Of a DNA stretch of 32,062 nucleotides, positions 1 to 32,062 are shown piece by piece (positions within the stretch are counted from its first letter, which is position 1; each line of letters opens with the position of its first letter). A program made the translations under genes and the position numbers. The notes below the pieces were generated by a model. It was given only the letters and a program-made list of their open reading frames with translations, ran no database searches and was not told the DNA's origin. Source of the stretch: a virus; the IMG/VR virus record IMGVR_UViG_3300049846_000905, positions 1 through 32,062 of that record. One strand, 5' to 3'.

Positions 1-96
1 GGGAAAATACTCGCACCCGCCCGCCGCCGCCATGCGACCCTGCCGTATCGCCACCGACACCTGAACCCGTACCGGGATAGCCTTGCGCTTGCTCAT
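1..96 (-). CDS. Small basic Cys-containing protein, 5' part (runs off the left edge)
   Basis: Leftward frame starting with ATG at 96-94. Its start overlaps the stop of the preceding leftward gene (ATGA), as elsewhere in this operon. It stays open through exactly 32 codons to base 1. If the window is circular it continues in frame from base 32062 and stops at 31943, giving a 71-residue protein. The N-terminal part has a basic start (MSKRKAIPVRV) and one Cys at residue 28; a CxxC lies in the continuation. The spacing hints at a zinc-binding or HNH-like fragment, but no His-rich HNH core is visible. Function unknown. Confidence 0.5.
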   Translation of the reverse strand, partial: MSKRKAIPVRVQVSVAIRQGRMAAAGGCEYFP

Positions 97-260
97 TGTT
101 CGTTCGCCGCCGCAATTCGCGCAAGCCGTGCCCGCCGGTCTTCGTCCGCTTGGCGCTCGCGCTCGCGTAGTTCGTTGAGCAATTGCACCGACTCAATCAA
201 AGCCATCTGGACACGGTGGGTCTTGGCGATGCGGACGAGTTGCTGTTCGAGGTTGCTCAC
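93..260 (-). CDS. Small charged helical protein, unknown function
   Basis: A 55-residue protein starting with GTG at 260-258. That start is preceded on the minus strand by a strong AAGGAGG ribosome site and overlaps the upstream stop (GTGA), which is why it is preferred over a longer upstream ATG. The sequence is Arg/Glu/Ala-rich and predicted to be largely alpha-helical or coiled coil, with the repeated-charge stretch RERERQADEDRRAR near residues 32-45. There is no signal peptide, membrane segment or recognisable domain. It lies in the distal part of the leftward early operon. Function not recognised. Confidence 0.65.
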   Translation of the reverse strand: MSNLEQQLVRIAKTHRVQMALIESVQLLNELRERERQADEDRRARLARIAAANEQ

Positions 261-445
261 GCCGCCTCCTTCCGCACGACGCAGCACGCCGCGCAAAAAT
301 GCTTGTTGCCAGTTGTCGAGCGCCAGTTGTTCTTTGCCATCCAAAGCCGTGCCTCAATTTCCGTACACGGGTGCAGTTCTTCGATATCGCCGCAGCGGGC
401 CGCGTCGCAGCGGAGCATGGTTTGGCGGGGGGCTTGGATGATCAT
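257..445 (-). CDS. Zinc-ribbon-like small protein
   Basis: A 62-residue protein with ATG at 445-443, overlapping the upstream stop (ATGA). Cys residues at 13, 18 and 27 and a C-terminal CxxCC (51, 54, 55) resemble the small phage zinc-ribbon proteins that begin with a CDxxxCG motif and end with HFCxxC. Metal binding is inferred from this pattern only. It could be a transcription or replication modulator, but nothing in the sequence fixes its role. The next gene downstream starts inside its stop codon. Confidence 0.65.
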   Translation of the reverse strand: MIIQAPRQTMLRCDAARCGDIEELHPCTEIEARLWMAKNNWRSTTGNKHFCAACCVVRKEAA

Positions 446-615
446 GCGATCACCCACGCAGTAAATGTCCCACCGAGCGTGTAGGCGACCAACGTCCTGT
501 AGGCCACCCAGAGGCAATCCTCGGCCGAGCCGCCTAAGCGGTTTTCAACCATCGCCCACGCGGCGCTAAGGGCAACGCCAATGAGCGCAAACATAAAAAA
601 TCCGAAGCTGCTCAC
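442..615 (-). CDS. Small two-segment membrane protein
   Basis: A 57-residue protein starting with GTG at 615-613, with a perfect AAGGAGG ribosome site at 629-623. Its start overlaps the stop of the upstream gene, and its stop overlaps the next gene's ATG. Residues about 4-22 are hydrophobic (FGFFMFALIGVALSAAWAM). A second, weaker hydrophobic stretch covers residues about 36-57. It probably spans the inner membrane once or twice. Small leftward-operon membrane proteins in temperate phages are often exclusion or lysis-control factors, but that is inference. It is easy to miss because of its short length and GTG start. Confidence 0.7.
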   Translation of the reverse strand: MSSFGFFMFALIGVALSAAWAMVENRLGGSAEDCLWVAYRTLVAYTLGGTFTAWVIA

Positions 616-746
616 TTCGCCACCTCCTTAATCAACGCCAGCGTGGTCTTGATCTTGACCTTGATCCTGTACGCATAGGCGTGCTTGCCCTGCCGGCGGG
701 CCATACGGTAGCGCTGGCGCATCGTGCGTAACTGGTAGCGGGTCAT
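612..746 (-). CDS. Very basic 44-residue protein
   Basis: ATG at 746-744 overlaps the upstream stop (ATGA); the stop overlaps the GTG of the membrane-protein gene. The protein carries many Arg/Lys residues (MTRYQLRTMRQRYRMARRQ at the N-terminus, then KVKIK), so nucleic-acid binding is plausible but unproven. There is no known domain. The unbroken chain of overlapping starts and stops on both sides is the main evidence that it is a real gene. Confidence 0.6.
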   Translation of the reverse strand: MTRYQLRTMRQRYRMARRQGKHAYAYRIKVKIKTTLALIKEVAK

Positions 747-1042
747 TTCGGCACCGTGGGCATGATTACGCGCACAGTCGGAACTTCGATAAAGGCTTCT
801 TCGGCGGCGTGATACGTGGAATTAAGGCACGAATCATTGCGCAATTCGAACAGGCCAAGTTCAAGTGCAGCGAACGTGTCCCGCGCTGGCGTCGAACTCA
901 TCGCCGCCCGGCGACGCATGACGGCTTTTTCGAGAAGGTCGAACAGCGCCTTGACCTTGGCAATGTCCTCGTAGTCCTCAGCGAGAGAGCATTCCTCGTG
1001 GGAGTGCGTGAAAGAACGTGAAACGCGAACGACGTTTGTCAT
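743..1042 (-). CDS. Hypothetical protein of the leftward early operon
   Basis: A 99-residue protein. ATG at 1042-1040 was chosen over an ATG seven codons upstream because GGAGG lies just before it and it overlaps the upstream TAA by one base. The central part (residues about 25-70) is predicted helical, with acidic SLAEDYEDIAKVKALFDLLE followed by a basic KAVMRRR patch. No membrane segment or known motif is visible. Function not recognised. Confidence 0.65.
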   Translation of the reverse strand: MTNVVRVSRSFTHSHEECSLAEDYEDIAKVKALFDLLEKAVMRRRAAMSSTPARDTFAALELGLFELRNDSCLNSTYHAAEEAFIEVPTVRVIMPTVPK

Positions 1043-1350
1043 TACAGCCTCCGTGCTTCGCAAAGTGCGTCTTCATAGGTTCGAAACGAGCCGAAAACGT
1101 CATGGCTCTCCGAGTCCCAAATCTCATACCGGCCGTTGACGAGCTTGATCGCAAAGCGGCCGTAAACCAGCCCGCCAGCCTCGTATTTGATGAAGCGGAT
1201 TTGCTCGGCAAGCGTCGGCTTCGATTTCGTTTCGAACGCAACCTCCGCTTTCGTCGGCTTGCGGTGGCGGCGCTTGGGCGCGGCCTTCGTCGCCTGCTCT
1301 ACAGCGCGGCCGATGTCGATGATTGGAGTGAAACCAATGCGACCGCTCAT
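1042..1350 (-). CDS. Hypothetical basic protein with C-terminal beta-rich domain
   Basis: A 102-residue protein. ATG at 1350-1348 overlaps the upstream stop (ATGA) and has GGAG upstream. The middle is strongly basic (PKRRHRKPTK near residues 29-38). The C-terminal half (GGLVYGRFAIKLVNGRYEIW, then SFRTYEDALCEARRL) looks like a small beta-sheet domain of the kind often found in phage early proteins that display an environment value and then index by a helix. I do not recognise a named family with certainty. A plus-strand frame of 143 codons runs opposite and is judged a shadow. Confidence 0.65.
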   Translation of the reverse strand: MSGRIGFTPIIDIGRAVEQATKAAPKRRHRKPTKAEVAFETKSKPTLAEQIRFIKYEAGGLVYGRFAIKLVNGRYEIWDSESHDVFGSFRTYEDALCEARRL

Positions 1351-1463
1351 TCGACCAGCTCCAAAAGCGCAATCGTCAGCAAGCCAACGCCAACGGCGGG
1401 CTCGATCACAAACGCGAGCCACACGGTCGCGGCGGTGAATAGTTGGTAGGCGAATTCCTTCAT
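1347..1463 (-). CDS. First gene of the leftward operon, 38-residue membrane protein
   Basis: ATG at 1463-1461 is preceded by GGAG at a suitable distance; an in-frame ATG at 1478-1476 is possible but has a poorer ribosome site. Residues about 8-34 are hydrophobic with a central Glu-Pro (WLAFVIEPAVGVGLLTIALL), giving one long or two short membrane helices. It is the first gene read from the leftward promoter near 1490-1517. Function unknown. Confidence 0.6.
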   Translation of the reverse strand: MKEFAYQLFTAATVWLAFVIEPAVGVGLLTIALLELVE

Positions 1464-1489
1464 CGGGCGTTGCTCCATTCTTTGACTAA

Positions 1490-1517
1490 ATATTATTGGC
1501 GCGCGAAATTTCGTCAA
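1490..1517 (-). promoter_or_regulatory. Leftward early promoter
   Basis: On the minus strand, TTGACG (1517-1512) and TAATAT (1495-1490) are separated by 16 bases. This is a good sigma-70-type promoter. Transcription would start near 1482, about 20 bases before the ATG at 1463. The boxes and spacing are identical to those of the rightward promoter. Confidence 0.7.
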
Positions 1518-1546
1518 GCGAAAAAAGCACGCCGGCGAAATTATTT

Positions 1547-1555
1547 TTATCCACA
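1547..1555 (+). promoter_or_regulatory. Perfect DnaA box
   Basis: TTATCCACA matches the DnaA-box consensus exactly. It is followed by a degenerate second copy at 1555-1563 (7 of 9 matches) in an AT-rich stretch. It sits in the middle of the divergent control region, so it could be part of a replication origin or a host-DnaA regulatory site. The phage also encodes a DnaA domain-IV-like protein at 3823-4266. Confidence 0.6.
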
Positions 1556-1600
1556 TTTCCACAACGCCGCGTTCGGTATTTTGCGCAACGAAATTTTCGC

Positions 1601-1628
1601 TTGACGCAAAGGCGTCGGGGGCTAATAT
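1601..1628 (+). promoter_or_regulatory. Rightward promoter of the repressor gene
   Basis: TTGACG at 1601-1606, a 16-base spacer, and TAATAT at 1623-1628. The expected start of transcription (about 1635-1637) coincides with the A of the repressor ATG at 1637, and no Shine-Dalgarno sequence precedes that ATG. The message is therefore probably leaderless or nearly so. Confidence 0.7.
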
Positions 1629-1636
1629 CAAAACCG

Positions 1637-1882
1637 ATGAGCAAGCTGCGCGCCTGGCGTCAGGCCAAAGATATGACGCAATCAGAGTTAGCAGTCCGTT
1701 TAGGCTGTTCCACGCCGTCGGTCTGTAAAATCGAGGCGGGCGAGCAATTGCCCAGCCCGGACCTCATGCTGAAAATTCAGCAGGTCACGCGTAGCGCCGT
1801 CACGATCGCCGACATTGTTGGCGAGCACACGACGCAGCCGAGGAAAAAGCGCCGCCCTAGCGCGCTGGCCGCGGCGGTATAA
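1637..1882 (+). CDS. Cro/CI-type HTH transcriptional repressor
   Basis: An 81-residue XRE-family DNA-binding protein. Residues 4-60 form the five-helix HTH domain: MTQSELAVRLGCSTPSVCKI (13-32) contains the helix-turn-helix, with the Q-S-E-L-A and S-x-x-S-V-C-K-I-E signatures. There is no C-terminal LexA/CI peptidase domain, only a basic tail (PRKKRRPS). It is therefore Cro-sized rather than a full CI and would not be cleaved by RecA. A longer in-frame start at 1496 would translate through its own promoter and is rejected. It probably binds the inverted repeat and CGAAATT elements upstream, controlling both directions. Confidence 0.85.
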   Translation: MSKLRAWRQAKDMTQSELAVRLGCSTPSVCKIEAGEQLPSPDLMLKIQQVTRSAVTIADIVGEHTTQPRKKRRPSALAAAV

Positions 1883-1922
1883 TACGGATTGTGGTGGGTA
1901 GGTCCGACAACCAAAAGGTGCG

Positions 1923-1942
1923 GCCCGATATATAAACCAGTC
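1923..1942 (+). promoter_or_regulatory. Possible early rightward promoter -10 region
   Basis: The 79-base gap between the repressor and the next gene has a TATATAAA stretch at 1929-1936, with GACA-like bases about 19 upstream (CCGACA at 1904-1909). The spacing is long and the -35 is poor, so this is only a candidate. Confidence 0.3.
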
Positions 1943-1961
1943 TTAACGAAAGGTTACCACC

Positions 1962-2441
1962 ATGACGGCGACCCCCGCCCCGAATTTCGAACCGGAAGTC
2001 ACAGACCCGGCCCCGCCCACCGCACAGATGATTCGCTTTCCTGGCGTGGCAATGGACCCGATCGACGCCGAGCCGACCGACTACGTGCCGCCGCCGGACG
2101 CTGTGCTGAATCAGGAACCGCCTGCGGCCAAGCCCAAGCGCCAGCGCAAGCCCGGCCGCCCGAAGGGCTCCAGGAACAAGAAGGACATTGAAGCGGCTGC
2201 GAAACGCCGCGCAGAAGAATCGGCGGCGCGCGCTCCCGCTGCCGACGCGACCCCGGCTCCCACCACCGCAACCCAGGCCGGGGTCGCACTTCATCTCGCC
2301 ACCCCGCCCCACGGCGATGCCCTGCCCAATATCCGGTTCTCACGGTCGCGGGTTGACACGCTGTTGGCGATCGTCGGGGCGTTTTGCCTTTTGGCCTTCG
2401 GGTTTGGCGCGGGGTATTTCATGACGGGGCTCGGGCAGTGA
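1962..2441 (+). CDS. AT-hook-like protein with C-terminal membrane anchor
   Basis: A 159-residue protein, rich in Pro and Ala. Residues 1-55 are an acidic Pro-rich tail. Residues 57-74 are strongly basic and contain PGRPKGSRNKK, matching the AT-hook core GRP with flanking Arg/Lys. Residues 75-125 are Ala/Pro-rich. Residues 133-153 are a hydrophobic helix (LLAIVGAFCLLAFGFGAGYF) followed by six residues. This predicts a DNA-binding region in the cytoplasm tethered to the inner membrane by the C-terminus. AAAGG lies before the ATG. It is the first gene after the repressor; the next gene starts inside its stop codon (GTGA). DNA binding and tethering are inferred. Confidence 0.75.
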   Translation: MTATPAPNFEPEVTDPAPPTAQMIRFPGVAMDPIDAEPTDYVPPPDAVLNQEPPAAKPKRQRKPGRPKGSRNKKDIEAAAKRRAEESAARAPAADATPAPTTATQAGVALHLATPPHGDALPNIRFSRSRVDTLLAIVGAFCLLAFGFGAGYFMTGLGQ

Positions 2442-2770
2442 GTGAGCGCGCATTGCACTCAGCCGTTGCCGATTTCCTCCGGGTAGCCCTGCCCCGTGAC
2501 GCGGTATTTTTCACGATACCAAACGGCGATGGGAAAATGACAACCGCACCGGGGGCGCTTTCTGGCGTCCCCGATCTGCAAATCGTTTACCGCGGCCGGC
2601 CTATCTTCATCGAACTCAAGACCAAGACCGGCCGGCTATCCGATGCCCAGCGGGACGTACACATGCGCCTAGCTGCGGCTGGGGCTGTTGTTGCCGTGTG
2701 TCGGTCGGTGGTTGAGGTGGAGGAGTTTCTGGCAATGCTCATTCCGCTTAGGGCGAGGGTGGCAGCATGA
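2438..2770 (+). CDS. VRR-NUC family nuclease
   Basis: A 110-residue single-domain PD-(D/E)XK nuclease of the VRR-NUC type. Visible catalytic signature: PNG at 28-30, GVPD with Asp46, IELKTKTG with Glu59 and Lys61, then LSDAQ with Gln71, in the usual order. Phage stand-alone VRR-NUC proteins cut branched DNA such as Holliday junctions. The GTG start overlaps the upstream stop (GTGA) and its own stop overlaps the methyltransferase start (ATGA), so translation of all three is probably coupled. A possible upstream ATG at 2384 would overlap the previous gene deeply and is less likely. Confidence 0.9.
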   Translation: MSERALHSAVADFLRVALPRDAVFFTIPNGDGKMTTAPGALSGVPDLQIVYRGRPIFIELKTKTGRLSDAQRDVHMRLAAAGAVVAVCRSVVEVEEFLAMLIPLRARVAA

Positions 2771-3714
2771 GCGTCAAAATCCACATAGGCGACTGCCGCG
2801 AAGTCCTGAAAACGCTACCTGACGAAAGCGTCAATTGCGTCGTGACGAGCCCGCCGTATTTCGGTCTTCGCGATTACGGCGTTGACGGGCAGGTGGGTCA
2901 AGAGGCAACCCCGGCTGAATTTGTCGGCGTCATGGTCGAAGTGTTCCGCGAGGTGCGCCGGGTGCTTCGGTCGGACGGGACGCTGTGGCTCAATCTTGGC
3001 GACAGCTACGCCGGCCACAATGCAGGAGGCTTTCGCGCTGGTAACGAAGCAAAAAACGGAGGCGTTAGCAACAAGAACGGCGTCGGGTTCGTCAACGGCC
3101 TCAAGCCCAAAGACCTGATTGGCATCCCCTGGCGTGCGGCCCTGGCCCTACAGGCTGACGGCTGGTGGCTTCGTCAGGACATCATCTGGTCAAAGCCTAA
3201 CCCGATGCCCGAGAGCGTCACCGACCGCTGCACGAAGGCGCACGAATACATCTTCCTGCTCACGAAGTCGGAGCGGTATCACTTCGACGCCGAAGCCATC
3301 GCGGAGCCGCTTGTCACCGCCGCGAACGCCCAGAGCCGAGGGCCGAAGGACACGCCGCTTGAGCGCGGGCCGCGTGAGGGGGGCAACGGTGGCCTTCATG
3401 GCGCAGCGATGCGAATGAGGTCCGGCGATACCACCACCCGAAACAAGCGCAGCGTTTGGGAAGTGGCGACCGCCCCATTCTCCGAAGCACACTTCGCCAC
3501 GTTCCCCCCGGCACTGATTGAGCCTTGCATCAAGGCCGGTTGCCCAGTTGGCGGCACGGTCCTGGACCCGTTCGGCGGAGCTGGAACCACAGGCCTAGTT
3601 GCCGACCGTCTTCAGCGTTCCGCAATCCTGATCGAACTCAACCCGGAATATGCCGCGATGGCGCGCAAGCGTATCGACGGGGACGCCCCCCTATTTGCGA
3701 GTGCAGCCGAATGA
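2767..3714 (+). CDS. DNA (cytosine-N4 or adenine-N6) methyltransferase
   Basis: A 315-residue SAM-dependent DNA methyltransferase of the beta arrangement: catalytic motif IV TSPPYFGLRDYG at residues 27-38 comes first, and the SAM-binding motif DPFGGAGTTG at 267-276 is near the C-terminus. SPPY is typical of cytosine-N4 enzymes but also occurs in some adenine-N6 enzymes. WSKPNPMPE and HEYIFLLTKS in the middle are usual in this family. Residues about 85-110 and 185-225 are low-complexity loops that may hold target recognition. It may protect phage DNA from host restriction or mark its own DNA, and it is coupled to the VRR-NUC gene. Confidence 0.92.
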   Translation: MSVKIHIGDCREVLKTLPDESVNCVVTSPPYFGLRDYGVDGQVGQEATPAEFVGVMVEVFREVRRVLRSDGTLWLNLGDSYAGHNAGGFRAGNEAKNGGVSNKNGVGFVNGLKPKDLIGIPWRAALALQADGWWLRQDIIWSKPNPMPESVTDRCTKAHEYIFLLTKSERYHFDAEAIAEPLVTAANAQSRGPKDTPLERGPREGGNGGLHGAAMRMRSGDTTTRNKRSVWEVATAPFSEAHFATFPPALIEPCIKAGCPVGGTVLDPFGGAGTTGLVADRLQRSAILIELNPEYAAMARKRIDGDAPLFASAAE

Positions 3715-3731
3715 CCCGCCCCAAAGAAAAA

Positions 3732-3752
3732 GGGCGGGAGAGGCGCCCGCCC
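3732..3752 (-). terminator. Leftward-facing intrinsic terminator candidate
   Basis: Perfect 7-bp stem GGGCGGG (3732-3738) / CCCGCCC (3746-3752) with a 7-base loop. The A-rich stretch AAAGAAAAA lies on the left side (3723-3731), so the U-tract forms only when transcribed leftward. It begins 17 bases after the methyltransferase stop. No leftward gene is seen immediately to its right. Confidence 0.55.
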
Positions 3753-3822
3753 TGAGTCTCAATGCCGATGAACCGCAAGGAACGTCACAGGTCCAACCAT
3801 GTTTCCCAACGGAGATTGTAAA

Positions 3823-4266
3823 ATGCACGAATCACCTACGACTGTCAATCTGAAATCCCCAGGCGCATCCATCCCGCGTCGGAAACTCACGTCCGTCATT
3901 GTGGAAAGTGCCGCCGGGTTTTTCGGCGTGACCTCAGATGACATCTTCAACGGCCACCGCCGCCGGCCCGTCATGCTGGCCCGTAGAGCGGCCATCGTTG
4001 AGCTACACAGCGCCCGCCCCCACTGGTCCTATCCCAGGCTCGGGAAGGAAATGGGCGGCTTAGATCACACTTCAATAATTCACGCGCTGCGCAAGGCCGG
4101 CGTGTACCGCCCCAATTTCACCCGGCAGGCGAGGGCTGCTCGGGTAATCGGCAAGTGGATACAGCGCTACGAGGCAATCGGCGACATGTACGAGCACGCC
4201 GCTTGCTGCCGGCTGGCGACTGGCTTTGCCGCCCTCCAAATTGCTTGGGAAGGGGGTGCGAAATGA
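3823..4266 (+). CDS. DnaA domain-IV-like DNA-binding protein
   Basis: A 147-residue protein. Residues about 25-92 resemble the DnaA C-terminal DNA-binding domain: a first helix pair, VMLARRAAIVELHSARPHWSY, then LGKEMGGLDHTSIIHALRK, which matches the DnaA signature with the D-H-T-S core that reads the DnaA box. The AAA+ ATPase part of DnaA is absent, so it cannot initiate alone. It may act as a site-binding competitor, helper or regulator. ATG at 3823 has GGAG eight bases upstream; an ATG at 3799 lacks one. The C-terminal 45 residues are helical and unrecognised. It is coupled to the next gene (ATGA). Confidence 0.8.
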   Translation: MHESPTTVNLKSPGASIPRRKLTSVIVESAAGFFGVTSDDIFNGHRRRPVMLARRAAIVELHSARPHWSYPRLGKEMGGLDHTSIIHALRKAGVYRPNFTRQARAARVIGKWIQRYEAIGDMYEHAACCRLATGFAALQIAWEGGAK

Positions 4267-4784
4267 CCCTCGAACAAAAAATCCAAACGCTGGCTAAGCT
4301 TCGCGACCAGTTCTGCCGTGACTGCTGCAACGCCTCACCGCCGGAGCAGTCTCCAATCGAGGCGACATTCTCTTGGGCAATGGCCTGCATTTTTGAAGAA
4401 ATCGGTGGGGGCCAAACACAGGAGAACGAGCCGGCCACACTCGATGAACTCGATGATTTAGGGTACAACCTCGGGCACACGGCGCCATTTCATACCTACG
4501 TTTTTTCTCAGGTGAAGATCGATCGCTATCGCGTCGATTTCTTACTGGCGCACCGTAACGGCGGCGACACAACCGTCCGGTTCGCAGTGATCGAGTGCGA
4601 TGGTCATGATTTTCATGAGCGCACCAAGAAGCAAGCAGAACACGACAAAAAGCGGGATCGTCGGTTGCAGGAACTAGGTTACCCGGTTCTCCGTGTCACA
4701 GGTTCGGAGATTTGGCGGTCGCCAGTGAAGACCGCGTTCGACGTGTACGTCTCCGCGCTCAAAGCAATGGGTGCGCGCTCATGA
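4263..4784 (+). CDS. PD-(D/E)XK nuclease, DUF559/Vsr-like
   Basis: A 173-residue protein. The C-terminal half (about 85-155) has the DUF559/Vsr-like nuclease order: YRVDFLL with Asp92, AVIECDGHDFHER with Glu111 and Asp113, a conserved D-K-K-R-D-R-x-L helix at 128-135, then LGYPVLRVTGSEI. Asp113 takes the place of the usual Lys of the ExK motif, as is common in this subgroup. The N-terminal half is helical with a CRDCC cluster at 18-22. It may act in recombination, repair or attack on host DNA. It is coupled to both neighbours by ATGA overlaps. The ATG at 4263 was chosen because of the overlap. Confidence 0.85.
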   Translation: MTLEQKIQTLAKLRDQFCRDCCNASPPEQSPIEATFSWAMACIFEEIGGGQTQENEPATLDELDDLGYNLGHTAPFHTYVFSQVKIDRYRVDFLLAHRNGGDTTVRFAVIECDGHDFHERTKKQAEHDKKRDRRLQELGYPVLRVTGSEIWRSPVKTAFDVYVSALKAMGARS

Positions 4785-5740
4785 CCAACCGTCGCCCCAC
4801 AGCTTTCATGCCGCTTTGGATTGGTGATTATCTTGCCGACACCACTCATCTGACGACGGAGCAACACGGCGCCTATCTCTTATTGCTCATGGCGTATTGG
4901 CGCAGAGGTGGTCCTCTAGCCGATGACGATCAGTCCCTTTGCCGCATTGCTGGCGTTACCATCTACAAATGGCGAGCGCTACGCTCAGCAATCGCACCGT
5001 TCTTCGCGGTTGAGGGTGGTCTCTGGGTGAGTAAGCGCGCTGATGAGGAGTTGGCGAAGGCTGAAAGCAAGTACGAGAAGCGCGCATCAGCCGGCCGCAA
5101 GGGTGGGCAAGCATCGGCCGTAAAAGGGAAGCGTTTGGCGTACTCGGCTCCTGTAGCGGCTAGCGCGCCGTTGCCAACAGTTTCCGACGTGGCCGATGCG
5201 GTTGTTTTGGCGGAAATAAGCCAATCGCACCATAGCAATGCTGTAGCAACGCCGCCAGCAAACGAGCAGCAGTCACAGTCAGAGAGTTTAAGAACTACCG
5301 ATAGTTCTAGTTCTCAGAGTCAGAGTTCCGAAGCTAACGCTTCGGGACCAACTGGTCCTGTCGAGCCTTTTTTCGATTTGATAGCCATGGACCCGGTAAA
5401 AGACCTCTGGGGCTACGCCATCCCCCTGCTCGTTCGATCGGGCCGTGACGAAAAAGGCGCGCGGCGATTTTTAGGCAAACTTTGCAAGACCTACGAGGCT
5501 GCCGACGTGCTCGATGCTTTCGAGACGGCGGAAACGAAATCGGCACCAGACCCTGGCGCCTACGCGGCAGGGGTTCTCACACGCAGATCATCGAAGAAGG
5601 TTTATTTCAATGGTAAAGCAACTTCGGGACAGTTTGGGCGTAATCGGCAAATCATTGACGACCACCCCCTCGGGAACTTCGCTGCCATCGGCGATCGAAT
5701 CCGCGCTGCGAGCGAAGGTGGGTTCACGTTTGACGCCTGA
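4781..5740 (+). CDS. DUF1376 (YdaU-like) replication protein
   Basis: A 319-residue protein. Residues about 8-75 match DUF1376: AFMPLWIGDYLADTTHLTTE, then GAYLLLLMAYWRRGGPL and a Cys-Arg-Ile-Ala-Gly. It is a winged-helix-type domain found in phage replication proteins that sit where lambda O does. Residues about 165-205 are a low-complexity Ser/Gln linker encoded by repeated AGTTC and CAGAGT words, and the C-terminal part (about 208-319) is a second globular domain. It probably acts at the origin or recruits host helicase; the exact role is inferred. It overlaps the upstream stop (ATGA) and the next gene by 131 bases. Confidence 0.8.
   Translation: MTNRRPTAFMPLWIGDYLADTTHLTTEQHGAYLLLLMAYWRRGGPLADDDQSLCRIAGVTIYKWRALRSAIAPFFAVEGGLWVSKRADEELAKAESKYEKRASAGRKGGQASAVKGKRLAYSAPVAASAPLPTVSDVADAVVLAEISQSHHSNAVATPPANEQQSQSESLRTTDSSSSQSQSSEANASGPTGPVEPFFDLIAMDPVKDLWGYAIPLLVRSGRDEKGARRFLGKLCKTYEAADVLDAFETAETKSAPDPGAYAAGVLTRRSSKKVYFNGKATSGQFGRNRQIIDDHPLGNFAAIGDRIRAASEGGFTFDA
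5291..5308. repeat. Inverted repeat and AGTTC repeats inside the DUF1376 gene
   Basis: AGAACTA (5291-5297) and TAGTTCT (5302-5308) form a perfect 7-bp inverted repeat with loop CCGA. Further AGTTC copies follow within about 25 bases, along with CAGAGT direct repeats. This block encodes the flexible Ser-rich linker and is lower in GC than its surroundings. The layout resembles the iterons inside lambda O, but origin function is only a hypothesis. Confidence 0.45.
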
Positions 5741-6314
5741 AGTTCTGGCCAAACAAATGGAGCGCCTCGAAGCGAATTGGGGGCCGCCGAAGGATCGGAC
5801 CGCCGGCCAAATGGTGGCGATGACACGGGAATGGTTTTCGCAGCTTGAGCGCTTCGGGTCGAAGACCGTGACCGATGCGTTCACGCACGTGATCGGCACG
5901 CACGAGTTCCAGTGGGGCGGGGTGTTCCCGAAAATACTCGGGTACTGCACCCGCGACGACAGCGAGTGGCGCGAGATTGTCACGATGCATGATCAGCGCG
6001 CTCGGCTGGCGCTACCGCCGCCCGAGGAAAAATTCGTTCCCGACAACCGCACGCCGGAGGAACGCGAGGCGCTAATTGCGGAAATGAAAAAAAATGCGGG
6101 CCTGAAATCTCAAGCCGAAGTTATCGCCGAAGAAAACTCACGGCGCGCACCACGCGAAATTCCCCCCGCGCCGGCGGTTTCGGATGCCTCGGAAGCGCTT
6201 CTGAACACAAAACTGGTGCGCGGGCTGCGTGAGAAGCAGCAGACGGAACGGACCGGCCCCGCAAACGGCCTACAATCGTCGCCCACGGGTTCTGGCAAAC
6301 TTTTTGATGCATGA
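5610..6314 (+). CDS. Probable replication accessory protein (helicase-loader-like position)
   Basis: A 234-residue protein. ATG at 5610 has GAAGAAGG just upstream, so the first 43 codons overlap the end of the DUF1376 gene in another frame. Residues about 40-120 form a helical domain with Trp-rich motifs (LEANWGPP, MTREWFSQLERF, HEFQWGGVFPKILGYC). This reminds me of the small helical domains of phage helicase loaders or inhibitors, but no Walker ATPase motif is present. The C-terminal 100 residues are Pro/Glu-rich and look disordered. By position after the DUF1376 gene, it may be the functional partner (lambda P-like). Function otherwise unproven. Confidence 0.7.
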   Translation: MVKQLRDSLGVIGKSLTTTPSGTSLPSAIESALRAKVGSRLTPEVLAKQMERLEANWGPPKDRTAGQMVAMTREWFSQLERFGSKTVTDAFTHVIGTHEFQWGGVFPKILGYCTRDDSEWREIVTMHDQRARLALPPPEEKFVPDNRTPEEREALIAEMKKNAGLKSQAEVIAEENSRRAPREIPPAPAVSDASEALLNTKLVRGLREKQQTERTGPANGLQSSPTGSGKLFDA

Positions 6315-6315
6315 C

Positions 6316-6338
6316 AGCGGGGAGAGGCTGACCCCGCT
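6316..6338 (+). other. Stem-loop in the leader of the NusG-like gene
   Basis: AGCGGGG (6316-6322) pairs perfectly with CCCCGCT (6332-6338) around a 9-base loop AGAGGCTGA. No U-tract follows, so it is not a typical terminator. It lies between the stop at 6312-6314 and the NusG-like ATG at 6372. It could be an attenuator or a target for the NusG-like protein. The loop begins AGAGGC like the hairpin at 3732-3752. Confidence 0.45.
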
Positions 6339-6371
6339 AGAATCCAATCGTAGAGGTTTTGGAGTTTTTAT

Positions 6372-6863
6372 ATGTGGTACGCAGTTTCGGTAACACCGCG
6401 CTACGAGATTGATACCGCCAAGCGAATTTCCGAATCGGGTGTCGTTGCGTACTGTCCGACCGTCGAAAAAAAATACCGCCAGCGGCGTCACGTGGCAGAG
6501 TTTTCGCGGGTTAAATTCCGGCCGCTGTTCGGGGGGTATATTTTCATCCAGCCGGACGCGTCGTTTCGTAAAGATGCCTTTGAGGATTCACGGACCAAAC
6601 TAATTGTTTGGTGGCGCGTCAGGGTTTCGGAACAACAAATGGACATTGTGCGAGAGACGGAAACTGCGCTGGCGGAAGCGGCGAAGAAAACCCCCGGCGG
6701 GGTGATCGTCCGTGCCGGCGATGTTGTGGCTTTGCGCAATGCACTGTTCGCTGGCGAGAGCTTGCAGGTTTTAGAGGTTCGGAAGAACAAGCTCGTGGTA
6801 CAATCGGCGCGAATGGTTCGGCCGGTTACGGTCAAGGCAGATCAAGTGGAGCGGGTGGCGTGA
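6372..6863 (+). CDS. NusG-like (NGN/KOW) transcription factor, candidate late antiterminator
   Basis: A 163-residue protein. The NGN domain is at residues 1-60: it opens with WYAVSVTPRYE, contains VVAYCPTVEKKYRQRR, and ends with the diagnostic RPLFGGYIFIQ. A KOW-like domain lies at about 112-163 (VRAGDVVALRNALFAGESLQ, ending VKADQVERVA). NusG and its paralogues (RfaH, LoaP) bind RNA polymerase beta-prime and change pausing and termination. A phage copy just before the late genes is where lambdoid Q or P22 gp23 sits. The inferred role is therefore read-through of late transcription. GGAG precedes the ATG. It is coupled to the next gene by GTGA. Confidence 0.85.
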   Translation: MWYAVSVTPRYEIDTAKRISESGVVAYCPTVEKKYRQRRHVAEFSRVKFRPLFGGYIFIQPDASFRKDAFEDSRTKLIVWWRVRVSEQQMDIVRETETALAEAAKKTPGGVIVRAGDVVALRNALFAGESLQVLEVRKNKLVVQSARMVRPVTVKADQVERVA

Positions 6864-7459
6864 CGGATTTGCAAATGAAGCGGCACAACTGGTTCCCTAG
6901 CCGTCACGGCGTTGACGAGTGCGCGGTGTGCAGTCAGCCAGACTTTCCCGAGGTTGGAATTTTCTGCCCTGGCCCCAAGCCAGCCACCCCGGAGCCTGAT
7001 TTGGTCCGCATCGGTCGCCTGGGTCAGCAGGCTTACGGCCGCGCTGTCGCTGCGATCGTGAACGCCCCCAAGCCACCCACCACAGAGGCTCCGGCAGCAG
7101 CCCTTGAGGGCATGATCTGGCACGACACGACAGCAAACAAGATCGTAAAGCGCGTCGGTGGCGAGTGGGTTGACCGGGACGACAGGGAGTTTTTCGACGG
7201 CCCACAATGGGACACCCCGCGCGACCCCATCACCGACTTCATAGCCCGGCGGGTGGCAAGGCGGGGAGCCACGATGGCAGTAGATTTGGTAAAGCAGCCG
7301 TTTGGGTCAGGGCGCAAGCCTTGGCCTAACTCCCTACTGCACGAAGAGGACCAGTTAAAGTTAAAACGTAGGGACGAAGATTTGGACCGCGCCATGTCCA
7401 CCCCCAACCCACACGACACAGACATTCACACGCGGCTGATGCCGTACAGGGGGAAGTGA
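6860..7459 (+). CDS. Hypothetical protein with N-terminal Cys cluster
   Basis: A 199-residue protein. GTG at 6860 overlaps the NusG-like stop (GTGA); an ATG at 6875 is the alternative. Cys21, Cys24 and Cys36 (CAVC and IFC) may bind zinc. A middle segment, LEGMIWHDTTANKIVKRVGG, resembles the GLxWHDT element near the start of the tail fibre at 28249. That element is common in phage structural proteins and is probably a small beta unit. The C-terminal part is basic and hydrophilic. No membrane segment. It ends the early operon. Function not recognised. Confidence 0.65.
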   Translation: MTDLQMKRHNWFPSRHGVDECAVCSQPDFPEVGIFCPGPKPATPEPDLVRIGRLGQQAYGRAVAAIVNAPKPPTTEAPAAALEGMIWHDTTANKIVKRVGGEWVDRDDREFFDGPQWDTPRDPITDFIARRVARRGATMAVDLVKQPFGSGRKPWPNSLLHEEDQLKLKRRDEDLDRAMSTPNPHDTDIHTRLMPYRGK

Positions 7460-7659
7460 GTCCCGTCGCACATGAAACAAATACTCCGACCCGGTGCGCA
7501 ATTTTCAAAAAGTCCAAATCCCCCAGCTAAATTAACCAAGCATTAACTTAGGGACAGTATGACTCATCCCCGGCCACTGGAAAGTCTGCCTCGCGCACAT
7601 CCAACCCAGCGGACGGGTTCCACCGTTCCGCACGTTCGGCCCAACCATGACCCGAGTCC
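7460..7659. other. Non-coding interval between early and late regions
   Basis: About 200 bases without a convincing gene. Bases 7500-7560 are clearly AT-richer than the rest and hold an imperfect palindrome. A frame starting with ATG at 7559 is Pro/Arg/Ser-rich, lacks a ribosome site and is rejected. The position fits a late promoter or a binding region for control of packaging genes. No good -35/-10 pair was found. Confidence 0.5.
7527..7551. repeat. AT-rich dyad upstream of the packaging genes
   Basis: CTAAATTAA (7527-7535) and TTAACTTAG (7543-7551) are inverted with 8 of 9 matches and a 7-base centre. The word ATTAAC also recurs directly 11 bases apart, one helical turn. This is the form of a dimeric repressor or activator site. 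Weak -35-like TTAACC and -10-like CAGTAT words overlap it. Confidence 0.5.
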
Positions 7660-7905
7660 ATGCAGCGCGAACAGGTCACATTCGCTTTTCCCGCCCCGCG
7701 CCCAACCGATTGGGCATCCACGATGTGCCTGCTCCCGATTGCTCAGCAATGGGCCAAGGTCTGGCGCATCGAAGATTTCAAGGTGGGATGCCTTGCGGAT
7801 AAGCACGACCGTCACGCCAAAGAGATGACAGGCCGCACCCCGGCGCACCTATCTGCTGGCAACACGGTCACTGTGTTGATTGAGGGCTGGGCGGAAAAGG
7901 AATAG
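7660..7905 (+). CDS. Hypothetical small protein
   Basis: An 81-residue frame with no clear Shine-Dalgarno before the ATG at 7660; an in-frame ATG at 7723 gives 60 residues and is equally possible. The C-terminal 60 residues have normal composition (IAQQWAKVWRIEDFKVGCLA, then NTVTVLIEGWAEKE), which is why this frame is preferred over the overlapping 7559 frame. No family recognised. It precedes the small-terminase candidate. Confidence 0.45.
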   Translation: MQREQVTFAFPAPRPTDWASTMCLLPIAQQWAKVWRIEDFKVGCLADKHDRHAKEMTGRTPAHLSAGNTVTVLIEGWAEKE

Positions 7906-7934
7906 GGGTAAGCCTCGAAAGTAGACGGTTTTAG

Positions 7935-8198
7935 ATGGCGAAGGGCAAAAAAACGGGAGGGCGCGTCGCTGGCACGCCAAACAAATCCACAGCCGATATT
8001 AAGGCTCTCGCGCAAAAGCACACAGACGGGGCCATTGCCGAATTGGCCCGCCTTGCTGTGGGCGCTGAGAGCGAAGCAGCGAGAGTGTCAGCAATTAAGG
8101 AATTGCTTGATCGCGGGCACGGTAAGCCAAGCCAGCAGCTAGAACACACGGGCACCGTCAAGATTAGCCATGAACAAGCCCTTGAGGAGCTTACCTGA
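7935..8198 (+). CDS. Small terminase subunit candidate
   Basis: An 87-residue protein with a basic Gly-rich start (KGKKTGGRVAGTPNKSTAD) followed by a helical region (ALAQKHTDGAIAELARLAVG). This N-terminal type is frequent in small proteins directly before the large terminase. The gene ends 29 bases inside the large terminase gene. It would recognise the packaging site and feed DNA to the large subunit. It is much shorter than P22 gp3 (162 residues), so the call rests on position and general look. Confidence 0.6.
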   Translation: MAKGKKTGGRVAGTPNKSTADIKALAQKHTDGAIAELARLAVGAESEAARVSAIKELLDRGHGKPSQQLEHTGTVKISHEQALEELT

Positions 8199-9741
8199 CC
8201 GCGAGAGGGAAATTCGGCAGCGTCTCAAAGACGATTTCGCCCACTACGCGCCCCGGTGCCTCAAGGTCAAAACGAAGGTTGGCGGAATCGAGCCATTCGC
8301 ACTCAACGAAGTGCAACTGCACCTGCATGAACGTCTAGAGGCGCAACGCAAGCGTACCGGCAAGGTGCGCGCGCTCATTCTCAAGGGTCGGCAGCAAGGG
8401 TGTTCTACCTACGTTTCGGGCCGGTACTACTGGCGCGCAACGCACCGCAAGGGTTGCCGGGTTTTTATCCTCACCCACAGTCAGGACGGTACGGACCACC
8501 TTTTTGGGATGGTCGATAGGTTTCACGAAAACTGCCCGCAGATTGTTAGGCCGGTGACGGGTACGGCCAGCGCAAAGGAGCTTAGCTTTTCGGCGCTCGA
8601 CTCCGACTATCAGGTAGGTACGGCCGGCTCAAAGGCGGTTGGTCGATCGCAGACGATCCAGCTATTTCACGGGTCTGAGGTCGCGTTTTGGCCGAACGCT
8701 GATAGTCACGCCGCTGGCGTTATGCAGGCGATACCTGACGCGCCTGGGACAGAGGTCATTCTGGAAAGCACGGCGAACGGGCTCGGGAACTACTTTCAGA
8801 CGCAATGGGCGAAAGCTGAGCGGGGGAGCGGGGATTTCGAAGCCATCTTCGTGCCCTGGTATTGGTCGAAGGAATACCGGCGCGCGATTCTGCCTGATTT
8901 CCAACTGACGGCAGAGGAACGCGAATACGCCGACGCTTACGGCCTCGACAGCGAGCAAATGGCCTGGCGCCGCAATAAGGTAGCCGAGCTAGGGTACAAT
9001 TGGCTTTTCCGGCAAGAGTACCCTGCGACGGCGAGCGAGGCGTTTCAGGCAGGTGGTGATGGGTGCTTCATTCGCCCCGAACTGGTTTTCAAGGCTCGCA
9101 AGTTCAATGCGGGCGACGCGGGCGGGCCGCTTGTGGTCGGGGTTGACCCAGCGCGCGGCGGCGGCGATCGGACAGGCATCATATCGAGGCAGGGGCGTGT
9201 AGCGGGGCGGTTGGTTTGCGAGACGCTCGACACGGATGACCTGATGACAATTGTTGGCCGGTGCGTTCGCATTATCACTGAGCACAATCCGGTGCTGATG
9301 AACGTGGACGTTACCGGGCTTGGGGCTGGCGTGTACGACCGGCTCAAAGAGTTGGGTCATGCGGGGCCGGGCAAGCCGGTGAAGCCGGTGAACTTTGGCA
9401 GCGAGGCGACGCAACGCGAACGGTTCGCCAACAAGCGGGCCGAAATGTGGGACGACAAGAGGAAGTGGTACGAAGAGCCGGCCGGTGTGTCGGTTCCTGA
9501 CCGTGACGACCTACAGGCAGACGAGTGCTCTGTACAGTGGGGCAAGGGCGCGACGCGGTTCGATAGCAGCGGGCGCCTTGTGCTCGAAAGCAAAGATCAT
9601 ATCCGCGAGCGCATGAGCCTTTCGCCTGATCTGGGTGACGCATTGGCTCTCACGTTCGCCTTCCCTGTGGCCGCGAACATGGCCCAGGTGAAACTCTGGA
9701 CGCCACCGCCCGCCACCGGGCAATCATGGATGGGCCGCTAG
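8170..9741 (+). CDS. Large terminase subunit (packaging ATPase and nuclease)
   Basis: A 523-residue protein with the usual length and order. The ATPase domain has a Walker-A-like LKGRQQGCST (71-80), a Walker-B-like LFHGSEVAFW with catalytic Glu170, and the coupling motif ILESTANGLG (197-206). The RNase-H-like nuclease has GVDPARGGGDRT with Asp326, MNVDVTGLGAG with Asp380, and a C-terminal SPDLGDALALTF. It packs DNA into the prohead through the portal and cuts it when the head is full, together with the small subunit upstream. The portal gene begins at the base after its stop. No damage seen. Confidence 0.95.
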   Translation: MNKPLRSLPDREREIRQRLKDDFAHYAPRCLKVKTKVGGIEPFALNEVQLHLHERLEAQRKRTGKVRALILKGRQQGCSTYVSGRYYWRATHRKGCRVFILTHSQDGTDHLFGMVDRFHENCPQIVRPVTGTASAKELSFSALDSDYQVGTAGSKAVGRSQTIQLFHGSEVAFWPNADSHAAGVMQAIPDAPGTEVILESTANGLGNYFQTQWAKAERGSGDFEAIFVPWYWSKEYRRAILPDFQLTAEEREYADAYGLDSEQMAWRRNKVAELGYNWLFRQEYPATASEAFQAGGDGCFIRPELVFKARKFNAGDAGGPLVVGVDPARGGGDRTGIISRQGRVAGRLVCETLDTDDLMTIVGRCVRIITEHNPVLMNVDVTGLGAGVYDRLKELGHAGPGKPVKPVNFGSEATQRERFANKRAEMWDDKRKWYEEPAGVSVPDRDDLQADECSVQWGKGATRFDSSGRLVLESKDHIRERMSLSPDLGDALALTFAFPVAANMAQVKLWTPPPATGQSWMGR

Positions 9742-12126
9742 TTGGCACGCAAGAGCAAGCGCAGGGTTCCGCTGCCTCCGATGGAGATGGGCGGCGAAGG
9801 CGGCGAGAGCGCGGCTAACCCCGTGTACAACGACGCTGCCGAGCCCGTCGAAGACGACGAGCCCAAGGTCACGAAGGGTAAGCGCCTCACTGACGAGGAA
9901 ATGAAGCTCGCCCGTGAGCGGTACGAGCGCGGCATCAGCCGCGAGCAGGACAACCGCGAACAGGCGCGTGAGGACTTGCGCTTCAAGGTAGGCGACCAGT
10001 GGCCCGAGGCTGAACTGAAGCGCCGCGGCGATCGGCCGGCGCTGGTGTTCAACCGGATGCTGTCGTTCGTGCGTCAGGTCACGGGCGATATTCGGCAGAA
10101 CAAGCCTGCCATTCGCGTCCGCCCCAACGGGGACGGCGCCGACAAAGACACGGCTGAGATGTTCGCGGGCCTGATCCGCAACATCGAACAGCAATCCCAT
10201 GCGGGCTACATCTATGCCCAAGCGGCAGACGCCGCCACAAGCTGCGGGTTCGGGTATTTCCGTATAGTCACGGAGTACACAACGGCAGATAGCTTTGACC
10301 TGGACATCCGGCTCAAGGGAATCCCGAACCCGCTTTCTGTCGTGATCGACCCGGATGCGATGGAGCTTGACCGCTCCGACGCCCGGTGGATGTTCGTTTA
10401 TTCCACGCTCCCGAAAGAAGATTTCAAAAAGCAGTACCCGAAGGCGCAAATCCAAGACTTTGAGAAGCTGGACAAGGGCCTTGGCGGGTCGTCCTACTCG
10501 GATTGGTTCACATCGGACGGCGTTCGCATTGCGGAATACTGGTGCAAAGAGCCCTGCACCAAAAAGATTGCGATGCTCTCGGACAACCGGGTGATCTGCC
10601 TGGATGACTACGACGACGACAAGCTGGCCGAGATGATGGCCGGCGCAACGGTCGTTCGCACCCGCGAAGTGAAGACGCACAAGGTCGTTCAGCACATCAT
10701 CTCGGGTGCCGAGGAACTGGAAGACCCGACCGAATGGGCCACGGACGACATTCCGATCATCCCGGTTCTTGGCGAGGAAACCCACGTTGACGAGAACCGC
10801 GTCTCGTATGGCCTGATCCGGTTCGCGAAAGACCCGCAGCGGGCGCTAAACTACGCGCGGTCCACCTCGATCGAGGTCACGGCCCTACAGCCCAAGGCTC
10901 CGTACAAGCTGAGCGCGGCAATGATTGCCGGGTTTGAGCAGATGTGGAACAACGCAGGTTCTGTAAATTACCCGTATCTGTTGTACAATTCAGACCCGAA
11001 CATGCAGGGGCGCGCACCAGAGCGCGAACAGCCTCCGGTTCCTGCCGCTGGCCTGATCACAGAAGCGCAGATGGCCGCCGACGACATGAAGTCGATCACG
11101 GGCATCTACGACGCTGCCCTGGGCGCAAGGTCGAATGAGACAAGCGGACGCGCGATCAATGCCCGGAAGGAAGAGGGCGACGTATCCACGTTCGTCTACA
11201 TCGACAACCTGGCGCTGGCTATCTCATGCGCCGGCCGGCAGCTTATCAAGCTGATACCGAAGATTTACGACACCAAGCGCGTCCTGCGCGTGCTGTACGA
11301 TGACGGCACCGAAGAGAGCGTTAAGGCGAACGTCCCAGGCGTTGGCCGTAACGGTCAGATGAGCGTCATTCACGATCCGAAGCGCGGGTTTTACGACCTG
11401 ACCGTGGGTAAGTATGACGTGGTGGTTGAGGCAGGCCCAGGCTTCACGACGCGGCGCCAGGAAGCGGCCGAAGGCATCATGGAAATGATGCAGATACTCG
11501 GGCCCGCAGCGGCGCCGTTGCTTGGCCCCCGATTGGCGCAGTTGCAAGACTGGCCCGGCGCGACCGACATTGCCAACGACATGAAGAAGCTACTGCCGCC
11601 GCAGTTGCGTGATCCTGAGACGGGCCCGGACGGTCAGCCCTTGCCCCCGCCGGAACCGCCGCCAGACCCTGAGACGGTCAAGGCGCACGCTCAGATGCAG
11701 GTAGCCGAACGCCAGCACCAATTCGAGGTCGCCAAGGCACAGGACGATATGCAGCTTGCCCAGCAGAAGCAGCAGGCGGAATTGCTTTTGGCTCGCCAGC
11801 GCGCCGAAGCTGAGGCGCAACTAGCCCGCGACAAAGCAGAATTCGACATGCACCTGGCTGCGTTCAAGGCTCAGCAGCAAACGCAACTGGCCGCGCAGTC
11901 TCAAGCTGCCCGAACGGCGCTCGATGCGCGCGAGCAAGCCGAGCCCGAACCCAAGAGCGAGCCTGCTGCGGATATTGCGGCAGTGTTCAGCGCGCGCATT
12001 GAGGAATTTCTGGGCCGCATGGAGCAGAACAGCCGCCCACGCAAGCGCATCTTGCGCACGCGCCGGGATGTGGATGGCAACCTGATCGGTGAGGAAGAAT
12101 ACGTTGACGAGCAGGCTGGTGCGTAG
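9742..12126 (+). CDS. Portal protein, P22 gp1-like
   Basis: A 794-residue protein (P22 gp1 is 725). Landmarks of the P22-type portal: an N-terminal charged segment, FKVGDQWPEAELKRRGDRPA near residue 85, RPALVFNRMLSFVRQVTGDI, and GARSNETSGRAINARKEEGD near residue 465 before the crown region. Residues about 640-740 are a Gln/Ala-rich coiled coil matching the long C-terminal barrel helix. It forms the dodecameric ring through which DNA passes. The TTG at 9742 directly follows the terminase TAG; an ATG at 9781 is an alternative. The next gene overlaps by one base. Confidence 0.93.
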   Translation: MARKSKRRVPLPPMEMGGEGGESAANPVYNDAAEPVEDDEPKVTKGKRLTDEEMKLARERYERGISREQDNREQAREDLRFKVGDQWPEAELKRRGDRPALVFNRMLSFVRQVTGDIRQNKPAIRVRPNGDGADKDTAEMFAGLIRNIEQQSHAGYIYAQAADAATSCGFGYFRIVTEYTTADSFDLDIRLKGIPNPLSVVIDPDAMELDRSDARWMFVYSTLPKEDFKKQYPKAQIQDFEKLDKGLGGSSYSDWFTSDGVRIAEYWCKEPCTKKIAMLSDNRVICLDDYDDDKLAEMMAGATVVRTREVKTHKVVQHIISGAEELEDPTEWATDDIPIIPVLGEETHVDENRVSYGLIRFAKDPQRALNYARSTSIEVTALQPKAPYKLSAAMIAGFEQMWNNAGSVNYPYLLYNSDPNMQGRAPEREQPPVPAAGLITEAQMAADDMKSITGIYDAALGARSNETSGRAINARKEEGDVSTFVYIDNLALAISCAGRQLIKLIPKIYDTKRVLRVLYDDGTEESVKANVPGVGRNGQMSVIHDPKRGFYDLTVGKYDVVVEAGPGFTTRRQEAAEGIMEMMQILGPAAAPLLGPRLAQLQDWPGATDIANDMKKLLPPQLRDPETGPDGQPLPPPEPPPDPETVKAHAQMQVAERQHQFEVAKAQDDMQLAQQKQQAELLLARQRAEAEAQLARDKAEFDMHLAAFKAQQQTQLAAQSQAARTALDAREQAEPEPKSEPAADIAAVFSARIEEFLGRMEQNSRPRKRILRTRRDVDGNLIGEEEYVDEQAGA

Positions 12127-14492
12127 TGGCTATCAGTCACGCATTCACCAACCCGGTCGCAGACGGCACGGTAACGTCTATTGTCCGGCCGAGCGATTGG
12201 AACAGCGCTCACTTTCAGTACATGAGCGTGGCCGGCAACACAGCCGGGCAGTCCACGTTCTCCGGCACGAATATCGTCATTGGCGGCGGCGCGAATATCA
12301 CGCTGTCCGGGGTCAACGCGACCCGGTTTGACATCGTTGGCGGCGCAGGCGCTGCGGGTAATACCGGATCAATCAGCGCCGGCACGACGCGCGGCACGCT
12401 TGGCGAGATGGTGTTCTCGAACTCGAACGGGATATCGTTCGGGATCGACGGGCAGACGCTGACGGCGCAGCACAACGCGCTGACGACGGCACGGGCCAGC
12501 AACGACGCGGTTGGGCTGGCGACCGCTCAGTCGAATGTGACGTGGACCGTCAATAGCGCGGGGCTCAGCCTCGATGCGCGCGGCTACGCAGGTACGGCCA
12601 CCACATTTAACGGGGCCAACCTGTCAGGGTCCATGACGGTTAACAGTGCCGGGGTTAACCTGTCGCTGAGTGCCGGGAACTACCTCACCACGGCGAGGGC
12701 ATCTAACGACGCGATAGGGCTCAACACAGCCCAATCGAACGTCACCTGGACGGTAAACAGTGCCGGCCTGTCGCTGGACGCCAGGGGTTATGCCGGGACT
12801 GGAACGACCTTCAACGGGGCCAACATCTCCGGCTCGCTCACGGTCAACTCCAACGGGGTGCAGGTTTCGGCCAGCGTGGCGACGAGCCTGAGCAATATCC
12901 GGGTTTCGGCCGGCACCACGTCGAACCTGCTGAGCGCGGTTACGTTTGCAGATGGCAATGGCGTCTCGTTCGGCCTCAATGCCGGGACAGTGACGGGTAG
13001 CCACAACGGGCTGACTTCGCAGTCGAATCAGAACGTCACGGCGTCAAACGGCGGTTTCGCGTTTCAAACCCTCTCGTTCTCGAATGCGAACGGGCTCAGC
13101 TTCGGGACAAGCGCGGGCTCGGCGATCATTGCCAGCTACACGGTTCCGACCGTCACAAATTCGAGTTGGACCGTCTCGGACAATGCGAGCAGCGCTACGG
13201 TGGCGCGGTTGGCGTTCACCAACCTGAACGGGGTAACGCTCAGCCTCTCGACCGGGGCAAACGGGTCGCACACGATCGTCGGGTCGCACAATGCGCTCAC
13301 GAGCCAGTCAAACCAGGCATTCAGCGCGGCTGGCGGATCGTCGGCGTTCCAGACGCTGGGCTTCAGCGACACCAACGGGGTCAGCTTCTCGAACTCGAAT
13401 GGCTCGGTTGTCGCCACGGTTCGCACAAACTACGCCAGCAGTGTGCACGGGCATACCCTGTCGGCCTTTGCCGTCTCGAACACGACGCAATCGTCGAGCG
13501 GGACCATCGACATGGCAAACGTCTCGTTTGCTGGTGCGGGCGGGGTTTCGGTTGGTGTCTCGAATGGTTCGGTTGTTATTTCCGCTGCGGCTGGCGGCGG
13601 CGGTACGACGAACCAGACAGGCCCGAACATCGGCGTGTCGAACCTGGGCAATACGGCAGGCTCGACAGGAACGGTGTCAACCGGAAACGTGGTGCTGGTT
13701 GGTGCAGGTGGCATAACGCTCAGCCAATCGACTGGCGCAGTCGGGAGCGACGCCACGGTGACAATTCAAGGCGACGCAAAGACGATTTCGTCGCTTTTGC
13801 TGCAACCGTTTGCCGGGATGGCGGCTGGGATACCGTTCGCGCAAAGCTCGATTTCACTAGGGCAAAATTCGCTTTACCTTTACCCGTTCCAGTTAGAGGA
13901 CCACCTCACCGTCGATCATGCCAAAATTCCGGTGATGGTCACGCATTCTAGTTCGGCTGCCGCAAGTGTGCAAAAGGGGTACACATACCGGCTCGGTCTC
14001 TATTCCTACGCAAACTCAACGCAGCTAAGCCAACTCTACTCAACCAGCCACACGATGGCGGCGTCTCACAATTCCAACGCCTCGTGGATGGTCTCGATGA
14101 TCACGGCTATCGGGAACTCGACGAGCTACAACACGCTTTCAGCGTCTAGCGCAGGCTTGAACCTGTCAGCATCTCTGCATGGGCCGCGAGAGTTCATTCT
14201 GCCTATATCGACGCTGCTAACGCCTGGGCAATATGTGGTCGCACTAGCGGCTTCGACATCATCGGTTGGCGCTGGCGGCTCCATTTTGAACCTGTCCAAT
14301 ATCGTGGTGGCGGTGCAGACATTTAACCGCCCCGGTCTTTCGACCAACACAACAAACCGCGCTTTCTACAACGATGCTGGAATGGGGCTTTACTCGACGA
14401 CGACGGGCGCAATGCCAGCATCGATCGGCATGACCCAAATCAACCAGAACGGCACGCAGCCGCTTCTGTTTCTCGGTTCCGGAACGGTTTAA
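12126..14492 (+). CDS. Large repeat-rich fibre-like structural protein
   Basis: A 788-residue protein with a GTG start overlapping the portal stop. It is rich in Ser, Thr, Asn and Gly, with almost no Cys. The N-terminus (ISHAFTNPVADGT, then IVRPSDWNSAHF) is followed by many short beta repeats of the form NGVSFG...GS and SHNALTSQSNQ. Two adjacent 68-residue units start near codons 119 and 187. Residues after about 560 form a different C-terminal domain. This composition fits an extended trimeric beta-structured fibre or decoration protein. P22 has nothing here between portal and scaffold. It stands next to the glycosyltransferase and methyltransferase genes and could be their substrate; that is inference. 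Confidence 0.75.
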   Translation: MAISHAFTNPVADGTVTSIVRPSDWNSAHFQYMSVAGNTAGQSTFSGTNIVIGGGANITLSGVNATRFDIVGGAGAAGNTGSISAGTTRGTLGEMVFSNSNGISFGIDGQTLTAQHNALTTARASNDAVGLATAQSNVTWTVNSAGLSLDARGYAGTATTFNGANLSGSMTVNSAGVNLSLSAGNYLTTARASNDAIGLNTAQSNVTWTVNSAGLSLDARGYAGTGTTFNGANISGSLTVNSNGVQVSASVATSLSNIRVSAGTTSNLLSAVTFADGNGVSFGLNAGTVTGSHNGLTSQSNQNVTASNGGFAFQTLSFSNANGLSFGTSAGSAIIASYTVPTVTNSSWTVSDNASSATVARLAFTNLNGVTLSLSTGANGSHTIVGSHNALTSQSNQAFSAAGGSSAFQTLGFSDTNGVSFSNSNGSVVATVRTNYASSVHGHTLSAFAVSNTTQSSSGTIDMANVSFAGAGGVSVGVSNGSVVISAAAGGGGTTNQTGPNIGVSNLGNTAGSTGTVSTGNVVLVGAGGITLSQSTGAVGSDATVTIQGDAKTISSLLLQPFAGMAAGIPFAQSSISLGQNSLYLYPFQLEDHLTVDHAKIPVMVTHSSSAAASVQKGYTYRLGLYSYANSTQLSQLYSTSHTMAASHNSNASWMVSMITAIGNSTSYNTLSASSAGLNLSASLHGPREFILPISTLLTPGQYVVALAASTSSVGAGGSILNLSNIVVAVQTFNRPGLSTNTTNRAFYNDAGMGLYSTTTGAMPASIGMTQINQNGTQPLLFLGSGTV
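12480..12878. repeat. Tandem 204-base coding repeat in the fibre gene
   Basis: Unit 1 begins at 12480 and unit 2 at 12684, so the period is 68 codons. The proteins are nearly identical over the first 55 residues (both begin LTTARASNDA and share TAQSNVTWTVNSAGLSLDAR). Over the first 39 codons, 37 encode the same residue, yet only about 7 codons are the same triplet. The repeat is therefore strong in protein and weak in DNA. Confidence 0.85.
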
Positions 14493-14505
14493 GGAGTAGT
14501 AGAGA

Positions 14506-14775
14506 ATGGCAAAGCTTGCGATTGTGTGCGATGCGTGCACCGACATCATGGAGCAAAACGCGACCATCCATCTTGTCACGTACAAGGTGTTCGTAATCGA
14601 CAACGACACGGGTTTCCGTGGGCACATGCTCTGCACCACGTCAATCGACGCGTCGGACAACTCGAACAAGGTCCGCGAGGCTTACGTTGACGGGGTGGTG
14701 GCGTCCTGCGCGGAGCAGGGCATTACGCTGTCACGCGGTGACGTTGTTTCGCACCAGTTCTTCCGGGCGCCGTAA
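14506..14775 (+). CDS. Hypothetical protein next to the glycosyltransferase
   Basis: An 89-residue protein with a strong AAGGAG site 12 bases upstream. The N-terminus CDACTDI, later Cys residues and a mixed alpha/beta pattern (IHLVTYKVFVIDNDTGFRGH) suggest a compact domain. No signal peptide or membrane helix. The stop overlaps the glycosyltransferase start (TAATG). It may be a cofactor or chaperone for the fibre or the sugar enzyme, but the family is not recognised. Confidence 0.7.
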   Translation: MAKLAIVCDACTDIMEQNATIHLVTYKVFVIDNDTGFRGHMLCTTSIDASDNSNKVREAYVDGVVASCAEQGITLSRGDVVSHQFFRAP

Positions 14776-15503
14776 TGGGTCAGCCGGCGCAGATCGTCTC
14801 TTACGACTTCGGCGCTCACAACGGGGCGCTGGGCCGGGGCGAACACGTCCACGGCAACACGTGGAAGAAAGCGCGCGTCATCAAGGTCGTGCCGTCGGCG
14901 CAGATGATCGCGGCCAAGGTCGCGCTCAGCCACGAAAATCTGATCTTCCCCCCGAACCAGGGGGTGTACAAGATGCTGGTCACGGGCTGCGAGGTGGGCG
15001 ACGCCTACAGCCGGGCGGTCGAAATGATCATTGCGCACCCCGACCTGAGCCAGTGGGAATACTTGCTGACCGTCGAGAGCGACAACATCCCGCCCCCGGA
15101 CGGCGTGCTCAAGCTCATTCGCCGGATGGAAGACAACCCGCATTTGTCCGGTATCGGCGGGCTCTATTGGTGCAAGGGTCCGGGCGGGGCGCCACACATC
15201 TGGGGCGACATCACGGACCCGGTTGTGAACTACCGCCCTGTGATGCCGCGTCCCGGCGAACTCATCGAATGCTACGGCACGTCGATGGGCTTCAACCTCT
15301 GGCGCATGAGCATGTTCAAGGACGAGCGCTTGCCTAAGCCGTTGTTCCCGACCAAGGCCGGTATCAACGGCGTTGGTACGCAGGATTTGGCCTTTTGGGG
15401 CGAGGCGCGGAAGTACGGGTATCGCTGCGCGGTCGATTGCGACGTGCTGGTCGGCCACCACGATGCACAGGGGGCCTTCGGGCCGGCTGATTTCACATGG
15501 TAG
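14775..15503 (+). CDS. Glycosyltransferase, GT-A/GT2-like
   Basis: A 242-residue protein with the GT-A layout: a sugar-nucleotide region, then YLLTVESDNIPPPDG with the metal-binding ExD-like triad E101-S-D103. Next comes the acceptor-site loop GTSMGFNLWRMSMF (168-181), where family 2 enzymes have G-x-x-M/F-x-x-R. GTQDLAFWGEARKYGY (201-216) follows, where Asp204 stands in the catalytic ED position, and GHHD (227-230) holds the final metal His. It probably transfers a sugar to a protein or glycan in the cytoplasm. Unusual for a P22-like head operon; it sits between the fibre and methyltransferase genes. Confidence 0.8.
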   Translation: MGQPAQIVSYDFGAHNGALGRGEHVHGNTWKKARVIKVVPSAQMIAAKVALSHENLIFPPNQGVYKMLVTGCEVGDAYSRAVEMIIAHPDLSQWEYLLTVESDNIPPPDGVLKLIRRMEDNPHLSGIGGLYWCKGPGGAPHIWGDITDPVVNYRPVMPRPGELIECYGTSMGFNLWRMSMFKDERLPKPLFPTKAGINGVGTQDLAFWGEARKYGYRCAVDCDVLVGHHDAQGAFGPADFTW

Positions 15504-15622
15504 TCAAGCGCATCGTGCAGGTGAACATTCTCGACGACCGGATTTATGTCGCGTTCGACGGCGGCCCCTGGCGTCCAGCGACGGCTTCCGAGATTAAGGC
15601 TATTTTGAAGGGGTGCAAATGA
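15497..15622 (+). CDS. Small 41-residue protein between the modifying enzymes
   Basis: ATG at 15497 overlaps the end of the glycosyltransferase gene and the stop TGA overlaps the methyltransferase ATG (ATGA), so it fills the gap exactly. The protein is beta-like (VVKRIVQVNILDDRIYVAF) then DGGPWRPATASEIKAILKG. The WRPATASEIKAIL tail resembles ends of small beta-sheet proteins. Function unknown. The two coupling overlaps are the main support. Confidence 0.65.
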   Translation: MVVKRIVQVNILDDRIYVAFDGGPWRPATASEIKAILKGCK

Positions 15623-16230
15623 CCGCTTTGCTGAAACCTGTCCCGTCCCCGCTGAAACTCGACATCGGCTGCGGCAAGAACAAGCGCGAGGGGTTCCTTG
15701 GCGTTGACCTGTACCAGTTTGACGGCGTGGACGTTGTGCTCAATGTTGTGGCCGGTAAGTGGGACCCATACGACGATGCGCCGCGCAAATTCGAGCCGTG
15801 GCCCTGGGAAACCTCATCTGTTGACGAGGCCCATTCCTCGCACTTCGTGGAGCACCTGACCCCGGTCGAGCGCTGCCATTTCTTCAACGAGTTGTGGCGG
15901 GTGCTGAAGCCCGGCGCGCAAGCCACCATCATCACCCCCCACTGGTCGAACGCCCGCGCTTATGGCGATCCTACGCACCAATGGCCTGCGATTTCGGAGT
16001 GGTTCTACCTGTACCTCAACCGCGACTGGCGATCGGCAAACGCGCCGCATTCGGACGCTGAGAACTGGGCGCCGGGTTACAAGTGCCATTTCGAGGGTGG
16101 CTGTGTCACCACGGTCAACCCGCAACACCCGGAGCTGATGGGCAAGAACCCGGAAGCGCAGAACTATGCGACCCGGAATTTCATCAACGTCAACGTGGAT
16201 GCTTACGCGACGCTGACCGCGAAGAAGTGA
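15619..16230 (+). CDS. SAM-dependent methyltransferase, class I
   Basis: A 203-residue Rossmann-fold methyltransferase: motif I KLDIGCGKNKREGF at residues 13-26, GVDLYQ with the ribose-binding Asp (motif II), then a post-II acidic segment, SSHFVEHLTP (motif IV position), and WRVLKPGAQATIITPHW (motif V/VI). The VEHL and LKPG motifs are typical of sugar- or small-molecule methyltransferases rather than DNA enzymes. It likely methylates a sugar or side chain laid down by the adjacent glycosyltransferase; this is inference. ATG at 15619 was chosen over GTG 15613 because of the ATGA overlap. Confidence 0.85.
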   Translation: MTALLKPVPSPLKLDIGCGKNKREGFLGVDLYQFDGVDVVLNVVAGKWDPYDDAPRKFEPWPWETSSVDEAHSSHFVEHLTPVERCHFFNELWRVLKPGAQATIITPHWSNARAYGDPTHQWPAISEWFYLYLNRDWRSANAPHSDAENWAPGYKCHFEGGCVTTVNPQHPELMGKNPEAQNYATRNFINVNVDAYATLTAKK

Positions 16231-16234
16231 CCCT

Positions 16235-16681
16235 ATGGCGACAGCCTTTCAGGCCGATGCCTTTCAGGCTGACCCTCTCGCCTTCCAAATCGAGACGGCT
16301 CTAGCCGCAAGGCTAGGGCCAGCCGACGACCGCAAGCGCCGCCGCCCCGTCATCTACCTTAGGGCCGATGACGACGACCGCAAGCGCCGTGACGCACTTG
16401 AGGACGCTGAGGCCGCGATTGACCGCGCCAAGGCGGCCGAGACGGCGGCTAAGCGGCGCCAGGCGGTCAAACAGGTTTTTGCGGCCCTTGAGCGGTCTGC
16501 GAAGGATGAGGCGGAACGGGCGGCGCTGGCTGCCCAAGCCCAAGCCCTGGAACGGGCGAAGGTGGCGTTGGTCTGGCAAGCTCTTGCCGAGATACAGGCC
16601 AGCATCGACCGCGAGTTAGCGCTGCGCAAGATGCGGCGCGATGAGGAAGAGGAATTCCTGCTCCGCATGTGGGCAGGCTGA
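16235..16681 (+). CDS. Coiled-coil protein, unknown
   Basis: A 148-residue protein. The N-terminus repeats FQADAFQADPLAFQ, a motif common in small phage proteins of head operons. Residues about 50-140 are a long Ala/Glu/Arg-rich heptad coiled coil (KAAETAAKRRQAVKQ and following). There is no known domain. The position before the scaffold suggests an accessory assembly or internal head protein. Confidence 0.7.
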   Translation: MATAFQADAFQADPLAFQIETALAARLGPADDRKRRRPVIYLRADDDDRKRRDALEDAEAAIDRAKAAETAAKRRQAVKQVFAALERSAKDEAERAALAAQAQALERAKVALVWQALAEIQASIDRELALRKMRRDEEEEFLLRMWAG

Positions 16682-16732
16682 TCGGTACCGGCGCCGTACA
16701 CCGGGCAAATCCATCCTTCGGGGTGCTTTCCT

Positions 16733-17623
16733 ATGTCTACTGTTGACGTTGTGCCATCGGCCCCCGTGGCTGATGCGCCCTCCACTACGCCTACTGCGGG
16801 CGACAAGACGCAGGTTGCGGCTGACAATCCCTCGGCCCCAGCCACCGAGGAAACTCAAGACGGTACGTCCACCGATGAAAGCACGGAGCCCAAGAAAAAG
16901 GGCGACGGCGGCTTTCAGAGAAGGATCAACCGGCTCACGGCTGACTTCCGTGCGGCAGAGGCGAAAGCCGCTGCGGCGGAGGCAACGGCCCGCGAGCTGG
17001 CTGCAAGGCTCCAAACCCAAACAACGGCACCCAGCGCAGACGACCCACGCCCGCCGCGTCTCGAAGACTTCCGGTCTTACGAAGAATACGAGCGCGCCGA
17101 TCGTGAGTTTGTAGCTCAAAAAGCTACGCGCGATGCCGAAAAGCGATTTAAGGCCGAGCAAGCGAGGGCGGAAAGAGAAGCCTTCGAAAGCGAGGAACGG
17201 CGCAGGGCCCTCGACGCGCGCAAGCGTTTCGAGACCAACGCCGAAGCCGTGGCGGAAAGCTACGAGGATTTCGCGGAAGTGATGGACGATATGTGGCGCG
17301 ACCGGATTCCGGTCATTAGCCGCAATCCCGCCATTGCCGCTTACATCGTCGAGGAATCCGACCGCGGCCCAGAGGTCGCCTATCACCTTGCGAACCACCC
17401 GGACGTTGCCGAACGCATCGGCAAAATGTCCCCGATGGGCCAGGTGAAGGAGCTTGTGAAGCTGGAGGCGTCGCTACCGAAGCCAAAGGCAACCGCAACC
17501 AATGCCCCGCCGCCGCCACGCAATGTCGGCTCACGGGGCGGCCCCGACGCTAAAGACCCTGCCAAGATGACAATCGACGAGATGCGCGCCGCAACGGGCA
17601 CGCGCCGGATCGTGAGTTACTAG
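16733..17623 (+). CDS. Scaffolding protein, P22 gp8-like by position
   Basis: A 296-residue protein, close in length to P22 gp8 (303). Residues 1-65 are acidic, Pro/Ser/Thr-rich and disordered. Residues about 66-180 are a highly charged Ala/Glu/Arg helical region (AEAKAAAAEATARELAARL). The middle contains ANHPDVAERIGKMSP, and the C-terminus is basic (TGTRRIVSY). A basic C-terminal helical end is what binds coat protein in P22. It drives prohead assembly and exits afterwards. It lies directly before the coat gene. The ribosome site is weak. Confidence 0.85.
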   Translation: MSTVDVVPSAPVADAPSTTPTAGDKTQVAADNPSAPATEETQDGTSTDESTEPKKKGDGGFQRRINRLTADFRAAEAKAAAAEATARELAARLQTQTTAPSADDPRPPRLEDFRSYEEYERADREFVAQKATRDAEKRFKAEQARAEREAFESEERRRALDARKRFETNAEAVAESYEDFAEVMDDMWRDRIPVISRNPAIAAYIVEESDRGPEVAYHLANHPDVAERIGKMSPMGQVKELVKLEASLPKPKATATNAPPPPRNVGSRGGPDAKDPAKMTIDEMRAATGTRRIVSY

Positions 17624-17671
17624 GCCGGTTCTGCCGGGGCATCCCTCAACCCCGAATAGGACACTTTCAAC

Positions 17672-18907
17672 ATGGCAAACGCCCTAATTACCCCTACCGT
17701 CATCGCGAAGCGCGCGTTGATGAACCTCGACAACAACCTCGTGATGGGCAATCTCGTCTATCGCGACTACGACAGCGAATTCGGCCCGACCAAGATCGGC
17801 GATACCGTTACGATCCGCCGGCCGAATGACTTCACCGTCACGGACGGCGCCACGCTGAGCATCCAAGACCACACGGAAGGCTCGCTGACCATGCAGATCA
17901 GCAAGCGCAAGCACATTTCGTTTGTGTTCTCCGACTCCGACCTGACGATGACGGTTGACGACTTCGACAAGCGGTACATCAAACCGGCAGCAATCCAGCT
18001 CGCCAACCAGATCGACGTTGACCTGATGACGGCCGCCTACCAGGCGACCAACAATTGGGTGGGCACGCCGGGTCAGACGATCAACAGCCACGCTGACTTC
18101 CTGAAGGCGGTGGAGCGCCTGGACGTTCTCGCGGTGCCGCAAGGCGACCGCGCGGCCGTTCTGTCGCCGAACGACCATCACGGCTTGGCCGGCAACTTCT
18201 CCGGCATCTACATCCAGGGAGTCGCCGGGGATGCGCTGAAACAGGGCAAGCTGCCCATGATCGGCGGCGTCGATCCGTACATGACGCAGAACGTGGCGGC
18301 GCACACGGTCGGCGCACATGGCGGCACACCGCTGGTACGCGGCGCGGCGCAAAACGTCACGTATGCGTCGGTCAAAACGACCATGACGCAGACGTTCCAA
18401 ACGGACGGCTGGACGGTTGATTCGGGCTTGAAGGCGGGCGACGTGTTCACGATTGCGGGCGTGTACGATGTCAACCCGGTCACGAAAGCGACACTGCCGC
18501 ACTTGAAGCAGTTCGTGATTACGACCGATGTCACGACCACGAACCCGAACACCAACGCAACCGTGCTGACGATCTACCCGGCGATTATCTCATCGGGTGC
18601 GTATCAGAACGTCAGCGCAGCTCCGGCGGACAACGCGGCCATTACCTACGTGGGTACGGCCTCGACGATCTACCCGCAGAACCTCGTGTTCCACCGCAAC
18701 GCCTACGCGCTTGCGATGGTGCCGATTGCGCAGGCGCCGAGCGGCGCGGGCGTGTCGCAGTCCACTGAGCGCTACAAGGGGCTGTCGCTCCAGTGGTCGG
18801 CTCAGTACGACATCACGAATGCGCGCATGATCTACCGCCTCGATGCCATGTACGGCGTCAAAGCGATCGATCCGCGCCTTGGCGTTCGTGCAAGCGGTAC
18901 GTCGTAA
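17672..18907 (+). CDS. Major capsid (coat) protein, P22 gp5-like
   Basis: A 411-residue protein (P22 gp5 is 430). Family landmarks: ANALITPTVIAKRALMNLDN at the start, VYRDYDSEFGPTKIGDTVTI, the SDSDLTMTVDDFDKRYIKPA segment and ANQIDVDLM of the long spine helix, then VLSPNDHHGLAGNFSGIY and MTQNVAAH. This is the HK97-fold P22 subfamily with an inserted domain. It assembles on the scaffold into the prohead shell. AGGA precedes the ATG. A hairpin terminator follows, which could set the relative dose of the downstream genes. Confidence 0.95.
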   Translation: MANALITPTVIAKRALMNLDNNLVMGNLVYRDYDSEFGPTKIGDTVTIRRPNDFTVTDGATLSIQDHTEGSLTMQISKRKHISFVFSDSDLTMTVDDFDKRYIKPAAIQLANQIDVDLMTAAYQATNNWVGTPGQTINSHADFLKAVERLDVLAVPQGDRAAVLSPNDHHGLAGNFSGIYIQGVAGDALKQGKLPMIGGVDPYMTQNVAAHTVGAHGGTPLVRGAAQNVTYASVKTTMTQTFQTDGWTVDSGLKAGDVFTIAGVYDVNPVTKATLPHLKQFVITTDVTTTNPNTNATVLTIYPAIISSGAYQNVSAAPADNAAITYVGTASTIYPQNLVFHRNAYALAMVPIAQAPSGAGVSQSTERYKGLSLQWSAQYDITNARMIYRLDAMYGVKAIDPRLGVRASGTS

Positions 18908-18915
18908 CAACAAGC

Positions 18916-18947
18916 GGGCGGGGTCGCGTTGGCCCCGCCCTTTCTTT
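18916..18947 (+). terminator. Intrinsic terminator after the coat gene
   Basis: Perfect 8-bp GC stem GGGCGGGG (18916-18923) / CCCCGCCC (18933-18940), a 9-base loop, then TTTCTTT. It sits 8 bases past the coat stop and before the next gene. Read-through, perhaps helped by the NusG-like protein, would be needed to reach tail and lysis genes from an upstream late promoter. Confidence 0.8.
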
Positions 18948-18958
18948 GAGGGCAAAGC

Positions 18959-19132
18959 ATGACCTATCAGCATGTAGAGTGGCCGTCGTGGCGCTATGGG
19001 CCGAATGGCGAGGCGCGCATTTTCGAATCGGCCGACGACGTGCCGGCCGGCTGGACTGATTCGCCGGGCAAGGCGCCCGAGGCGCCGAAGTCCAAGAAGG
19101 CCCCGAAGCCGACCGAACCGGCCCCCGAATAA
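18959..19132 (+). CDS. Small head-operon protein (57 residues)
   Basis: The ATG has GAGG eight bases upstream, and the stop TAA overlaps the next ATG by one base. The protein begins YQHVEWPSWRYGPNGEARIF, then ESADDVPAGW, and ends in a Lys/Pro/Ala-rich tail. This N-terminal pattern is frequent in small proteins following phage coat genes. Function unknown; possibly a minor capsid-associated protein. Confidence 0.75.
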   Translation: MTYQHVEWPSWRYGPNGEARIFESADDVPAGWTDSPGKAPEAPKSKKAPKPTEPAPE

Positions 19133-19458
19133 TGCCCTCGCACAAGCGCTTTGTGATCTTCGCCGGGACCGACCGCAGCCTATCGCTTGTGGCGCGGGAC
19201 GCAGACGGCGACATCCTAAATCTGACAAGCGCGACGCTGGCGTTCCGGCTGGCGCGCAATCCAGGCGATACGGCCGTTGTCAGCGCGTCCGGGGCGGTTG
19301 TCTCGGCATCGGCAGGCACGTTCACCGTCACCCTGACAGACGGTCAGACCGACGACCTTGAGGGCGATTATTACTTCACGGTCCTCGCGACGATTTCCGG
19401 CACTGACACGATGTGCGCCGAGGGCGTGATTCGCGTCAACGCCTTGAACCAGGCATGA
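19132..19458 (+). CDS. Hypothetical beta-sandwich virion protein
   Basis: A 108-residue protein with a regular beta pattern: RFVIFAGTDRSLSLVARDAD, then FTVTLTDGQTDDLEGDYYF and GVIRVN. This looks like an Ig-like fold. Small proteins of this type occur between coat and connector genes in several podovirus groups. It may be a decoration or head-completion factor, but nothing proves it. It is coupled upstream by a one-base overlap. Confidence 0.65.
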   Translation: MPSHKRFVIFAGTDRSLSLVARDADGDILNLTSATLAFRLARNPGDTAVVSASGAVVSASAGTFTVTLTDGQTDDLEGDYYFTVLATISGTDTMCAEGVIRVNALNQA

Positions 19459-19461
19459 GCC

Positions 19462-19854
19462 ATGAAAACCGCAACGCAGATCATAGAAGCCGCGTTCAAG
19501 AAAATCGCGGTGTACCAGTCCACGGACGACATAGCCCCCGAGGAATACACGGACGCGCTCGCCATCCTGAACGGGTTTCTGAACGGCATAAACTCCCGCA
19601 GCGCCGTGTTCCCGACCGTCTCGCTTGGCCTGTCTGACAATGTTCCGATTTACGACCACCAAGAAGCCGACTTGGAATGGGCGCTTGGCAAGGCGATGGC
19701 CCCCCAGTGGGGAAAGGTCTTGCAAGGCCAACCCGCCGTCGAAGCGACCCAAGGCGAAACCCGCTTCATTAACCAGTACATCGTTGTTCCGCGCGCAACC
19801 GTTGACGCGGGCCTAGGCAACATGCCGTCGAACCGGCGCACCTACTCCACCTGA
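19462..19854 (+). CDS. Head-tail connector protein, P22 gp4-like
   Basis: A 130-residue protein. KTATQIIEAAFKKIAVYQST, then PEEYTDALAILNGFLNGINS, matches the helical core of the P22 gp4 tail accessory factor (166 residues in P22; the C-terminal extension is shorter here). Twelve copies would bind the portal bottom and start tail assembly. It lies in the gp4 place after the coat gene. I see no muramidase motif. Confidence 0.85.
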   Translation: MKTATQIIEAAFKKIAVYQSTDDIAPEEYTDALAILNGFLNGINSRSAVFPTVSLGLSDNVPIYDHQEADLEWALGKAMAPQWGKVLQGQPAVEATQGETRFINQYIVVPRATVDAGLGNMPSNRRTYST

Positions 19855-19865
19855 AAGGTTAGATC

Positions 19866-20414
19866 ATGGCGACTTCTGTTGCGCCGGGCTACATGCGCTC
19901 GGCTGCATTCGACTTCACGCGGCCAGCGGATACCACCGCTTACGCTTCCGGCGATCACATCACGACCACGACCACGGCGGGCTCCGTCGTGCCAATGGAA
20001 TTCGAGGTCGCTCGCGAAAACGGCGGCTCGGGCAAGATCATCGGCGCGCTGTTGCTGACCAACTCGGCGTCGGCCTTCGGCGCGATGCGGCTGCACCTGT
20101 TCAACAACGCGCCCTTTGCAGCGGCGGGCTATCAAGCGGACAATGCCGCTCTGGCGTTAACCTACGCCGCGCTGCAAACCGGGAGCGGCACAACGAACCC
20201 GAAAAACAATTATATCGGCTATGTCGATTTCACCACGTTCACGGCGCATTCTTCGTCGGCGCTCAGCATCGGCACGAGCGAACTGACTGAGATGAACTTC
20301 GCTTGCATCGGCGGCGCGAAGAAGATTTACGGCCTACTTGAAGCGCGCGCGGCGATTACCCCGGCCAGCGCTCAACAGTTCACGGCCATCGTTCATGCAC
20401 GGGGGGTGACGTAA
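19866..20414 (+). CDS. Hypothetical structural protein A
   Basis: A 182-residue protein, beta-rich, with many Thr/Ala/Gly (SGDHITTTTTAGSVVPMEFE, later IYGLLEARAAITPASAQQF). AAAGG precedes the ATG. It forms a pair with the next gene, and P22 has no counterpart between gp4 and gp10. Possibly a capsid decoration or tail-tube protein. The stop overlaps the next start (TAATG). Confidence 0.65.
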   Translation: MATSVAPGYMRSAAFDFTRPADTTAYASGDHITTTTTAGSVVPMEFEVARENGGSGKIIGALLLTNSASAFGAMRLHLFNNAPFAAAGYQADNAALALTYAALQTGSGTTNPKNNYIGYVDFTTFTAHSSSALSIGTSELTEMNFACIGGAKKIYGLLEARAAITPASAQQFTAIVHARGVT

Positions 20415-20887
20415 TGGCATTTCGCCCCCGGTCGAAAACGACCATCGTTGACCAGTCCGCGACGGCCGTTTCAGGCGCGGCGGACACGAACGAAAACACG
20501 CTTGCGACCATCACGATCCCTGCCGGCATGATGGGGCCGCGCGACACAATCCGGCTCAAGCTCCGCGTCACCTACACCAACAACGCGAACAACAAGACGT
20601 TCCGCGTTCGTTGGTCTGGTGGCGCCGGTACGGTGGTGTGGGGTCCGACGCGTACCACGCAGGCAGGCTCTACAACTACGATTTGGGTCGCGAACCGCGG
20701 CGCGACTAACTCGCAGGTTTATTCGTCGGTCAGCAACAACGACGCAAGCACGGCGGACGGCAACGCGGGCGGCACGACGGCGGTAGACACGACGGCGCAA
20801 ACAACGTTGGTCATTACCGCTCAGAAGGCAAACGGCGCCGACACCGTGACGCTGGAAGACTACCTCTGCGAGGTGATCCGGCCCTAA
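20414..20887 (+). CDS. Hypothetical structural protein B (jelly-roll-like)
   Basis: A 157-residue protein with beta strands rich in Thr/Asn (ENTLATITIPAGMMGPRDTI, then LKLRVTYTNNANNKTFRVRW). The pattern resembles jelly-roll decoration or neck proteins found in other phages. Overlaps with both neighbours are TAATG. Function is not fixed by the sequence. Confidence 0.65.
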   Translation: MAFRPRSKTTIVDQSATAVSGAADTNENTLATITIPAGMMGPRDTIRLKLRVTYTNNANNKTFRVRWSGGAGTVVWGPTRTTQAGSTTTIWVANRGATNSQVYSSVSNNDASTADGNAGGTTAVDTTAQTTLVITAQKANGADTVTLEDYLCEVIRP

Positions 20888-22326
20888 TGCCCCGCATCCC
20901 GCTTCCCCTCGCGACAGGCTTGACCCGCGGGCGTTCCGGCACGGCGGGGATGGCCGGGCTTGTGAATTGCTACGCTGAGCCTGTTCGGGGCGAGGGGCGA
21001 ACGGGGATGGCTGTTTATCCCATGCCGGGGAAGACGGCGTTTAGCACGATCGGCGGCACGTTCCGGGGTCAGCTTGACTTTGCGGGCTACCACGTCGCGG
21101 TGGTTGATGACCGGCTGTACACGATCGAGAGCGACGGCACGGCAACGGATCGGGGTGAGATTGAGGGCACGGAACGGACCGACCTCGACTACAACGGCGC
21201 GCAACTGTTCATTCAAGGTCAGACCAAATCCTATACCTATGTGCCCTCAACGGCGGTTTTAACCGAAGTCACGGATAGCGATTTCGAGGGCGCATCGTCG
21301 GTGTGTTCCCTGGACGGGTTCACGATTACGACCGTACCCAACTCCGACCGTTTCCAGTGGTTCGATGTGCGGGACGCGACCAGCATTGACGGCCTGGCTT
21401 TCGCAACGGCGGAAAGCAACGGCGATATTAACATCGCGGGCCGGGTCGCGAATAAGGACTTGCACCTGTTCGGGCAGAAGACCGTGGAATTCTTCTACGA
21501 CTCGGGCAACCCGGATCAGCAATTCGAGAGCAAGTCCGTTCCCCCGCTCGAAATCGGGTGCTTGGCGCGCGACTCTATCGTGCTCATGGACACGGGTTTC
21601 AATTGGGTAGGCCGTGACGGCAAGTCTGGCGGGCTTGGTGTTTACCGGATGGTTGGCGGCTATCAGGCCAAGAAGATCAGCACGCCTGCGGTTGACCGCT
21701 TCCTAGAGGAATACGACACAAGCCTAGTCCCAAACATTCACGCGCTCGGGTTCCAATTCCACGCGCACCAGTTTTATGTGCTCCACCTGCCCGGTACGGT
21801 TTCGCTCTACTACGACCAAGCAACGGACACCTGGGGCTTTCTCAAGTCCGGCGCCTACGCAATTGACGCGGACCCGCTAGGCGGTTGGGATGCAATTGGC
21901 TTTGCAGTGAACAACGGCAAGCGGATCGTGGGCGCCTCGGATGGCAACCTCTACGAGCTAGACGGGACGGTTTACACCGAAGCAGGGCAAGTGATGGTGC
22001 GCGAGATTGTCTGCGCTCAGTCATCGTTCCCGCAGTCCGACCGTGGTGCCATTGTTCACAAGATCGGCGTGGACATGGAAACGGGTGTCGGCCTGGCTAC
22101 GGGTCAAGGCTCGGACCCGCTGATGATGGCCGCGCTGTCGAAGAACGGCGGCAAGACCTGGCGCGCTCTTGGCGATCGCTCGATAGGCGCCGTGGGCGAG
22201 TACGGCAAAAACGTGTTTTGGACCCGTCAAGGCGCAGCGCAGGATTTGATGCTCAAAATGCGCGTGACCGACCCGGTTTGGTTTTCGGCTTTCAACGCCT
22301 TCGCTGATGTGGAGCCTTTGGCATGA
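20887..22326 (+). CDS. DNA-stabilisation/tail accessory protein, P22 gp10-like
   Basis: A 479-residue protein (P22 gp10 is 472). It begins with PRIPLPLATGLTRGRS and GLVNCYAEPV, as in the family. It contains FQWFDVRDATSIDGLAFATA, DLHLFGQKTVEFFYDSGN and FQFHAHQFYVLHLPGTVSLY, which match the repeated beta-propeller-like blades of this family. Six copies would sit below gp4 and close the portal channel after packaging. The position after gp4 agrees. Confidence 0.93.
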   Translation: MPRIPLPLATGLTRGRSGTAGMAGLVNCYAEPVRGEGRTGMAVYPMPGKTAFSTIGGTFRGQLDFAGYHVAVVDDRLYTIESDGTATDRGEIEGTERTDLDYNGAQLFIQGQTKSYTYVPSTAVLTEVTDSDFEGASSVCSLDGFTITTVPNSDRFQWFDVRDATSIDGLAFATAESNGDINIAGRVANKDLHLFGQKTVEFFYDSGNPDQQFESKSVPPLEIGCLARDSIVLMDTGFNWVGRDGKSGGLGVYRMVGGYQAKKISTPAVDRFLEEYDTSLVPNIHALGFQFHAHQFYVLHLPGTVSLYYDQATDTWGFLKSGAYAIDADPLGGWDAIGFAVNNGKRIVGASDGNLYELDGTVYTEAGQVMVREIVCAQSSFPQSDRGAIVHKIGVDMETGVGLATGQGSDPLMMAALSKNGGKTWRALGDRSIGAVGEYGKNVFWTRQGAAQDLMLKMRVTDPVWFSAFNAFADVEPLA

Positions 22327-22841
22327 GTGACGCACTGTCGAAGTACAAGCCCAAGCCAAAACCGGCGCGGAGCGCGCTTGAACGGTATGGTCAAGGCGGC
22401 CCGTTGTCGGACGTTGAGCGCCAATTGCAGCTTCGCGCCAAGATGATGCGCGAAGACCCGTCCAAGTTCATGTCACTGCAAAGGCGCGGCCTTGACTACG
22501 TGCCGGACACGCCGCAGTTGCAACCGGCTGGGCCCGAAGTCACGACCGACAGCACCCGTTATCTTCCGCAGGGGATGGCATGGGCAACGCCAGACGCCGG
22601 CATCATGCCAAACGCGGCCCAAGTGATGGCTAGAGAACCAAGCCCCGAAACAATCCCGCAACCTGTCCCGCGCGCGCTTTTCCACAACGACAACCCGGGC
22701 GATTTGCTCACGTCGCGGGATAATGCGATGCGTGGTCAGGTCGTAAGGATGTTTTTAAACAACCGTCGCCTTGCGGAATTAGAAGACGAGCGCAGAAGGG
22801 CAGCCCGCGCCGCTTGGCTTGCTGGCGGGGGGGCGAGATGA
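22323..22841 (+). CDS. Hypothetical protein with SALxKY-type motifs
   Basis: A 172-residue hydrophilic protein. It starts MSDALSKYK, repeats SALERY at 17-22, and its middle is Pro-rich. The C-terminal 30 residues form a charged helix (NNRRLAELEDERRRAARAAW). It is coupled to gp10 upstream (ATGA) and to the next gene, whose N-terminus is nearly the same. By position it could be a P22 gp14- or gp7-type assembly or ejection factor. Not recognised by family. Confidence 0.7.
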   Translation: MSDALSKYKPKPKPARSALERYGQGGPLSDVERQLQLRAKMMREDPSKFMSLQRRGLDYVPDTPQLQPAGPEVTTDSTRYLPQGMAWATPDAGIMPNAAQVMAREPSPETIPQPVPRALFHNDNPGDLLTSRDNAMRGQVVRMFLNNRRLAELEDERRRAARAAWLAGGGAR

Positions 22842-23581
22842 GCGACGCCCTATCGAAATACAAAAGCCGCGAGCAAGGGAAAAAGAGCGCCCTCACGCGG
22901 TACGAAAACCAAAGCGATGAAAGCACGCTGAGCGCGCTCGCGCGGTATCTCGGGCTTGATACGTATTGGGACCGGCAGGGCCGCTATGCAAACGAGGGCT
23001 TAGCCCTAGCCGATCAGGGCGCGGGCGAGTTGCGCAACGCAAACCCGATGGGCGCGGTAAACATGACGCTCGGGCAGTTGGGGTATTGGACTAGCCCAAT
23101 CAACGCGTTAGTCCCAAGCGCCGAGGAAATCAACGCCACGGACATGTCACCCGAAGCGCGGCGCTTCCTGACCGCAGCGACTGCCAGCATGATGGCGATA
23201 GGCCCGGGCGGAAAGGCACCTAAGGGTTTAGGTCGCGGGATGGCAAGCCTTGCGGACGATGCCACGAATGCGGAACGGGCGGCCCTTGCGGGGCGGATGG
23301 ACGCGGAGGCGGCGCAAGCCCGCCCCGTGTCCCGGGCGAACTTGACCGAAACGGCACCACTGATTGACCGTTATAAATCATCTCTGGGGCGCCCTGAAGT
23401 GACGAATTCCCTTGTCCCAGAGCTTAAAGCAATGAGTGCCCAAGAGTTGAGAGATTTTGCAAAGTCTGTCGGTCACAGCGGCAGCGGCCCTAGGGATGTT
23501 ATCATCGGGTCACTCGTTAGCCGGTCGATAGAAGCCGCGAGGGATGCTGACATCGCTGAGCGGATCAGGCGCGGCCAATAG
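22838..23581 (+). CDS. Hypothetical protein, N-terminal paralogue of its neighbour
   Basis: A 247-residue protein. It begins MSDALSKYKSREQGKKSALT; SALTRY (17-22) is at the same place as in the neighbour, and a third copy SALARY lies at 32-37. A central hydrophobic part (FLTAATASMMAIGPGGKAPKG) could touch membrane. The C-terminal helix LKAMSAQELRDFAKSVGHSG is SAP-like. It may be a virion-internal protein. The ATG at 22838 overlaps the upstream stop. Confidence 0.7.
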   Translation: MSDALSKYKSREQGKKSALTRYENQSDESTLSALARYLGLDTYWDRQGRYANEGLALADQGAGELRNANPMGAVNMTLGQLGYWTSPINALVPSAEEINATDMSPEARRFLTAATASMMAIGPGGKAPKGLGRGMASLADDATNAERAALAGRMDAEAAQARPVSRANLTETAPLIDRYKSSLGRPEVTNSLVPELKAMSAQELRDFAKSVGHSGSGPRDVIIGSLVSRSIEAARDADIAERIRRGQ

Positions 23582-23584
23582 CGC

Positions 23585-23911
23585 ATGGCCGACAGCACCT
23601 TTTACCGTGGCCGTGGACAGCGCCGCATACCGGACAGCTTCACGAAGACCCGCGATGACGCGGCGTTTTTTGAGGACATCCTAAGCTGGCGCGGCCACCT
23701 CACACGGACCGGGCAGATCATCCTGTGGCCCACGGGCCCAACGATACCTGACGGCACGGTGGCGCTGTCATCGTTCCCGCTGAGCCGGTCCAAATATGCG
23801 GCACTGTTCAGCGTGTACGGGACCACGTTCGGGGTCGGAGACGGGCTGACGACATTTGACGGGCCGACTGTTACGGCGCCTGCGGGAACAACAGTTCTGG
23901 TGCAGATTTGA
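23585..23911 (+). CDS. Tail-collar-domain protein
   Basis: A 108-residue protein. Residues about 45-95 match the phage tail collar domain: a GxI-x-x-W-P start (TGQIILWPTGPTIPDGTVAL), then LSRSKYAALFSVYGTTFGVG with the L-S-R-x-x-Y-x-x-L-F core, and TTFDGPTV. The short length suggests it is only the collar module, perhaps joined to the virion as a fibre tip or adaptor. It is followed directly by the dioxygenase gene (TTGA overlap). Confidence 0.8.
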   Translation: MADSTFYRGRGQRRIPDSFTKTRDDAAFFEDILSWRGHLTRTGQIILWPTGPTIPDGTVALSSFPLSRSKYAALFSVYGTTFGVGDGLTTFDGPTVTAPAGTTVLVQI

Positions 23912-24453
23912 GAAACTTCTACCGCCTTGTCGAGGGGCTTGACGTTGCCCCTCTCGCGCACGCGCTGCACACACGGCCTGATCTGTGGAACCGTAACGCG
24001 CTCCGGCGTGAGTATCCAGGCACACCCCACCGCGAGTGCGATGACATTTGGCTTCGCTTCCAGCCGGAGGGGCTGACCGAAGCGCAGATCGTGGACGCGC
24101 ACGAGAGCGTGAACTACCCGGCCTTTGCCGAACTCCCGATGGTGCGCCCGATCATCTTCGGGCTCATGCGCCAGGTTGAGGGCGAAAGGCTTGGGCGAGT
24201 GCTGATCACGCGCTTGGCGCCAGGCAAGCGCATTTATCCGCATGTCGATGGCGGGGACCATGCCCGCTACTTCCGGCGCTATCAAGTGGCGATCAAAAGC
24301 CTTCCTGGCGTCATGTTCCGGGCGGGCGAAGAAGAAGTCCAGTTCAAAACCGGCGATGTGTGGTGGTTCGACAATGGGCAAGAGCACGAAGTTTTCAACT
24401 GTTCGGCCGATGATCGGCTAGCCCTCATTGTGGACATCAAACCTTGTCTTTGA
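23908..24453 (+). CDS. Aspartyl/asparaginyl beta-hydroxylase-like Fe(II)/2OG dioxygenase
   Basis: A 181-residue protein with the cupin facial triad: His112 and Asp114 in IYPHVDGGDH, the distal His160 in WWFDNGQEHEVFN, and Arg170 in DDRLALIVDIKP for 2-oxoglutarate binding. LPGVMFRAG and GDVWWFDNG are usual in the PF05118-type family. It would hydroxylate an Asp/Asn side chain or similar substrate using O2 and 2-oxoglutarate. The TTG at 23908 overlaps the upstream stop; no better start exists before the domain. It is coupled to an acetyltransferase. The target is unknown; virion proteins are a reasonable guess. Confidence 0.85.
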   Translation: MRNFYRLVEGLDVAPLAHALHTRPDLWNRNALRREYPGTPHRECDDIWLRFQPEGLTEAQIVDAHESVNYPAFAELPMVRPIIFGLMRQVEGERLGRVLITRLAPGKRIYPHVDGGDHARYFRRYQVAIKSLPGVMFRAGEEEVQFKTGDVWWFDNGQEHEVFNCSADDRLALIVDIKPCL

Positions 24454-24902
24454 CCTTCGCGACAGAAGATTGGTCCGACCTCGTTTTTGAGATGCAAACG
24501 CTTTGGCCGGATCATTGGGCCGAAGTGGCGATGCACAAGGACAAGATCGCGCTCAACCCGAACCACGTCGAGTATGAGCGCTTGAACCGTACCGGGCAAC
24601 TGCACGTCACAGCTGCGCGGTTCCAAGGCGGTCTTGTTGGGTACGTGGTCGCGATCGTCAGGCCGCATCTCCACTACGCGCAATCGCTCAGTGCGTTCTA
24701 TGACCTGTATTACCTAGCGCCGGGTCATCGCCAGGGCTTGAACGGGGTTCACCTGTTCATGGCAGCCGAGCGCGCTCTACGGGGCCGCGGGGTTCAGCGC
24801 ATGTTCACCGGCACGAAGAAGTCGAAGGACATGAGCAAGATTTTTGAGCGGCTCGGCTGGGAAGAAGCCGAAACGCTTTTTGTCAAATGGATAGGTGATT
24901 GA
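24450..24902 (+). CDS. GNAT-family N-acetyltransferase
   Basis: A 150-residue protein (152 if TTG 24444 is used). Motif A region: YDLYYLAPGHRQGLNGVHLF, with the acetyl-CoA loop Q/R-x-x-G-x-G changed to R-Q-G-L-N-G, then AAERALRGRGVQRMFTGTKK and a final FERLGWEEAETLFVKWI. Such phage GNAT proteins are often found beside tail genes. TTG 24450 gives a TTGA overlap with the dioxygenase stop, the same pattern as the preceding gene. The substrate is unknown. Confidence 0.85.
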   Translation: MTFATEDWSDLVFEMQTLWPDHWAEVAMHKDKIALNPNHVEYERLNRTGQLHVTAARFQGGLVGYVVAIVRPHLHYAQSLSAFYDLYYLAPGHRQGLNGVHLFMAAERALRGRGVQRMFTGTKKSKDMSKIFERLGWEEAETLFVKWIGD

Positions 24903-24903
24903 C

Positions 24904-25569
24904 ATGGTTGCAGTTGCCATCGGCGGCGCAGCACTTCTCGGTGCCGGCGCATCGGTCTACTCCGCGAATCAGGCATCAGATGCCCAGCAGAAGGCGGCGG
25001 CGAACGCGGCGCGGATTGATGAAAAGAAATTCCAGCAAATCCGCACCGACCTTGCCCCGTACCGGGACACTGGCGCGAGCGCGTTGGCCAAGTATGCGGA
25101 CAGCCTCGGGCTGAACGGCCAGGCTGCGCGCGATCAGTTCCAGGCCGATTTCCGAACTGACCCCGGTTATGAGTTCTCATTCGACGAAGGCACAAGGGCT
25201 GTGCAGGGCTCGGCGGCCGCTCGCGGCGGGCTCTTGAGCGGCGGGGCAATGCGCGCCCTGACCCGCTACGGCCAGGGCTTGGCCGACCAGCAATACGGCT
25301 CGTATCTGGACCGCTATATGAACCTGGCCGGCCTCGGCCAGAACGCGGCGGCACAGACGGGCAATTTCGGCGCCATGAGCGCGGCCCGGCAGGGGCAGTA
25401 TGCGCTTGACGCTGGCGCGGCGAAGGCGGGCGGATATCTCGGCGCGGCGCAAGGCGTGAACGGTGCTATCTCGAACGGCTTGCAGCTCTACGGCTACGGC
25501 AAGGGGCAAGGCTGGTGGGATAGCCCCAGCAGCACGGCTTACAACCCGTTTGTAAGCGGAGGGGTCTGA
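24904..25569 (+). CDS. Probable DNA-ejection (internal virion) protein 1
   Basis: A 221-residue protein. Residues 1-20 are hydrophobic (VAVAIGGAALLGAGASVYSA), followed by Ala/Gln-rich helices. It contains LAPYRDTGASALAKY (50-64), ARGGLLSGGAMRALTRYGQG and later LAGLGQNAAAQTG, a family seen widely in podoviruses near ejection genes. By position it replaces P22 gp7 (229 residues). ATG at 24904 with AGGTGA upstream is preferred over GTG 24895. It would leave the capsid with DNA and act in the cell envelope. Confidence 0.7.
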   Translation: MVAVAIGGAALLGAGASVYSANQASDAQQKAAANAARIDEKKFQQIRTDLAPYRDTGASALAKYADSLGLNGQAARDQFQADFRTDPGYEFSFDEGTRAVQGSAAARGGLLSGGAMRALTRYGQGLADQQYGSYLDRYMNLAGLGQNAAAQTGNFGAMSAARQGQYALDAGAAKAGGYLGAAQGVNGAISNGLQLYGYGKGQGWWDSPSSTAYNPFVSGGV

Positions 25570-25570
25570 C

Positions 25571-26710
25571 ATGCCCGCGCCCTACGACTACACGGTCGCA
25601 CAGCCCAGCGTCTCAACGTATTTCGACGCGGCCCGGCAGGGGCGCGAGGATCGCTTGCGCGTTGAGCAAGACCAGCGCAACAGCGCTCTGTCGAAGTACC
25701 TGCCCGGCGCGCTTGAGGGCAACGAAGACGCGCAACGCCAGGCGCTCGCTACCGCCTCGCCCGATCAAATGATCCAGCTCAAGCAAACCTTCATGGCGAT
25801 GAAGGCGCCGGAAATCGAGCGGCTTCGCACGTACAACACGGAAGCCGCGTCGCTGGCGCAGTGGGCGGACGACCCGGGCAAGTGGGAGCAAGGCCTGACG
25901 ATGCTTCGGGAGAAATACCCGGACCTGCACAAAGACGCCCCGTTCGAGATGCGGGGTGCGATCGTCGCGCGCGCGACGACGGTGTCTCAGATGCTCGAAC
26001 AAGCCTACCGCGAGAAGATGCTCGCCAACGACACGAGCCGGACGCAGGCGCAGAACGCGGCAAGCTATGCTCAGGCTGAGGCGGCAAGGGCGCTTGCGTC
26101 GCGACGCGGCGTCGCTGGCGGCGGCGGCGCTCCGCTTCCGACGCGCGTCCAAACCGCAGAAGATGAAGACATCTCCGCAATTCAAACCACGCAATCTATC
26201 GGCACGCAGATAGACGTGGTTCTTGATCAGCTTCGGACCGGGCAACTTGAACTTGGCCCGGTTAACAACGTCGTTGGCGGTGCGCAGAATTATCTAGGCA
26301 TGAGCACACCGAACAGCCGCAACTTGGCAATGTTCCAGGCGACGCTTGAGAAGCTTCGGAACGATTCCTTGCGGCTTAACAAGGGTGTGCAAACCGAGGG
26401 CGACGCAGTGCGCGCGTGGAACGAAGTTGCACGTAGCATCAACGATCCGAAAGTCGTTGCCGCGCAGTTGATGCGTGTCAAGCGGCTAAACGAATTGGCT
26501 GCCCGGCAACGGCTGCAAGCGATCAACATTCGCCGCGCACGAAATGGCGCTGAGCGCTTCGACATGAGCACAGTGGACGCTGCGTCTCAACCTGCGCTTC
26601 CAGTGGCGCCGCAGCAAGGCCGTGGCCCCGCGCCCGGAACGATCGATGGCGGCTTTGAATTCCAGGGTGGCGATCCGGCCGACCCGAACAATTGGGAGCC
26701 CGTGCAATAA
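25571..26710 (+). CDS. Probable DNA-ejection protein 2
   Basis: A 379-residue mostly helical, Gln/Ala-rich protein. SALSKYLPGALEG lies at 38-50, a long charged coiled-coil section spans 60-170, a Gly-rich hinge (GVAGGGGAPLPTR) is near 180-192, and the C-terminus is Pro/Gly-rich. It lies where P22 has gp20 (471 residues). No enzyme motif. The stop overlaps the next ATG (TAATG). The ejection role is inferred from order, composition and neighbours. Confidence 0.65.
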   Translation: MPAPYDYTVAQPSVSTYFDAARQGREDRLRVEQDQRNSALSKYLPGALEGNEDAQRQALATASPDQMIQLKQTFMAMKAPEIERLRTYNTEAASLAQWADDPGKWEQGLTMLREKYPDLHKDAPFEMRGAIVARATTVSQMLEQAYREKMLANDTSRTQAQNAASYAQAEAARALASRRGVAGGGGAPLPTRVQTAEDEDISAIQTTQSIGTQIDVVLDQLRTGQLELGPVNNVVGGAQNYLGMSTPNSRNLAMFQATLEKLRNDSLRLNKGVQTEGDAVRAWNEVARSINDPKVVAAQLMRVKRLNELAARQRLQAINIRRARNGAERFDMSTVDAASQPALPVAPQQGRGPAPGTIDGGFEFQGGDPADPNNWEPVQ

Positions 26711-28230
26711 TGGCAGCCCCTTGGGAAAAGTACGCCCCCGCCGCAGTCCCGCCAGCGCAGCCCGCACCAGCGAAGCCGTGGCAGAAGTACAGCGCCCCAG
26801 CGGCCGCTCCCGTGGCCGAGCCGTCCCTACTTGAAAGCACCGGCTCCGCGCTTGGGCAGGTAGGGCTTGGCGTGCTCGAAGGCGCATCGAGCCTTCCAGG
26901 CCTTCCTGTGGAAGCGGGCGTGCTTCTCGGAAATCTCGCGGGACAAGTGACCGGCCAACGCTGGCGCTCAATCGAAGAAGACCCCAACTTAGCCAAATGG
27001 GGCGCAAGAGGTTGGTATGAAGCAGCGCAGCGCAATCTTGGTGTTCCGCAAGGCCCCGCCCCCGCAAACGGCGTCGAACGTGTCGCCCGTAAGCTCGGCG
27101 TCTTTGCCGGCGGCGCGTTACCCTTCGGCCCCGCCGCAATGGTCCCGGCCGCAACCGCTACAGCAGGCTCCGAGGTCGGCCGCGTCACGGATCAGGCTGG
27201 TCTTACGGGCGGTTATGGCGAGGCTGTGGGCGCGATTGCTGGCGGCATTGCCCCCGGTGCGCTTCGAGGCTCCGCAACCCGAGCCACACAGACCGGCGCC
27301 CCGTCAAACGACCAACTCCGCGAACTTGCAAAGACTGCCTACACCCAAGCCGACGACGCCGGGGTTGTGGTCAATCAGAGCGGGCTCAGCCGTCTTGCCC
27401 AAGGCATCCGCGAAGACCTTACCGCACTCGCCTTCCGGCCCAAGCTACAGCCGCGCGTTGCCGCCACCCTCGACGAAATAGACAACTCGCTTCAAGCGGG
27501 CAACGTCACGCTAAAAGACATTGACACGCTTCGCCGGGTCGCGCGCAACGCGATGACCGGCGCGGCGGACGATGCCGAGCGCGCTATGGCGTCGAAGATG
27601 ATCGATCGGATTGACGACTTCGTGGACGACATTGCGCCAAGCGAACTCGTGACCGGGAATGCGCAACAGGCGGCTACGGCCCTCAAGCAAGCGCGCGACT
27701 ACTGGAAGCGGCTGAAGAAGTCCGAGTTGATCGACGATGCGGTGGAGCGTGCTGAACGCCGCGCCGCGTCAACAGGCACAGGCGGCAACACCGACAACGC
27801 AATTCGGCAGAACATTCGGGCGATCCTGGACAACCCTAAGAAAGCCCGGATGTTCACAAAGCAAGAGCGGATGCTTATGGACCGGGTTGTGCGCGGCACG
27901 GCATCGCAAACGGCGCTGCGGATGCTTGCGGGCCTTTCGCCTGATAAGGGGTTTTTCCCCTTGCTTGTGACGGGCGGTGCGTACCTTGGCGGCGGTCCGG
28001 CGGCCCTTGCTCTGCCGGCGGCCGGGTACGCGGCACGCCAGGCGGCGGAAGCGTTTACGGGCGGTAATGTCTCCCGCCTGTCCGAGGCGGTTCGAGGTGG
28101 CGCACGGGCACCCCTGACCCGCGCACAAGCCCTACAGGCGGCCTTTGAGGAAGCTCAGCGCCGTGCGGCGCTTATGGGGCAGACCGGCCGGGCGGCCGTC
28201 CCTGGCGCCCTGACGGGCCAAGGCAACTAA
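26710..28230 (+). CDS. Probable DNA-ejection protein 3
   Basis: A 506-residue protein. The N-terminus has two PWxKY motifs (PWEKYAP at 4-10, PWQKYSAP further on), common at the start of large phage internal proteins. Gly/Ala-rich hydrophobic segments lie near 135-195 (VFAGGALPFGPAAMVPAATA) and 430-460 (FFPLLVTGGAYLGGGPAALA). These may insert into the host membrane. The central part is helical and charged. It lies in the place of P22 gp16 (609 residues). The ATG at 26710 overlaps the upstream TAA. Confidence 0.65.
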   Translation: MAAPWEKYAPAAVPPAQPAPAKPWQKYSAPAAAPVAEPSLLESTGSALGQVGLGVLEGASSLPGLPVEAGVLLGNLAGQVTGQRWRSIEEDPNLAKWGARGWYEAAQRNLGVPQGPAPANGVERVARKLGVFAGGALPFGPAAMVPAATATAGSEVGRVTDQAGLTGGYGEAVGAIAGGIAPGALRGSATRATQTGAPSNDQLRELAKTAYTQADDAGVVVNQSGLSRLAQGIREDLTALAFRPKLQPRVAATLDEIDNSLQAGNVTLKDIDTLRRVARNAMTGAADDAERAMASKMIDRIDDFVDDIAPSELVTGNAQQAATALKQARDYWKRLKKSELIDDAVERAERRAASTGTGGNTDNAIRQNIRAILDNPKKARMFTKQERMLMDRVVRGTASQTALRMLAGLSPDKGFFPLLVTGGAYLGGGPAALALPAAGYAARQAAEAFTGGNVSRLSEAVRGGARAPLTRAQALQAAFEEAQRRAALMGQTGRAAVPGALTGQGN

Positions 28231-28248
28231 ACTAAAGGATTACCAACA

Positions 28249-29466
28249 ATGTCAGGACGCGACCCTCTCTCCGGGGTAACACCCGTTGACGCCAACGGGA
28301 ACCCCTACCCGCTCGCAACGATTGATTACTACATCGTCGGCACGACCACGCGGGAAGACACTTACACCACGGCGGCGCTATCAGTAGCGAACTCGAACCC
28401 CATCACACTGGGCGCCGACGGCCGCATTCCCGAGATTTTCTTCAGCCAGACCCGCATGAAGCGGGTGTTCAAGGATTCGAGCGGCAACACGATCAGCGGC
28501 CTTTCCTGGGACGGCATCGACAAAGACCTAGGCCGCGTTAAGGCTGCCTCTGCCCCGTCCCCGACCTACCCGGGCCTTGAGTGGCACGACACGTCAACCG
28601 GCGACCTCAAAGAGCGCAACGCGGCGAATACCGATTGGATCAATCGCGGCCCCGTTGACAGCGTGGGCAATACGGCAAGTGTCACGGAAACGCTTACGGG
28701 CACGGCGACGGACAAACTCGTCACCCCCGATAGCCTTGCAGCGCTCTGGCAACGTGGCACGAACTTGACCCCAAGCGCGGGTACGGTATCCCTTCCCTCA
28801 ACGGGCGGCGGTGCGTACAACGTGGCAGCCGGGAACTTCTCGGCTATCTCCACGGCGCAGGGTGGGCGCGAAGTCGAATTCACCTTTGGCGGCGTTTCGG
28901 TCATCACTCACAACGCGACTTCGCTTGACCTGCCCGGCGCGGCGAACATCACGACCGTTGCTGGAGACATCGCCAAGTTTCGCAACAAGGCGGCGGCAGA
29001 CGCTTCTGGCACAAATTGGGAATGCACGGTCTACACGCGCAATTCCGGGTCACCGCTAAATATCACCGATCAACTCGGCAGCCAATCCGATGCCGAGACT
29101 GGCACGTCAACAACCAAGACGTTGCCCATCAGCCTCATGAAAAACCTGGCGCTGATGCCCAAAGCGTGGGTCAATTTTAACGGGTCTGGCACATTGGCAA
29201 TAAACTCTGATGCGGGCGTCAGCTCTGTCACGGATAACGGGACCGGAGATTACACAGTCAATTTTGACACGGCTTTCAGCGCCTCAACGGCATACAACGC
29301 CGTAGGCTTCGCCCGGTACAGCACCACCGGTATCGCCGGTCTCATCAGCGCACAATCCGGCGATTCCAAGACAACAACGGCGTTCCAGATTGGGACAGCC
29401 AACTCCACGTCTGCGGTTCGCGTTGATAGCCCAGAAGTTGGCATGGGCTTCCTTGGCGACCAATGA
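28249..29466 (+). CDS. Tail fibre/tailspike-like receptor-binding protein
   Basis: A 405-residue protein. Residues about 1-80 look like a particle-binding N-terminal domain of podovirus fibres: NGNPYPLATIDYYIVGTTTR, then SNPITLGADGRIPEIFFSQT and RVFKDSSGNTISG. GLEWHDTSTGDLKERNA follows. The rest is Thr/Ser/Asn/Gly-rich beta structure. No lyase or endosialidase residues are evident, so enzymatic activity cannot be called. AAAGGA precedes the ATG. It probably contacts the host surface. Confidence 0.8.
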   Translation: MSGRDPLSGVTPVDANGNPYPLATIDYYIVGTTTREDTYTTAALSVANSNPITLGADGRIPEIFFSQTRMKRVFKDSSGNTISGLSWDGIDKDLGRVKAASAPSPTYPGLEWHDTSTGDLKERNAANTDWINRGPVDSVGNTASVTETLTGTATDKLVTPDSLAALWQRGTNLTPSAGTVSLPSTGGGAYNVAAGNFSAISTAQGGREVEFTFGGVSVITHNATSLDLPGAANITTVAGDIAKFRNKAAADASGTNWECTVYTRNSGSPLNITDQLGSQSDAETGTSTTKTLPISLMKNLALMPKAWVNFNGSGTLAINSDAGVSSVTDNGTGDYTVNFDTAFSASTAYNAVGFARYSTTGIAGLISAQSGDSKTTTAFQIGTANSTSAVRVDSPEVGMGFLGDQ

Positions 29467-29999
29467 AACGTATCGTTTACACGCGGTTTGATGGCGGCAT
29501 CTCTGTCTGCGTCCCTTCCGTGCGTGCAATCCTGTTCATGCAAAACGGAGGCCGGTGGGCGGACAAACCTGTCGGGTATGTCTCAGCGCAGATTGAAAGA
29601 CAGATAGCTGGTGGTGTCCACCCAGATTATGCGGCGCGCTTTGCTCGTGCTTTAGCATTCGGTGGGTGCAGCGAAGCCGAGGCGTGGCGCATCGTGAAGG
29701 ATCGCGATTGCGCCTCGCACGGCACGCTGCACGAAATCCATGCTGCCGAAGACCTGCCTGACAGGTGGTTTCGTGATGCATGGGTGCGGTCCCGCAACGG
29801 GGGCCCCGTTGGTGTTGACCTGGCGAGAGCTAGACCCATCCAGTGGAACAAGGCCCGCCAGGCTGTCGCAGACGAGAACAAGCGGCGAGAGGAAGCCTTC
29901 GACCCGCTCCCGCTGATCGCCCCGCCATGGGAAACGCTGCGAAGCGCCATGCGTCACGCACGCGACCACGATGAACTGCGAAAAGTTTGGCCGCTTTAA
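29463..29999 (+). CDS. Conserved hypothetical protein after the tail fibre
   Basis: A 178-residue protein. The N-terminus is FDGGISVCVPSVRAIL. The core has HPDYAARFARALAFGGCSEA and AWRIVKDRDCASHGT, then LPDRWFRDAWVRSRNGGPVG and ARPIQWNKARQAVADENKRR. The series GGCSEAEAW, DRDC, LPDRWFRDAW and NGG recurs, in my memory, in proteins beside phage fibres, but no function is known. It may be a fibre chaperone or a tail-associated protein. The ATG overlaps the fibre stop (ATGA). Confidence 0.7.
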   Translation: MKRIVYTRFDGGISVCVPSVRAILFMQNGGRWADKPVGYVSAQIERQIAGGVHPDYAARFARALAFGGCSEAEAWRIVKDRDCASHGTLHEIHAAEDLPDRWFRDAWVRSRNGGPVGVDLARARPIQWNKARQAVADENKRREEAFDPLPLIAPPWETLRSAMRHARDHDELRKVWPL

Positions 30000-30160
30000 T
30001 CCGTAGACACGACTAAAAGAATCAATCCAACCACCCCGGCCAGCGTTCCCATTGCATAGCCGTCAGTGTCCGCCGCAACTTCTATGACCATCGCGACAAT
30101 GGCGGCCACGGCCACAAATGCCGCTAGTCCGAAATCGTCCTTCGCAAAGAATTTCCGCAT
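29996..30160 (-). CDS. Antisense two-helix membrane protein
   Basis: A 54-residue protein. ATG at 30160-30158 has AGAGGGA upstream on the minus strand; a longer start at 30232 is possible. Two hydrophobic helices, LAAFVAVAAIVAMVIEVAA and TLAGVVGLILLVVS, are separated by DTDGYAM. The stop overlaps the stop of the plus-strand gene ending at 29999. It is the only minus-strand gene inside the late region. Candidate roles are antiholin, exclusion protein or moron; none is proven. Confidence 0.6.
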   Translation of the reverse strand: MRKFFAKDDFGLAAFVAVAAIVAMVIEVAADTDGYAMGTLAGVVGLILLVVSTD

Positions 30161-30215
30161 GTCCCCGTCCCTCTTTTGCGGGGTCCGTTTTAACACATCA
30201 TCGGGAGTGACCCCA

Positions 30216-30434
30216 ATGAAATTGCTGGACATGTTTTACGAGGCTTTGCGCCGCGATCCGCCAAAACCCACCGTTGTGGACTACTGCGAGGTCGAGCAAG
30301 AGCGGCTGGGGATCGAGTCCGAGCGCGATTGTTACAAGCACATTCTCATGTCCCATGGCTGGACCGAGGAGCACTTACGCGACGCACTGGCGGAATACAC
30401 GGCGACGGTTGGGCGTGAGGTGCGTTCGTCGTGA
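30216..30434 (+). CDS. Hypothetical small protein of the lysis region
   Basis: A 72-residue protein. ATG at 30216 is preceded by GGGAGTG; an upstream in-frame ATG at 30066 would run through the antisense gene and is rejected. Acidic helices (VVDYCEVEQERLGIESERDC) and HILMSHGWTEEHLRDAL. No domain recognised. It is coupled to the next gene by a GTGA overlap. Confidence 0.65.
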   Translation: MKLLDMFYEALRRDPPKPTVVDYCEVEQERLGIESERDCYKHILMSHGWTEEHLRDALAEYTATVGREVRSS

Positions 30435-30703
30435 CCCTGCTGGACCTCTTAGGCCAAAGGCCGCCCCGCTACGACGCTACGCTGCACCGCTCATCGTATC
30501 CCGATCCCAAGAAAGAACGCACCCTTGCCGGGCACGTTCAGGAATGCGCCGCGCGGTATCACGAACTCCGAACGGATAGCCAAGACATACGCATCGAACT
30601 CTTCGAACTGCGCCGGCTGATCTATCTCGTGATCGGCTTGTTGGTCGTAAACAAGGTCATCGACATCTCGCAAATCATGGCGGTCATCGCGCCCGCTCCG
30701 TAA
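30431..30703 (+). CDS. Small C-terminally membrane-anchored protein
   Basis: A 90-residue protein with a GTG start inside the upstream stop. Residues about 30-62 are a charged helix and 63-86 are hydrophobic (LIYLVIGLLVVNKVIDISQI). This coiled-coil-plus-C-terminal-TM design is common among lysis-region proteins such as holin modulators. Its exact role is unknown. Confidence 0.65.
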   Translation: MTLLDLLGQRPPRYDATLHRSSYPDPKKERTLAGHVQECAARYHELRTDSQDIRIELFELRRLIYLVIGLLVVNKVIDISQIMAVIAPAP

Positions 30704-30789
30704 TCCCCCCATTCATCCGGGTGGGTGAAACCGCCGCGCGTGCCCGGCGGCAAAACTAAGGCACGCACCACCCACCTAAAGGAAACATC
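30704..30789. other. Short gap before the holin candidate
   Basis: An 86-base interval with a 6-bp hairpin CCGCCG (30731-30736) / CGGCGG (30745-30750) and no U-tract. AAAGGA just upstream of 30790 is the ribosome site of the next gene. No convincing promoter seen. Confidence 0.4.
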
Positions 30790-31356
30790 ATGGAAACCAC
30801 ACTTCGCGTTTTCTACGCGCGGGCTCTCGGCCTGCTGCTCTTTTTCATTTGCGTTGCCGCTCTGGCTCTCGTCATCGTCAGCCCGGCGTTGGCTCAGGAA
30901 GCCGCGCCGGCTGCCACCATTCCCGGCGCCCCCTGGTGGCTGGAAACCGGCGTGCAGGCCCTTGTGCTCATTCTGGGGGCCGTATGGACGGCCGTCGGGG
31001 CATGGCAAGCAAAGCACCTCCCGGCAGCCAAAGTCGCCAAGACGAAACTGGACGAGACGCTCGACGCGATGAACTGGGAGGATCACCTGCGCACCGTTGT
31101 AGCGAACGCCTTCGGCTACGCCACCACGGACGGCCACAAGGCGCCGGAAGACCTCAGAACGGGCGCTGAGCGCGCTGCATTTCTTAAGAGCGCCCGCAGC
31201 TATGTCAAGGCGGCTAACCCCGAAGTCGTGCAAGAGCACGGCGAGGCCACCGACCTGATCTTGCTCGCGCATCTCGGAAAGATCACCGGCAAGGTTCCGC
31301 CAGCGGCCCAGGCCGATGTGACGCCGATTCGGGGCAACAAGAGGTCCGTGCAATGA
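30790..31356 (+). CDS. Holin candidate (phage_holin_6/LLH-like)
   Basis: A 188-residue protein. TM1 spans residues 12-30 and ends in an A-L-A site at 33-35 that looks like a signal-peptide cleavage point. TM2 spans 54-72 (GVQALVLILGAVWTAVGAW). A cytoplasmic helical tail follows (KLDETLDAMNWEDHLRTVVA, then FLKSARSYVKAANPEV). TM plus a long amphipathic helical tail matches the LLH holin type. It would form inner-membrane holes at lysis. It precedes the Rz-like spanin genes. The stop overlaps the next ATG. Confidence 0.65.
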   Translation: METTLRVFYARALGLLLFFICVAALALVIVSPALAQEAAPAATIPGAPWWLETGVQALVLILGAVWTAVGAWQAKHLPAAKVAKTKLDETLDAMNWEDHLRTVVANAFGYATTDGHKAPEDLRTGAERAAFLKSARSYVKAANPEVVQEHGEATDLILLAHLGKITGKVPPAAQADVTPIRGNKRSVQ

Positions 31357-31871
31357 TGGGCCTTGTTTTGAAATACGCGGGCAACCCGGTGGCGATATTG
31401 TCGATCGTCGTAGTTGGGCTGTTCGGCCTTTACAAATGGGAAGGGCACAAGGCCAGGGCCGCCAGGCTCGAAGTCGAGGGCGTTCGCAAGTCGCTCGCCC
31501 TTGCTGATTCGGAACTACGGAACGCCGAAGCGGTGAACCGGGGCGCCTTGCTTGCCGCCGAGAACGCGGCCCGCGAGGCCCAGCGCCAAGCCCAAATCGC
31601 GGCGGATGCGGAGAAGAAATCCCGCGACCGTCTGCGCGAAAACAACCTCTTAAGACGGAACATTCAAAATGTCACCGAAAACCCGCCTGTCAGCGATTCT
31701 CTTGAACTCGTTTTGGATTCTCTCAGGGTGCGGGGTTCTGTTCCCGGAAACGGATCGCCCACCAGTGGTGCTGACCGAGATTCAAGTGGAGAAACAGCAG
31801 GTGCTGACGGAGGTGGAATGCCCGCCCCTTCCGGTGGCGCCGCCGAAGCCAGCGACCAGCAACACCCTTAG
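31353..31871 (+). CDS. i-spanin (Rz-like)
   Basis: A 172-residue protein with a single N-terminal membrane helix (NPVAILSIVVVGLFGLYKW, about 11-29). A long periplasmic Ala/Glu/Arg coiled coil follows (about 35-105), then a Gly/Ser/Pro-rich tail. This is the Rz architecture: inner-membrane spanin that joins an outer-membrane lipoprotein to fuse the membranes in lysis. The o-spanin gene starts inside its 3' half in another frame, as in lambda. The ATG overlaps the holin-candidate stop. Confidence 0.85.
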   Translation: MMGLVLKYAGNPVAILSIVVVGLFGLYKWEGHKARAARLEVEGVRKSLALADSELRNAEAVNRGALLAAENAAREAQRQAQIAADAEKKSRDRLRENNLLRRNIQNVTENPPVSDSLELVLDSLRVRGSVPGNGSPTSGADRDSSGETAGADGGGMPAPSGGAAEASDQQHP

Positions 31872-31998
31872 CAAGGACGTTGCTGATTTCTTCGCCGAGT
31901 TTTTGCTGTCGAACTCGGAGTGTCGAGCGAAGGTGAACGAGATTAGGGAGATACTTCGCCCGACTGTCGGCACTTCTGCCGCAAAGCCTTCAACTTAG
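31669..31998 (+). CDS. o-spanin lipoprotein (Rz1-like), overlapping
   Basis: A 109-residue protein with a lipoprotein signal: basic start, hydrophobic LSAILLNSFWI, lipobox L18-S-G-C21. The mature part is Pro-rich (CPPLPVAPPKPATS), as in Rz1. Two thirds of it lie in the +1 frame inside the Rz-like gene, and the rest runs past the Rz stop. It is lipid-anchored in the outer membrane and pairs with the i-spanin. No clear ribosome site; translation may depend on the host gene. Confidence 0.88.
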   Translation: MSPKTRLSAILLNSFWILSGCGVLFPETDRPPVVLTEIQVEKQQVLTEVECPPLPVAPPKPATSNTLSKDVADFFAEFLLSNSECRAKVNEIREILRPTVGTSAAKPST

Positions 31999-32062
31999 CG
32001 TCCCGCCGCCGCCCGGCCTCGCGGGCGCACAAGAGACACAAACGACCGCCCTTGGCCCTCAT
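31943..32062 (-). CDS. Small basic Cys-containing protein, 3' part (runs off the right edge)
   Basis: Leftward open frame from base 32062 to a TAA at 31945-31943. It reads through RLCLLCAREAGRRRDAK with a CxxC and ends SGEVSP. It is in frame with the leftward gene leaving the window at base 1, so the two pieces together would make a 71-residue protein on a circular molecule. It overlaps the 3' end of the o-spanin gene in the antisense direction by 56 bases, which lowers confidence. A local ATG happens to stand exactly at 32062. Confidence 0.45.
   Translation of the reverse strand: MRAKGGRLCLLCAREAGRRRDAKLKALRQKCRQSGEVSP

Follow-up and report, generated by a model that had tools for sequence, protein, structure and literature searches.

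Whether a NusG-family gene carried by a phage shortly upstream of its packaging genes acts as a late antiterminator was the question raised by this locus. Antitermination control of late genes has been worked out with lambda Q, 21Q, Xp10 p7 and a small number of other regulators, and to our knowledge none of these is NusG-like. Phage genes of the present kind have been named antiterminators by annotators through homology only. Prophage-borne rfaH-like genes are mentioned in reviews, which name LoaP, RfaH, UpxY, TaA and ActX and leave out phage late control. The open-access literature, to which the search was confined, yielded no paper in which phage NusG paralogues are described as regulators of late genes, and the novelty of such a reading is regarded as provisional.

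Gene layout around the NusG paralogue

The window, that is the whole stretch of DNA analyzed, was an entire IMG/VR virus record, linear and 32,062 bases long. A putative early promoter (TTGACG-N16-TAATAT, 1601..1628, +) stood next to a Cro/CI-type HTH gene, and a divergent twin with the same hexamers and spacing was located at 1490..1517 on the - strand. No further exact copy of the pattern occurred in the window, and a search ahead of the late genes gave no third promoter of this kind. The two promoters, which lie beside the HTH gene, enclose a short AT-rich sequence containing inverted repeats, and this stretch (1490-1628) looks like a lysis-lysogeny or early operator. From the 1601 promoter, the genes on the + strand encoded a DNA methylase, a DnaA-C-type HTH protein, a REase_MTES_1575-family protein, the early DUF1376/primosomal-type replication protein (4781..5740) upstream of the NusG paralogue, an unknown protein, and the NusG paralogue itself (6372..6863), followed by a coupled ORF, a gap and a small ORF. 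The order then continued from 7935 with the terminase small subunit (7935..8198, PHROG 2538), the terminase large subunit (TerL) as the first large late gene (8170..9741, PHROG 2), the portal protein (9742..12126, PHROG 156), the major head protein (17672..18907, PHROG 283) and the connector. This terminase-head-tail operon of about 24 kb was on the + strand throughout. A 788-aa protein encoded at 12126-14492 contained many degenerate SNSNGVSFG-like repeats, had no PHROG match, and is possibly a fibre or appendage.

The initial annotation took the NusG-like gene to close the early region, which was nearly accurate, as two ORFs lie between it and the terminase genes, and these count against a late role. 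The first (6860..7459, +, 199 aa) contained a CxxC motif, had no family match, showed codon-position GC resembling that of neighbouring genes, and overlapped the nusG stop (GTGA), through which it is probably translationally coupled to nusG. The second (7660..7905, +, 81 aa) had coding-like codon-position GC and is probably a genuine small gene ahead of the small terminase gene. The 200 nt between them (7460..7659, +) formed the only sizeable non-coding gap from the NusG paralogue to the terminase genes, and were considered a candidate late leader or recruitment region.

The NusG-family protein and its position in relatives

The ORF at 6372-6863 (+) started with ATG, ended with TGA and encoded 163 aa, with GGAG about 8 nt 5' of the ATG. 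Pfam NusG matched residues 2-64 only (E 4.5e-8, 33.9 bits, cut-off 22.2), and PHROG 6386, "transcription antiterminator", matched residues 2-161 (E 6.2e-9); the latter family is matched by housekeeping NusGs of cellular genomes too. It was also the sole PHROG match, and no homology to Q was detected in the window protein. The KOW half was unscored by Pfam, yet it aligned with phage and host NusGs (GDVVALRNALFAGESLQVLEV), with G116, G124 and F126 nearly invariant. In the AlphaFold2 model, based on 29 aligned sequences, the NGN domain (about residues 1-70) was predicted mostly with pLDDT of about 90 apart from some weaker stretches, residues 70-102 were disordered, and the degenerate KOW domain (about residues 108-163) was predicted as a beta-barrel with pLDDT of about 83-93, from an alignment whose housekeeping NusGs bias the result to a barrel. 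NusG, Spt5 and RfaH were the top Foldseek matches of the model, with low global TM-scores because the relative placement of the NGN and KOW domains is not fixed in it. Among solved structures, E. coli NusG (7e-49) and RfaH (5e-15) were matched by a profile built from host NusGs together with phage paralogues.

With both NGN and KOW found, membership of the NusG/Spt5 superfamily is secure, and the phage-borne NusG paralogue recognized at 6372-6863 by the initial annotation was confirmed by Pfam, PHROG 6386, the structure searches and the model. Its description of the KOW landmarks as clear was slightly generous, since this domain was present but degenerate. The best NCBIfam match was UpxY (47.8 bits, residues 2-155), below the cut-off of 100, and the curated LoaP and RfaH models gave only 17.4 bits (cut-off 125) and 16.9 bits (cut-off 144.5), respectively. 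Judged from these sequence models, the protein belongs to none of the named subfamilies (UpxY, LoaP, RfaH). In the paralogue tree its branch was very long and its placement weakly supported, too weakly for a claim about its origin. Owing to this long branch and to an identity of 15-28% to other phage paralogues, transfer of function by homology is weak.

With the window protein as query, no relative was found in GenBank phage records, where only marginal matches appeared up to E 10, or in IMG/VR. A motif search from an 8-sequence alignment was dropped, because the sequences were too diverged. Relatives were reached instead with TerL, portal and coat proteins and with NusGs of other phages as queries. 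The window TerL as query retrieved 62 viral loci, and a NusG domain was detected in 3 of 49 whole records of TerL relatives, in all three upstream of TerL on the same strand; NusG was undetected in the other 46 records, a point against a late role, although many of them are fragments. In one of the three, locus L008, the NusG-like protein (22-576) had an NGN domain but no recognizable KOW motif, and it seems to lack that half.

Annotated NusG-like genes were present in Rhizobium phage vB_RleM_PPF1 (PPF1_91), Agrobacterium phage Rivra (gp65), Nostoc phage Nsp-JY10 and Synechococcus phage Yong-L2-223, in each case close 5' of the terminase region with short ORFs or an HNH gene between, and Bradyrhizobium phage ppBjS10J-1 carried one annotated only as hypothetical. 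A Rhizobium-phage-type set of 44 IMG/VR loci was obtained from Nsp-JY10. TerL was found 1.2-2.7 kb downstream of nusG on the same strand in 33 of these, and by profile in 7 more (40/44 in total, counted as statistically non-independent loci and not as events), while the remaining 4 contigs stopped 0.1-2.3 kb past the nusG-like gene. All five Bradyrhizobium-type relatives had the gene upstream of terminase on the same strand. Among them, L133 resembled the window in the types of its TerL, portal (39%) and coat (49%), L136 in those of its portal (40%) and coat (42%), and both showed the order of the window, namely nusG, coupled small ORF, gap and terminase. A NusG paralogue likewise preceded terminase in L029, L075 and L044. 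Terminases of several Pfam/PHROG families were linked in this way, the TerLs of the Rhizobium-phage-type loci being of different families (GpA-type, TerL_ATPase-type) and many of them only 24-45% identical to the reference TerLs, so the linkage between NusG and the late operon outlives terminase exchange. A further NusG-like protein was encoded at 485724-486203 of GenBank LR745206, a 635-kb uncultured phage record, and matched the L029 paralogue with E 2e-5.

Leader RNAs and terminators

In the Rhizobium-phage type, a conserved, foldable non-coding block of about 145 nt, named R1, started about 17 nt past the nusG stop. It was located at 10674-10860 in L107, ahead of an intrinsic terminator, and at the corresponding place in L076-L119, L067, L069, L071 and L132. 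Mean column identity was 84% over 27 distinct sequences. RNAalifold predicted 34 pairs, of which six were changed on both sides; double-change cells numbered 29 versus 12.0 in shuffles, a level reached by none of the 500 shuffles, and when the partners were shifted by one column, pairing fell from 98% to 41-44%. Local hairpins were paired with differing sequences, such as CGCAC/GTGCG, CACAC/GTGTG and CGCC/GGCG, and the L107 leader fold had a z of -2.96. The R1 covariance model also matched PPF1, Rivra and Nsp-JY10, each directly 3' of nusG, and one of 297 genomes of Mesorhizobium's order, there too directly after a NusG-like gene. Against Rfam, R1 gave nothing at the gathering cut-off, and its sub-threshold matches were far below the cut-offs of the families. 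An intrinsic terminator followed R1 in 33 of 35 distinct leaders; the corresponding rates were 1.7% for shuffled sequences and 12% for stretches taken at random from these loci. R1 is probably an antitermination or recruitment element.

A different conserved non-coding block of about 60 nt (GCAAATCAG...CGGCCGGT...TTTCACCCGCCGGGTGGCTTGTG) was found in the Bradyrhizobium-type leaders, between the nusG-coupled ORF and terminase, at about 10738-10800 in L073 and at the same place in L133, L134, L135 and L136. Strong leader terminators were present in at least two of five Bradyrhizobium-type loci. The L029 leader also had a terminator, whereas its close relative L075 had none by the same test.

In the window itself, searches for R1, for the Bradyrhizobium-type block and for the L029 leader found none of them, and the R1 covariance model found nothing in the window's terminase relatives. 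No intrinsic terminator was detected between 6863 and 7935, the RNA structure of the gap at 7460-7659 was not unusual (z -0.33), ops-like motifs at up to 3 mismatches numbered 55 in the window versus 54.5 expected by chance, Rfam gave no match to the window at the gathering cut-off, and no pR'/qut/tR' arrangement was seen in it. The late antiterminator proposed in the initial annotation was thus supported in one part, a NusG paralogue in the lambdoid Q slot, which several phage lineages reuse, and lacked another in the window, where a leader terminator, a structured leader and an above-chance ops signal were all absent.

The initial annotation had further pointed to an intrinsic terminator after the coat gene as a place for read-through control. 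The hairpin is real: the terminator-like feature lay at 18916..18948 (+), with a hairpin of 11 pairs, 9 of them G-C, and then TTTCTTTGAG, placed at 18916-18940, and was the only strong + strand intrinsic terminator seen across the whole transcription unit. Hairpins after the coat gene were also present in L002, L040 and L043, whose whole records contained no detectable NusG. Because NusG-less relatives carry similar hairpins, this one is weak evidence, and its role as a NusG-specific control point was set aside. It is a possible read-through target, but its role may simply lie in coat stoichiometry or in protection of the mRNA end. Across diverged relatives, with or without NusG, a GC-rich hairpin of differing sequence recurred behind the major head gene, perhaps as a device for coat stoichiometry or mRNA stability.

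Proposed late-operon role and comparison with known systems

Our preferred reading, which we hold to be probable, is that the window gene encodes a specialized NusG paralogue acting as the late-operon antiterminator, performing a Q-like job by a NusG/LoaP-type mechanism. The paralogue would be produced late in the early phase with the downstream late operon as its target, and its NGN domain would bind the clamp helices of the host RNA polymerase elongating into the terminase-head-tail operon. The polymerase would then resist pausing and termination through the remainder of the operon, and the paralogue would thereby substitute for lambda Q. We infer polymerase binding from knowledge of the family, and read-through and late-gene specificity are likewise ascribed to the window protein by inference. 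Gene position and the comparison with relatives both speak for an elongation factor dedicated to the late operon, and the case for a late antiterminator is good for the Rhizobium-phage type. For the window, the case rests on position and fold, which limits our confidence to a moderate level.

The main rival for the window, to which we give a minor share of belief, is a general anti-silencing or processivity factor, which would compete with host NusG for RNA polymerase across the whole phage genome and remove NusG-stimulated Rho termination with no late leader site. It would explain why neither a recruitment signal nor a leader terminator was found in the window and why the exact promoter pattern occurs only at the divergent early pair, and with a single strong + strand terminator (18916), Rho-dependent polarity may be the main obstacle to transcription. 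A dedicated target is indicated, however, by two features of other lineages: the constant placement of the gene directly 5' of the late operon and, in one of these lineages, the pairing of R1 with a terminator. An RfaH-like coupling factor, which would mainly tie RNA polymerase to the ribosome and promote late mRNA translation with little effect on intrinsic terminators, seems improbable: the two-domain layout is the same, the KOW barrel is predicted with confidence and RfaH is among the Foldseek matches, but the RfaH model scored far below its cut-off and the ops signal was at chance level in the window. Horizontal capture of nusG is common in principle, yet a pirated housekeeping copy with no special role, or a host shut-off factor titrating RNA polymerase, is highly improbable given an identity of only about 21-25% to aligned housekeeping NusGs and the retention of a single small gene in the same slot, adjoining late operons, across several lineages.

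Beyond the window, the late-antiterminator reading can be extended, tentatively and with somewhat less belief, to a widespread phage late switch, in which NusG paralogues replace Q in alphaproteobacterial and some cyanobacterial phages with lineage-specific leaders, the R1-terminator of Rhizobium phages would be a LoaP-like module, and the window would represent a divergent case whose recruitment site has escaped recognition. If phages repeatedly recruited NusG paralogues, the most conserved transcription factor family would double as a late switch. Many phage genes whose only label is "NusG" or "antiterminator" would thereby gain a function, and the late transcription start would be marked in many alphaproteobacterial prophages. 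R1 RNA would offer a compact, testable target for the recruitment of NusG paralogues to RNA polymerase in proteobacteria.

Among known systems, the phage NusGs of PHROG 6386 (PPF1_91, Rivra gp65, Nsp-JY10) occupy the window's slot before terminase, but differ from it by the presence of R1 RNA, by belonging to other sequence lineages and by annotation through homology only. RfaH and ActX have NGN and KOW in common with the window protein, which lacks an N-terminal extension. In the structural comparison with RfaH suggested initially, RfaH was among the Foldseek matches, and the C-terminal domain was modelled as a barrel rather than a helical hairpin from an alignment biased to the barrel. The window protein differed further by its score below cut-off and by ops motifs not above chance. 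The paralogues LoaP, TaA and UpxY adjoin operons under their control (PMC7819879). UpxY of the Bacteroides capsule operons adjoins an operon as the window gene does, although its biology is different and upxY is placed first in the operon that it targets. LoaP of Bacillota, known from the difficidin operon of Bacillus velezensis, is likewise a NusG paralogue beside its operon, as the window gene lies beside its presumed target operon; LoaP depends on a hairpin in the leader and lets transcription continue past a terminator located there (PMC12691694). Its dfn leader, a folded RNA with an intrinsic terminator, is like the Rhizobium-phage-type leader and unlike the window, but the LoaP element is a small UNCG hairpin whereas R1 is multi-helical and about 145 nt long, and LoaP serves antibiotic operons whereas the paralogues described here belong to proteobacterial and cyanobacterial phages. 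By analogy, R1 and its terminator would constitute a LoaP-like leader at the site that Q occupies in lambda. The gene for lambda Q has the same place as the window gene, being the last or nearly last early gene, on the same strand and directly 5' of the late packaging genes; the two proteins are unrelated, and NusG-type recruitment would be expected for the window protein.

Follow-up and report, generated by a model that had tools for sequence, protein, structure and literature searches.

A fibre with a recurrent C-terminal domain (CTD), a GT-A glycosyltransferase (GT) and a SAM-dependent methyltransferase (MT) are encoded together between the portal and scaffold genes of a P22-type podovirus. 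Relatives keep this block as a unit, a check that had been proposed in the initial annotation of this DNA: the fibre CTD, GT and MT were found together in approximately 85 distinct phage sequences. On balance, sequence comparisons and structure models favour a transferable cassette for fibre glycosylation, in which the sugar would probably be attached on or near the CTD.

Gene layout and genomic setting

The window (the whole stretch of DNA that was analysed) is a fragment, 32,062 bases long, of a P22-type podovirus from IMG/VR (portal, coat and scaffold types all match). The following features were located in and around the cassette:

8170-9741, TerL
9742-12126, + strand, P22-type portal protein, left border of the cassette (PF16510, 1.4e-184; phrog_156, 6.1e-149)
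12126-14492, + strand, fibre, 788 aa, GTG start (ORF; 36% S/T/N; internal repeats)
13836-14489, + strand, fibre CTD, about 200 aa, predicted beta-sandwich (iterated HMM; model pLDDT 75.6)
14506-14775, + strand, 89-aa protein, role not assigned (no convincing family match)
14775-15503, + strand, GT-A glycosyltransferase (GT), 242 aa (predicted GT-A fold; invariant motifs)
15497-15622, + strand, 41-aa protein, insert between GT and MT (ORF)
15613-16230, + strand, class I SAM-dependent methyltransferase (MT), 205 aa as listed (Methyltransf_11, 1.8e-5; phrog_6636, 6.4e-9)
16235-16681, + strand, 148-aa protein upstream of the scaffold, outside the conserved cassette (ORF)
16733-17623, + strand, head scaffolding protein, right border (phrog_8865, 1.6e-39)
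17672-18907, P22 coat (PF11651, 2.7e-57; phrog_283)

All of the ORFs named in the initial annotation were present where it had placed them. Its calls of a Ser/Thr/Asn-rich fibre (36% Ser+Thr+Asn), a GT-A-like enzyme (predicted GT-A fold with a pLDDT of 87, though the GT2 sequence score is sub-threshold) and a SAM methyltransferase (Methyltransf_11, 25.7 bits against a cut-off of 21.2) were borne out, and the P22-type arrangement that it had taken for comparison, with the scaffold directly after the portal, was seen in Vibrio phage VvAW1. The block, put at about 4.5 kb, measured 4.1 kb. The five proteins listed for the portal-scaffold gap were all there, but the list was incomplete, given that the 148-aa ORF (16235-16681) also precedes the scaffold.

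The genes from portal to scaffold lie on one strand, and their ends overlap or almost touch. The fibre start and the portal stop have one base in common, the ATG of GT overlaps the stop of the 89-aa ORF as TAATG, and GT shares 7 bases with the 41-aa ORF (ATGGTAG, the conserved last Trp and the stop of GT). An ATG at 15619 overlaps the stop of the 41-aa ORF and is likelier to be the real MT start than the listed one. In GC content the cassette genes resemble the rest of the window, so they do not form a compositional island. A separate cassette promoter was looked for in the window and none was seen, and a search for defence-system matches returned none. Among phage records, the portal was most similar to that of VvAW1 (40%), and a portal-seeded scan of viral contigs recovered one relative and no more.

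Elsewhere in the window, a strong terminator-like hairpin (18916-18940, 11 pairs) followed by a T-rich stretch lies directly 3' of the coat gene, and a 512-aa protein (26692-28230) matches phrog_21712 ("major head protein", 3.8e-38) despite the P22-type coat at 17672-18907. A second fibre candidate is found in a late position (28249-29466; phrog_11355, tail fiber, 8.6e-11), and the fibre of the cassette is therefore probably an additional one.

Recurrence of the fibre domain and both enzymes

Viral contigs were collected by using GT and MT as separate, independent seeds; the CTD was not a seed for these contigs. As the contigs are related and unevenly sampled, the resulting counts are not of independent events: MT was present on 36 of the 36 GT-seeded contigs and GT on 79 of the 80 MT-seeded contigs, with the partner on the same strand. 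In the lone exception (L091), only about 300 bases separate the MT start from the end of the contig, and a GT may be missing because of the cut. Counted by distinct GT sequences (n = 93), 92 were accompanied by MT. A CTD protein accompanied 85 of the 89 distinct GTs for which this was testable and was absent from four, while four further loci were cut by a contig end. The CTD ORF lay upstream of GT in 88 of 90 cases. Of 88 contigs, 64 had a listed MT ORF that started inside GT or no more than 25 bases from its end, and an overlap of 7 bases was common. Strict GT-MT overlap as a universal rule was ruled out, given that the two genes are more than 300 bases apart in 17 of the 88.

GT and MT without a CTD were seen on four contigs (L077, L078, L096 and L100), and a CTD without GT on two short ones (L120 and L126). 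The clearest exception to the unit is L077 (7263-8552), where GT and MT lie beside replication genes with no fibre upstream.

The remaining small proteins behaved differently from these three. No tblastn match to the 89-aa protein was obtained in any fetched relative, nor any convincing family match; among the same relatives the 41-aa protein recurred in L002 only (59% identity); and the 148-aa protein gave only a 26-residue match, in L080. By this comparison the 89-aa and 41-aa proteins are outside the conserved unit. The initial description of all five genes as a self-contained unit thus holds strongly for fibre CTD, GT and MT and fails for these two.

GT, MT and CTD co-diverge. Their pairwise identities correlate, modestly (Mantel r of 0.34 for GT-MT, 0.27 for GT-CTD and 0.34 for MT-CTD; p = 5e-4 for each), and in a small sample of P22-type loci (n = 8 to 10) the correlations within the cassette (0.47-0.67) exceeded those with the coat (0.19-0.45).

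In four relatives (L022, 8386-8901; L023, 1091-1513; L063, 7240-8004; L112, 4022-4609), endonuclease VII, GIY-YIG and HNH ORFs lie exactly between GT and MT, as if homing endonucleases used this junction.

Passive linkage, in which a variable cargo slot gathers fibre and enzyme genes that share no function, would account for homing-endonuclease-like ORFs (endonuclease VII, HNH, GIY-YIG) in the GT-MT gap of several relatives, which are a mark of a recombination hot-spot, and for the sporadic occurrence of the 89-aa and 41-aa inserts. Random cargo would not, however, be expected to keep three families in one order across some 85 distinct sequences, wherever in the genome the cassette lies, and this explanation is very improbable.

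The fibre and its C-terminal domain

The fibre contains 15% Ser, 12% Thr and 9% Asn, with Lys and Glu at 0.4% each. CTD-bearing proteins of relatives are similarly composed, with a mean of 34% Ser, Thr and Asn versus 18% in other ORFs of more than 250 aa at the same loci. The protein is built from a conserved N-terminal motif (VRPSDWN), a repetitive shaft in which a unit of about 68 residues recurs, and the CTD; matches to the N-terminus and to the repeats were found in relatives.

An iterated HMM of the last 200 or so residues recovered 130 ORFs (worst E 1.5e-7) and no reversed decoys. The proteins found range from about 236 to more than 1,200 aa, and in all of these ORFs except one the CTD ends within approximately 30 residues of the C-terminus. 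Identities to the window were 17-34% for CTDs and 46-84% for GTs, and mean identity was 0.24 for the CTD versus 0.62 for GT. Because the CTD alignment was too divergent for a pattern scan, single CTDs were used as queries.

The CTD model (mean pLDDT 75.6) is a beta-sandwich. Its top structure matches were domains of the mycobacteriophage Bxb1 tail tip (9d93 chain Pa, 218-404; Z 10.9) and the cyanophage A4 capsid (9jwb chain Z; Z 10.6), which have the same beta-sandwich arrangement at 8-15% identity; a sequence profile of the CTD gave no match in PDB. Lectin-like folds (galectins, CBMs) came next and were weak (Z about 5). A sequence search of PDB returned no significant relative for the CTD or for the whole fibre.

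The acceptor of a glycan on the fibre would most likely be on or near the CTD, since this is the only part of the fibre common to nearly all cassettes. Some cassettes have only CTD proteins of about 240 aa, and a long Ser/Thr/Asn-rich shaft therefore cannot be a required acceptor.

Several loci depart from the single-fibre layout. In L044, two CTD proteins of about 240 aa (6501-7235 and 8941-9651) flank GT-MT beside a P22-type coat, and the same was seen in L121-L125. In L126 (3141-4623), such short proteins, consisting of the CTD alone, follow a P22-type coat gene one after the other, and the C-termini of the short CTD proteins in L044 and L126 are nearly identical. An apparent CTD-GT fusion in L088 was rejected; a frameshift in the CTD, which then reads into an upstream extension of the GT frame, is the likelier cause.

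The predicted glycosyltransferase, methyltransferase and dehydratase-like protein

GT scored 13.2 bits against Pfam Glycos_transf_2 (GT2), short of the cut-off of 23.3, and it was therefore filed by its GT-A fold only and not as a member of that Pfam family. The model (pLDDT 87.1) gave 219 PDB matches at E ≤ 0.001, the best 50 of which were mostly GT-A enzymes. Best among the matches listed were STIV A197, lysyl hydroxylase LH3, mimivirus R699, COLGALT1 and SpsA. Several of these fold matches are protein glycosyltransferases. GT-A folds serve many acceptors, however, and a fold match leaves the choice of substrate open. The best match, the viral GT-A enzyme STIV A197 (PDB 2c0n), superposes with TM scores of 0.57/0.70 at 13% identity and has no sequence relationship to GT by profile. 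Invariant in 87 GT sequences are E101-x-D103-N104, T-Q-D-L, D204 and H228; these would supply a metal-binding acidic motif and a catalytic acidic residue.

In MT, motif I reads DIGCG, and its glycines are invariant in 86 sequences. It is the linkage of this gene that points to a sugar O-methyltransferase. Neither enzyme has a membrane-spanning segment (maximum 19-residue hydropathy of 1.17 for GT and 1.19 for MT). Searches of Pfam, PHROGs and NCBIfam with CTD, GT and MT gave no named family beyond generic methyltransferase and weak GT matches.

A gene resembling NDP-glucose 4,6-dehydratases lies between GT and MT in at least eight contigs (L005, L006, L009, L035, L078, L080 and L094, in all of which STDE and YxxxK motifs were checked and found, and L097). 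The proteins match PF01370 (E to 1e-47) and TIGR01181 (E to 1e-73, below the equivalog cut-off). The window has no such gene. Where present, the gene links GT and MT to nucleotide-sugar chemistry and suggests a 6-deoxysugar that is later methylated, at least in those phages.

The same genes could be read as acting on the host: GT and MT would remodel a surface glycan bound by the CTD fibre, so that progeny avoid infected cells or debris, or rivals are excluded, and the linkage of fibre and enzymes would come from dealing with one receptor. The weak likeness of the CTD model to carbohydrate-binding beta-sandwiches (galectins, CBMs; Z about 5) is consistent with this, and the linkage of the enzymes to the CTD and their co-divergence with it fit too. 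A deoxysugar pathway with methylation is also known from O-antigens. Yet GT is conserved (0.62) and the CTD evolves fast (0.24), which is unexpected if both track a variable receptor, and the enzyme genes have virion genes for neighbours and, in many relatives, share bases with the fibre gene. Gtr-type serotype conversion cassettes, moreover, have a membrane flippase and membrane-anchored GTs; the block has no flippase-like partner and no membrane segment in GT or MT. Remodelling of a host glycan is considered unlikely, and less likely than modification of the fibre.

Proposed function and relation to known systems

In the preferred reading, fibre glycosylation, the cassette would encode a virion-attached fibre of which the N-terminus and repetitive shaft vary and the CTD defines the family. 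Inside the infected cell, the translationally coupled GT-A enzyme would transfer a sugar from a nucleotide sugar to this fibre, and the coupled methyltransferase would then cap the sugar. The dehydratase-like third enzyme of some relatives may supply a 6-deoxysugar precursor.

Virion glycosylation has been established in few phages. One mark of such a system is a phage-encoded GT beside virion genes, with a methyltransferase, and this is the arrangement found here. PMC11600133 (citing Freeman 2023) reports GTs next to an O-methyltransferase that modify mycobacteriophage capsid and tail tube, and virion glycosylation is described for mycobacteriophages Che8, Corndog and Myrna (Freeman et al. 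2023, via PMC11600133 and PMC12363180); PMC12619734 is a further precedent for mycobacteriophage GT and O-methyltransferase genes that act on capsid and tail tube. What is alike is that virion proteins are modified by GTs that the phage itself encodes, with an O-methyltransferase gene alongside in cluster O. The acceptors differ: they are capsid and tail tube subunits in mycobacteriophages, whereas the constant partner in the cassette of the window is a fibre CTD. Virion glycosylation is thus already known in kind, and the module of CTD, GT and MT is new.

With approximately 90 distinct, mostly uncultivated metagenomic phage sequences carrying the module, many phages may carry a surface fibre decorated with a methylated sugar. 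The module offers a sequence signature for finding phages with possible sugar-coated fibres and names the likely acceptor. GT, methyltransferase and dehydratase genes that are counted as metabolic in viral surveys may partly serve virion decoration. A bolder proposal, which we regard as quite doubtful, sees CTD-GT-(dehydratase)-MT as a widespread plug-in of mostly uncultivated phages. It would place a defined methylated (deoxy)sugar at the tip of a surface fibre, and contact with hosts or particles would be mediated by that sugar itself and not by the protein alone. If true, this would be a class of sugar-presenting adhesins not known from cultured phages.

Probable mobility and distribution

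The closest relative, L002, is 84% identical to the window in GT and 72% in MT. DNA matches between the two cover the fibre, GT, the 41-aa ORF and MT, with none in the flanks, and the capsid of L002 belongs to phrog_334 where that of the window belongs to phrog_283. Across relatives, the cassette occurs with TerL of phrog_2, 38, 979 and 3717, with portals of phrog_156, 1216 and 3753, and with several major head families (phrog_283 in the window, phrog_334 in L002 and L003, and others). The genes beside it belong for the most part to the virion group (terminase, portal, scaffold, major head, head-tail adaptor and tail). Even among P22-type relatives its position varies, being after the portal in L016, L022, L033, L042, L057 and L085, before the portal in L017 and L037, and after the coat in L044. 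These sequence comparisons are best explained if the cassette is transferable as a block between phages with different capsid, portal and terminase families.

The variety of capsids also bears on a rival reading, in which the target of the two enzymes is phage DNA or a virion protein other than the fibre (coat or decoration protein) and the fibre is a mere neighbour. The glycosylated mycobacteriophage proteins are capsid and tail tube (PMC11600133, PMC12363180), the cassette is often beside coat, portal or scaffold genes, and the GT and MT of L077 adjoin replication genes without a fibre. The constant companion is, however, the CTD (85 of 89) and not the coat, and because several capsid families occur with the cassette, no single coat protein can be its fixed partner. 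Such a target is rather unlikely.

Among 50,697 phage records, tblastn with GT matched three only, which were of equal identity and length and derived from one metagenome; no isolated phage was matched, and the CTD gave no tblastn match in the phage records. GT was not found in plasmids, and among genomes of 84,980 species it was found in two MAG contigs only. The cassette would thus seem to be typical of phages that are seldom cultivated and seldom integrate. A full cassette is carried by the metagenome-derived Podoviridae sp. ctKR88 (MW202524) from Manatee Spring, with a CTD protein, an extra methyltransferase, GT (annotated "has synthase", 58%) and MT (45%). In that genome the cassette comes after the major capsid gene and is preceded by three genes whose annotations are glucosyltransferase, gtA and yqgM-like.

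On a contig of a Planctomycetota MAG (L118, WSZJ01000102.1; 2711-7277), a regulator ORF of sigma-54 type adjoins an MT, a diverged GT (37%) and a CTD that is broken across two frames. These genes may be a cassette copy that has decayed in a chromosome. Directly downstream of its coat gene, another P22-type phage (L116, MW202573.1; 10178-11364) carries a methyltransferase unlike MT and a GT with an A197-like annotation, a pair that is possibly a parallel invention.
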